A stretch of 64,000 nt of DNA from Bryopsis sp. KO-2023 (taxonomy: Eukaryota > Chlorophyta > Ulvophyceae > Bryopsidales > Bryopsidaceae), in assembly GCA_030272585.1 (NCBI GenBank), contig BSYQ01000011.1, positions 1,426,001 through 1,490,000 of the forward strand, read 5' to 3'. The position numbers and the translations under genes are program-made. Positions 1 to 64,000 of the stretch are shown in pieces; the first letter of the stretch is position 1; each line of letters opens with the position of its first letter. The notes beneath the pieces were generated by a model. The model was not told the DNA's origin. It made no database searches and was given only the letters and a program-made list of their open reading frames with translations.

Positions 1-155
1 TTTCCGAAGTAGGAGTGTTGGCTGAGTAGAGATCTGTCGCTAAGAAAGAAGAAGGCGAGAGTCAGTGTTGTGTAGCGACTGCCGAGGTTTTATAGGTTTT
101 CGTTTGCAGTGGCGTTTTCCGAAGTAGGAGTGTTGACTGAGTAGAGGTCTGTCGC
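1..155 (+). repeat. Two copies of a ~40-bp motif, period 115 bp, in LINE leader
   Basis: Positions 1-40 and 116-155 match except for two bases (shared core GAAGTAGGAGTGTTG). The first copy is cut by the window edge, so more units may lie to the left. Tandem leader monomers are known in some LINE 5' UTRs; calling this one is an inference. Confidence 0.6.
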
Positions 156-426
156 TGGCGCGTACAGCAGGGTCGGCTGTTTTGTTTGGGGTGTTTTTCC
201 TTTCACAGAGTCGCTCTTTTCTAAGAAACAAGATCTCCAGCGGTTTTCTTCGATCGTGTGAGGTGTCGTTCCAGTGTTTCGTAAAGTGGACGAGACTTTG
301 TTTTGGTTACTTTGTTTCGGTGTCGGAAGTTTACTTTGGTTGAAGTCGACAGTGTTATTGTGGGACGTTCAAGTCGGCGATGGTTACAGCGTAAGGGACT
401 TTTCGAAGTAGATCTGTAGGAGTCTG

Positions 427-2268
427 TTGTTTGTCTTGGAAACAGTGGAGACGGAAGTTTTTGCCGTTGAAGTGTTTGAGAAAGAACGACGAAAAAGAAA
501 AAAAAAAGATCTCACTGCTCACACTCACACTTCTGTGGGTAGGAGTCGGCGACGGACAGAAAGAGGTTTTTTTTTGGGCGCACGTTGTGTTTCTATTAGT
601 CCTCATATATACAAGCTTTTTGCTTATGTACTTTTGAATCGTGTCCAAGATCCCTTTTCTACGATTAGACATGTTTGTCAAGGGGGTTTTGGTAAATTTT
701 GCTTACCGGAATTTTTTGTCTTCTCGGTTTGGGCTCTTATTTTTCTGTCAAAAAAATCTAAGAAGGGGTTAATTTTAATCTTCTTAGATTTATTAAAAGC
801 CTTTGATCGAGTTTCTCATCCCCATCTCTTTTTTGAGTTAGCAAGGACTGGGGTGCCAGACAAGATTTTGAAGGTTTTGGCTTTTATTTATGCGAATGCT
901 ATATCTCGAGTTCGATGTACTTCTGGTGTTTCGAATAATTTTATTCAAGGTAGAGGGGTACGTCAGGGTTGTCCTCTTAGTCCGGAATTATATAAGGCTT
1001 ATCATGATAATTTGATTCGTGCTATTGAACATTCTGGGATTAGACCTATTTCTTTTGATAATGTATGTATTCCGGCGTTAGCGTTTGCTGATGATACTAT
1101 GATTCCGATTCAGTATACGGAAGATTTGAATTGTCTTAATGACGCTTTAGCGGGTTGTTCTGCTAGTTGGGGGATTGCTGAGAACGTTTCGAAAAGGGGT
1201 GTGGTGGTGATTAACTTTCCTAATGTTCATGGAGTACAGATTGGTGATTCTTTTATAACGGCTACTAAAACTTTTCGCTATTTAGGGGTTTTTTTTGGTA
1301 CTGGGTCAAACATTTTCTTACCGCACTTTCAACATATTGGTCGTAAAATGTCTTCTTCTCTTGGATTGCTTTATAGTCATTTGTCGAAACATAAAATTGA
1401 AGATCCTCGGGTTAAATATAATTTGTTTAAACAATTCGTTTTTGGTTCAATAAATTTTGGGAGTGCTATTTGGTATTTGTTTTTGACTAAAGGACAGAGG
1501 GATTCGCTTGAGCGGTCTCATTTGGCTTTTTTACGGTTTTGTTTAAATTTGCCTCGGCGTGCTCCCACGGAGGTGTTATATGCGGATATGGGGACTTACC
1601 CTTTAGAGTTTTTTTTTAGGCGTCTAATTTTTAGATTCTGGAATAAACTTTTTTCTCTTCCTGAGGAACATCCATCTAAGGCTATTTTTAATAGTCTTTT
1701 GGATGAACATAGGTGTGGTTCGTCTTGGGTGGTCAGGGTTGAGTCTTTGGTGAAAGAGCACTTAATTTCTTTTTCTGGAAAGAGCATTATTGATATTAGG
1801 CTGTGGTCTTCTAATTTTAAGAATCATTTTTCGAGGTTGACTTTTTCGTCGGAGAAGTCCCATGTTCGATATTTTTTTAGTCAAATCAAACGGAATATTC
1901 GATTCTTGGATTGCCTTTCTGTCCTTTCGACAAGTTCTCTGCGAAAAATTTATTGTGCCTTTCGGGCGGGGGTTCATGGTCTTCAGGTAGATTCGGGTCG
2001 GTTACAACATCCTCTTGTGGTGCGGGAATTACGATTCTGCAGGGTATGTGGTTTTGGGGTAGTGGAGGATGAGTTCCATTTTCTTTATGTGTGTCCGGCA
2101 TATAATTTTTTGCGTATTCGCTGGTCAGAGTTTTTCCGTTGTCGCAATCTTTTCTTTCTCTTCAATAGGGTTGATCAGATTAAGGTTGCACGTATGTTGA
2201 AGGATTTTTTCCTCTTACGGAGGGCTGTCTTGTGTATTCGGGAGAACAATGCTGCGGGTTCTTCTTAA
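427..2268 (+). CDS. LINE reverse transcriptase ORF
   Basis: Encodes a LINE-family reverse transcriptase, which copies element RNA into DNA at a nicked target. Seen in order: YKLFAYVLLNRV (RT motif 1 region, near residue 65), FLDLLKAFDRVSH (first catalytic Asp, near 120), GVRQGCPLSP (near 177), LAFADDTMI with the catalytic Asp pair (near 218), YLGVFFG (near 285). A C-terminal zinc knuckle spaced C-x2-C-x9-H-x4-C lies near 2034-2095, as in the zf-RVT tail of many LINEs. The frame has no internal stop, but its first codon (427, TTG) is only the open-frame limit and the first ~65 residues are low-complexity. No endonuclease domain is present. It overlaps the dUTPase frame by 20 bp in another phase. 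Confidence 0.88.
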   Translation: MFVLETVETEVFAVEVFEKERRKRKKKDLTAHTHTSVGRSRRRTERGFFLGARCVSISPHIYKLFAYVLLNRVQDPFSTIRHVCQGGFGKFCLPEFFVFSVWALIFLSKKSKKGLILIFLDLLKAFDRVSHPHLFFELARTGVPDKILKVLAFIYANAISRVRCTSGVSNNFIQGRGVRQGCPLSPELYKAYHDNLIRAIEHSGIRPISFDNVCIPALAFADDTMIPIQYTEDLNCLNDALAGCSASWGIAENVSKRGVVVINFPNVHGVQIGDSFITATKTFRYLGVFFGTGSNIFLPHFQHIGRKMSSSLGLLYSHLSKHKIEDPRVKYNLFKQFVFGSINFGSAIWYLFLTKGQRDSLERSHLAFLRFCLNLPRRAPTEVLYADMGTYPLEFFFRRLIFRFWNKLFSLPEEHPSKAIFNSLLDEHRCGSSWVVRVESLVKEHLISFSGKSIIDIRLWSSNFKNHFSRLTFSSEKSHVRYFFSQIKRNIRFLDCLSVLSTSSLRKIYCAFRAGVHGLQVDSGRLQHPLVVRELRFCRVCGFGVVEDEFHFLYVCPAYNFLRIRWSEFFRCRNLFFLFNRVDQIKVARMLKDFFLLRRAVLCIRENNAAGSS

Positions 2269-2668
2269 ACATGATGCTGCTCGAGTTCCGACTCGGGCTT
2301 CCTTGGGTTCGGCGGGCTATGACCTTTACTCGCCCCAGGATTATGTTATTCCAGCTTGGAATAACGGTCTGGTTGATATGGATGTGGCGGTTGAAATCCC
2401 TCAAGGTTATTATGGTCGGTTGGAAATTCGTTCGGGTCTCTGTGCCAGGTTCAAGTTATTTCTGGGTGCTGGGGTTATTGACAGTGACTATAGGGGTTCT
2501 TTGATTGCGGTTCTTTTTAACTTCTCCTCTGAAGATTTTTACATTAAAGCGGGTGATAGGGTGGTTCAATTACTTTTGGAAAAAATTGTTACTCCTCAAG
2601 TAATTATTGCAGATTCTTTGTCCCTTACGGATCGTGGTTTGGGTAGTTTTGGGTCTACCGGCAGTTAG
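2249..2668 (+). CDS. dUTPase encoded by the LINE
   Basis: A 139-residue trimeric-type dUTPase, which hydrolyses dUTP to dUMP and pyrophosphate and so limits uracil in new DNA. All five conserved motifs are visible: SLGSAGYDLYSP (1), IRSGLCAR (2), GVIDSDYRGSL with the catalytic Asp (3), GDRVVQLLLEK (4) and RGLGSFGSTG (5). The length matches the family (about 140-150 residues). The ATG at 2249 lies inside the end of the RT frame, in the next phase, so expression would need reinitiation, leaky scanning or frameshifting. dUTPases are well known in some retroviruses and LTR elements. Here the neighbour is a LINE RT, with no LTR features. The frame looks intact. Confidence 0.85.
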   Translation: MLRVLLKHDAARVPTRASLGSAGYDLYSPQDYVIPAWNNGLVDMDVAVEIPQGYYGRLEIRSGLCARFKLFLGAGVIDSDYRGSLIAVLFNFSSEDFYIKAGDRVVQLLLEKIVTPQVIIADSLSLTDRGLGSFGSTGS

Positions 2669-2791
2669 TGCCTGATGCTCTGTGTTTTTTGTTTTTTTTG
2701 TTTTTGTTTGTTTTTTGGTTCCAAACATTCGTCTGTTCACATTGGTGTACATTTTTCCGCAATAGAAGCTGGGTGGCTTCTTCGCGTGTAA

Positions 2792-2811
2792 TTATGTTAT
2801 GTTATGTTATG
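2792..2811 (+). repeat. (TTATG)4 LINE 3' tail
   Basis: Four exact TTATG units follow the dUTPase stop and a T-rich 3' UTR, just before the foldback-like insertion. Short tandem 3' ends are typical of several LINE clades, so this is taken as the 3' terminus. Confidence 0.55.
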
Positions 2812-2863
2812 TTTTTCTTTTATACGAGGAAAAGAGTAAGACTGTCGTTACCCTAGTGGGGGG

Positions 2864-3626
2864 CGGTTGTGGTAAACACCGAAAACCACCGAAAACCACC
2901 GAAAACCACCGAAAACTACCGAAAACCACCGAAAACCACCGAAAACTACCGAAAACTACCGAAAACCACCGAAAACTACTCACGAAAACCACCGAAAACT
3001 ACCGAAAACTACCGAAAACCACCGAAAACTACCGAAAACTACCGAAAACTACCGAAAACTACCGAAAACTACTCACGAAAACCACCGAAAACTACCGAAA
3101 ACTACTCACGAAAACTACCGAAAACTACCGAAAACTACCGAAAACTATAAAAACTGTAACTATGCAGCGATTACCCTTTATAAAAGGAAAAGGGAAAGAT
3201 AAATATTCAAGACTATTTCAAACAAGACATTTGCTTTCAGAGTGGTAACAAGTGAGTCTCCGAGTGATAGTACTTATCGGCAAGTGGGTATGCAAGTGTG
3301 ACCCTCGGGATTCGAACCCGAGTCAACCAACCAAGGAGCCACTGGAACCAAACCAAGAGTCCATACCATTTTTAACATATTCACTCATATAAACAAAATG
3401 AATGTATTAGTTTCTTTTTTGTGTAATGGGTTTTTTCGGTGGACTCCCCGTTATAAATTTATTTTTACTGTTCAAGTTTTCGTTTTATCATGTCGATTTT
3501 TGTAGTTTTCGGTAGTTTTCGGTAGTTTTCGGTGGTTTTCGTGAGTAGTTTTCGGTGGTTTTCGGTGGTTTTCGGTAGTTTTCGGTGGTTTTCGGTAGTT
3601 TTCGGTGGTTTTCGGTGTTTACCACG
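2864..3626. mobile_element. Foldback-like insertion 1 with tRNA-like core and 14-bp TSD
   Basis: The insertion is flanked by an exact 14-bp direct repeat ACCCTAGTGGGGGG (2850-2863 and 3627-3640). Its ends are inverted: GTGGTAAACACCGAAAACC begins at 2869 and its reverse complement ends at 3625. Both arms are mostly tandem decamers CCGAAAACYA (left arm about 2880-3150, right arm about 3497-3615 in inverse orientation), sometimes broken by CTACTCACG. The unique centre (3150-3496) carries a tRNA-like sequence on the minus strand. No transposase is encoded. The long open frames made by the decamers (repeating T-E-N-[HY]-R-K) are a by-product. A small internally deleted derivative of a larger element is possible. 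Confidence 0.7.
3296..3366 (-). other. tRNA-like Pol III promoter in insertion 1
   Basis: On the minus strand there is a perfect B box GGTTCGAATCC (3309-3319) inside a complete T arm: stem TCGGG/CCCGA and loop TTCGAAT. An A-box-like TGGTTCCAGTGG lies about 20 nt upstream, closer than in a normal tRNA. No acceptor stem or convincing anticodon arm was found. It looks like a decayed tRNA-derived promoter of the SINE type. Confidence 0.55.
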
Positions 3627-3640
3627 ACCCTAGTGGGGGG

Positions 3641-6210
3641 AGTGCGTGGCGTTACTGCTTAAAGCGATCTTTACAGGAAAAGCGAGGTTAATCTTCAACC
3701 TTTGGTTGGAGCGCAGCAAAACAGGTTGCCTGGGTCGAAAAAATCAGTGCACTGAGGTTGTTGGAGGAGTTGCGCTGTGCAGGGTTGCATAACCAGGCGA
3801 CTAAAGTGAGGGTGCGCTACGAAGAAAGCAAAAGTGTGACAAGCGCGAAAACACGTCGACTGGGAACGTCGTGTGGATCGACTCACACAGAACACGAGCA
3901 AATGGGAGGTCGGATCTCTTCCACCTGGTGCGCAAAGTCGTTGGAGTAGGAGTGGTTGCAACCACAACTTTTGTTTCATTGTCGCTGGTGGGGCGCGAGT
4001 GTGTCGGCCAGTTTCGCGGACTTATGATTTGTTTCACGAGGAAAGGTCTATTTTGAGAAGTGTTGGACGGAGTGTTTGAAATGTTGGTGTTTTGGGCTAG
4101 ATTTATGACAAGATTTGCAGTGATCTACGAATAGTTCAGAAGTGCAGTGCAGCAGTATCATTTTTGTTGACTTGACATATCAGAACTGATTTTTACGGTA
4201 TTCGAATTTGTGGAGATTTTGCCACACCATTTCCTTTGGCAGAAGTCTTGGTTGAGAGGGAGAATTTCCATCACTTCTACAATGGAAATTCAGCAAGAGT
4301 AAAGAAAGAAAGAAAAAAAAAAAAAAGGGAAGAAGATTATAGATGAAAAAAAAAAAAAAATCAAAATTCTAAAGAACAGCAAGAGATGGAAGAGTAGGAA
4401 TGGTGTTTCTGAGTTGAAAGATGGAAGTATTTCCACTCAAGTGCGGCACTGTTTGATGACTTGCAGTTGGCATATGTGAGTGCTCCTGTCGATTTGCTTC
4501 TAGTTGTTTCGTTTGGCTGGGATCTGGAAAGAGTGATAAAAGTGTGTGGGCGAGAGCGTCTGGGAAGCGGTGATACTCGTTTGGGGTTTTAGACTCGGGA
4601 AGTAGGGTCGTGTTGGGTTTCTCCCATGTGGTTATTTTGGTACCACTTCTTGGGCGGTGTCGCAGTCCGCAGTATTACTGGGTTTTTCTTGTTTTCGAGT
4701 TTTGGTGAAACCTGTAGGAGAGAAACGGAAGTTAATGCGGAGTGTTTCTTCTTAAAGCAGGTAATGATGCAAGATAGGAGCTTGTTTCAGGTCGCACCCA
4801 TAGGGCGGATGCTCCAGTGTTTCTGGTTTTGACTTTTGGAGTATTCGCTGGGGGACGTTTTGACAGTGTAACTGTGGGTAGACATTTTTATCGACGAAAA
4901 TGCAGCAGGGAGTTTAATGTCGAGTTTTTGGGCCCGTGTTTCTTTTTGGGAGAGTGAGTGTTGTGGACGCGGAAGTTCGACAGTGTTTCAAAAGGACAGA
5001 GTGAGTGTGTCTTCGTGGCAGTAATGAACTTTCTTGTGGAAGGGTAGACATTTTTGGTGAGTGGTGAACGTTCTATTGTCGACGGTAGTTGCGATACAAT
5101 ATCTTTTGGAAAAGGTGTTTCTTTTGCACAACAAGGATTGCGAAAAAAAAAAAAAAAAAATGGCAGAAGTACTGATTGATACGGGAAAAGTCAAGGACCA
5201 GCAGTTTATCAAGGCGGGATTAGCTACCCCGAGTTTATAAGCTGCGGTGATTGAGCGGACCAGGGGTGAGTGTGTGTAGAGGAAGGACTGGGAACGTGTT
5301 TTTAGATGGTTTGTTGGCGACCAATCAAGCGGCAGCCACGGAAAGTTCTGAGCATTATGGGGTGCTCTGTATTTCTGTTGGCGGTCGTGGGATGAGAGCT
5401 GATTTATGAAATACTGTGGGTAGTATCTTTTAGGGGGATAGGAAATGGAAAACGGCTTTGAAACAGAAAGACCAGTCGTGATCAGAGGCAAGAACGACAG
5501 CAGTACTGAGCATCAAAAAGACAGCTCAGAATGGAAGGAGTACGCCCTAACAATATTGCCAAGGAGGTTGTGAGTGGTACCAACAGTATGAGAAGATAGA
5601 GGTACAAGGTTTTTCAGCTAAGGAAAAGATAAGGGAGCAGTTGAAAAATATATATATATATATATGGTGTGTGGACGAAGAGAAGAAAAAAAAAAGAGGG
5701 GGAAAATATATGAAAGGAGTCTTTCAGGGATTGAGGTATTTGTTCTATCTCCAGTATTTCTGATAGGAACAGTGGCAGGTCTGCTTTTGCACTCAATAGT
5801 GACCTGTTGAGGGTATTTGAGGCTAGTGCTGGAGGTCACCATTTGGTTAAAATGGCCAGCAAAAGTCTGTTTACTAGCAAGAGTGAGAGTGGGCGTGAGT
5901 AAAGGGGTTTTTCTTGTTACCTCTGCGGTAGTGACGTTAAGAAGAAAGACGTTCTAACCTTTGTCAGATGGGAGTTGCGGAACAGCAGGTACAGAGTAAG
6001 GGGTACCTTGTCTGAAAGGGAAAAAGAAAGAGTGACAGCGTCAGGTAGACGTGCCTGGGCGACTCTAAAAAGTGCGTCGACAGCAAAAGTGGTGCGACTG
6101 GAAACTACGTTTGCTGTTCAGGAGTTACAGTAAACGTGGTCAGGAAATGGAAGTAGCGTTTGGGACGTTGTTGAAGGAAGAGGATAATGGATATCAAGAT
6201 ACAAAGAAGA
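3641..6210. other. Unassigned 2.6 kb between insertion 1 and the 80-bp array
   Basis: No gene could be recognised. The plus strand is G-rich and resembles the LINE leader at 1-430 in texture (many GTGTTTG, GGAAGT and GACAGTGT words), so it may derive from related repeats. A 76-codon open stretch without its own ATG (5903-6133, plus) contains CYLCGSD, a CxxC pair, and ends in TAA; its origin is unknown. A minus-strand open frame at 4988-5491 is low-complexity and unconvincing. A short (TA)n run lies at 5648-5666. Confidence 0.4.
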
Positions 6211-7380
6211 AAGAGTGATTGTGGAAGAGCCATGGCAGGTTCCAAGATGAGCCGGTGGTTATAAAAGCAAGCGAGGAGGAGTCCTCAAGGAAGAGTGATT
6301 GTTGAAGAGCCGTGGCAGGTTCCAAGATGAGCCGGTGGCTATAAAAGCAAGCGAGGAGGAGTCCTCAAGAAAGAGTGATTGTGGAAGAGCCATGGCAGGT
6401 TCCAAGATGAGCCGGTGGTTATAAAAGCAAGCGAGGAGGAGTCCTCAAGGAAGAGTGATTGTTGAAGAGCCGTGGCAGGTTCCAAGATGAGCCGGTGGTT
6501 ATAAAAGCAAGCGAGGAGGAGTCTTCAAGGAAGAGTGATTGTGGAAGAGCCATGGCAGGTTCCAAGATGAGCCGGTGGTTATAAAAGCAAGCGAGGAGGA
6601 GTCTTCAAGGAAGAGTGATTGTGGAAGAGCCATGGCAGGTTCCAAGATGAGCCGGTGGTTATAAAAGCAAGCGAGGAGGAGTCCTCAAGGAAGAGTGATT
6701 GTTGAAGAGCCGTGGCAGGTTCCAAGATGAGCCGGTGGCTATAAAAGCAAGCGAGGAGGAGTCCTCAAGAAAGAGTGATTGTGGAAGAGCCATGGCAGGT
6801 TCCAAGATGAGCCGGTGGTTATAAAAGCAAGCGAGGAGGAGTCCTCAAGGAAGAGTGATTGTTGAAGAGCCGTGGCAGGTTCCAAGATGAGCCGGTGGTT
6901 ATAAAAGCAAGCGAGGAGGAGTCTTCAAGGAAGAGTGATTGTGGAAGAGCCATGGCAGGTTCCAAGATGAGCCGGTGGTTATAAAAGCAAGCGAGGAGGA
7001 GTCTTCAAGGAAGAGTGATTGTGGAAGAGCCATGGCAGGTTCCAAGATGAGCCGGTGGTTATAAAAGCAAGCGAGGAGGAGTCCTCAAGGAAGAGTGATT
7101 GTTGAAGAGCCGTGGCAGGTTCCCAGATGAGTCGGTGGTTATAAAAGCAAGCGAGGAGGAGTCCTCAAGGAAGAGTGATTGTTGAAGAGCCGTGGCAGGT
7201 TCCAAGATGATCCGGTGGTTATAAAAGCAAGCGAGGAGGAGTCTTCAAGAAAGAGTGATTGTGGAAGAGCTGTGGCAGGTTCCAAGATGAGCCGGTGGTT
7301 ATAAAAGCAAGCGAGGAGGAGTGTCGAAGAAAGAATGATTATGGAAGAGCCGGGGCAAGTTCCAAGACGAGCCTGCGGTC
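6211..7380 (+). repeat. 80-bp tandem repeat array (14.6 units) with a 400-bp higher-order period
   Basis: Units start every 80 bp from 6211 (AAGAGTGATTGT...). Fourteen are nearly identical; the fifteenth (7331) is diverged and split by an insertion. Variant positions (GTG/CAT or GTT/CGT, GGTT or GGCT, CCTC or CTTC) show that units 1-5 and 6-10 have the same order of variants and unit 11 matches unit 1. The last amplification therefore copied a 5-unit, 400-bp block. Every full unit contains TTATAAAAGC, a good TATA-box match. Unit-to-unit differences are few, so the array is young. No coding function is seen. Confidence 0.92.
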
Positions 7381-7843
7381 AGAGATAGGACTTGGGCCAA
7401 ATTTTTGGTCCGACTCCGGTCCGGTCCGGTTACGGTCGGGTTACGGTCACCGTACTACGGCCGTAACTCCGTACCGTAACCGGAGTAATATGTTGTTTTT
7501 ACGGTACGGAACAGGTACGGTATAACTACGGTAGGCCCTAAATCACCGTGAAGTAGCGTGGTTCAGTGCTAAAGCGTTAGGCTGCAGTCAGTAGGGTCGC
7601 AGGTTCGAATCCCCCTGGGTTCCTTTGGAATCGCGGGACCCTGCGGGGGTCACTTTCTACGGTTTACGGTTGTTACGGCCGTTACGGTCGTTACGGTCCG
7701 GTACGGAGCGGTACGGAGTGGTACGGTGCTACGGTTACGGCCGTAAAAGTACGATTTTCTGACGAAAATTGTACTCCGGTTACGGTCCGGTTACGGTGGT
7801 TACGGTCCGGTTACGGTGACCGTAACCGTAAAGTCCTATCTCT
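7381..7843. mobile_element. Foldback-like insertion 2 with tRNA-Cys-like core and 10-bp TSD
   Basis: A 463-bp insertion into the last 80-bp unit. Its ends are perfect 13-bp inverted repeats: AGAGATAGGACTT at 7381 and the complement ending at 7843. The flanks are an exact direct repeat GCCTGCGGTC (7371-7380 and 7844-7853). Removing the insertion and one copy restores the 80-bp unit (...GAGCC.G.GGT.ATAAAAGC...), so neighbouring units act as an empty site. Inside the termini both arms hold GGTTACGGT/GGTCCGGT-type short repeats in opposite orientation. The centre holds a tRNA-like sequence. No protein is encoded. The design matches insertion 1 but the repeat words differ. Confidence 0.85.
7548..7620 (+). 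other. tRNA-Cys-like sequence in insertion 2
   Basis: A-box-like TGGTTCAGTGCT, anticodon-loop-like CTGCAGT (would read GCA, Cys), and a perfect B box GGTTCGAATCC (7602-7612) appear in tRNA order and spacing. The D and anticodon regions resemble tRNA-Cys. The T stem pairs poorly and no acceptor stem was found, so it is a tRNA-derived remnant or SINE-type promoter and not a working tRNA gene. Confidence 0.6.
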
Positions 7844-7853
7844 GCCTGCGGTC

Positions 7854-7883
7854 ATAAAAGCAAGCAAGAAGGAGTATACAAGA
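7854..7883 (+). repeat. Remainder of the interrupted 15th 80-bp unit
   Basis: ATAAAAGCAAGCAAGAAGG continues the unit broken at 7380 by insertion 2. It is a diverged copy and the right end of the array. Confidence 0.8.
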
Positions 7884-8869
7884 GACGACGCAGCTGTGGT
7901 TATGTTTATACAAATCAGACGATGGATTGAGGTACTGTGAAGATATTTTCGCTGCAGCGTAAATATTAGGTGGAAGTGTCGCTGTTCAGCAGCAAATGAT
8001 GGAAGTAGCGCCACAGATGTAGTGTCCAGGTGGCAGCTCAGCTCAAAAGAAGCTTGGAAACCGCGCCACAGACGTGATGTCTGGATGGCTGCAACCTCAG
8101 CTTTTGGAGCTTACGAAGAGGAAGAGAGATGATGAAGAGAAAGAGAAAGCGTGGACAGGAGAGAGTCGCGTAAGAAAGAGGCACAGAGTGTGACCTGATG
8201 AAGAGAAAGAGAGACACTGGGTGTGTCCTGACGAAGAGAGAAGAGAGAAGAGAGAAGAGAAAGAGATATGCATATATGAGAATTGGTGTGCAGACGTGCC
8301 ACCAGAAGAGAAGATACAAGCGCCGTATCCTGCGTGGTGGCGGCAGCTGAACTGGAGGTATCCATATGGTGTTGAGAATGGCGAGATCAAAAAAAAAAAA
8401 AAAAAGAATGACAACAATGGTTAGAGAGCCTTCCAAAGGTGTGAACTGGTATGGAGATTTAAGCGCTTTGGGAAGGGTGACCAACCCTGTAGCAGCTTGT
8501 CTTATTTGGGAAGATATGAGTGTGCGGAAAGATTGGTTTTTGGTAATGGAAAGAGTGGGTATCCTTGTTGAACGAGCGAAGATGCGCTGAGGGCAGAGAA
8601 CTCTCGAGCAGCATTATTGCGAAAGTAATGAGCGGTATCGATTCGGGGAAGAAAAAAAAAAAAAAAGAAATTTGAGACAAATAGGATGGTGCATGTGCGT
8701 TTGTGGGCCAAATAGAGAGAAACCAGTGTTTGTGGCCGCACTGGAGGAGTCTCTTAAACGCAGAAGTGCTATTGTGTTTGCTTGAATTAGAAAAAGGTTT
8801 AGTTGGTTTCATCGATTTATGTTATATTGGTGGCGTTTTTCTTATATTTTGCCTTTTTGTTTTTGTTAG
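7884..8869 (+). other. Purine-rich unassigned region with an imperfect duplication
   Basis: No convincing gene. A ~50-bp imperfect direct duplication sits at about 8008-8050 and 8064-8110 (shared GCGCCACAGAYGT). Next come GAGAAAGAG simple repeats (8110-8275), then poly-A runs at 8390 and 8650. Short open frames at 8402-8590 and 8695-8767 could include a first exon of the downstream gene, but no good splice partner was found. Confidence 0.35.
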
Positions 8870-10509
8870 TGTATTTTCTCCACACTTGGAGGGCCAAGTG
8901 TTGGTTATGGGGGGGAAAAGGTTACAGCTGTAACCCCAAACCACGTCGCCTCCACCGATTTCGTCGTCCCTGCAGCGGGAGTAGGTGTGTTTGGTAGTAA
9001 TCGGGAAGGACAAGACTTAGTTGGGCTAGATTGGGTTGATCCGGCTTCGAGTAGACCTTGATTTGGATCAAGTACATTTGTGATGGGATGTGGGAAGATA
9101 TATTGGACGAGTTTATGGACGTTGGGACCTTTTTGCTTTGGATTGTAAGTCTTCCTTTGGAGTGGGACTGTGGCGTGTGTGACAAGAGCGGTCAAGACGA
9201 CGTTTTGGGAGGTTACAGGCGGTGACGGCGGTGATGGCGGCGGCGGCGATGGTAGTGATGGAGGTAGGAATTTCAACTCCAAAAAAGGACCCGTAAGATT
9301 TGCTGGTGGACGAAATGGAGTAGGTCTTCCTTTTGTTTTTTTGGGGGGGTTGTTTTCGAATTGAATGTTCCAACATGACTTCCCCCATTATTTCTAGGAC
9401 AACTGAAAACGTTTTTTTTTTGGTTTTTTTGACCTTGTGTTTTCAATAAAGTTATTTTGGCTGTTGTGTTTGAAGGTGTGTTTGTGAGGCCGGTAGCGTC
9501 GAATGAGAAAATGCCGACATCGCCAGGTAACCACAACTGTCGGTGCACCTATTGGTGGGAGCGATTGTTATTTTATTCATTTTCCTTATCTGTGTGGAGA
9601 TGGTGGTAGAAATGAAATAATGAAATAATATTTCAGGATGAGGTGATTCAGCCCAAACCCTTGAGAAAAACTTCAGATCAAAAAAAGTGTAATACCCCCC
9701 AAACCTGCATCAACATATTCAAAAAAAGATGACTAAAATTTCCTTGAAAATAAACCCTCTTAGACATCAACGTTAACAGTGTAGGGGAAAAAACCCATTA
9801 TCACCACATATTTTGGAAAAGGCTTAGAAGCCCACTTTCTCCAGTTTGTCCTTTGAAGTATATATACAAGTGTGAATATTTTTAAACTATTTGGGGGTGT
9901 GGATTTTCCAGGTTTGCGAGTGTTGGGACCAGCCAGCTGGGTCGGGTAGGTTGCGCAATATAAAATGCTGTGTTGGTTTTTGGTTCTTTGCGTGGCAACT
10001 GTTTTTTTTTTGACATCAGCGCCAGTAGCAACGAAAACACTTTGTTGGAGGTAAGAGACTGATTTTCGCACCTAAAGAAAGAAATTTGTTTTTGAGGTGG
10101 AAAAAAGTGAAAAGGGGCCAAGGAAAGAAGCAAAGTGAGGAGGGATGGAAAATGAAATTAAAAAAATGTGAGGAAGGATGCCATAGAGATGCTTTTTTTT
10201 TTTTTCCTGGAGTGATTTCATCCTCAATCTTGATATGTTCGTATGATTGCATCCCAGGCGGAGTTCAGGAAGCCGACAGATCCACTTGTGACCACCAGCA
10301 CGCTTTCGAGGTCTGTACCTGCATTCGGACTTGCACAGATTTGATGTTTCACCTTTTGGAGTGTGATCAGGTGGTGGGCCATGAGTGGATTGTGTTTTTT
10401 GTGTTTTTTTTTTTTTTGAAACCAGAATGGCGTGAAGGTCAATGGGACTTTCGATTTGAACAATCTCCTGCCTAAGAACAGGGAGCTTGACGATCCCCCC
10501 TTCCACTAA
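8870..10509 (+). CDS. Multi-exon gene of unknown function (5' end not found)
   Basis: Exons joined by phase: 8870-9050, 9219-9319 (or an earlier donor near 9264), 9476-9526, 9912-9945, 10020-10050, 10258-10314, 10426-10509. Most acceptors follow strong T runs. Readable pieces include GGPSVGYGGEKVTAVTPNH, GSNREGQDLVGLDWVDPAS, a Gly/Asp run, NFNSKKGPVRFAGGRNG, VFVRPVASNEKMPTSPG, LRVLGPASWVGASSNENTLL and NGTFDLNNLLPKNRELDDPP before TAA. No known domain was recognised; the protein looks polar and largely disordered. The start codon is not identified. The join 9319/9476 is off by phase unless the alternative donor is used. A well-formed exon at 10661-10711 suggests either continuation by another route or a second gene. 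Confidence 0.5.
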
Positions 10510-10660
10510 GGGAGTCGTCTGGGTGATGTTCTCTGAGCCTCTCCTTGTGTCGACTGCCCAGGTCAGTTCAGCTATCAGTTGCTTTCTTGTTCTCAAAAGA
10601 GCCTAGCTAGGTGTGGAGTCTGCAAAGGCTGATCATGATCTGCAGTTGTTTTTTTGGCAG

Positions 10661-11482
10661 GTGAATTCCCACCAGCAGTCTGCAGCTTTTACAGTTGGGC
10701 CTGATCGAAAGGTGAGGTCATTCACACACTATTGCATGGGCAAGTTCAAGTTCAAGTTTCCATCCTCTCCTCCGGTGGTATGCATGCTGGGGCTGAGGAC
10801 ATCCAGAGATCCAGGCCTTGGCCCACAGGATATTCTAGGATCCCATTTTTTCTTTGGAAGCTTTGAATTGAGGGGTTGTTAATCTAAAAGAGGCAGGATT
10901 TGTTTTTTTCAATATCTGGAATTCTGGTGGCGGATTAGTTTTGAACATTTCAGAGGTGTTTGTTTTGGATCGGTGTATCTCTTTGTGCTGTGATGTTACC
11001 AAAGAAATAAAGAAATGAAACGAAATGTATGGAAATGGCTGAAAACTTGATCTGGTAAGACTTCCTGCATTTTCAGGGGTTCTTTCCTTATACTCTAATT
11101 GCAATTGCTACAACAATAATAAACCCATCTTGTCTCCTTCCCACTGCCACCTTCGCCTCAACTCATTGAGCGTTTCTGTGTTGATTCAAAAACCTAAGTT
11201 TTTTTCCCCTTTTTTCCCCTGTTTTTTCTTCTTCACAGACTGGAACAAAAGTTCAATCCGCCCACAGACATCGGCGGTGGAAGACCCGCCACTCCTGAAA
11301 CACCATCCCCCCGTTCTTCTGACGTTGCTTGGCATTCGGAAGATCGCAACCATCATTCTTTGCCAGCATCGACTCAATGGTGGATCGAGATGGAGGCTTT
11401 TTTTCGAACGCTTGGAAAACTGGCTCTGAGTTTCCTGATAGTTTCCTTCTCAGGAGTTTTAATGTCCCAAACAGTTCCTTGA
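10661..11482 (+). CDS. Exons of an unknown membrane-associated protein
   Basis: Two clear coding blocks: 10661-10711 (acceptor TTTTTTTGGCAG, donor GTGAGG, phase 0) and 11239-11482 (acceptor after a T/C run, ends TGA). The second encodes a Pro/Ser/Thr-rich stretch (FNPPTDIGGGRPATPETPSP), then MEAFFRTLGK and a hydrophobic segment LALSFLIVSFSGVL that could span a membrane. The phase of the two blocks does not match directly, so at least one exon between them is missing. They may be the 3' part of the preceding gene or join the next gene, whose ATG is only 67 bp away. Confidence 0.4.
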
Positions 11483-11549
11483 TTCGCCCTCTTCTGCTTC
11501 ACAAGCAAAACCTCAGCGCTGCTAAGTTAGCAGGCAGAAAAACGAGCGT

Positions 11550-14151
11550 ATGGAGTTGGACGATAGAAACGGGATCGAACGCGACAAAGAAGCAAGAAAC
11601 ATGCACCCATTGGAGAGCTCTCGCGAAACGCAGCGGAGGGAAGTAGCGTCGACGGATGTGGGTGTTTCTCTGGAGCGTGCTGGACGGCAGTTGAGGGAGT
11701 GGACGATGGCTATGCGCGAATACTTGCCGCAATGCGATCGCGACCAGCACGACGGTATTCACGACGTGGCGGTGGAGAGCGCATCTCGGTTTCAGGCGTG
11801 TTTGTTGCCTTACGCCGATGGCGTGGTCCGGAGGACGAGACGCTGTTGCGACGACTTTCAAGCGCTGACGCTCCGCCAGTATCAACACAGCGAGCGTCGA
11901 GACGAGGTCAAACGCTTAAGGTAGATTTTATCATATTCTGTGGCGTTTTTCTAGGTATCGTAAAAGATAGCCTGCGGTGGTGTGTCTGGGGGGGGGCTCC
12001 GAAAGGAAAATGGGAACGGTTGGATTAAGATGCTCATTCTTTTCACGAGAGCGATTACGTAACCTCCAATTAGATCCAAATCATTATCAAATGGTTTTCC
12101 AACCCAACCCAAAAAATCGAATTCCCTTCCAATTTTGACCAGTTCGTTGCTTAGGTACAGAGTTCAATTTTTCTTACTTTCATTTTAGCTTCGTTGCATT
12201 TCAGATAGTTTTTCTATTTCTTTTTTTTTTTATTTGTTTTTTTTTTGGGGGGGGGGTTGGGGGTTGATTAGAAGCAAATTGATTTTGAGAAAAGTACTGA
12301 AAGTAGAAAATGCTTGTGGCAGAATCGAAGTGTGTCTTGCGAAATCCTTGCACGAGCTAGCGATGGTCGATTTTCAAGCGTCGCTTGCTCAAACCACCCT
12401 TTCAGAAGATATCGAAATCATCCCTACAGCTGAAGATCTGCCACATTGTAAAAAAAAAACAAAAACAAAATTAAAATGCAATTAGAAAGAAAGGGACAGT
12501 GGGAGGTCAGGTGGAATTCCGATGTATTTTGAGTTCGTTTGGAGCTTGGGTTTTGTTATAGTTTTCCGTAGGGTGGCCATCTGTCAATCTTTTTCAAGGG
12601 GGGGGGGGGGGGGGAATGAACCCACATTTCAAAATTTGACCTTTTTCTTCCATTATTTTTCTAAACCACCAGACACAATCCCCGTGGTGTTTATTTTGCA
12701 TCAACTTTTTGCTTTAATTTTTTAATTTTTTGACTCGGCACACACACATAGATGCACGCCCCTTTAAAACGCACTGATATAGCATTTGGCTGATCACCTC
12801 TTTTTCAATTCTTCAACAGCATTCACAGAAAAAAACTATATATATATATAAAATATCAATAAATAAATTCAAGCTTTTCATTTGTATTTTTTTAAACACA
12901 TACCATTGCTTGTTTATTTCCAGGTCCAAATACAAGAAATATATTTGCCGATGTAGCTAAAGATATTGGGAGGAAATTCGCCTCGGTAAAGATGGATATG
13001 GGGGCATTCGGAGCCATTTCATTGGCTGGGGCATCGGTCGGGGTTACGGCTGCACCAATGGTTGGAGGTGAAGTCCGCCATCAAATAGCACTTTTAATTT
13101 TAAATAAATAAAATAATTAAAAATAAAAATAAAAGTATTTCTTTATGTATTTTTTTTACAGTAAACAAATAGATAAGAATTACCCCTTATGCATCTGTAA
13201 GCTTTTACCCCACAATGCCGCAACACATTTCGAGAAATGCAACCGAGCAAATGAATCACTTTTCGTTGGGTATGTTGGTCAGAAAAATGTGGAAGGAGGA
13301 AAAAGTAAGATGTTTTTTTAAAATTATGGGTGCAGGGACTGCAGCGGGTGCTGCAGCAGGGGCAGGGGTTTTTGCTGCGGCGTTTCTTGCCATCCACCAC
13401 AAATATCAAGGTGCCGCTGGGGACCTGCACCGCCAATTCGCTGTTTGCGAACCCTTGGAAATTGAGGAGACATGGACCCCTCCAGAATATCCACAGGTAA
13501 CTTGGGGGCTTGGGTGGTGCCCCTTTCGACCGATTGATGATGCTGTTTTCTCGAGGGCAGGGTAGTTATAGAGGGGGGGGGACCTGGAAGCGGAAGTGAA
13601 AAGGAAATGAAAGTTTTGACGGGATCCTGCATTGATTTAAGCAGGGCACTGGTGTTCCACGCAGGACAGCTTGATGGCGACCGTCAAAACGTTGCGGACA
13701 GCAATGATGCACTTGGATTTGTTCCTTGGGGAAATGCAAGCTATTGTTTCGTTTGATGCATCTGGGGCCACCGATTTCAACATAGAAAAAAACCATAAGG
13801 AAATTCAAGCAAAGGCACGGGATGTTGTACAGTCCTGCAAGTGAGTTGAGAGCTGTGCGATTTTACCTGCAACTTCCCATCTCTGTTTTTTCTGAACCCT
13901 TTGTTCAACCAGATAATACAACATAATGTCCGAATGTATTGTCCAAATTACGTTGCAGCTGTTTCCAAGAGTGTGCCGTCGGAGCCGCCTCTGATTTGCT
14001 GTCGATGAAGAAATTGCTGGAGGGCAGGTCTGACATGGAAGCCTGGATGGAGCCTCTGAAAGACGAGATCGAGCGATGTGGGTTGACAGGCAGATTCCCT
14101 GCGATCATGGAGGCACCTGCTTTCACGTCTCATTGTCGCGATAAGGTTTGA
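11550..14151 (+). CDS. Unknown protein with charged helical N-terminus and glycine-zipper membrane segment
   Basis: Exons 11550-11920, 12323-12447, 12924-13067, 13336-13496, 13645-13840 and 13959-14151 join in phase except the fourth junction, where a short extra exon or assembly error is needed. The N-terminus is highly charged and helical (REWTMAMREYLPQCDRDQHD), followed by SLHELAMVDFQASLAQTTL. Then come Gly/Ala-rich stretches GAFGAISLAGASVGVTAAP and GTAAGAAAGAGVFAAAFL, separated by one intron, which resemble glycine-zipper membrane hairpins. The C-terminus is helical (MKKLLEGRSDMEAWMEPLKD) and ends TSHCRDKV. No family was recognised. An acceptor-like AG just before the ATG means the gene may start further upstream. 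Confidence 0.6.
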
Positions 14152-16038
14152 AAAACCCGATTTTCTTATTTTTATTTTTTTAAAGGGTTTGAAATTGGGT
14201 TTTTCAAACTGCAGGGGCAAGAGATCAAGAAAAAAGGGAAAAAAGAAAGAAAGAAAACAAGAATGGACCGTACTGGGTTGAGGCGTACGAGTTGTGAATC
14301 TTCGAGGGGATGTTTTTTTATTAGATTTGTGATCGTGGTTAGGGGAGTTCTGCAAGGGGTGTAGTGTTTTTGTTCGTGGAAATGGACCGCTTGTTTTTTT
14401 CCTGGTGTTCGCCTTATTTCGTGTGGTGATGAGAATTGGACTGTATATGGAGGATGTATCTGTGGAGGTCGAGTTTTGGATAGGTTCACTTGAGCAGGAG
14501 TTTCTGTTTTGAACAGGTGGAAAAAGCGTTTTCACGGTGGATGAAAAATGATGGAAGAAAAGGACTGCCTAGGATATCTTTACAAATTCTGAGCACAGAT
14601 CGGCAAAGGTGGATTTAGATTTGAGATGAGGCGCAGCCTTTGTGCGATGTTGCACAAAATTTGATTACTTATTTTGCATTGCATGGCAGATTTCTTTGGT
14701 TGCGAAGGAGGGGGGGGGGGGGGGTTAATAGGGAGTTAATTGTTAAATGAGCAGATTTGTTAACTGGAGGTCCAAAAATTTCAGAAAATACACCCTTCCG
14801 GAAACAACAAAATCGCCATGTTGGCTAGCGTCTATGATTTAATCACTATATTTTTGCGGAGTCGTGAAAATCGCTGAATTGCACGAAAAGAAACCCAAAC
14901 TTGAGGGTGCCCTCAAGGTTGGATTGATCAACGATTGCAAAACAGCAAAGGAAGATTCCATCACCCCATTTCAATCGATCAATCAATAATTACAACGTAC
15001 AGCAAAGCAGACCCACCACCTTCCATAATGCTGGAACAGAAACAAAGGAAAAGAATCCTCCATGATGTTAGAAATCCACAAATATAATGCCAATGAACCC
15101 CACATATTTCTGATAAAAAGGAAAGAAAGAAAGGAAAACTCCAACACCCATATTTGATCCGAAATAGTGAATACACCAAGCTCCACTTTTTCACCTATCC
15201 AGACAGTCAAAACCAAATCCAATTCCACATCCAGAAGATCAAAACACTCCACCTGATTTGGTTAAAAGCGTCTTACATTGACCGCAAGATAGAGGCTAAA
15301 AGTCTACCAAAACCTGCAAACAAGGATGCATAACGAACCCCCCCCCCCTCCCTAAAAAAACCATTCGTTGTCGAATATAACAACAAGCCGGACATACAAA
15401 GAAAAAAATAAGCCCCATACTTTACCTCTAAGTGAACAGAACAAAAAAAAAGGTTTTCTTTAGCAATAGTGAAAAAGCGGCCCTCTTCCACTTCAACAAG
15501 ATGAACTCCACATTCGAAAACGTACGGAAAAAAACAAAAAACAACCGAGAATTGCCCCCTACCGCTATAGCGAGTTTACTCTTGAAACTTGTCGCCCCTC
15601 GGCCCTATTCCACCAAACCGCACGTTCAAAGCGTCGTTGGGCGCGTCTTTTGAAGATCTATCCCCCACAAAAAATTCCCTGTACTACAAAGCACATGTGC
15701 TAGTAGCAAAGTAGAGAAAAGAAAGAAAGCGAAGACCCATATTCACTCAGCAATCATATATCAGAACAGCCCAAACCACCCATTGCTACAATCTACACAC
15801 ATACTCTTGCGGAGATTTTCTGACAGATTTAAGAACCAAACATTGGGTTCTGCTTCGGAGCTGAGCAAAGACCACAGCGAGAACCTGATTGTGCAAGCCT
15901 TTGGGGTGGAATCGTACGGAAACCCTGGAAAATCAGCTACATGAGGTGCGCCATTGTCAAGAGATCGTAGGGTGGCTAGTGTGCGTTTTCTTGGAAAACA
16001 ATCCGCCGTGCTCGCGGCGGAACCAGTAAGCCATTGTG
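14152..16038. other. Gene-poor spacer between convergent genes
   Basis: No supported exon. The stretch contains AG-rich and poly-G/poly-C runs (near 14710 and 15340) and AT-rich DNA. It lies between the 3' ends of the glycine-zipper gene (plus) and the polycystin gene (minus), so it should hold both 3' UTRs. Confidence 0.5.
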
Positions 16039-19000
16039 CTAGGTTTGATAGGCGGGTTGTCTTTCCACCATCCTTTTGCGATAGGTTTCCAAATCGCTTA
16101 TGTATCTCCGTTGAAAGCACAGCTGATTCTCTGATCCGTCGAGTGTTCGTTGTATGAACATCCGCGTGGCTTCAAGCTGAGCAATGAGTTGTTTTGCAAG
16201 AATCTGACTTCTCGGCTCCGTTTGCTCGTCTTCAAACAAAAAAGTCTCCTGAAGGCTTCCGTAGGTAACAACTCTGTTCCTGTTTTTGGATCGCTTCGTC
16301 TTAAAGGTGCCAGTGTTAGCGTTTTCTGCCTGGAGCGCCCGCTTTAAAACTTCTCCAGCCTTGCGGAGACCACGTGAATATGTCACGTGAACAGGCTGCA
16401 GATTTGTCTTGCACTCAGCAAATGCATCGCTGAAAATCGCCATGATAAAGTTGAGAAGAACGAAAACGAACAGTACAGGCGCAGATACTGCGAACAAGAC
16501 CTTCGATATCCATTCTCCTCGCGTTTCCTCGATATTGGACTCGGAGGCATAGCTGAGCGAATCTGTATAAACACACAGCCATCGCATTGGTGCTGATCAT
16601 AGCTTTTATTCTGCACACGTTCGTCGATTCTGTGATAAACTTTCGATGTTTTGCCCTCTCCTATCACAAGCGAAACCGAAAATATGGAATTGTACCTGTT
16701 CCCCCTGCCACAATCATGGACTGCAGCTGAGCCATAAGCGCTCGATGAAATGTGGAGAATCTAGCTTCACGGTGTCCAACCACCAGACTTGCCATTACTG
16801 CCAGTCCAGCCACGACTGCAAATATTGCCAACGCCAAATCAAAGAGATAGGGTGCAGACTTGATGAGAGTACGAATTATTCGCCCAGCCTGTCTCATGGG
16901 GAAAGTCATCCGCAAAAAAAAAATCCGTTAGCAGCAGTCACGCACACAAAAACAATATTGTTAGCAGCAGCCGATATTGTGCCGAATCGAATTCGTTCTA
17001 TTGTGCTGCTACTCCTTGAGCAGAAAGAAGGGCTTGTAGGCCTGGGAAATCTACTTTAGATGTGATCTGGAGTCCCACACACTGAGTTGAAGGGACATTT
17101 CTCGTTTTTATCATTTCTATCCCCTTTCTTACAGTCGTCATAGCTGTTATTGAAGCTGCCCTCGTCCATGGCATCGTCGTTTTTGGCCTTCATTAATTAA
17201 AGTAAGGTCTATAATTCTTCCCGAACACAAGCCCCCCCCAAAAAACTATCAGACTCGAGTCCGCCAACCAAAGGGCGGGACCTTGCGTTGAGAAGAGCTT
17301 GCGAAAATTCAGAGACTGTCACCTGCGGGATGATAGAGGACTTCTGGAGGAGCCTAGGGATCATCAGTCCAATTGTGATGGACTGAAGGAGGTAATATAT
17401 GGATTGCAGGAAAGCCTGGGCCTTGATCGTATCCTGCAGAAGGCTCAAGCCCATCATACCCTCATTATTTCCTTCAAGCTGCCACGGTTTAATCCCTGTA
17501 AAACGTTTATTCCATCGGCGAGTATTAGCATGGTTTCCGCTCGATTCAGGTCTGTGGAGACGTTTCAAACTATTTCATTTTTATCATATTGATCAAGAGA
17601 TTATATGGAATCAGTCCAGTGCGCAGGGGACCTTACCCTGTTCGCCAGACCCTTCGCGTTTTGTTAGAAGCCATCGAGAGCCCTCCAATTCCAGGGAGTC
17701 GTATACTTCATACCTCAGCTTGTCTGCTAGTCCAGTCCTCATACCAGCAATGATAATGAAATATGTTACGAGGCTCCCCACTTGAAAAAGCACTATGATG
17801 ATATCCCAATGTAGGTGTGCCAGATCTGCCAACACGACAATTTGTCTTAGCAAAATCGTCGTTCAGCCAGTGGAGGAAGCACTGGTCATATTTTTTGAGT
17901 ACTAGGTAGCAGGATTTCTTGTTTTCGGGCCAAATAAATAAAACTGGGGGTATATATTTGTATCAGTACGTATCCATTTCCTTGGTCTTTTTCTTTACCA
18001 CCACAAGAATGTACTGCAGGGGGCAGTAAATAATAATTGTAACAATCTATCCTGACATCTTTTGTGTTTGGGCTTGCATTTTTGTCGCGGTAGAAGCCTG
18101 GGCTTCCAACATTCTAATATCGGTGTTGGTATACAGATGATTTGCTTCTCATGTTGCTGATTTGCTTTCACTTGAAGATAGATTGATTGAAGCGATGCAA
18201 ACCTTTCTGGCTGAGGGTTTTTCTTTGAAAACCCCCGATGCTCTCTAACCAGGCATGTCTTGTTATCTTTTTGGTTGGTAGTGGTATTCATTAGCATCGG
18301 TGTTGGGAAATAATTCTTAAACAGGAGAATTAAATACAAGTTCAAGAAAATTTAAGGCTGTTTGGCGAAACGCGGCCAGTAGTCACCTGAACCTTGGGTT
18401 CTGATCGGGCCCACAATATTTGTGGCCACATATGCAGCGACAATCACCGCTAGTAGGGCTACAGTCACAAACACGAGGAAACTGCTTCTGGACTTTGGAA
18501 TATCGGGCAGTGTATTGGGGAATGTAAGGCATTTTACATCCCCCCGAAGTCTGCAGACTGTTTCAAGCAGTCCGAACACTTTCATATCTTGATTGTAGGT
18601 GACGGCAATCAGGCCGATTTCCAAGCTTTCGTCGTCCAAATAGCCACTATCAAAAAGATACGTCAAGAGCGAAGCCGCCTTGCTCTGTCGGAGACTAACG
18701 TCGAACAAGACGGAGGAGCGTTTCTCGAAGTCAGTGGAGCCTCCCTGCTGGAAACCGTAGGGTACCCCTGTATCTGATATTTCCTTCGACTGTGATGTGG
18801 TATTGTAGAAAGTTTCAATTTGGGACGAGGAGGAGGGATTGTACAGACTGGATGTCCTAGAAACAGTGGCGTCCCTTCCAAAGCCTTCGATTTCATCCTT
18901 GCCTGGTGCACAAATGAAACATCTGAGAACACAGCAGATTTTTGAAAAGGTGAGGTGTGAGTTGATCGAATTTACTGACACGGAAAACTGTTTTTCACTG

Positions 19001-22000
19001 GTTATAACCAGCATTTTTTAAGGGTATGCCCACCCGTTGTCGTTTCATTCCAATTGTGTGAGCAAAGATATTGCAACTCATGGAATTTTCTCGAGCACAA
19101 TGAAGATCGTTCCCCCCTTGTTTGCCAAAGGGACACGCCGCCAATGATGGTATTAGCGCTTCCCACGTTTCTGATCCGAGGGTATCTGGGTTTGCCCCTC
19201 ACAAAGAATTCCTGGAATTCGCCAACTGTGTACCCCTCAAACTTTCCCAGCTGGGCATCATACTGTTCAGAACCATCATCTGGTCGTCGTTTTATAGTGG
19301 ACGCGGATTTGGATCCTCTGGCTTGAAGCAGAGCCCTGTGCTGCGCGCGAATACTGTCTGAATCTGAACTGACTATATTTGGAGTGTCTACCAGCACTCC
19401 TTGGGTAGATGTTTCCAGATTGGAGGCATTGCCTTGACTTTGAGCACTTTCCACAACAGCGGTGACGTTGAACTCGTGCATTCTGGGCTGACCATCAAGT
19501 TGACAGACGGCATCCATTGTTGAAGAACGTTTCGAAAACAGGAGGAGTGGGGAGTTCTGCAGTACGAAACAATCGCTGTGGTTCAGCCATTTCATACATA
19601 GTCATGTTTGTCAGTGGCCCTTTCCCTCTGGGAGCAGGATACACTGTGCTGCAATGTCACTTTATTTTCACAAGAACTTGATAAAAAGCCATTGAGGTTG
19701 AGAAATGCTGTCTCGATATCCTCCACAATATAATGCAGTGTCTGAAAGCAGCCCAAATTTGTTCATTACCGATGCCTTCCTCAGTGAGGCGATTTGTGCG
19801 TTGCGCAGCTCCCTCAGCTTTTCGATTGCAGATCTTGAAGAGGCGGAGAAGTCATTCAGTATCTCAGACAATTGATCAGGGTATATTTCCAGTGCACGGG
19901 CTTCTGTTTCGGTAAAAAACTCTACAGCATCCTCGATCAAGCTCCATACTTCATCTACCGTGAAAGTCTTGCTGTTTTCGAGCACAGCAAGGGCTGACAA
20001 AAATCGTGACAGCACTTCCTCTGTGTTTTCTTGAAAGGAAACCACAAATGAAATCGCTACATGCAGAAACGTTGCGAGGTTGTCGACCTGTGGCGTAGCC
20101 ATCGATATCTTTGATGATGCCGACAGAAAAGTTCCTTCTCCGCTTACAGCCATTGGAAAGCCTCTTCGCAAGGAAATCGATAACGATTTTCCAAGGGCGG
20201 AGTCCAAAGAAGAAACCGCCGTCAGCGTGGAGAGTAAATCATCTTGGTCAATTACTGACAACAGACGGCGTCTGTCAGCCCGGGGTGAGGCATCCGCTGG
20301 GATTCGCGTACCGATATCCTCCCAAATAGGCCAGTCTTCGATGTTTTCTTCAACGTTTAGTGGAGGCCCTGACAGAAGCCACTTTGAGTTCCCATAGAGG
20401 GCCACTCTGGCTGCCATATTAGCATCCAGGGCAACATGTCCATCATCAATATCTACGAGGAGATCGGGTTGGTGACTTTGAATGAGAAGCTTGAGATTTT
20501 CCGCATATCCGATTTTCAATGCTCGGTTTGCATCTTCGTTGGATGAAGCCAGCAATAACATATCCCGTCCTTCTTCGAGGAAATCGAACTGTGTTTCGAA
20601 CACGGCGGCTTCGATAATGTGTGCAACACTATACGCTGGGTCTGCTGCAAGTCCATTTCCATCCGTGACATCAAATCTGAATCTGTAGCTCCCAGGGGAG
20701 CACACGCCCCTAAGAATGGACGTAGGGGTGCACCTATAGCACTTTTCTTCTTCCTCGCACACCGTTGTTACAGTTATATCATCTTCGAGAGAAGAACCAT
20801 CTGAACCCCACGCTGAAGGTCCACAAACGTGCCCCTTTATCTCTCCGCTACACCTGTCTTGATATTTCAGCCAGGGAACACCGTATGGCAGTACCAGCGG
20901 TTGGGCTGTGTGGAGATTCATCTGTGGCACTCCCTCCACAGATTTCAGCACGTCGCAGGATCCAAACACACACTTTTGATTGCACTGGACATGTCCAGCA
21001 GGGCATGGACTGACGACGCGCACATATCTGGACACTTTCAATGGCGGCCTTTGATGTTCCGGGTCAACAGCTACAAAATCAATTTCGGCACGGGTACCTA
21101 TTGGTGCATCTGCCTTTAACTTGCATCCTTGTAGCCCATAAAGCTCAAAGACATGGAGAGTACAGGTCTCAAGATTCTCCATGCATTCCTGGGATGGGCA
21201 CACCAATATTCTGTAGTGAATTGGCTGTCCAATAATCCTAGCTCCTGGCTCGCACAAACCGGTATGATTGCTTTCGTTGCACCTATCATACTTATGGCCT
21301 TGTGGGATATCGACCACACGATCGATGCCCTCTGTGGAAAGAAGCTCTATCCAGCTGGATGCCTGGAACACAGCTTCGGTTTCAACCTGAAGGCTAAGAC
21401 ATGATTGATAAATCGAACACGAGAAGTCTTCCCCGCAAACGAACTCTCCTGGTGCACAGGCTGGGAAAACTCTAAGCACCCGCGACACAATGCTTGATTC
21501 TCCATTGCTATTCTCAACGCGAAATTCCAGCGTGTACTCGCCAGGCGTTTCAGTGTCTACGTTGCAATTGGAGAATCCATTTTCATGGTAATAGCTTCTT
21601 GTATCATCAGGGCGGGAACAAACTTCTATTTTATCCGATAAATCTCCGTCAAGCTCATCCCACGCACTGGCACCCAGGTCGCAGGGAAATGGCCACTGAA
21701 AATCGTTCCGAAAGCACAATGGGCAACGATAGTAGGGCACCCCCTGCATGATATTTACAATTTCATCCCCAAACAAATGTATTTCTGGAGGGGTTGATTG
21801 CCTTGGCTCTACTTTGTTAGGGGATTCAACCGGTGAACAGGTCTTCGTCGTCCCACAGAACAGCTTCCCACTGGCAGCGCAGAAGTACTGTTTGGGAGGA
21901 CATACAATTGCAACTTTTCTAACAGGATATTGGCCGCCATTTTCGAAGCAATGACTTCCACGAACACCATACGTGATAACGTATGGTGTATCAGGGTCTG

Positions 22001-24890
22001 TTGGGGCTGAGGTATCCACCGCGCTTGCTCCGAAAGACAGAATGCTCCCACCATGGTCAGATTCAGCTACACCGTGGTGCCAAGCACTCCCCTGGATCAC
22101 TTCTTCGAATATGCCATACTCAGTGTGGACACAAGAACGCGAGGCGTTACCACAAAACAGAGTCACTTTCAACTGGCCCTGTGGAATTGACGCAGCGTTT
22201 ATCCAGTCTGTGTTGAGCACCAAGTTAACGTTGTTCGTACTCTCGTTTCCCGATTTCACCCAAACATCGTGTAGGCATTCGAATGATTCCTCCGTGTCGC
22301 ATGCTGTTGGGAGTGTGACTTTCACTCGTCTGCATGCCTTTTGGACCGTAATCGATTCTACAGCATTAGAATATTCCACACTGTAATGTTGAGACCCCAT
22401 ATGAGCTCCCAGAGGGACTACGAAATCCCCAACAATAAACGATGTCGTCTTGTTCATTGGATAAAAGACAACAGCACCTGGGTCCACATATTCAGGCTCA
22501 TATAATCCCACAAAGGGTTTTCCTAACAATAGCACCCAAGGACCCGTTGGCGTTACCTACAAGACTGAACATACAATGGCGTTACTGAAGATAACGTTTT
22601 CAACACAGACAACAAATACTTGTGCCTTCTTTCCGACTTGTGTAAAAATCCTGCCTATTGAATTTTCACCTGATCAATGTCCTGTCCAGATCCACAATGT
22701 CGCGGGGAAGAGAAACTTGCTGGCTGTTCGATTGGGGACTCAGGCGAAGGAAGGGGGGGGGGATAGGCAAGCGGGAACAGAGATGGTGAATCGGGTGAGG
22801 GATTAATGGGGGGTGGGGATGCAGGTTCGTTGGGGGGAGTTGGTGGGGGAGAAAAGGAGGGCTCAGGTGGAGGATTCATCGGGGGTGGGGAAGGGAGTTT
22901 GGATGGGGGAATTGATGGGGGAGGAGTTGGGGGATCAGGTGGGGGACTTGGCGAGACAGCCGGAGGCTCAAGTGGGGACGCCAAAGGAGGGGAAGATGGG
23001 GGCCTAGGTGGAGAATTGGGTGGTGGAGGTGATATGTGCTCAGGTGGGGGATTTGACGGGGGAGGGGTTGAGGGCTCAGGTGGAGGATTTAGTGGGGGAG
23101 GAGACGAAGGTTCAGGTGGAGGAGTTGGCGGGGGAGGGGTTGGGGGCTTAGGGGGAGGACTTGATGGGGGAGGAGAAGGAGGTTCAGGTGGAGGATTGGG
23201 TGGGGGAGGAGTTGGGGGTTCGAGTGGAGGAGTTGGCGGGGGAGGGGTCGGGGGCTCAGGGGGAGGGGTTGGGGGCTCAGGAGGAGGATTGGGTGGGGGA
23301 GGAGAAGGAGGTTCAGGTGGAGGATTGGGTGGGGGAGGGGAAGGAGGTTCAGGTGGAGGATTGGGTGGGGGAGGAGACGGAGGTTCAGGTGGGGGACTTG
23401 GTGGTGGGCTTGGTGGGGGAGGAGCTGGAGGGTCTGGTGGAGGACTCGGTGGGGGGCTTGACAGAAAGACGAGAAGGAAGTTAGACGCTAACATTGTGTG
23501 AACACATTTTTTTGTACTCAAGTATTATCTGAATGCAGCACGTTCGGCTGTGGATACGTTTGGTTTCTGGCTCCAATAAATTCAAAATGAGCTGATCACA
23601 AACCATATCTGTGACGTCCAAAAAATAGCTGTGGATGATTCTAGAATTTCAGATCTCAAATGCGCAAGTGATTCAATCAATCAATATATCAAGTGATTCA
23701 GGGCACCTTGGAGCAGGTGGGGGAGAACATGTTGTGTATTCTGCCAGAATCGTGACTGGTGATGTAAAGTCTGAGGCACTTGTTGGAGTGAGCCCGCAAA
23801 TGGATGTCCCAGTGACGACAAGTCTGGCCAGAAACAAAGGAAAAAAAAACATCCTTTCAGAGGTAGTTTTTTTTTTGTCTAATCCTTGCGACTGTATTAT
23901 TGAGGTGTTCCACAACGCTTAATCTCAACAACTACCAAAACCTTGCCATTCAATTGACCACAGTAATTTTGCTAGAAGAATCCAGTAGTCTGAAAAAATA
24001 TTCATTGGAAAATTAGGTTCTTGACCCTGTAGCTGTACACCACATTATTTATATTGATAATACAGGCTTAAGCTTCCGATCGCAAATCGTTCCAGTTCTT
24101 GGCAGTTCGACGACCAAAATTTTTATTTGAAGATTACTTTTCAGGCAAAGGGAAAACGCGTGTTGACAAAAAACAGGTATCAACATATATGCAGTCGCAG
24201 GCATCGCAGACGTTCTGACACTCCATGTGTTACTCGTAGGTTTTTTTTTTTTTTCTCACGTGGTGAGCGAAGTGAGCTGTGTTTTCCAGGAGAGGGGGAT
24301 TGTGCCAGTCAGAGCGCTGTTGCCTTGCAGCGAGAGGTACTCCAAAGACTGCAGATTCGACCATTCCTCAGGAAGGTTTCCACCAAGGGTATTTCCACTT
24401 AGGTCCATGCTTGTAAGAGCTGTCAAATGACTCCAAGATGCTGGGAGGGCACCTGTAAACAGATTGGTCCCCAGGTCCCTGTGTAACCGAACATATGCAC
24501 ACGTTACAATACTGTAACACCATTTCGAGAAAACTGAGATGTGGGAAGAATGAATCCCGAAGGTGCCAAATAAACCAAACTATTGGCTTCCCCTCACAAT
24601 GTTTGCATTCTGAACAGCCCAACGTCGGTTAGAGCAGCAAGTGGTCCAGTCAGCGCCAAGCCGCTCACATCCAAATCCACAGAAGCGAAAATGGAAACAC
24701 CGCTGCAAGTCACTCCTGTCCACCCTTCGGATAAACATACGAATTGCAGCTGGTCCCTTTTAGCGTCCCAATTGATCACACCAGACGGGAAAGCATTGGC
24801 TGTCTGCCAATCTCCAAGGGTCGCCGTAAATGTGGCCTCCGATCGAATCAAAAAAACCCAAAAGAGGAGATACACCAAATTTTCTCCCAT
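16039..24890 (-). CDS. Polycystin-type cation channel with LRR, proline-rich and Ig-like ectodomain
   Basis: About 2,100 residues. Exons joined by phase: 24890-24598, 24478-24260, 23823-23707, 23456-22670, 22556-19770, 19556-~19040, 18922-18387, then membrane exons near 17850-17640, 17560-17290, 16905-16670 and 16560-16039. Order of parts: signal peptide (MGENLVYLLFWVFLIRSEA); plant-type LRRs (GWTGVTCSG cap, LDLGTNLFTGALP, MDLSGNTLGGNLP); ~250-residue PPSPPPEPP hinge; Cys-rich ectodomain with repeats of DGDLSDKIEV...GEYTLEFRVENSNG type (Ig-like/DUF5011); polycystin domain (YLDDESLEIGLIAVTYNQD); membrane helices including FLVFVTVALLAVIVAAYVA and the last helix LFVFVLLNFIMAIFSDAF. The family conducts cations, often in cilia. 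The exon 6/7 donor is uncertain. No clear ciliary or EF-hand tail was seen. Confidence 0.8.
22806..23456 (-). repeat. Proline-rich low-complexity coding repeat
   Basis: This exon encodes over 200 residues of PPSPPPEPPSPPPP-type units, like the hydroxyproline-rich rods of algal cell-wall and pherophorin proteins. The DNA is a GGGGGAGG/TTC minisatellite, so length probably varies between alleles. It forms the stalk between the LRRs and the Ig-like ectodomain. Confidence 0.85.
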
Positions 24891-25952
24891 CCTGCACGAC
24901 CCGAAAGGAAAAATAGAACTGTTCCCTGAGTCTTGGCATTGACCAAAATACAGTCGCAGAGACTATCAGGCATTCAAGGTAAGTAACGAGAAAATCAGCT
25001 GAACAGGAGCGTGTTACTGTGGGGTGTATAGTTGAGATGGGATTTTTTAGAGGTTTGCACCCCTTTGTTTTCGAGTGCGTTTTCGCATTCAGTTTTAGTT
25101 GTTTGTTTACTAGCTCGGACTAATGTGTTTCTTTGCTGCGTCAATTTTGTTCCGGGTACCCTCCCCCAAAGGAGATAGAGGTCTGTCAAACTTCCGCTGG
25201 GGAACAAGCGTTAACGTATCCCTTCTCTGTTGGGATTTCAGATCTGAAATCCCAACAGATCAAACATCTGGATCTCTCGGTACATGTGCAACACAGGCCT
25301 GGAAGAATTGTTCAAGGAACGACTGTGGGGTTGAACCCATGGGTTCACATTCGTAAGCTACATTTGCCGTTGTGGTTTCCTGACATCATGGGGCCTCGTT
25401 TTACTATCCCCAGCCAACACCATCACCAAACAAGAGCTGATCACTGTCTGAATCTCTTGGGAGAGCATAAAATTCATTCCCAAAGACGTTCACGGAGCCA
25501 AGTCTGGTTCTATATACACAACACATGTGATCATTGAAATCTCAGCCCAACTGGCTGGGCTTGTGGATCCAGTTTAGGTGATTGTTTGGTGTTAGATTAC
25601 GATAGGAGCACAGTGGCTCCTCAGACAACATGTAACCATTTGATTGATAAAAAAAATCCAAACCGGAAAAGCATGAAGCTCACTACATATTACTGTGGTG
25701 CCATCTTGCTCGACATGTATGAACATTCAAGTACTTGTTACAAGCCTAGGCATGTGAGGTTTCGGTTTTCCTTCCCCAGCCCGTTGATTGATCTTGCGAC
25801 CACAAACAGCACACTCACATCCTTCACACCCGTCTACCTCCACCCAACTACCTACACATCGGCTCATAGGCCAAACGCACACGCGCGCACACACATCAAA
25901 TATCTTCTGTCGATCGATATTCCCGGATGCCCCGGCCTTACGATTTCCCCGA
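24891..25952. other. Spacer between polycystin 5' end and p47 3' end
   Basis: No supported gene. It should include the polycystin promoter and 5' UTR and the p47 3' UTR. A 34-bp perfect palindrome lies at 25226-25259. A plus-strand open frame at 25133-25537 has no recognisable features. Confidence 0.4.
25226..25259. repeat. 34-bp perfect palindrome
   Basis: Left half TCTGTTGGGATTTCAGA is followed directly by its exact reverse complement, with no spacer. It could form a cruciform in DNA or a hairpin in RNA, or bind a dimeric regulator. Its position 336 bp upstream of the polycystin start is compatible with a regulatory role, but that is inference. Confidence 0.85.
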
Positions 25953-28265
25953 TCACAGCTTTTGGATAATGACAGCATTCAATAGACCTGCCCCTTCAAT
26001 CGTGGCTGAATCATCTGTGAGGTTTGCGGATGGAAACGCCGTCAAAAGAGAGTAGGTCACTCCCATTTCTGGACGAGCAGCCGCGATAAATCTGAAATGA
26101 ACCACATAAAAGAGTAAAAACATTACACACACACACGCGACCAATTCGGGTAAAGGGGTAGATATGGACATTTTTATGATCAATGGTTTCTTTCTGAGTC
26201 AGCCTATTAACACATTTCTGATTGAACGGGATGCATTAGCCTTGCGTAAAATAATTTCAATTCAATTCACTAAGTGAGGCACATTCGTTGCAGTGTTGCT
26301 GGCCTCATTATTAATATTTATTTATTTTTGCCAGTCAGTCATGCTGATCGATCCCCACAAAAACTGACCTGCGAATGTCAAGGACGGTGTGATTGTGGTT
26401 GAATTGGGCCACCATGCGCGATCCATCGTGCATTCGTATTTGAATAGACGTCGTCGGCTGTGATTCGTCTGGTCCAGCCCACTCCGCTCCAGGAACTATT
26501 CCAGTGCCTGTGATAAAAAAAACACAAAAAGGAGCGAGAATGAAAAACAAGCCATTCTTTCACATAAATTCAGCCGTGATTTTTAATGCTCTACTTGCCG
26601 CAGAAAGCAAGAACTTATTTTTGGAATGTTGCAGTGAATGGGATCAGAAAGAGACAATGCATGTACATAAATTAGGAAAATGAATGCACCCCCCTTCTCT
26701 CCCAAAAAGAAAATATGGTAACAGCAATTACAATACTGATAAAAAATGAGGAAAGATTAATTCAATAGACAAAGAAAGATAACTCAAGCCCACCACAGTT
26801 TTCACCGAATCGGATTCGCCATTACAACATTTGGTTCTCCATAAAAAGCAACTTCAATATGTACTAATTCTTTTTTGAAACATTTCTACCAGCCCACAGC
26901 CAAAAACTGCCATTTCCAATGCTTTCAGAAAGAAAGAAGAAGAAAATAAACGGTGTCCAAAAAATTGAGGTTTTTAATTGTTTGTTTCACGAGCAAAACC
27001 ACACCTGCAGCCGAGGTCGACCCTGCTCCTGCACCCGAAGCCGATGCTCCACCAGCCAGAGATTGACCCGCTCCCGAAAAAGCCACGTATTTGGGTTTTT
27101 CAGGAGGAGTGTATTTCACCTCCTTTCGAACCAGGTTAACATTGACGGGGCGGCCGTCTTTCGGCTCCAATTCTCGGGGGCATTCACCCCTGTTCAGAGA
27201 CTCCAGAAAACTCGCATTGGCAGGGTCTGAAATTTCTCGAGGATCACCGTCGTCCACGACAAATATCTGCCAAGGATCATTCCATTCATCAATCCAGTGT
27301 GAGAAAAAAAATTAAAAAACCAAACCAACAAACCACACTAGTGAATTTTAGTGCGGGTCTTTTAAATAGTGTTACCCCAGTAACAGTGCAGGCCACAATA
27401 ATCTATGCAGAAAAAGAAAAAAAAAACCGTTATCAAGAAGTGTAGATTTCAGAAATAGTGTGGCCCACACTGTTTTCAGTTTTCTGAAATTTCTGCTGTT
27501 TACAGAAATAGTGTAATAAATATGATCAAGGGTGTACAGGCCAAAGCGACTCAGGATGGGCCACAGAGGAAGGTCTTATCGGTGGTGCTCAGGATTTCCA
27601 GTAAGGAAATTTTCTTGTGTCTTGCTGCCACCCACCTCATCCTCGTAGAAAGTGATGGTATGAGCGACTGGCTCGCTTCGGACGTCTTGGGGTTCCGCAT
27701 CTGTCACCCCACCGGCCAACGTCCTCGCGCTCCCGCTGAAAGCTTTCATACCCTCGCTGGAAGGATTCAGATCCCTTTCCGTGCCCTCCACGGCCCCGTG
27801 CTTACGCGCGCTGTCGAACAATCCCTCCACCCTCTCCTTTTTTCCACCTCCCTTCACCGCAACCCCACTTTTCTCACCCCCTGCATAGTACTCGTTATCC
27901 TCTTCATCGTTGTCCTCGTCCTCATCCTTGCCCAGATCAGAGAAGCCCCGAATATTGGTCTTGCGGATGCTCGACGGTCTGGTTGTCCCCCCCTGTCCAG
28001 CGCCTTGTCCATTCCCACCCCCAGTGCCCGCATCCCCGCCGCCACTAGGGTCCGACGGGGCTTGCACGTTCGGCCTCGGAGGAAGGAAGCGGTCGGGGTC
28101 GGTCGTCGCTGGGGCGGGGGCGGGTGTCGAGGCGTCACCGCTGAAGTAGCTGTCTATGGCGGTTTGGAGATTGCCGTTGCAAGATTCCAGGTAGAACGCG
28201 GCGGTGTCGGCGTCGGCTCCAGTGACCGAGACAAACTGGCTGGTTTTGTCGTCGACGTCTCCCAT
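25953..28265 (-). CDS. NSFL1C: p47/Shp1-type p97 (Cdc48) cofactor, UBA-SEP-UBX
   Basis: Four exons in phase: 28265-27636, 27266-27005, 26507-26369, 26091-25953. Order of parts: UBA-like N-terminus ([27 protein letters not shown]); Gly/Pro-rich linker with acidic run [17 protein letters not shown] domain ([40 protein letters not shown]); UBX domain ([20 protein letters not shown], ending in [15 protein letters not shown]). Family members bind the AAA ATPase p97/Cdc48 and ubiquitin and act in membrane fusion and protein degradation. Length (~390 residues) and domain order match p47/Shp1. The start is the first ATG, right before the UBA domain. It is divergent from the gene at 28995. Confidence 0.92.
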
Positions 28266-28994
28266 CGTGATCGCTTGTGGCTTCTCTGGGTGAGCTTTGG
28301 TCTAGGCAGTAGAAAATGGAAGGCACCGTGTACGACGTGAGCATTGTTACGTAAGCGTAACCTCCTCCCACCGCGCCAGTTTCTGTTCTCGATCATTCGT
28401 TGTGGGGAAGTCACCAGGCAGCTCGAGCCGACATCCCACCGAACACACCACTGATTTATCCCCAAACACGCTCACCAAAGAACGACTGTGCTAAGAAATG
28501 GGCTCGGGTGTGGGCCAAGATGTAGTTCTAGACTGCAGAAAGGATCCCAACGCCTTTTCGTCAATTTTGACGGACCCTGGGGCAATGATTTATCCTTGCG
28601 TCTCCAATCCAAGACTGAAATCATGCCCAGCATACACCACATCAAGTTTTCTGACATTCACAAGTATCCTTGCTTGTGGTTTTATGGAAGCTTCCCTTGG
28701 AAGGGTAACAGTAACATGGGGGCTGCACAACCACCATTGGTTTTCTACGCAAGTCACCTTCTTGTGTGTGTTTTTGTGTGGAACGAGAGGTGTAGCAAGG
28801 GAGTTGGATCGAACCTCGGACAAAATTGATCCCCAAAACGAATGAAATTCACACCTTTTCGAGCTTTTCCCGAACGAACCCACTGTGGAGACTGACCTCC
28901 AGGCGACAGTGACGACTTTGGCTTCCCTCGGTGTTTCTCGAACGATATTAGGCTCATTTCTTCTTTCCCTTTCGTTCAATTCTGGTTTCTGAGC
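28266..28994. promoter_or_regulatory. Divergent intergenic region (p47 and membrane-protein promoters)
   Basis: 729 bp separate two start codons on opposite strands. No coding exon was seen here, so both promoters should lie in it. No clear TATA box or repeated motif was found. Confidence 0.5.
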
Positions 28995-31900
28995 ATGTCG
29001 CAAAGCGATCCGTCGACCACCCCTCCAGCCAGGTTCACTCGGAAGTCGCTGGACGGCGAATATCGCTTGTACACTGCCGCAGTAATCACGACAGGATCCC
29101 TGTGGGTGAGTCATCCACACTCTTGCTTTTTTTGGCAGATTTTGGGGAGCGCGGCGGCGTTTCCTTGCGGCGAGGTCCGCTTGAGAGGCCCAACACTGAG
29201 TTGAAAAAGATTTTCAGGAGCGCGATTCGCGTGTTGGATCCATCGAACGATCGCTCGTTCTTTCACCGTTGATCGAATTCTTTCGATTTTTTGGCGATGG
29301 ATCATGCCTGCAAGATTTGGTTGTTAACCAATTGTAGCTTTCCAAACAGGCCTCGTGTGAACAGTGAAAGGATCGAATCACATGCACCCCCCCCCCCCTT
29401 TCCCAAAAAAAGCTAGCAGTTGAACGATTCTTAAAATCTATTGATGGGTGACATTGACTGATGTCCGGTGCAGCTGGCAGCCCTGGTGTGGGATCGAGGA
29501 TTTCTGGAAGGCGAAGGCAACACGTTCTTCTTTGGGGTGATAAAAGGCAACATCCCGTTGCCGGTGCAATGGATTCTGTGGTCCCTAATTCTCTTCTTTT
29601 GGGCGTTCGTGGATGGGATATTCTGCTTCCTGGCGTTGCTTCCAAACGTCCAGATCGGGGAGCAGCAAGGGGTTGAAATCAACTGGGTGATGTTTTATGG
29701 CTTGTTCGGAGTGGGATCCATGAATTTTGCAAGCTTGGCGTTGTTTTGGTTGGGAAAAGACAAATTCAAGAAGAAAGTAAGAAGCAAAGTTTTCTTTTCG
29801 ACCACCGCACATTTCTACATACATGGATGCTTATGGCTGGCGGTGTTTGTGATGGATTTGCTGTACATCGTGACGGTGCACTGGTGAGTTTCTGTCGGGG
29901 GGGTGAGTTTCTGTTTTTCTCAACACTCCAGTGGAATTGGGACAACAATTTGCCTGTCTGTGCATTGGAACATAACATGACTGATCGAGTGCAGTTTTTG
30001 GCCATCGAATAAGGGTTTGGGGGGGTTTTCTGTTTTTTTTCGATGTGTCATTATTGCTCTCTGAAAGTTAAATCCTTCAGCTTTTAAGGATACATATGGA
30101 GTTCACGTTGACCAATTTTGATATTTGAATTTTTTCCTCAAGGGCCCACACACGGGCGAAACGTGCCAGAATCCCGCAGCCTCCCAGATCCGATGGAAAG
30201 CTAAATTTCAAAACCATGATCGGTGATGTCACAGTGGATGTCGTCGGAGGCTTCATCGAAGTTTTCCTGGTGAAATTGCCTTTGCGGATATGGGGCCACA
30301 TCCAACCGCTCGTTACTCCAATTGTGGCGAAAACACAGCCGATCTTGCAAAGGTGGTACAATTTCCTTCTAAGGTGAGATGGGATACGTGCATGTAGATG
30401 TTCATGCATGCATGCATGCATGTGCAGCCTTGATCTAATATTGTGTACATGCTTGATTTTGAGTTTTTCATGAAGCTGGTGAACTCATCTTTGTCTGTGG
30501 TGTTCCCTCGCTGCGTGTTTACATTTTTTATTTTATTTTATTTTTTTGGGGGGGGGGAAGGGGGGTGTCGGGAAGGACAATTCAAAGATCCAAGAGTGCC
30601 ATGTTATTTCTTTTCAGGATTGAATCAGATTCCACACGAAATGTTGAACGAAATCCCGTGCGGCCTGAAAGCAGTCAACCTAATGGGGTCAATGCAGGGG
30701 CTAATCATGGAACAGGTGGAGGAGAAGCTACAGGGGCACTCGCAATGCTGTCCACCTGGAAAAACATCGGAATAAACTCAGTAAAAAGAGGTAGGTCTGT
30801 CTGCTGGACCTCAACAAGCATCTATCAATTCAACATCCCCCTGTTTGCTTGAAAACATCAAAGGGGAACGTTTCTATTGTGCCAGATCCACCCTATTCAT
30901 TGTTTGCCTCAGGACCAATGGTTTATTTTCTTGTTTGGCTTTTTATGGGGAGGTTTTTACTCAAGGAAAAGAATCCTCCAGGTCCCCAGATCGGGGATGC
31001 TGTGCATGACGCATTAGGTGGTTTTGTGAAGGTGCCGAGTCGGCCCACGCCTGCGTGGCGGTGAGGGTCCTCTCGGTAATAGAAGTTTTCTCAGAAGCGG
31101 AGGAGGTGTTCGCGTTCAAGCATTCGGCATGGGTCGTCAGCGGGATGGTGACGTCTTTGATGTTGCTGCCTTATTGGGCGGTTCAATACGCCGCGTTCGT
31201 GAGAGATTTCGTGTCCAAGGTCTACATACCCCATCGAAACTGCGTTTCACAGAACAGAGTCATCTACAGGGACGTGTTGCGCGTTCTTGGGTACGGTGAA
31301 CGGCGGATCCCCGACAGCTTGTTGCTGAGAAACGAACTGGCGGACGTGCTGGAAGAGAATCTGGACAGGTTTCGACAGCCAAGGGAGGGGGTGGATTTGT
31401 TCTACGATTGCAATTCGGAAGAAACGGTGCTCTCCTCAGGCGTTACGTTTCTCAACGTCGTGCACGAGAATTTCTCGGAAGACGACGATCCAGTGAAAAA
31501 GTTCACGGACTCGACCTTGGGCTCGTTCGTTTTCGCTGTGGACGCGATCGTCGTGCATTTGTACTGGGCTTCGGTCATCGGCGCGATCTTGGGGGTCATT
31601 TTCGCGTTGCGAACGTTGATTTCCGTGTTGGGCCAGTACAAGAGAGCGTCGAAAGCTGCGTGGGAAAGGACGGAGAGCGCTTCTTTACCGGAAAGCGTCT
31701 CGATCATGTCTGTCCTGGAGCTGGAGTCGCCCGCTGAGCGATGGAGGCAAGCGCGTTTCTTCAAGGTGGTGAATTTCAGGGAGGAATGGAAAAAGACCTA
31801 CCCGCTGGACATGGCGGCGCATTTCATCGGAGCCCTGGTTTCGACGGTGGCTTTGCAGATGCTCTCGGTGTTCGTCGTGTCCTCTCTGATTTTCGCGGCG

Positions 31901-32707
31901 TTAGGGAGTTTGCTCCACATTTTGGCGGCGATTTATCCTTTTCTGAGTCTCTTTTTTGTCACCGCTGCAACGGTGGTGTTCGAGGAGCTAGTCCTTCGGA
32001 AGGCATGGATAAAATCGATAGTTTCGGGCTACACGGTGCACCAGCCCCTGAAGTGGCTATTCTACCTCATAACGCACTCCATGATCAACGTTATATTGGG
32101 GCTGCTGAGAGCGTTTCTGCGCCTGTTGGGGATGATCCTTGTCGCCATTCTGCGCTTGGGTCGACTGGATGTGAACCAGTACCCGATCTTCCAGAGTTGG
32201 GACACCGCCGAGGTGGCTTTCGGAGCCACGGTGTTGATGCACCACCAAGCCGATGTTGGAGGGCCGACCCACCCTGGCGGCCACAACGAATCGCTGAGTA
32301 ACCTCCAGGTGCCCCGAGTGTCCTCCACAGACATCGATGCAGCTTACGAAAGAGAACGTGTCGCGGATTCGCACAGAGCCCAGCACTCCCGCTCCTTAAG
32401 TTCGCAATTGGCGAATATGCGAATAGTCAGTCCCTTTGAGATCGCTCCTTTTCCTCCACAGGGGCGCAGCAGGGGCACCGAGGCCAGTTCACCTCGTGGT
32501 AGATTTCCGAGCAGAGCGGAAAGCCCAGAAGGGTCCTTGCTGAGTGAAAGACTGCATGAATTGGGGGAAAGTGGAGTGTCGAGTAGAGAAGGGAGTTTGA
32601 GTGGGTCTTTACGATTCAGAAGAGGGCACGATTTGGGAGGGAGCGGAATATTGAGCCGAGCGGAGCAAGGGCTGGACCCCTCACCTCCGCCTTCACCGTC
32701 AAGATGA
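28995..32707 (+). CDS. Large multipass membrane protein, possibly STRA6-like
   Basis: Six exons in phase: 28995-29105, 29474-29883, 30143-30373, 30618-30790, 30913-31017, 31095-32707; about 880 residues. The N-terminal half has helices around WILWSLILFFWAFVDGIFCF, FYGLFGVGSMNFASLALFW and WLAVFVMDLLYIVTVHW. The second half has further helices (SSLIFAALGSLLHILAAIYP, LSLFFVTAATVVF, NVILGLLRAFLRLLGMILVA). It then has YPIFQSWDTAEVAFGATVLM and a long Ser/Arg/Gly-rich, probably cytosolic tail ending PPPSPSR. The layout and the tract after the last helices loosely recall the STRA6/RBP-receptor family, but no diagnostic motif is certain. It could be another multipass transporter or receptor. Confidence 0.75.
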
Positions 32708-33953
32708 ATTCTTTCATATTGTACAAATAGATATACACCAACAACAGTGTTTTCGGTTGATGACTTTTTTTTTGTTTTGGTTTTCCTTGTTTTTTTTTAT
32801 ATATATTGCTTGTGGATATCCAATATTCAAAGGAGGGGTGGACCTTTGGACTTTTCTCATTTTTACTTTTTGCAGCATCTGTGTTATCACTTTGGTCGTT
32901 AAGACGTAGGATGTACAAACACATATTTTTTGTGATTGATTTCAAAAAGTTGAAAGCAGGGTTCGTTGCTCCACATGAAAATTCCTAATTTTTAGCCCAA
33001 AGTCAACCTTGGAAATCTCTAGAGGTATTCTTGTGCATCTTTTTAATTGCATTTACCGCCACTGTTGCAGCAGGTTCAGGAAAACGGAACATGGCATAAT
33101 CTGTGTCCCAAACTTGTTCTACATCCATCCTTTCCCTTTCAAAGGAGAATTAAGTTCTGAGGTTCAAATCAGCGATTCGAATCGGGCAGGTCAGAGAGGG
33201 CTTTCTTTTTTTGGTGTGACCATAATGATTTGATTTCCATTGAACAGACAGTGAGGGTTGTGGTGTGAATCATCTACCTTCGCTTGGGGCGAAATTGGAA
33301 AATGAAAGATGTTAAATTGGAAAATGAAAGATAGCAAAACCTATCCTTGCAGACAAGTGCTCAAAGTCAGTGAAACGATCTTATCAAGCGAAAAGAGGCA
33401 ATCTCTTTCCGTTTTCTATGACTGACAGGATTGTTCCAGGGCAGGTAACTCAGGTAAAACAGGGTGTCAAGTTTCACACCCCCTGCCATGGAGTTTCAAA
33501 AAATCATATGATTTCAAGCACACCCCCCAATGAAAAACCTCCATCCAGCAATCCCCTTCTGCAGCTGGTAGTCATCTCTCCATTGTCAAAACAGAACTGA
33601 CCCACAACCACATATCCTTGCCCAAAAGGAAACAGCAAAGCAACATTCAGGAAAGCCCACCCCCACTCCCCTATTCAATCCACAGCCTGTCTTTTCTTGA
33701 ATCAGAGTTCAAAGTCCCAAAAAGAAAAACAAAACAAAACTTTTTCTTTCAACGCTTAATCCAAATTGTCCTGACCAACATCATCTATTTTTTAATAAAG
33801 TGCTGCCACACTCGCATTCATAATAGTCCTACGACTTGCAGGAACAGCAAAATTTACAGCCACCTAAACCATCCTCAGGACTGAAAGCATTATGTAGCCC
33901 CTCCACTGTGCAACAATTTTATATTGGCTTCTTGCTTAAAAAAAAAACAAAGA
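32708..33953. other. Spacer between convergent genes
   Basis: No supported coding exon. The stretch holds the 3' ends of the plus-strand membrane protein gene and the minus-strand small membrane protein gene. T-rich and A-rich runs only. Confidence 0.5.
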
Positions 33954-34561
33954 TCAGACCATTGGGGGAGCGGTAGGCTCCTTGGCTTCTTGCATTAAAG
34001 GAGTTGTTGCAGGGGTACCCAGCACTGCTTGGTCATGTTTTTTGGATTGTTGATATTTGATGCACCACCAGATCAACCCCACACAACAGACAATCCTGCA
34101 AGAACAAACAGAATATTTCGAGAGATCGAAGACAAAATGACGACCATCCCCAAATCCGAGTTCGGAAGGGCTTGCCACATGCTCAACACTATTTAAAAAA
34201 ATGGAAAAAGAACAAACCGAAGCCAGCTGGTTCTCCAGAACAGACGGACAAAAGATCTAGATGTGGGGTTTCGGATTGGATCTCTGTGACGTTCCATTTC
34301 TTTTTGTTTGCGAGGAAAAAGACGCCATAGCACAGCGAGGGTTTGGTGCCGTGTGTTAACTATTGCTCCAGATGCGATCTGAACTCACCCCAGAACGATA
34401 AGGATAATTTCCCACAAGCTGAGCCCCCCAATATCGCCGCCAAAAAGCCCGTCGTCGTCGTCGCCACCCCTGGATTTTTCATACCTCCCCCGTGTCGAAG
34501 GTTGGGCGTCTGTGATAATCAACAAGACTGATACAACAGCGAGCAACGCGAGAAGCCGCAT
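33954..34561 (-). CDS. Small single-pass membrane protein (paralogue A)
   Basis: Two exons, 34561-34389 and 34099-33954, joined in phase by a 289-bp intron; about 105 residues. Signal peptide MRLLALLAVVSVLLIITDA, short polar and acidic lumenal part (EKSRGGDDDDGLFGGD), one membrane helix starting LWEIILIVLG and running through IVCCVGLIWWCI, and a polar tail ending EPTAPPMV. The intron falls inside the helix just after IVLG. A related gene with the same layout and intron place lies at 35845-36558. Function unknown; probably a type I membrane protein of the secretory system. Confidence 0.75.
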
Positions 34562-35844
34562 CTCGTCTTGGGTAAAATGTGGGGTGCCGTGAAGAGAATT
34601 CTCGAAACGCCGTCTTCCAAACGCAAGCTCGCCCGTTTTATTTCTCGAGATACGACGCTCTCTTATGTCAAATCCATCAAAAGCCACTGTCGCCTTCTCG
34701 AGGGATAAAATCCTTGGTGGTTTGGCAACGAGCGATAAATTGTTTTTTTTGTTGGCTGCCACACACATGTCTATTGCGTTGTGCAGCGGAGCATGTGGAG
34801 ACCGCGCCGCCGCCAGAAATTTACGAAAAAGTTTTTTTTTTAGTATCTATTCAAAGCAACAGACAATAACCAAAACATGGCAACTCGCTTGGGGAAAAGC
34901 TAAGACCCCACAGCGCGGGGATCGCTTCCCCATTTCCTGGGCCAGAAACGATATTGTAATCAACACAAAGTTGAATTATATCGACCAAAATTTACAAACT
35001 GTTGAATACACTCGTTCGCAACAGCGATACCGAGTGGTGAAACAGCCGCCAAAGAACGCTTTACAAAAAGTAAGCAAAATAAACGACCATACACCCAACC
35101 ACCTTCTTCCTTAAATCTCATCCTTTCTCTCCGAGTCTTCCCGACTAAACCCCATGACCGACTCAGTTCTGATCCAGTTTACTGTATTCCACAAAACCAA
35201 GTTTGAACGCTTGTATATGTATGGTTATCATACACGGTTATGTATGGATATCGATCTTCATGTATCTTGAACACAAAGCAGCGTTGCCTTTTCCCGAGAA
35301 GGACCTTCTCGAAAAAAACTTCCCGTGGAAGAGGGGCGTGGGGAGCAGGCAGCAAGGAAAAAAAGGATTGCCAAAAAAAATGCAGGATTTCCGTGAGTTT
35401 TACATTACAAGCCCAGTTGGTGAGGCCTTGAATGGTCGCCAATGGCGATCCGTACAAAACCCATGCTACCCCATTTATGAAATCGATCCGAATCAAGACT
35501 TTGCCGTGCTGCCAGCGAAATCAAAAACAAACAAAGAAAGAAAATTACAGGCGAAGATGCTGCCCGCCATCTAAAAATAAAAACAAAGAATTTCATAACT
35601 CCCTGCACATGTGGAAAAACGCTTCCAATTGAGCAGTTCCTCCGGATATCGTACAATTTATGATGTGCCCAACCCCAGTCAGACCTTAGTCAGGTGTTCA
35701 GCCAAACAAATCAGCCAATTCCAATCGCCCCTCCAGGCCTCACCCCTCAGTCAATTATTTCATGCAGATTTAACTTGAACTTGAGTGAATAGTCCACATT
35801 TGCAGATATCAACAAGAAAGCAAATGCTTGGACTGGGTTATTGA
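34562..35844. other. Spacer between the two paralogues
   Basis: No supported gene. It contains the promoter of paralogue A and the 3' UTR of paralogue B. Open frames here on the plus strand (34665-35114, 35203-35574) lack recognisable domains. Confidence 0.4.
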
Positions 35845-36558
35845 TCAATCATCATCAGAGTCCCCAGAAGAGCTGGACGAGCATGACTCATGCTCGGAAA
35901 CTCTACACTTTTCAGGTTTGCTTTCTGGGCGGGGGTCAGCTTCGAAGCCATCTCCATGAAAATCAAACCTTTTGGATTTTTTTTTGGCTCCCAGGGTCGA
36001 TCCATTTGAAGATCTGGATGTTAGGAGTCGTTCAGAATCGCAGTCCTCCTCTCCATCAGTGTCCGCACAAAAAACCCACCAAGTCACCACCACTAATGCG
36101 ATTGTGATACTGCATTGCAAAATAAAACACAATTGGTCCCATGCCATTGTCAAAATCATAGAATTGATCAGGCAAATGAGTAGTGTTAGGGTCAAAATCG
36201 ATCCGGGCACTGAATATTTTTGCAAAAAAATCGACAAATTCCCACAGCCCAAGAAAAAACAGGCGATAAATTTTCATCATCAAATCCCAGAGGAGTGAGC
36301 TCCAGACCTCCGTCACTTTTATCGCAATCAATCAGACATATCTGATCGATTTATTGGTCGATTGAAGCGGAACCCACACGGGGATTGAACTCACAAAACA
36401 CCACCGAGGACGATCAACGCCAGCTTCCAGAATTCCAAGTCCCTGCCGCCGCCGTTGAAATCGCTGGGAGAGTATTCTCTTTTACGTCTGCGTTGCCCCT
36501 CCACAGTGGCACACCACAAGAACTCCAGCGCAAGCACAAAAAACGCTGAGACACGCAT
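35845..36558 (-). CDS. Small single-pass membrane protein (paralogue B)
   Basis: Two exons, 36558-36395 and 36109-35845, joined in phase by a 285-bp intron; about 142 residues. Signal peptide MRVSAFFVLALEFLWCATVEG, basic then Gly-rich lumenal part (QRRRKREYSPSDFNGGG), a helix beginning LEFWKLALIVLGG and continuing ITIALVVVTWWVF, and an acidic Ser-rich tail ending CSSSSSGDSDDD. Layout, the W-x-x-x-LIVLG core and the intron inside the helix match paralogue A, while the tails differ. Function unknown. Confidence 0.75.
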
Positions 36559-38140
36559 CTCTGTGACCTACAAATTCCGGAACCTGCGTTCGTTTCTGTT
36601 TTTTCTCCTCGACGCTGCAGATATTCCTGGCGATCAATCAGCGGCATCCCTTTTATAATCGTCGACCCCGCACCCAAACCGTGCTTCTGACGGGAAGTCT
36701 TTTTGATCGGCTTGCCCCCTAGGATCTACCATGGCAAGTTACCTCAAAATCCAAACGGCAGACGTATGCATATTCCTGTTTTCATCTTCCTGTCGCCCTG
36801 ATGTTCTGCTCAGCACCAACCAGAGCCATTGAAGTGCTGTGGGGATGAAACACTGTGCACGCAGTCGATCATTCGCTGTGCGGCTTTTTCCTATGGAACC
36901 ATGTTTTTATTTGATGTACATCCGGGTGCGGTTGCCGCCAACAGAAAACAAAACGCAGAGCATTGTGTGCGCTGGGTGTCATAGATGATGTCTCTTGACG
37001 GCTGGAAGGAAGTAGAATTCAATGCTGGCTTCAGTCTTGAGCAAAGGTTTTGCCTGCTGTTTCATGGAATGGACTCTTTCCTGGCCAGGAGCAATGTGGA
37101 AATAAAGCAGCCGCCTGTCGTGTTTGTACATTGAGCTGGGCTCCTTGTGTGCCATTCTTGGTCATTTTCTTTTTCGTCTTTTTAAGTGAGCGGTTCATAT
37201 TTGTTAGGTGAGACTGGAATCCGAAATATGGGTTGGACCACGTTGCACGCTGACGCATTTCCATTAAACTTACGCACTCAACACGGCAATACCCAGTGGT
37301 GGTGCACAGGCGAAAGCCGAATGAAAACGGACATGAATGTGGAGAGAAATTCTCAGAAAGTAGAATATCTTCTTAGATCTAGGGAGTGAGTGGATCGACC
37401 AGCTCTAAAAATCGAGGATGGGTACAGATCTGGAGGTATCGGTTGAAAAGAACGAAGGTTTTCGTGCGTTGCATCTTTGGCCAACCTCCATGGAGGACGG
37501 CCGCAACGCTGCGAGCCGTGTTGCTCCCACATCCCTGACAAAACCCCAACAGCAGTAGTCACGTGATCCATGATGACTCACACAGATGGATCACTGTCAA
37601 TCCTCGCATTGAATCGTACCTCTACATTGGGAAGCTGCCCAAAGATTGACTCACACAACAACCAGAGTGTTTTTTTTTCTCCTGTGGGTGCCAACATCCT
37701 GCCCAGCAAAAAAAGACCTCGCAAATTTGCACCAGGGCGAGACGGTCGCAAGCATAGTCGACATGGATAACGGGGGAGAGCCCACCTTCGCCACACAGCC
37801 TCCGGTGCGTGAAATGGCGCTCCGATGGCGTTCTTTCGACGGTTTGCTGCACTGATCGGGTTTTTCAGTGGACGCACCCAGTTGCGAACCCTCCCCTTTC
37901 GAACCTGACCAGGCTTGCGGATCCTCGTCGAGATCACTGCCTTCGACTTGAGCTTTCCTTTCACTTTTCTGAAGTTGCAACTCTTCGTTCGGTGTTATTG
38001 ATTGCCCTCGCTGGGTCGTGTCCAACGCGCGTCGCCACCGAGCCGTGCATATCGTCGATACCTTCACCCCGTGATCGTCCACTGCGAACTAGCTCCAACC
38101 CCTCGAAGCGCTGTTCGTCGCTTGCATCGGAATCCTGTTG
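36559..38140. other. Divergent spacer upstream of the sorting nexin gene
   Basis: No clear gene. A short ATG frame at 37764 (MDNGGEPTFATQPP, then a GTGCGT donor) could be an alternative first exon of the sorting nexin gene. Minus-strand frames at 37578-38082 are most likely shadows. Confidence 0.35.
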
Positions 38141-41100
38141 ATGGAAAAACGCAACCCGAAACACTCTGCTCCCTCTTCTGACATCGAAACCTCACTGCGT
38201 CGTGTCCAGGCACATCAGCATGCGCATGCGCACGCGCCCAGCCTGGACTACGACCTGCTGGGCGACACCGCTGGTCTGCAGGACGTCCCAGTGACATCTC
38301 CCCAGGGAAGCCTGTACCCCCCCCGCCCGCAACCACCTCCCTCCGCGCCCATTCTCGAAAACTTTGGGTCGACGGAAACCGTCGACCTCAACTCCGATGC
38401 CTGCCCCTTCAGATTGTCCGTCACTTCCCCCGTGAAGGAAACCGTCTCGACGAAAGTACCAGGTGAGATTTTGCATCGCAGCAGTCCCTGGATTTCGGTC
38501 AGATTTCCTGGATCAATGGCAAAAATTCCAAAAAGCTGTCATTCACAGCCCAAGGAAAAGTGAAACACAGAAACCCACAGCACCTTCGTAGAACTTTCCC
38601 CATGGTGCAACGGAAAAGGCAATCGAAAACGATCGTACTGAAATAGGTCGGACAATAATTACACTCTTCTGCAGCCAGAGAACGATGTGTCCCATGTGAA
38701 AAAAAAAATAAAAAATAGGGCGAACGTCTGGTGAAAAACGTAGCTACGGCGTGCTGTTTACGATTTTTTAGATAAAAATCTGTTTTTTTTTTTTTTTTTT
38801 TTTTGGGGGGAATTCTCAGGTGTGCCGGATCAATTTTACACGTATCTCGTGAACACATCCACCACTTTGTCGAGCTTCAGCTCCCAAGAAATGTCGGTGA
38901 GAAGGAGGTTTCGGGATTTCGTGGATATGGCACACCTGTTGAAGGAAAACTACAGGGGGTATTTCGTGCCGCCTCGCCCCCACAGAAACATGTACCAAGG
39001 CAAGATTCGCATGTCCCCCACTTTCATCGAGCAAAGGAGGAAGTCTCTGGAAAAGTATCTCAGGCAACTGGCGGCGCATCCTGTCATTTCCAGGAGCGAG
39101 GTGAGCTCTCCAGGGGACGATTCATATCGTGAAAACGGCCATGTCAGGGGGGGGGGGAATAAGAGGAAAAAAAGAAAGAAAGTACAGATATATGGGCTAA
39201 ATCACCTCCTTGTGGATGGCCTTTGTTGGGCAAGTTTGCCTGATGTAACTTAAACATCCAGTCATTCAAAAATACACACACACACATATACAAATGTAAA
39301 AAAACTCCCCCCCCCCCCCCAACCTCGCGCCCCGTACGTCAAATTGCAGGCGAGACTTTGTTAATCGAAGAAAAAAAAAAAATCGAACGGGATGAAACGG
39401 AAATGGAAAAAAAAATGATCCAGGAAAGGGTGTTTGGCCTTTTTCGTTTTCATTAGTTTGCTTTTTTTTTTTAATGAGAGAGGGGCCCTTCGCCTGTACA
39501 ATCCAGGAGCTGCGGGTGTTTTTGGAAGCCCGTGGTTTGCTGCGTGAATGCATGGCTTGGATACAGCTCCACCCAGTCAGCCCTCCCTGGTACGAAGGCG
39601 CTGTGAAGTTGATTCGCCAAATTTCTGGAAGAGAAAGGTCTGTTCCAACTGCTCAAGAAGTGGCTCAACCCATTAATGCAAAAAGGTGAGTTTTTTCAGT
39701 GGAGTAAAAGAGTGACCGGCGACCAGCCGGTGAACTTATTGTGAAAAAACTGTCTTTTTCAAAACTTGGTGCAAGTTCCTGGTATCATCGCGATTCAGCT
39801 AAAATTTTATTTTTAATTTTGATGTATAAATATATTTTGGAACAAATACTTTTATTTGAAATATTTCAGTAGTATTTGAACCAGTTGATTATTTATTTGG
39901 GGTGCTTCCGTAAGGAGAAGCATGACCCTCGGAAGCTTCTGCTTGTGTGTGTGTGGGAAAATGGAGGGAGTGTGGAGCGATATCATAATTTTTTTTTTTT
40001 TTTATATAATTTTTTTTTTGGATGTGCGAGCTGTTGGTTTTTTGTCTTCCAGAAAAAAAAAGGGTTGAGTAAATTGGGTTGAAATATTAAACTCCACGTT
40101 TTTTCTTGAACTAGACATGTTGTGTGGTTCAAAAAGGGATATGCTTCGGTCAATGAAAGAAACCATGAAATCGTTCAAGGAAAAGAGAGCGCCGTCGATA
40201 TTCGGCGGGAAGGAGCAAGCCTTGCGTAACGAAACGGAAGTCATGCAGGAATTCAAAACGACCGTGGATCAAGCATGGAAATGGGTGAGCGGACAGTTCC
40301 GACAGCAATTCAGTTTCTTGAAAACCCCTTTTTTCCCGAGAAATAACACCTGGATTTGAGACATGGTTGTGGAAATTAGGCCATGTTTTCTGCAGTCGAT
40401 ACGTATCGGGTTGAGGTCATATTCTTTTGCTGCTTGACACTGTTTCTTTTATGAATCTGTGTCTGTTTTTTGTGGTTTTAGGCTTCCATTTGGATGGATA
40501 GGGTGGATTCTGTAGGAAGGTGTTACGATTCTTTTGGCACAGCCATCCATAATCTACACAACTTTGAGCTGGACTCCGGATACTGCCGTATGACTGCCCC
40601 TGCAATCCTCGGAAAGGTGAGTGCTCAAAGACTGCTGCTGTGTTACTCGAACGGAAATCCTGCATCCATGAACATGCAAACATGCATGCACATGATGGTA
40701 GATGCATATGAATGTAAAAAAACACACAGCAAACATTTCTAATATATTTAAGTAAAGATTTTTGAGGATTTTTCGATAAGAACATCCAGTGCAACCCCTC
40801 CCTTACCCACACCTGGACAATTATGAACTCATGCAGCAGTGTGATTTGAAAAACAAGACGGCAAACATCAAAGGTGAAAGAATCCCTTTGGGTTTGGGCG
40901 GGGGTGAGTAAAAAGCATGCAGGAAGTCTGAGGTTCGTGTTTTTTTTTCTTTTTTTAACACATGCTTGAATAGCTCCCCACTTTCCCTGTTGGACTGCAC
41001 CCCACCCAGCAAGATCGCCCAGCCATTTTCATCATCTCAGGAAGTTGCTGAGGGTATCGCTTTCGCTGCTTGATCAGGGGTCCACGAGGAGCGGAGCGTT

Positions 41101-41700
41101 ACACAGGCAATTCGTGAACCAGAGTGCCTTGCCTTTGTCCCATCTGCATGACTACACAGAGCTCATGGTTTCGGTGTTAAAGGCACTGCACGCTCGAGAA
41201 GATGCTCTCAACACAGTCACCACCTTGCAAAGCGACATGGCTGCCAAGAAAGCAAAATTGGCCAACCTGGAGTCCACTCCAGGAAAAAGCAAGCAGGTGG
41301 GACCTTTGCAAGATCAGGGAAGGGGCATTGGCCAACCATAGCAATCAATCAATCAATCAATCACTAAATAGTGGTTTGCATTTCACCCGGGCAGGTCCAC
41401 CTCACAACACTCTTACGTTTTTGTTCGTTTGGCCAGGTCGCAGGTTTGAACAGCGATATCAGCGCGTTGGAGAATTCGATCATCGTTGCTCAATCGTCCT
41501 ATGATCGAGTGTCAGCCCACAACACCCAAGAAATGGCCCGTCTGAGAACTACCAGGCAGATGGAATGGCAGGATATGCTTCGAGGGTTGGCCACCAGTCA
41601 AGCCACGTTCGCTGCCCACTCCACCGAGGTTTGGTGTCAAGTCGCTGAGGAGCTAGGGGCTGACAGCAAGCTGCTGGCCCCTCTTCGAATTCATAAATGA
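38141..41700 (+). CDS. PX-BAR sorting nexin (SNX1/SNX2/Vps5-like)
   Basis: Exons: 38141-38462, 38820-39100, 39483-39685, 40115-40284, 40482-40616, 41078-41296, 41437-41700. The N-terminus is Pro/Ser/His-rich. The second exon is a PX domain (QFYTYLVNTSTTLSS, RRRFRDFVDMAHLL, RRKSLEKYLRQLAAHPVIS), which binds phosphoinositides on endosomes. The later exons are helical and fit a Vps5-type BAR domain (FKTTVDQAWKWASIWMDRVD, YTELMVSVLKALHAREDAL, NSDISALENSIIVAQSSYD, ending LLAPLRIHK). Such proteins tubulate endosomal membranes for retromer-linked sorting. The 39685/40115 junction is out of phase, so a small exon or other splice site is missed. An alternative first exon may lie at 37764. A dispersed repeat sits in the second intron. 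Confidence 0.85.
39194..39265 (+). repeat. 72-bp dispersed repeat, copy 1 (sorting nexin intron)
   Basis: Starts GGGCTAAATCACCTCC and ends CAGTCAT. It aligns without gaps to 52598-52669 with 11 differences over 72 bp. Its 3' half contains the near-palindrome GGGCAAGTTTGCC. No clear target duplication flanks this copy. Confidence 0.8.
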
Positions 41701-44233
<2,533 letters not shown>

Positions 44234-46600
44234 GAAAAAGAAGAAAAGGGGAGAGGAAAAGAAGAAAAAAATTACAGTTGCAAAAAAAAAAAAAAAAGAG
44301 CGGTGGATGATGATTTTACTGACCCGAAATGTGAGGGAGTGGGCGAAAAAAGGAAAAAAACAGAAAGAGAGAGAGAGAGAGATAAGGAAAAAAAGAAAGC
44401 GAAACAAGAAGCAAGATTTTTATTGAGGTTGGGTCGCTCGCGTCGTGGTGCCAGGGGGTGGGGGGGGGGGAGGGAAAAAAAAAAAAGATACAGCAATTAC
44501 TTCTAAATTTTTCTTTTTCAAAAAAAATACTTGTCTCATGTTACTTGTCTTCATGCGGTGTTGCTTTTTTTTTCAACCGCATCTCGTTGGTGTTTTTTTT
44601 TTTTTCTTCTTCTTCTTTGTTCTTTTTTTTTTTTTTCCTTGTGTGTTTGGTGAAATTTGTCTGCTGTCTGTTGGAAAGAGAAAAAAAAAAGGCTACCTTT
44701 TCATCCAAAATTCTTTTTTTTTTTTTTCCGTTTCTTTTTTTTTTTCCTATATACTTCTCTGGACGTTTTTTTAAATCTTTCTTTCTTTTTTTTGGAGTTG
44801 GAATTTGTTTGGGTTTTGGGTTTGGAGGGCTGCAGAAATTTAAAAGAAAGAAAAAATTCAAAAGGATGTCTCGGAGAAAGCTACCGACTTCGCAAACAGT
44901 TCATGTGGTCATCGCAGTTCAAAAAAAAAAAAAAAAAAAAAGGGGGGTTGCTTTTGGAAAAAAAAAAAGGAATGACAAAATTTCGGTGTTTGATGGGTGG
45001 GGTCGACATGGGCAGGCAGGGAGCACCCAAAAAAAAGAAAAAAGAGAGAGAGAGAAGGAAAGAAGGAAAGAAAAAAAAAATATCAAATTACTGGAAAATC
45101 TTTTGGTGTTTTTTTTTTTGGGGGGGGGGGAGGGGGTGTTTGGGTTTCTTTTTCACATTAACACCAGAAAAAAAAGAAAGAAAAGGACGATCGCTTTGGG
45201 ATATTAAGAAGGGGGGGGCGGGGGGAAAGAGGTGGCAGTGGTCAGATAACATGAGGTTCATTTTCACAAATCTCCTTGCGGATGTGCTGAGTTTTTCTAT
45301 GGCAGTCTCGGTCGGTGGTTTGCTTCGTGTTGATCGGGTGGAAAGAAGGGGGGGGGGGGGTAAAAGAAAAGAGAGAGAGAGGTGCACAGGGCATTATTTG
45401 ATTATTAACTCCCTTGGTTTCGGTTTTTTTTAATCCTTAGGGTTGTGGCAGAAAAAAAAAGGAGAGAATTTGGTAAGCAGAGTTTGAACCAGGGAGAGGG
45501 GTGCTACAAGACTGAGTATGAGAATATCATGGGAAGTCGATGAGTGGGGGCCGATTCCATTTGGTTAGGTTTTATAAAAAAAAAAAAACACTTATGCAGG
45601 GTGGTTGCTCATTTCACTCAGTTTTTTTTGTTTTGTTTCTTTTTTTTGGGAAATTAGTGCAAGTGGCATTGATTCGTCGTCAGGCCAACACAGATGTGGG
45701 AGGGGAGGGGAGGGGGTTGGGCAGAAGAAAAAAAAAAAGAAAAAGAAAGAAAAAATCATTGATTGTTACAGTTTTCTCTCCTGAGTTTCGAGTTTGGGCC
45801 CATTCAGTGTGGGAATGTTGGAGAGGTGGGGAGAAGCTGTGGAGTTTTAAAAAAGGGAAGAAAAAGAAAAAAGGGGAAAAAAGAAAGAGTGAGAAAAAAG
45901 AATTACCATGTGTTGGGGGGTTTTAATGTCAGGATGAGAAAATGGGAAAAGCAGGGGGATGGATTGGTGAAAAAATTTAGCAGTTTTTTAAAAGGGAGTT
46001 TGGCTCTATGATTTGTCCCTTTTCCGTTCCAAACGGGAAAAAAAAGAAAGAAAGAAAGAAATCTTATTGATGTTTGGTTTTGGGGGAAGGGGGGGGGGAG
46101 TTCAGGGTTAGGTAAGAAAAGAATGGGGTGTGTGTTTGATGACTTGAAAACAAAAAAAAAAAAAAAAAAGAAAAAAAAAAGAGAGGGGGCTGCTCCCGAG
46201 GGAGATTTGCTTTGGTCCTGTTTGAATTTCTTAGGATTGCTTTTGAATAACTTTTCAAAAAATTCTTGTCGATTGATTATTGCTGTTCTATCTCGTATCT
46301 TTTTTTTTTCTTCTTTTTTTTTCTTACATATTATATATTTTTTTTGCTTTTTCCCCGAGCATCTTATTGATTTGCTGGACCGCATGGATATTCAAAATTG
46401 CCTTGAAAAAGAGCGTACAAAAAAAAAGAAAAAATTAGCATGTTGTTTTCGTCCGGAGGGCACCTGCATCTTGAAAGCAAGTGTCGGTGCCTTTACATTA
46501 ATTTGGACAAAGCAAAAGATATGGGGTGTGTTTTTTTCTCAAAATCCATGTAGGTTCAGCCGAAAAAAGAGTTTGTAATTAGCTATTCTTCATCTTGTGT
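44234..46600. other. Homopolymer-rich spacer downstream of PRMT1
   Basis: No gene supported. About 2.4 kb of repeated runs of A, T or G of 8-20 bases with (GA)n, GAAA and TTTC stretches. Open frames across it read as Phe, Lys and Gly runs. Part must be the PRMT1 3' UTR. Base counts in such runs are prone to assembly error. Confidence 0.7.
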
Positions 46601-48100
46601 GGGCTCCACCGGAGCACTGCGTGTGTGCGGCTTTTCAAGACGCACGCAACCAGTGTTTCAGAATGGGTGGCTTTTGGCATAGTTTTCTTTTACATGCCCC
46701 CTCCAAGAGTATTGTTGCCCCATTTCTTATCCAAGGAAAACTATATGTTGGTTCTCTTTGTAAACAAATTAATTGCGCGATGCTTTGTTTATTCCAACTT
46801 CTGAGCAGGGATGGCCCGAACGCTTTGCTCGGTGGTTTGGTGGCTCGAAAATGAGTGTAGAGATGTTTCACCTTTGTTGAGAAAAAAATAAAAAAAATTT
46901 ACCTTTTGAGCAACTCTGTGGTTTTCTTTGATGGAATGACCTCTTGTCGAAAGGTGAACAATCTTGAATTTTTTTCCAAAGAAGAGTACAGAACTGCTCG
47001 AAAGGTGAACAACACAATGCAGATTCAAGTGAATCTGCAGGAATCCATTGAAACAATCGCCAGTGGGCAGATCATCGAAAAAGAGCTTGGTGCATCCTCT
47101 TTTGAATGAGGGGGGCAGTCAATTGAACGGTAGCTGAAGGCATCTTTTCAATCGATCGATGATTTCAAAACAGCAAAGGTGCCCATCACCCCCACCCCCC
47201 CTCCCCATGTAGAAAAAAACAAAAACAAATGTAAAGTGTAAAAATGAAGCCCATAAAAACATGTGTGGCATAAAATCCCCCCTTGGGGACATTTGTGTTA
47301 GAAGTCAGGGAAGGGGGTGCTGGAGCTAACGTATTGTTTGTCTCTTTAAAAAAAATTCGGTAGAAGTGCTGTTGTTTTTCGAAAAGCAGACCCTGTTGCA
47401 AAAATACCTGTCCAATCCATGCAGGGCTTTTCCTCGTCAAGAAATGGACACCTGAAATCTACACTAGTGCTGGACTTATTTGTTCTTTTCCATATTCCAT
47501 CTCACAGAAATTTTGTTAGTCTATTTTTAGCACCACAGCCTGACGGAAAGAAAACTGGGGAAAAACGGGGGAAGGTGCTGGCAACGAAAATCGCCGTGAG
47601 TACTTGATGCGGGAATCTGGTTGGCAAATCTATTTGAGGATGCGCTTGCCAACGCGACGAACGACCAGGGGGGTTTGTGCGACAAAACTGGTCGACCGGT
47701 AGAAGGTGCGATATTCACGCTCCCGTCTGGCGCCACCACAGGGTCGAGGCCAACGGATCAAGGGAGAGGTTTGCTTGGCAAAAGAAGACCGAACGACGAG
47801 GGGGGGACGCCCTCACGGAGATTCAGTTTGCATACGCCAGAAAAGACGTCGCTGCCTTCCGACGAAGGGAGTTGTCGAGCGGCAGGGACCCCGCATTCAC
47901 GGGAAGAGCTGGGCGAAAGTGTCGTTGGGGGTTTCAGGATCGAGACGGAGAACAACCGCACTCGGATTTCTGTCCTGTAGTGGACGTAAGGCGCGGAAGC
48001 AAGGAAAGAGGGTCGCTGTCGAGTTGCCGCGTTGACCTCGCAGCGGAGGGACGTATTTCATTAGAGCGGCGGTGTTCGGGTGGGTGGACGTCGCCTGGGG
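46601..48100 (+). other. Region upstream of the acyltransferase, possible first exons
   Basis: No firm gene. An open stretch at 47621-47980 (plus) reads DQGGLCDKTGRPVEGAIF and similar and could be a 5' exon of the acyltransferase gene, but no in-phase donor was found before its stop. A short repeat CGAAAGGTGAACAA occurs twice near 46948 and 47000. Confidence 0.35.
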
Positions 48101-51100
48101 ATGTTGTTTCACTCGAAGGGGACGTCAGGGACCACGGAAGCCGAACGACGCGAGGCGGGGAAATGGGCCAGGGTGGCAGGTGCCCTGGCCGGCGCGCCCC
48201 AGAGTTTCACGCTTCTTGGACACTCTCCGTTGGGATGGGGTTGCCCACCCGCGGGACGACCTCCTCCTTCGTTCGCCGCGTCGGCGATCCTCACCACAGA
48301 TTCGCGCGGGGTAGAGGCGACGGGGGGAGTAGTGTCGGGGCTCCTCCGAGCGAGCGCCCCGTCATTATGGTTCGCGGCGTACACGCCATACAGCGGACTG
48401 GGCGGAATGACGGTGGGGAGCAAGGAACTGATCGCGGAGTGCGTGAGGTCGATTATCGCCAGCGAGTGCCGATCATTGAGGGCTTCGAAACATTTCATGG
48501 GTGGTGAGGGGAGTGGGAACCAGTCGCCCAGGCGAGGAAATGCTGGCACCCCCACCTCCCCGAAATCTTTGGACAGAGATGCCAAACTGGAGGCATATCA
48601 GATAGCCAAGGGGATGGCTGGGAATCAGAAAAGCTATGCGATAAGATTTTTGGGCTGGGTTTTATCCCACTGCTTCAAGTGGTTTTTTGCTGGGGAAATA
48701 TATGTGGATCAAAAGGGGATTGGGGCGATCAGAGAACTTCAGAAAACACACACTTTGGTGTATGTGCCCACGCACAAAAGCCATGTGGATTACCTAATGC
48801 TGAGTTACGTTTTGTTCGCCTCCGGACTGATGTGCCCAAACATTGCGGCAGGTATGGGCTGTGGCAGCTTTCCCCCCTCCCCCCCCAAAAAAAAATTTAA
48901 GAGAAGTTGAAAAAAAGAAAATTGAAAAGGAAAAGGAAATGGAAATGGAAAAAGTACGGTGTTGCTTCACTTTTTTAGCTTTTTTTCTTTCAAACAAAAA
49001 ATTAGAAGTAGTAACGTACAGGTGTAAGTTTCGTGGATACATATATATTTCCCCCCCATCAAACGAAAAAAATAAAATAGTACAAACCAAGAATGGACAA
49101 ACAGTGGAAAGTGTTTTTTTTTTTTTTGTCTCTTTCATTTTTTCTCCCGAAAATTTGGCAAAGTTTTATTTCCAAATTCATTCATTTTGTTGAAAAAGTA
49201 ATCACAGATACTTTTAAACATTGAGGAAAAAAAAACATCATTTCAAATATATGTATTTCTTACAAAAATATATTGAAAAACAAAAAAAAACGTGAAACAG
49301 AATGCCCTCGAGAATTCAAATGCACATTTCGTTAAAACGTGTCGAATTAATTTTTGTGTCGGAAGTTTTGTAAGTGGTATACTGTGCGATTCTTCTCGAT
49401 CAATAAAGAAAGATTAACAATTTTTTCGTATGCTATGTTTTCAAATTTTCGAAATTTCAATTTGTTTTTCTTTTCTCAAAGGGGACAATCTGGACATCCC
49501 GCTTATCGGGGATTTGATGCGGGGGTGTGGGGCTTTCTTTATCAGAAGGTCAAATCATGGGGTGGATGGCGCTCTTTACAAAAAAGTCCTTGCAGGTTGG
49601 GAATCACTACATTACAGCCCCCACGTTTTTCAAAAACACACTTCGGTTTTTTTTTTCAGTTGTTTTTTTCTGTCCATAATGATTAAACCAGCATACTGCC
49701 AAAAAGTGTCAATTTTATTTATTTTATTTGTTTTCTTTTCTTTTGTGTTTTTTTGTTTATTTCATTTATTTATTATTTATTTTCTTTCTTTCTTTCTTTT
49801 ATTCGTTCATTTATTTAATTAATTAATTTTATCATTTAATTAATTATTTTATTTTGGGATAATGTCAGGGTACATAGAGGCATTGTTGATTCATGGCCAC
49901 ATGATCGAGTTTTTCATAGAGGGGGGCAGATCCAGAGATGGTCACATCGGAAGACCCAAACTTGGACTATTGACTTACGTGGTGGATGCATTTTTGGACG
50001 GGGATTTGCCAAGGGTATGAGTTGCCACAGTTCAACAATGCTCCAAAAAAAAACTGAACACCAAAAATGGAAAAAAAGGGAAGGCATCCTTTTTTTAGCT
50101 TTTCGACAGGGCAACTGGGATTTAGAAAAATAGGAAGGGAGGGGGGGGAGGGGGGTACCATTGCACTCCATTTTTTTTCTCGAGTTTTTTCTCCTTTACT
50201 TCCCCCGGGGGTTTTGTTGATTTTGCCTGCTTGTTCTTGCATATTCACGGTGAAATTCCATGCACATACCACAAGGCAAAAAAAAAACTTCGTATTGATT
50301 GTTTGCTTTTCTCGGTGCGATGTCCAGAATGGTAATGTTGCAATAGTGCCGTTGACCATTTCTTACGATCGCCCGATCGAAGAGGCTTCCATGATCAAGG
50401 AAAATTTGGGAAAACCGAAAGAACCGGAAAGCTTATGGAGATTAACAAAGGTATGTTATGAGCTTTTTTTTTGGATGAGGAAAAAAAAACCCATAATGTA
50501 GCTACTCAGAATTGCACATGAAAAATAAAAAAATGCAAAAAGCAAAAAACAAGGTACATGAAAGGGTGGTTTAAGATTTCGTTTTTGTCTTTGTTTTGTT
50601 TCTATTTTTGAGTGTGTTTGTGTGGATCAAGGATATTTCTTTGTTTTGTTTTTTTTTCGTTTTTTTTTCCTGACGGTCGCCATTGAATCTCTCATTGTTG
50701 ATTTTTATGGAAATGTTTCTGTTATGACCCACCTCATTGAAACAAACAGGCAAGAAAACAACGAAATTATTAATAATAATAAAAAAATGGGAAAAGTTAA
50801 TTTGTTGTTATAATTTTTTATTATTTTGAAATTATTATTTTTAATGATTTTCTATAAGAAAAAGTAACCGCCGCCTCTTCATGACAGATTGAAGCAATAC
50901 CTGACCAAGGCTTTTGAAAAAAAAACAAAAAACATATCAGTTCGCTGTGTTTTTTTTTCCCCAGCACTGTTTTTTTTTTCTTCCATGAAAATGTTGATGC
51001 ATTTGGGGCACTGTGTGAAAAAATAAATAAAAAATAAATCTTTGCTGATCATATGCAATTGACAATCTGAAGAGTTTTTTCCCTCCTTTTTATTTTTTTT

Positions 51101-54100
51101 TGGAGGTAACTTATACAGGACAATGTGGTTCCTTTCAGGCAATCTGTAATTGGCTGCTTATGTCATTCAGTCGGTCTTCCTCTCGGCCCGGCGATGGCGG
51201 CTGCTGTGGTTGCTCGACTGTATCCTTCGGTCAGCCCATCGACTTGAAAACATTTTTCAAGGTGCCGCTTCAAACCTGCTCAAACAAAAATTCCAAAAAT
51301 AAGTAAATAAAGAAATAATCAGCATTTAACCACAGTTCACGGAGGAAGATATACATATTTTTTTTATTTTTCTCAGAAAAAGGGAGGGATGGGGGCAGGT
51401 TGATATCTTGTCGTTCGAATGCAGGCACGATCCAGGGGGCTTCCAGTGCAACATGCCAGCAAGTCGCGTGTTTTGACTCATATTTCAGAAGCCAATGGTA
51501 ACAATCGAAGGAAATCCCTGGAACGAGGTCAAAATGAAGATCATGATCCGCTGGTGTCGGCCTTCCCCAAGGTAATTTAATTTAAAAAAAAAGCAGCTTG
51601 GAAAGGTGAAAAACACTCACTGGACTCAGGGTCTGGTTATTGAACAACAAGCAATTCGAAAAAAGAAATCTATTTTCTATTTTTAGAAAACCTCTCTGCG
51701 AGTAGGGACTCAGGGTCTGGTTTAAAGGTTTTCGAACAGCAAGCAATTCGAAAAAAATAAAATAAAACTTCATTTGCTATTTTTAGATGGGCTGACCAAT
51801 AATCACTCGTGGATGTGCTACTTATGAGTTTTTTTTTCATCGTGACGAAATCTGTTCGAAACCAAACGTCTGTGTCAAATTGTTTTGGCTGCTGCTGGAT
51901 CCATATTCTTTCCTGAGTATTCGATCTTGCGTTACAATTTTATAGTTTCCCCCCCCCCTTCTTATTTTTAAATTTTTGGCATGCAGTCCAGTGAGGAGCG
52001 CAGAAATGCAATCACCACGTTGGGCATGGCCATCCACACCCAGCTGAGAAAATGCAACGTGGTTTCGTCTCATGGACTGGTGCTGTGTGGGATGTTGCTG
52101 GAATCCTTTGCTACAGCAACTTCCGATTTCGATCGCAGGTAAGGCCCCACCTCACTCACTAATTCTCAGCATGAGTTTCCGAGTCAGACTCGGGCAAGTG
52201 CAAACGCCACAGCTGGAGGAAAGAAAACCCACAAATTTTTCTCCTTTTTTTGGAATTGGTGGGGTCTTTACCATGGCAGCCTTTTTCTGGGTTTTTTTTT
52301 TCAGTTTTTGACGGGCAGAGCTGTGATTTCGTGTGTTTGCCTCCAGCAGTGGCTGGATTTCTTTGGAAAAGGTTTCGAAAAGTGCGCAGTGGTTGGAGGC
52401 CGAGATCAACAAGCATGGAGGGAAATGCATGAGTGTGAAAGGGGACGGGGACATCGAAAGAGTTTCGACGAAAGTTTTGGCGGTGGCGGAAAAACTGGAA
52501 GGACTGGTGGAAATTTCGTCGGGGGATGAACGTGGGGTAATAGAAGGCCTCCTGAAAACGCAGCATACATATATATGTATATATTTATAATGGACTAGGG
52601 CTAAATCACCTCGTCGTGGCTGCCCTCCGTTGGGCAAGTTTGCCTAATTTAAATTAAAAATTCAGTCATATGGTGGACTAATGACGGCATATGCTAAATT
52701 GGGTGGTGGTGTTATGGAATGCATCGGTTATTATTTGGAAGAACCTAGATAACTCTAACAAAAATATCGTTGACGTCAATTTTAAAAAGGGGAAACTTGA
52801 TGTCTGATTTTTTTTTTCTCCTGTTGATTGATTACATTTTTTTGGTCATTTTTTTTATCCTACAGTTTTCTGAATATTCTCTTTTGGCTGTTTCGCTAAA
52901 TATATTGCAGGATGATGAAGAGAATTTGCATTTCCGGATAATACGAACGCCAGAAACGCTGCTTGGTGTTTATTACAGGAATGTTCAGGTGAATTCAGAT
53001 GCCAGTAATAAGCCTCCCCTTACCTAACGGATATATTTTCCCCCCACCTCTGGAAAATGCTTGAACCATTTACTAAAGTCGAAATCCATAAAAAAACCCG
53101 CACATTCTTCTAGTCAAATTTCTTTTTAAACCATTGCTGAATAATTTTTAGATTTTTTTTTTAAATATTATTGAATGCATTGTGCTCTTCCACAAATGAA
53201 TAAATGAATGAATGAATAAATAATTTTTTCAGTCGAACCACATAAAATACTTCTGTATTGCGCCATGTCGAGGAGGCGATGCTCCGGCTGTGGCCGACTT
53301 CGTCTGAAAATGGCATGATATCAGCATTTTCTGTTTCTTTTATCGCCAGGTTTTGGCATCGCTGGCTCCGAGGGCGCTGGTCAGTTGTGCTGTCATGGCT
53401 GCTTCAAGGGGATTTGCAGCCAGTTTTCTGTGCAAAGAAGGAACCCTGTTATCTAGGTGGGTGGCACCACTTCTCTTTTCTCTTTAGCACTACCTGAAAG
53501 GGTGGGGTGGGGGTGTTGTTAAATTATATATGGTGCATTTCCAGGGGGGGGGGGGTTCTGAATTTATGCAGGTAAGATCAATCAATCAGATCTGATCTGA
53601 TCTGTCAGATTGTGGGTTAGTATCGGTCATTCCTTGCATTATAGGACGCTGACCACTGGGGAGTTTGCTCAGAAAACGGATGTGTTGGAAGCCGCTGCTT
53701 GGCTCAGATGCATTCTGGCTGGGGAGCTGGATATTATCATTGGTATGGTTGATGGAAAGTCAAACATCTGGAGTTGTTGAACTTGCAGCCAGAAATAAAA
53801 CTTAAGAAATGCAGAAAAGAAACTTGAAGAAGAACACCAGGGGGGATCTGCCGAAAGGGATAAAGCATGAGGGTGAGTGCAGCAAAGAGATTTGGTGCTT
53901 TTTGTTTTGACAGGGGAGTCTGCTTATCGACTGCCTTCGGCTTTTGCCGCCATTCTGGACGATATGATTGCTAAAGGCGAGTTGGTGCAATGGGAGCCCC
54001 CCACGAAGTCTGACAGCAATATCTATGCCCCCAGCAACGGCTCTGGCGGTTCCGTTTCGAATCTTTGCACAACCTCGGAAGGGGGCAATCGAGACAGTGT

Positions 54101-55696
54101 GGAGCAGGTGGTCGATTTGCTGATCGGAGAAATCGTGGTCGACATCGGCCGGAAAAGCATGCCGAGTGCGTCCCTGGAAGATGCTGCCATAAGGAGGTGG
54201 GAGTGAAAAAGGGGGGGGGGGGAGCTCTGTTTTTGTATTGGACGATTGCTTGTAATGATGCTTTTTCATGTGGAGGAGTTTCTGTGTGGCGGGGCTTGGT
54301 TGGAGTTGATGGGGGTGGAGTGTGACGTTGGAAAATGTCATGGCAGGCAGAGGAAAATGGCTGTGGAAAAAGAAATGGGCAAGGCTTCCAATCGAAACAG
54401 CTTGGCGTACATGGAGGGGGTGGGCAGAACGGGAACTGGGCTGTTGGAGGACAGTTTGAGTATTGGAGCCCCCCTGAAAGTGCTGAAGGAAATCAAGAGA
54501 AGTTCCTGCGACAGCGATGGAGCGATTTCGAACAGCAGCATGAGGAGCGTCGAAGATTTAGAACCCGTCGTCGGGGTTCCCGGTGGGTGAATCAGCAATT
54601 CGACATGCCAGGGTTTTCATCATGTATTTCCTCTGGCTCGCTCCACGTTTGGTCAAACTGTGGGCGTAAATCGGGCGCTGAACAGTGGATGAGTCGTCTT
54701 TTTTTGAACAGGGGATGCCCGTTGCCCTGCAAGATTCTACTCCTTCTTGCTGTCTCCTCTGTTGAGCACCTATCACATGGCGTTTGCGAATTTGAGGGAA
54801 ATCTATGCCGACATGATGGAGGATGACATTCAAATGCAAGAGAAGATGTTGATTCAAATCATCCATGAGAATCTGGCAGAGTGCTGGAACAGAGGGGATG
54901 GGTTCGAAGGGTCCAGATGCGTCGTTCCGGCCCACTCCGTCATCAAACGATTTGTGGATTCGTTGAAAAGGGGGCCTCCCCAGACGGAGGAGCGTAGGGA
55001 TGAACTCCCTCTGCCCATGTATGTGTGTGTGTGTGTATCTTGAACCTGGATGAACTGGCATCTCCATCGGAAAACAAGTGAATTTGCTGTCGGTGTGAGG
55101 GAAAGGGGCATTGCAACAAACAGCTCCGTATTAAAGAACTTGAACTTCAAAAAGAAAAAAATCAATAAAAATGAAAAATGATTAAAAAAACATAACTGAA
55201 AAAAAAACGAATTCGAGAAAAAAAAACCTCAACTCAAGAGTGAACTTCATTCTACTGGCAAGTTACAAGTGTTTATGTGTGTGTGTTTTTTAAATCATTC
55301 TTACAAGACGGAGCTTTAAGTGTTTATGTGTGTGGGGGGTTTTTTTGCTGCAGGTTGGTGCGGACCATGTCATCCTTCTATATAATGAAGGGTGCTCCAC
55401 CTTGCCCTGGTGAATCCTCCTTTCCAACGGTTCGTCGAAATCTGTCAGACACATCCGTGAGCACCGATGTGGGGGAGGACCTTCCGAAGGTCACCGGAAA
55501 TGGAGGTTTGTCTGGCGGGCTGTCGAAGTCGACCAACCCTGGTCCTGGATCGGCTCCAACATTGGCGACGTTGGGAAATACTTCGAATCCCCCTCCTGCT
55601 GCTTATCCGGAGTATCTGAGGCTTCGGAGGGAGCTGCAGGACCCCATTGCTTTTGCTAATTTCGTGTACAGAGTTCAGATGTTTCTTCCCAACTGA
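48101..55696 (+). CDS. Glycerol-3-phosphate acyltransferase, GPAM/PlsB type
   Basis: About 16 exons: 48101-48851, 49482-49595, 49869-50014, 50328-50450, 51139-51261, 51425-51571, 51987-52138, ~52344-52536, 52911-52988, ~53233-53307, 53350-53456, 53645-53742, 53913-54196, 54348-54582, 54712-55018, 55354-55696. It acylates glycerol-3-phosphate, the first step of glycerolipid synthesis. Acyltransferase motifs in order: VPTHKSHVDYLMLSY (HX4D), CGAFFIRRS, IEFFIEGGRSRDG, IVPLTISYDRPIEE. The context NLDIPLIGDLMRGCG is closest to mitochondrial GPAT and bacterial PlsB; dihydroxyacetone-phosphate acyltransferase is an alternative. STVSFGQPIDLKTFF follows the core. The long C-terminal half has helical and Ser/Gly-rich linkers. 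ATG 48101 is the first in frame, preceded by an in-frame stop at 48062; an upstream exon is possible. Exons 8 and 10 are the least certain. Confidence 0.85.
52598..52669 (+). repeat. 72-bp dispersed repeat, copy 2 (acyltransferase intron)
   Basis: About 85% identical to 39194-39265, with no gaps. It is flanked by TGGACTA on the left (52591-52597) and again at 52674-52680, compatible with a target duplication. It lies in an intron in the same orientation as copy 1. The first bases share CTAAATCACC with sequence just before the tRNA-like core of insertion 2 (7536). Confidence 0.8.
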
Positions 55697-57325
55697 ACAA
55701 AAACGAGCGATTTGGAGGGGGGGGGGAGAAGGGGCAGGGAAGCTGGAGGACTTGATTTATGTCGCTCAGCAAAAAAAAAAAGATTGGGGAAGGAAAAGTA
55801 TAGGATTTCTTCTGGCGGATAAAAAAAAGGAGTTGAAGAAAACAGGAAAAACTCGGTCGAAATAGTTCGGAGCAAACGTTTTTGTCCTACCTGATCTCTC
55901 TCTCTCTCTCTTTTATTTTTCATTTTTTTTTCTAATTTGGAATCCTTTGGGTTACTGTTTTTTCGAGGTGCAATTTCATCCAGGATTTTTTGTTTTGTTT
56001 TTTTTTTGTTTCGCAATTTTTCGTGGAGGGCTTGCGTGTTTTGAGGGAACCCTAAAGAAATCTGTTGGACGTGTCTTTTTTTTTCTCTTCTTTTTCTTAG
56101 GGAAAAAAAAAGAAGAAATTGAGAAGCCCTGCAAAAAAAGCTCTGCTTTTTGACAAACACGAAACTTAATTCACGAATATCCTGAAAAAAAAAAAAAACT
56201 TATCAAGAGATCCTTTCGGTGATTTGCGGTGGTTTGAGGTGCAAAAAAGTAACTCTGTCCTTTTTCTATTTTTGGAAGGACTCGTGTGTGTTTTTTAGGC
56301 ATGTTTTATTTTTTTTGTTTGTTCGGGATTTGGGGGTTCTTTTATGAATGCAAAAAGAACATACCTGGTTTTTATTGGGTTTTTTTCCGGTGATAAGGAA
56401 AGAAAAAAAGGGGATGACGGAAGCAAAGACGGTGGTTTCTTTTTACGATTCGGAAGAGAGGGGGCAAAAAAGAAGAAAAAAAAGGAGAAAAAAAAAACAA
56501 AAAAAAGTAACACTCGGAAATATATATTATATATATTGGGGTTTGTTTTGGGTAGTAGAAAAGTTATGTTGGGAAAGAGAAGGTAAAAAAGAAAGAAACG
56601 CAGTGAATCTGAACGAGGATTATTTGGCTGGTGGGTTGGTGGTTTCATCTATCTGTGGGTTGCTAGGGATTTAAAATGGGTAAAAAGAAGAATTTCTTCT
56701 TTGTTTAAGAAGAGTGGTTTTTTCAAGCACAGATTGAAGATAATCGTGTTTTTTGTTTCGGTTTTTTTTTGTTTTCGGTGTTTTCAAGGACACACGGGAT
56801 TAACCAGAATCCCTGGTCTGACATAGGGGTGGTTCGACATTTGCAACAATTTTTGTGGAGGTTTTGTCTGCCTTTTCTTATCCTTTCAATTCGACAGATG
56901 TTTTTGTAATGGGGTGCTCTTCCGATGAAAGTGGGCTTGGACAAGGGAATCAGCTGGCGAGTTGCACTTGCTTTGTTTCTAAACTGTATTCCAACCCAAC
57001 TTTCTTTAAGCCTACGATATAAAGAGAATCGACTGGGCCAAATGTTTTCAAAGACGTGGGCACCACAAACGAAGGCCCCGCAACATTGTGCAAGCAAATT
57101 TGCTCCAAAGTGAAACTGCAATGACGTGTGGCAGGGGATCAAGTGGTGTTAATCTTGGGGACTGAAATAATACTTCAAACCACAAAGTTCCATCATCATC
57201 ATCGTCAAATCAAATCAAATCATGATTACACACGAAGAAGCCATCATCATCATCATGCTGCGCAGCCACCCTAACTAGAAAACCCCACTCTTGCTTCCTT
57301 GGGGAAAAGCAAGCTGCTGCTTTCG
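55697..57325. other. Spacer with A/T-rich runs and CAT microsatellite
   Basis: No supported exon. It holds the acyltransferase 3' UTR, many poly-A/poly-T runs, and CATCATCAT and AAATC simple repeats at about 57190-57255, just upstream of the next start codon. Confidence 0.5.
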
Positions 57326-58214
57326 ATGCAAGCGGATTCGATGTTGTTGCGAATAGGGCAACCCCGGAGGGCAAGAGAACAACGATGGGCCCACGCCATG
57401 GTTTCTTTGCAGTGGGGGGGGGTCGTGTTGAATGTGGCAGTTCTCACATGCGCGATCGCTTTTGGACGATGGCAGTATTTGGTGGGGGGATGTCCCAATC
57501 CCACAGGAATCTTCGATGTGAAGGGGTACATTGACCTGATCAGTTGCTTTGCCAAAGAAGCGGGTGAGATGCTTGGAAACCCACATGTCTGGTTTCGGGT
57601 ATTTTGTCCAGGTTGTTTCGAAACGCAGCAGGTTAATGCTTGGAGGAGTTTTTCTTGTCAAATGAGTCGTAAAACAACACCGTCCCGCAAGAAATCAGAG
57701 AGATTGGAGATGGCTGGGTTTTCGAGGCAAGGAATAATCCAACGGAAATTCCATCCTTTGTGTGTTTGTTTCAGCTCTGCTTGTGGTGGGCGTGCGGTTT
57801 ACGCTGTATCTGATCAAGGCCATCGCCACCAGCAACTTTTTCAGCAGGAAAAAACCCTTGGCCACCCCTCTGCTGCTCATAGTTTTCTTTTTCTTAGGGG
57901 TGTGCGAAGCTGTGGCTGTGGGAATCGCCGGTGGGTCGACCGATATTTTCATGGGATGCTGGTTTTGTTATTCGTTGCTTTCAGTTTGGCGCACCAAAGT
58001 CATAATGAGATCGCCGCTTCGGCGAGCCAAAGCAACGTCTGGGCTGTGCATGGAGGATGACCATATATATTTCATCGTTTCCATAGATATTTCATCGTTT
58101 CTCAAAGATATTTCATCGTTTCTCCTGGGTCTGCTTTTCCCTGCGTTGATGGGGGTTTTGCCATTCTGGCATACGGGGTTGTCGGATTGGCTGGCTGGGA
58201 TGGCGAATCAATAG
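57326..58214 (+). CDS. Small multipass membrane protein of unknown function
   Basis: Two exons, 57326-57563 and 57775-58214, joined in phase (leftover G plus CT); about 225 residues. Hydrophobic stretches: GGVVLNVAVLTCAIAF, LLVVGVRFTLYLIKAIA, LATPLLLIVFFFLGVCEAVA, IFMGCWFCYSLLSVW and FLLGLLFPALMGVLPFW, so about five membrane helices. A loop contains a three-fold short duplication (58063-58124, ATATTTCATCGTTTC) that keeps the frame open. No family was recognised. Confidence 0.65.
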
Positions 58215-58690
58215 TGGCCGCCGCTTTTGCGATAGAAATTGTGCTGCTTTTGGAAGGACATCCAAAAGCAGACTCATGAAAAAATTAGACCCGCCGCCGT
58301 CAAGGGGAGTCTGTTTACCTACCCAATATTCGCTGGGCACTGCGCAGGTCACAATATCGCTGTCTTGCACCACCACCACTGGTGTATTTCAAAAAAGTGG
58401 AAAATTGGCACGATGGGGCGTGAAACTAGATTTTTTTGAGATCTTTATGCGAGAGTGATAATCATCCTCCAGTCACAAGGCAAATATTTCCCCATTACAT
58501 ATCCTCCCCATTAAAATCCCAACAGAAAATCCGAAAAAAAAAAAATCACTCAAGTATCACCAATCAATAAGAATCCCCATGGTTTTTAAAACACAAAACA
58601 GAACAAAACACCCCAAATGTAAGCCTTTTCTGGCTCCTCTCAGAACCGTGCAGCGGTCGAATGTCAAGCACCCATATTTCAGTTGAGAAC

Positions 58691-60554
58691 TCAATCTTGC
58701 TGCCTCGGAGACAATCCGGGCAAAAGAGGAGGGAGCACATCCTTCTTGTCTTCCCCAGAAATGCCATCCCCGCTCCCGTCGCAAATCAAAGCCACCTCAG
58801 CAGCACCCTCGTTGGAGGTGATTTCCGCCGTGATCCCTGGTCCAAAGAAAGTTTTGAATTTCTCTTCCCGCATGCTCCACTGCTCGTCGCCCAGAGAGGA
58901 TCCAAATTCAAGCACCAGGGTGTACATCCCTTCGCGGACTTCCTCCCGGAGACCTGTGAGTTTCGGAGACAATCGCCGTGGAATTCCGCCCGATCGGCCG
59001 AACTTGAAGATTCGCTCAAGGGCTTCCTCCAAGTGCTGTTCATCACCATATCTACAGAGTCGAGTTGCACAGGCATGAGTTATTTTAAACCTTTTTTCTG
59101 GTGTTTTTGCCTGCTTCAAGGCTGATCGGCAAAACGTAGACAAGTTAACGCTGCTCATAATTTTTCTTTGGGGGTCTAGGATTTACCTGTAACGGGTAAC
59201 ATCTTCACGGACTTGCTTCTGGATGTCTGTCATCTGGGTCTCCCTGTCCAAAAACCAAGAAGAAATGAACGTGGGGATCTCACTACCTTGCTAGGTTTAG
59301 GAAAAAAAAACATCTGTGGCTATGTTCGAACTCATGAAAGAAGCCTCGCCTTCGTCAAGCTGTTGCATTGATCGTTTTTTGGATTCAATAGGCACTGTCT
59401 GACAAAGGATATGTTTCACTTATTTCACATACTAATAAAAAAAAACCCGGCTTTGACCACTAACCGCTTTTCTTTTTCCAAAACAGAAGCAGAATTTGTC
59501 CATGCACCTCGAAAACCAACCAGTTTGAAAGGCCATCGCTTTTCCCTGAGGTTCACTGAGGATGCTACTGTAAAATCGCAGTGAAAAGCCCGAAAAAATT
59601 CCCCAGCTCCACAGCTGCTTTCGAAAATCGTTTCTTCTTACCTCAGGGCCAACGCAGCTCCAGTCGTCTTGCATTCGACAGGTTTCAACTCAGCATATTT
59701 GAGTGCAAACCCCAAAAGCATCAAAGGAAAGCCATAGATCAAAAGCAAGGATGAAACTTCGCCACCTGGCAAGAGCTCAAAGTAGCCACCAAATCCATAG
59801 ACAAGAAGTCCAACTCCCAATGGAGCCATGATGGAGCCATAAGACACTTTAGTGATGCTGAACCCCTCATCCGGCTGGATGAAATCGTCCGAAGCAGCTT
59901 TCAGAGGAGGACAGCAGGGTTTCGAAACGGATACCCTGAAAAAGCACGGTGGCAACACTTGTTTGATATAACTAGGACTTCATGCAGTCAAGCTGACCCA
60001 ATGAATGTGCAAGAAGAAGATAATCGCATCCATTCTTGGGGGTTGAAGGATGTTTCGAGAGACGTTTTGCAATTTAGCAACACTGGACTTCTCCTATCGA
60101 TCTATTCCCCTCCTACCATCTTTGCATCAGTCATGCATGACTAATTATGCAACCGAGCGTTAGTAATATTCAACTCCTCAGGAGCCAAACTCAAGTTCTA
60201 CTTTAGGGAAAGTCTTCCAGCAACGCGCATCCTGTTGGATATCGCTGGAGAACACACTCTTGACTGATTTTCGAGGGAGGTTTTTCACCTGTTGGCTGCC
60301 TTGAATGGAACAGCGACGACGGAAGGTTTTCTGAGTTGGGAGTTCTCATTCCTGCTGACCGCGCTGGGCTTGCCGAGCGCCAGGCCAGTAGTTTGGCGGC
60401 GCACAAGCACTCCACACTGACCGACCGCGCGAGTTGTCATGTTTGGAAAGAACGACTTGGACCGGGGCAGGGAATAAAAGAATGATTTGTAGCAAGACGG
60501 GAATGCGTGCGCCAAAAGCGACGGGAATGAGATCGACAAGGTGTTCAGTCGCAT
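58691..60554 (-). CDS. Plastid DUF2854-type thylakoid membrane protein
   Basis: Four exons, 60554-60289, 59935-59642, 59243-59187, 59051-58691, all in phase. The mature part resembles the DUF2854 family (cyanobacterial slr0575-like, conserved in plants and algae): DEGFSITKVSYGSIMAPLG, LLVYGFGGYFELLPGGEVS, LLIYGFPLMLLGFALKYAEL, then REDVTRYRYGDEQHLEEAL, FGRSGGIPRRLSPKLTGLRE and GDGSGDGISGEDKKDVLPPL. Two membrane helices are expected. The N-terminus is basic and Ser/Thr/Ala-rich (MTTRAVGQCGVLVRRQTTGL), like a transit peptide. An earlier ATG at 60554 adds a more hydrophobic stretch (MRLNTLSISFPSLLAHAFPS) that could be a signal peptide of a bipartite leader; the alternative start is 60440. Function in the family is not settled. 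Confidence 0.85.
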
Positions 60555-61612
60555 CCCAGTGCGGTAAAGTCCTACGTGGCTTGTATAGATCGGATCTGTT
60601 GAATCGTTGTTTGTAAATTTTGCCGAATGAAATTAAATTGATTACGTAATCTGGACTTCGCTCAGGTTAAAAAGCCGCTTTTCCAGAGTTTCTGTTCGTT
60701 GTTGGGGCGCGTCGGGCGGGTTGCTCCGTTTCTGTCTCGTAGTCGGCCCCACGGATGAGCAAATTTTTCGTCTGAGTCTTATTACCGACAGTGATGATCC
60801 AAGCGCTTATAGTTTTCAATCTGACGGGACGCCACTCGACAGATGCAAAAACAACGGACTCCGTGGCTCGCTCGACCACCCAACGACCAAAAAAAAAGGT
60901 CGTGATGAAAACGTGTTCGAACCCTAGCCTCCGTGGCTGTGTGGGCATCTACACTTGATCTGAACCGCGATCTTTATTGTGCTTTGTTTATTTCGAAGTG
61001 TATGATGGCTACTCACGGTTAATATAAACATTTGTTGTCCAGTGTTCCATTAAATATGTTTTTTCTAGTCCTCAAAGGGGGTGAGTTGTGGTGTTGGCTG
61101 CTCAGTTGAACCTTATTTATGTTTGGTGAGTTTTTACCTTTCCTCCATGAAACAACTTTCATTTGGTTTCAAAGCTTGAATTGGTATTGGGGCTGAGTTG
61201 GGGGCTTCAGTGAACAACCAAAAAACTTGACACTCTAAAAATACCCCCAACAACCTTGCCTATTATGACGCTCCACCAACCTGCCGAGGAAATGAGTGAG
61301 AAAACATAAACTTGAAAACAACGCAAGACAGCGTAAGCCGAGCGTTTTTAATTTCTGTTTGGGGGAAAGGGGGGTGGAGGCCTCTGCCCAAAACTGGGGG
61401 ATAAACCCTATGCTGTGGATGTGAGCAAGCCAACCTAGCAAATACACCCCTGTCACGTACTTCCTATGTACTTTGGGTTGGTCCATTCGATCAACCCAAA
61501 GTTTCACACCACAGTCACGTATCTCCCACACCACGCATCGCTACTTTCCACTGTTGTTTTGCTCAGTTTCCAACATGCAAAACACATGCCATTGATTGGT
61601 TGATTGGTTCAG
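60555..61612. other. Spacer upstream of the plastid gene
   Basis: No supported exon. It should contain the promoter of the DUF2854 gene. Short open frames on both strands at 60667-60948 are not convincing. Confidence 0.4.
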
Positions 61613-61796
61613 GTCCTCTGTCAGACTAGGCAAGGGCGCAGGCGGTTTTTTCGCCTTTCCCAGGGAGACCTTGATCCTTGGAATCGCTGTGAACTTCGTA
61701 TCGCTCTTACTGAGTGGGTACGTCATCCAACCGTACAGTATTTTCAGTACATTTCCTTTTGGGAGTTGGTTGTGCCGGTATTTTTCGCTGCTTTGA
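61613..61796 (+). CDS. Possible terminal exon of an unknown small membrane protein
   Basis: After the acceptor TTGATTGGTTCAG an open stretch ends in TGA at 61796. It reads RLGKGAGGFFAFPRETL, then a hydrophobic segment LILGIAVNFVSLLLSGYVI and a short aromatic tail. No upstream exon or start codon could be joined, so this may not be a gene. Confidence 0.3.
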
Positions 61797-61962
61797 TAAG
61801 GCGGTGGGCCGACGCGTAGCGAACCCCCAAACTTGGCGACCGGTTATTGTTTCGCCCTTTCCTTTCCTGCACAGTGGGTCAAGCAGTCTGCTCAGGAGGG
61901 AGGAAACACCCATCGAACAGTCGGCAGGTGCGAGACGTCGTCGGAGTTTGATTCGAGGCAAG

Positions 61963-64000
61963 ATGCTGTCGCGCAAGTCCACTCCGTCTAGCACCCCACG
62001 CACGAATGTCGCGCGTCGTATCGGTTTTTTCCGTTGCGTCGGCGGCGTACGTGTTGACTTTCCCCTTCCACCCATCCCTCACATGAATCCATACTTGTAG
62101 TGAACTCGGGCTCCATAAACGCACTTTTCCTTTGTCGAATCGAGGTGGATTGCTAAAGCGTCCCGTATCGTGCGCAACTCAGAAGCAGGCCAACACAGAA
62201 CATATACAACACGTGCTTCTTTTGTGCGCCCCCCCCCCCCTCCTTTTTTCTGGCGCCTGGTGGGCGAGCGCCTGTTTCATTCAATCATTCACAACAGAGG
62301 TCCCCATTGGCTGATACAAGCTCGCCCACCAGCTGCCGCAATCGTCGTTTCCTTTCCCAAATCCACATCTGAACAATAAATGTGTAAAAGACAGTTACTG
62401 CCCCCTGGATCAAATGCTGCCTGACCCATTTCATCTCATATCAGTTTCCGAGGGAAAGAAAAAAACATCCTTAAATTTGTGGGTTGTGCTGTGTACTAGC
62501 TTCCTACTGCTATGCGATGTCAGTCACAAGCGCAGCGTTGAATGTGGGCAGTGCTCCCGCAGATGCAAATGGGTGGTGAGTCGATACAATACAGTTCACT
62601 TTTTCATCGAAAACAAGTCCAAACGGCCCTCACTGATTGGCTGCCGGTGTGCAAGTTTTTTTGACCAGCAGATTGTGCCGGAAAAAAAAAGTAGATTTTG
62701 CTGAAAGTCGAGGACAAAAAAGTTTTGCAATCGAGACACTGGTTGGTTGACCAATTAAGTCTTGTTTACAGACATGTTCGTACCGACCCAAATCTGCCCG
62801 CGACTCTTTGCTTTCACATATATGTTTTATTTTTTTATCTTTTTCTACTGGTTGGTTGATTGTTTGGCCTTCGTCTGGACAAAGCCAAAAAAGACAAAAT
62901 GAATGAATCAATGAATGAATGTAAGACCCACCGCTCTATTGCAAGGTGCATATGACAGACGGGTGTGGACGAATTTCACTGCTGACTGTGTGGCTGATGT
63001 GTGACTGGCAGCAATTTGGACGGCAGCAACCCTGCTGTGCCAATCCTCAGCCCAAAAATGATACGAGAAGGTGGTGAAGTGGAGCCAAACAAAAATTCCA
63101 CCCCGAAGGCCGAGGGGGAGCCTGGAATGGGGGACATCAAAATCAAAAAAGAAGAAAGCGCTTCAGAAAATGCTGACAAGGAAAATCCATCAGAAAATGT
63201 CGACAATCAAGAAAACATAGGAAATGGAACCCATGGAAAAGAAGAAAGGCGGGAAAACGGACATGATCTTTCGTCGCGCCAAGAAATGGAAGCGGGAGGG
63301 GAAAAGTGAGCTTAAAAGCGATAGAAGTGTGACAAATGTGGGATAAAAGTGTGAGAAAATTTTGCATATGTGTTTGCACTCCACCCTAATTTTCCACACC
63401 TAGGCGTCTTTCGTTTTTTTTTTGTTGCTTTTTTTTACGGAGCAATGGGAGGAAAAACACAAACAGGAAATCGATCGATCGCATGAATTCAGGTGCGGGA
63501 AGAAAGAATCGGAAAACGAGGGTTCCAAAGATCGCAACAGAAATGAGAAGATGAGCGGAGGGGAGTCCCCGAGATCAATTGCTGACAAGGGAGCAAGAAG
63601 AAGAAGAAGCCGGAGTGGAAGCAGCAGCAAGGGAAAACGCTCTGGGTCAGACGGAGGTAGCGACAAGGGTGGGAAAAGAAACACCAGCCGTAGCAACGGT
63701 AGCAGGAGCCCTAGCAGAAGTTTGAGCAGGAGCCGCAGCAGAAGTTGTAGCAGGAGAAATGATTCGACGTCAAATGGAGGCCGGGGGAAAAAGAGAGGGA
63801 GTAGGAGCCGTAGTAGGTGAGCATTTTCACTTTTTCAGAAAGAAAACGTGCTGTGAAGTGAGGGTTTGTGTTGTGTTTGCTTCCTTCAATTGGGTTTTCG
63901 GAACAAAAGGGATGAGTGTGTTTCTTTTTTGGTTTCTGCTGGGTAAGGTCACGGCGGCGATATTCATTATCCAGTTCAAGGTCAAGGACAAGATCTAGAT
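61963..64000 (+). CDS. SR-rich protein, probable splicing factor (3' partial)
   Basis: Exons 61963-~62023, 62524-62575, 63012-63305, ~63450-63816 and 63948 onward, running off the window. The start reads MLSRKSTPSSTPRTNVARRI. The third exon is acidic and polar (KIKKEESASENADKENPSEN). The fourth carries RS repeats (ARRRRSRSGSSSKGKRSGSD, SPSRSLSRSRSRSCSRR) and the fifth continues in phase with SRRRYSLSSSRSRTRSR. RS domains mediate contacts in splicing complexes in the nucleus. No RNA-recognition motif is visible in this part. The first junction uses a weak donor and the third-to-fourth junction is off by one, so a splice site is missed. Confidence 0.65.

Follow-up and report, generated by a model that had tools for sequence, protein, structure and literature searches.

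A young, high-copy MITE family in Bryopsis, probably of the hAT type, with a tRNA-like box B core

tRNA-derived SINEs lack terminal inverted repeats (TIRs), carry Pol III boxes A and B, end in a 3′ A-rich or simple tail, and are flanked by duplications of variable length. Mutator-like elements combine a 9-bp duplication with a MULE transposase. In maize, the accessible part of one account sets 331 Ds1 elements against 3 Ac-like elements and describes binding of the Ac transposase to AAACGG subterminal repeats (PMC3260210). For Hermes, the available portion of the source assigns the binding of short subterminal repeats (STRs) to the BED domains of the transposase (PMC10368747).

The insertion considered here lies in a 64,000-bp stretch of Bryopsis sp. 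KO-2023 DNA (contig BSYQ01000011.1, positions 1,426,001 to 1,490,000), hereafter the window. A reading of the window made from the letters alone, the sequence-only reading, had described an insertion with inverted repeats, arms of short words in opposite orientation, and a tRNA-like core; the insertion is real, interrupts the end unit of an 80-bp tandem array (6207 to 7373, plus strand, delimited by TRF), and contains both the short-word arms and a box B. Copies elsewhere in the genome, tabulated with their flanks, begin with CAGAGATAGGACTT and end with AAGTCCTATCTCTG, a C preceding the originally reported 13-bp repeat and a G following it. Because these bases flank the repeat at other loci, the TIR is 14 bp long, the window element spans 7380 to 7844 (465 bp, plus strand in the reading direction of box B), and the duplication measures 8 bp. 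The terminal repeats are therefore perfect, as had been stated, but one base longer than the 13 bp given, and the supposed 10-bp duplication reduces to the 8-bp CCTGCGGT (7372 to 7379 and 7845 to 7852), with a G and a C present by chance in the target accounting for the other two bases. Inward from the left TIR (7380 to 7393, plus) follow a left arm of TACGGT- and CCGGT-type words (7394 to 7512, plus), the tRNA-like core (7513 to 7659, plus), a right arm of short words (7660 to 7830, plus), and the right TIR (7831 to 7844, minus). The core consists of a degenerate A-box region, box B (GGTTCGAATCC, 7602 to 7612, plus), and a downstream hairpin segment. The empty site seen in the neighbouring array unit is borne out: the joined flanks align with that unit over 100 bp at 86% identity. 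This comparison, which is paralogous and diverged rather than allelic, supports insertion.

The element, designated family B, was traced through an assembly of 91,088,769 bases in 28 contigs. Among 557 candidates returned by a DNA search with the originally reported interval, the best 40, window copy included, were scored and are 99–100% identical to the window copy. A genome-wide search with the 13-bp terminus, which had been proposed together with box B as a query, gives 394 forward and 398 reverse occurrences, far above chance, the control having none in either direction. Spacing of the 13-mer, taken over the first 100 places, resolves into 43 adjacent pairs and 14 unpaired places; 38 of the pairs span 463–465 bp, three span 434–449 bp, one spans 328 bp, and one, the locus L029 discussed below, spans 8432 bp. 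The 28 copies of exactly 465 bp comprise only five distinct sequences and differ by a mean of 0.70 bases, so the burst is a very recent one; among the 38 pairs, 13 are longer by one or two bases, lengths that are absent from the 28-copy set. Family B is a young, high-copy non-autonomous hAT MITE of roughly 400 very similar copies.

The duplications are equally uniform. In 30 copies the two TIRs are exact and the flanks on either side were read; all eight bases agree in 29 of them and seven of eight in one (L038). This set is biased toward young, complete copies, since the best-scoring matches supplied 26 of its members, and in it L020 and L021 represent a single duplicated locus. Pooled, the targets give a palindromic consensus near NCYGCRGN. 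Outside this count stand L035, which lacks its left flank; the outer copy of L030, split by a nested family B copy; the 8434-bp L029 case, with an 8/8 duplication; and copies whose right end is mutated or missing (the second copy of L031, L032 to L034, L036, L037, L039, L042, and L043). Two copies with a mutated right end, judged by eye, have duplications of 8/8 (the second copy of L031) and 7/8 (L039). L040 (C2:1564922), also uncounted, had been considered as a copy and was set aside as a chance match, no element being visible around its TIR sequence. One copy, at positions 200–529 of L031, is 330 bp long and lacks the tRNA-like core, and is bordered by a perfect 8-bp duplication, CACCCAAC. 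MITEs are also found nested in one another or in larger elements: B in B (L030), B in the core of a family C element (L031), and C in the larger element hAT-B (L095).

The autonomous partner that the sequence-only reading had wished to see sought appears to exist in the form of hAT-B, an element with matching ends, TACGGT words, and a hAT C-terminal frame. At C1:5017013 and C2:1989451, unpaired family B TIRs lead into an interior that is not that of the MITE and is 94% alike between the two loci over 880 bp; over their first 105 bp both, including the C2 end (L042), are 97% identical to the MITE. The C2 copy occupies C2:1989450-1995834 (6385 bp) and is flanked on both sides by ATGTGGAG, both ends having been read and 1699 bp (C2:1990301-1991999) lying outside the sequence read. 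Its left TIR is the same as that of the MITE and its right TIR differs at 2 of 14 positions; the right end as a whole, TIR included, matches the MITE at 90% over 48 columns. On C1, the frame adjoining the left end matches Dimer_Tnp_hAT (5.8e-19). The 350-aa C-terminal frame recurs in at least 31 full-length copies at 99–100% identity, with 116 of 170 candidates scored, and the two copies that fall within the range for which TIR positions were listed (all of C1, and C2 up to 2.435 Mb) both adjoin the unpaired ends at C1:5017013 and C2:1989451. On C2 this frame is located by position only, at C2:1990947-1991996, inside the unread 1699 bp. The central frame has no match in a Pfam search and a weak match in the PDB to the Hermes transposase (E 0.008), and a BED domain was looked for in the N-terminal frame with Pfam and not found.

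These two copies of hAT-B have themselves been invaded. The C1 copy is interrupted by another element, hAT-1, and then by an apparent Ty3/gypsy retrotransposon; a long open reading frame at L090:2174-4021 with a sub-threshold BED match (E 0.02), initially a candidate for hAT-B, turned out to be this inserted hAT-1, whose start is CATACTAGGGATC and whose ends belong with the family C type rather than with B. Inserted in the C2 copy is a family C MITE, 96% identical over 1019 bp and flanked by the duplication CCTGCTGC, and the tRNA-like cores within the C2 copy are consequently not its own, since they belong to that MITE. The interior of the family B MITE, which takes in the core and the greater part of the right arm, is no simple deletion derivative of hAT-B.

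The short words of the arms tie the MITE to hAT-B. Counted in either orientation, TACGGT is present 19 times in the MITE; hAT-B has 19 in its first 350 bp and 18 in its last 400 bp, with none in the 500 bp beside the left cluster, none in 1400 bp of interior, and none in the C-terminal frame; 11 further words lie away from the hAT-B ends, at positions 1–500 of L095. Family C follows a similar layout with GATCGG: of 34 words in its MITE, 33 are in the arms and none in the central 300 bp, and the counts fall from 22 in the first 330 bp to 1 in the next 354 bp of hAT-1, and from 9 in the first 330 bp to 1 in the next 2050 bp of hAT-2. Since hAT transposases such as those of Ac and Hermes bind repeats of this kind, the arm words can be regarded as ordinary hAT subterminal repeats, and by analogy the TACGGT-type words would be bound by the hAT-B transposase.

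The window insertion is best read as a miniature non-autonomous hAT transposon, presumably moved by the hAT-B transposase, a reading to which we assign a probability of about 0.92. The transposase would recognise the 14-bp ends together with the clustered TACGGT-type words, excise the MITE, and reinsert it across an 8-bp staggered target, producing the 8-bp duplications with a preference near NCYGCRGN; an intact hAT-B acting in trans is implied. The 8-bp duplication, the TIRs, a hAT transposase in the partner, and shared subterminal repeats are features expected of a hAT family, and each of them is present here. The sequence-only reading had instead contrasted duplications of 14 and 10 bp to propose an undescribed superfamily, with retroposition in mind. 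A retroposed, SINE-like origin draws on the tRNA-like box B and on the difference in duplication length between families A and B, and is next to impossible to reconcile with perfect TIRs at both ends, an 8-bp duplication in 29 of 30 copies, a hAT element whose ends match, and a 465-bp sequence devoid of any A-rich or simple-repeat tail. Because the duplication is constant and a hAT element bears these termini, retroposition is rejected for family B and no new superfamily is needed; family C, whose TIR is shared with hATs and whose duplication is 8 bp in 7 of 7 copies, points to no new superfamily either.

A different parent was offered by the 8434-bp element of L029 (C1:9315947-9324378), which would place the MITE in the KDZ (Kyakuja-Dileera-Zisupton) superfamily. 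It has family B TIRs at both ends, a large transposase open reading frame, and an 8-bp duplication (GTTTTGGC), and the MITE is 99% identical to the 278 bp at its start and 100% identical to the 194 bp at its end; relatives of the reading frame are associated with the KDZ-type CxC4 cluster, which is present in L075 and L077 among the relatives of the inner element (the others being L076, L078, L083, and L084). The inner 7962 bp, however, constitute a separate transposon within a MITE copy, flanked by the 7-bp CACTTTC, itself MITE sequence. L079 on C5 is 99% identical over the first 1722 bp of this inner element, with the same start base and an unrelated flank, and relatives at 86–95% identity are free of the MITE in L083 and L084. 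These independent copies with ends of their own rule out L029 as the autonomous parent, and a KDZ affiliation of the MITE is accordingly very improbable. The KDZ-type ends are AGTNANCTGACC-like and are not shared with the MITE; in the 7970-bp relative at L075/L076 the terminal repeats extend over 440 bp at 96%. The locus as a whole (C1:9315747-9324578) is a KDZ-type transposon of 7962 bp nested in a family B MITE. Its reading frame has no match in Pfam or PDB searches and no relative at E≤0.001 in a protein database, where scoring covered the 7995 candidates with the most shared words; a single-sequence fold gave a pLDDT of 32, too low to be of use, and the KDZ Pfam model matched neither the genome nor the controls and so carries no information here.

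The layout of opposed short-word arms around a tRNA-like core, previously noted for two insertions in the window, is common to at least four families (A to D). The neighbouring family A element (2864 to 3630, 767 bp) carries CCGAAAACYA words and a box B on the minus strand (3308-3318). It is flanked by 10-bp repeats, TAGTGGGGGG (2854-2863 and 3631-3640), rather than by the 14-bp duplication formerly ascribed to it. Its ends match the genome 26 times forward and 25 times reverse, with 0 in the control, and at 21 loci the duplication is an exact 9 bp in 11, an exact 10 bp in two, the window copy being one, and an exact 8 bp in one; five of the remaining loci have no exact repeat (two come within one mismatch) and two are unscorable. 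With its mostly 9-bp duplications, family A probably represents a different superfamily; Mutator-like elements were considered for this family alone, the exact 9 bp being found at those 11 of 21 loci. Relative to its asymmetric ends (CGGTT / GACCC), box B lies on the minus strand in 11 and on the plus strand in 7 of the 19 scorable copies (window, L049-L067), as if the interior flipped between the arms. Also in the window, positions 427-2268 form a 613-aa open frame which, recognised by eye, we take to resemble a LINE-type reverse transcriptase.

Family C elements are 999–1025 bp long in the seven copies read, and their TIR, CATACTATGGATC, occurs 198 times forward and 183 times reverse, with 0 in the control. 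Within the listed range, and with 71 of 227 transposase candidates scored, the 13-bp family C TIR lies 723–898 bp upstream of the transposase in 14 of 14 members of the 56–64% groups and in none of eight members of the 85–100% group (hAT-1), whose two left ends read start with CATACTAGGGATC and not with the family C TIR. More broadly, several hAT families are spread over many contigs with frames mostly of 774–839 aa, falling into near-identical groups (about 100%, 64%, and 56–57% to the query), which suggests recent activity of several autonomous hATs. Family D was surveyed through the best 40 of 494 candidates and is marked by GTTACAACAACG words. The family C core contains two inverted tRNA-like modules, and that of family D two inverted modules within a 409-bp palindrome; in L070 and L044, which represent these two families, the paired modules lie in opposite orientation in a central palindrome.

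Homology links the cores of families B, C, and D: B and C share 69% identity over 102 columns (9e-9), B and D 88% over 59 columns (2e-15), and C and D 57% over 225 columns (1.5e-5). Arm matches between these families are short, at most 37 columns for B and D (E 0.001-0.05) and 25 columns for C and D (E 0.04). Between families A and B, at most 12 identical bases surround box B (E 0.38), and word-like matches in the arms reach the same E value. The tRNA character of the core fared less well than its box B. ARAGORN at default settings finds no tRNA in the window, and Rfam finds none at E≤1 in 10 loci, its sole matches being to hairpin miRNA models and falling short of their cut-offs; ARAGORN yields degenerate tRNA models under relaxed settings only, a milder one giving them in family A and L039 and the laxest in all six cores. 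RNA folding of six core stretches gives z-scores of -1.7 to 0.5, with no unusual stability. The core is, then, tRNA-derived at most, with box B as its best-kept part and any function putative. Absence of the tRNA part from other copies, which had been suggested as a sign of a chance passenger, applies to one 330-bp copy (that in L031) and to the autonomous-partner sequence read. No description of MITEs with a tRNA or box B core was found in a literature search whose reach excluded most subscription papers.

Two accounts of the core compete. The one we consider probable treats it as filler, a tRNA-derived SINE or tRNA fragment residing in an ancestral MITE and shared through recombination or through common descent with fast-changing arms. 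Filler of this sort is usual in Ds-type elements, to judge from the part of PMC3260210 available; nested MITEs (L030, L031, L095) provide chances for recombination, and low-complexity word arms can turn over fast. The module would most likely have been captured once and be common to B, C, and D, or alternatively have been exchanged between nested MITEs rather than captured before those families split. Four short families with box B, set against autonomous pieces without it (8.2 kb of hAT-B, hAT-1, and hAT-2 sequence lack the 11-mer), are left unexplained by filler except through chance and one shared origin. The alternative, which strikes us as unlikely, is that the core is a selected module whose box B binds TFIIIC and improves amplification through open chromatin, a boundary, or a replication pause; on this view, selection acting on the elements would account both for a separate acquisition of box B by family A and for its persistence in B, C, and D. 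The absence of box B from those same autonomous pieces speaks for such a module, as do homologous cores between arms that match only briefly and weakly, and a family A box B that lacks any wider homology.

Variation within the families bears on both accounts. In eight diverged family B copies, which are few and mutually related, no site of the 11-bp box B varies, versus 56 of 147 in the core, which favours the selected module; the lack of changes in the left TIR of these copies is meaningless, because they were chosen by that TIR. In the same copies 19 of 28 sites vary in the A-like stretch and only 17 of 119 in the left arm, which weakens that case. Constraint on the whole core, looked for within family B by change per site, was not seen, the tRNA-like region changing exactly as the right arm does (0.118 each) and more than the left arm (0.039). 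The failure of Rfam and default ARAGORN to see a tRNA, the perfect duplication of the core-less 330-bp copy, and the loss of the exact box B from one of 19 scorable family A copies weigh against selection as well. Family D points both ways: some copies retain 94–98% identity in the 409-bp centre as against 86–91% over the whole, indirect evidence from an inverted alignment, yet the copies nearest the query show the reverse in the same alignment (94–95% whole, 91–93% centre), so that the comparison is not like for like. Filler remains the preferred account of the core. A bolder extension, that a box B (TFIIIC-site) cassette serves as a portable module for amplification, picked up by or passed between non-autonomous DNA transposon families that differ in their ends, their arm words, and perhaps their transposases (the 8-bp hATs and the 9-bp family), favoured in short elements and lacking in their masters, is in our estimate a long shot.

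The puzzle of family B is settled by a known mechanism, and the family offers a clear example of a hAT MITE that multiplied very recently and whose likely master is identified. Were the box B core functional, the cause of the large excess of some non-autonomous elements over their autonomous partners could be put to the test.

Among known systems, tRNA-derived SINEs share with family B a tRNA-like stretch and a box B, which in family B is exact beside a degenerate and variable A-like part; family B differs in its TIRs, its constant 8-bp duplication, its hAT partner, and the lack of a 3′ tail. KDZ transposons are present in the genome, one of them inside the MITE copy of L029, but have ends of their own and are not the partner of the MITE. 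Hermes resembles the present system in the middle of the transposase, by a weak match (E 0.008), in its 8-bp duplication, and, as far as the available portion of PMC10368747 extends, in short subterminal repeats; the repeat words differ, the similarity is remote, and a BED domain, searched for in hAT-B, was not detected. The closest parallel is with maize Ds1 and Ds2 as the accessible part of PMC3260210 presents them: short TIRs, 8-bp duplications, subterminal repeats of the master, a filler interior, and copies that greatly outnumber intact masters. In layout, the family B MITE is short like Ds1 and word-rich like Ds2. Most Ds1 elements lack three or more of the master's repeats, whereas the family B MITE is full of them; the ends and words also differ, and the family B filler carries a box B module common to several families.
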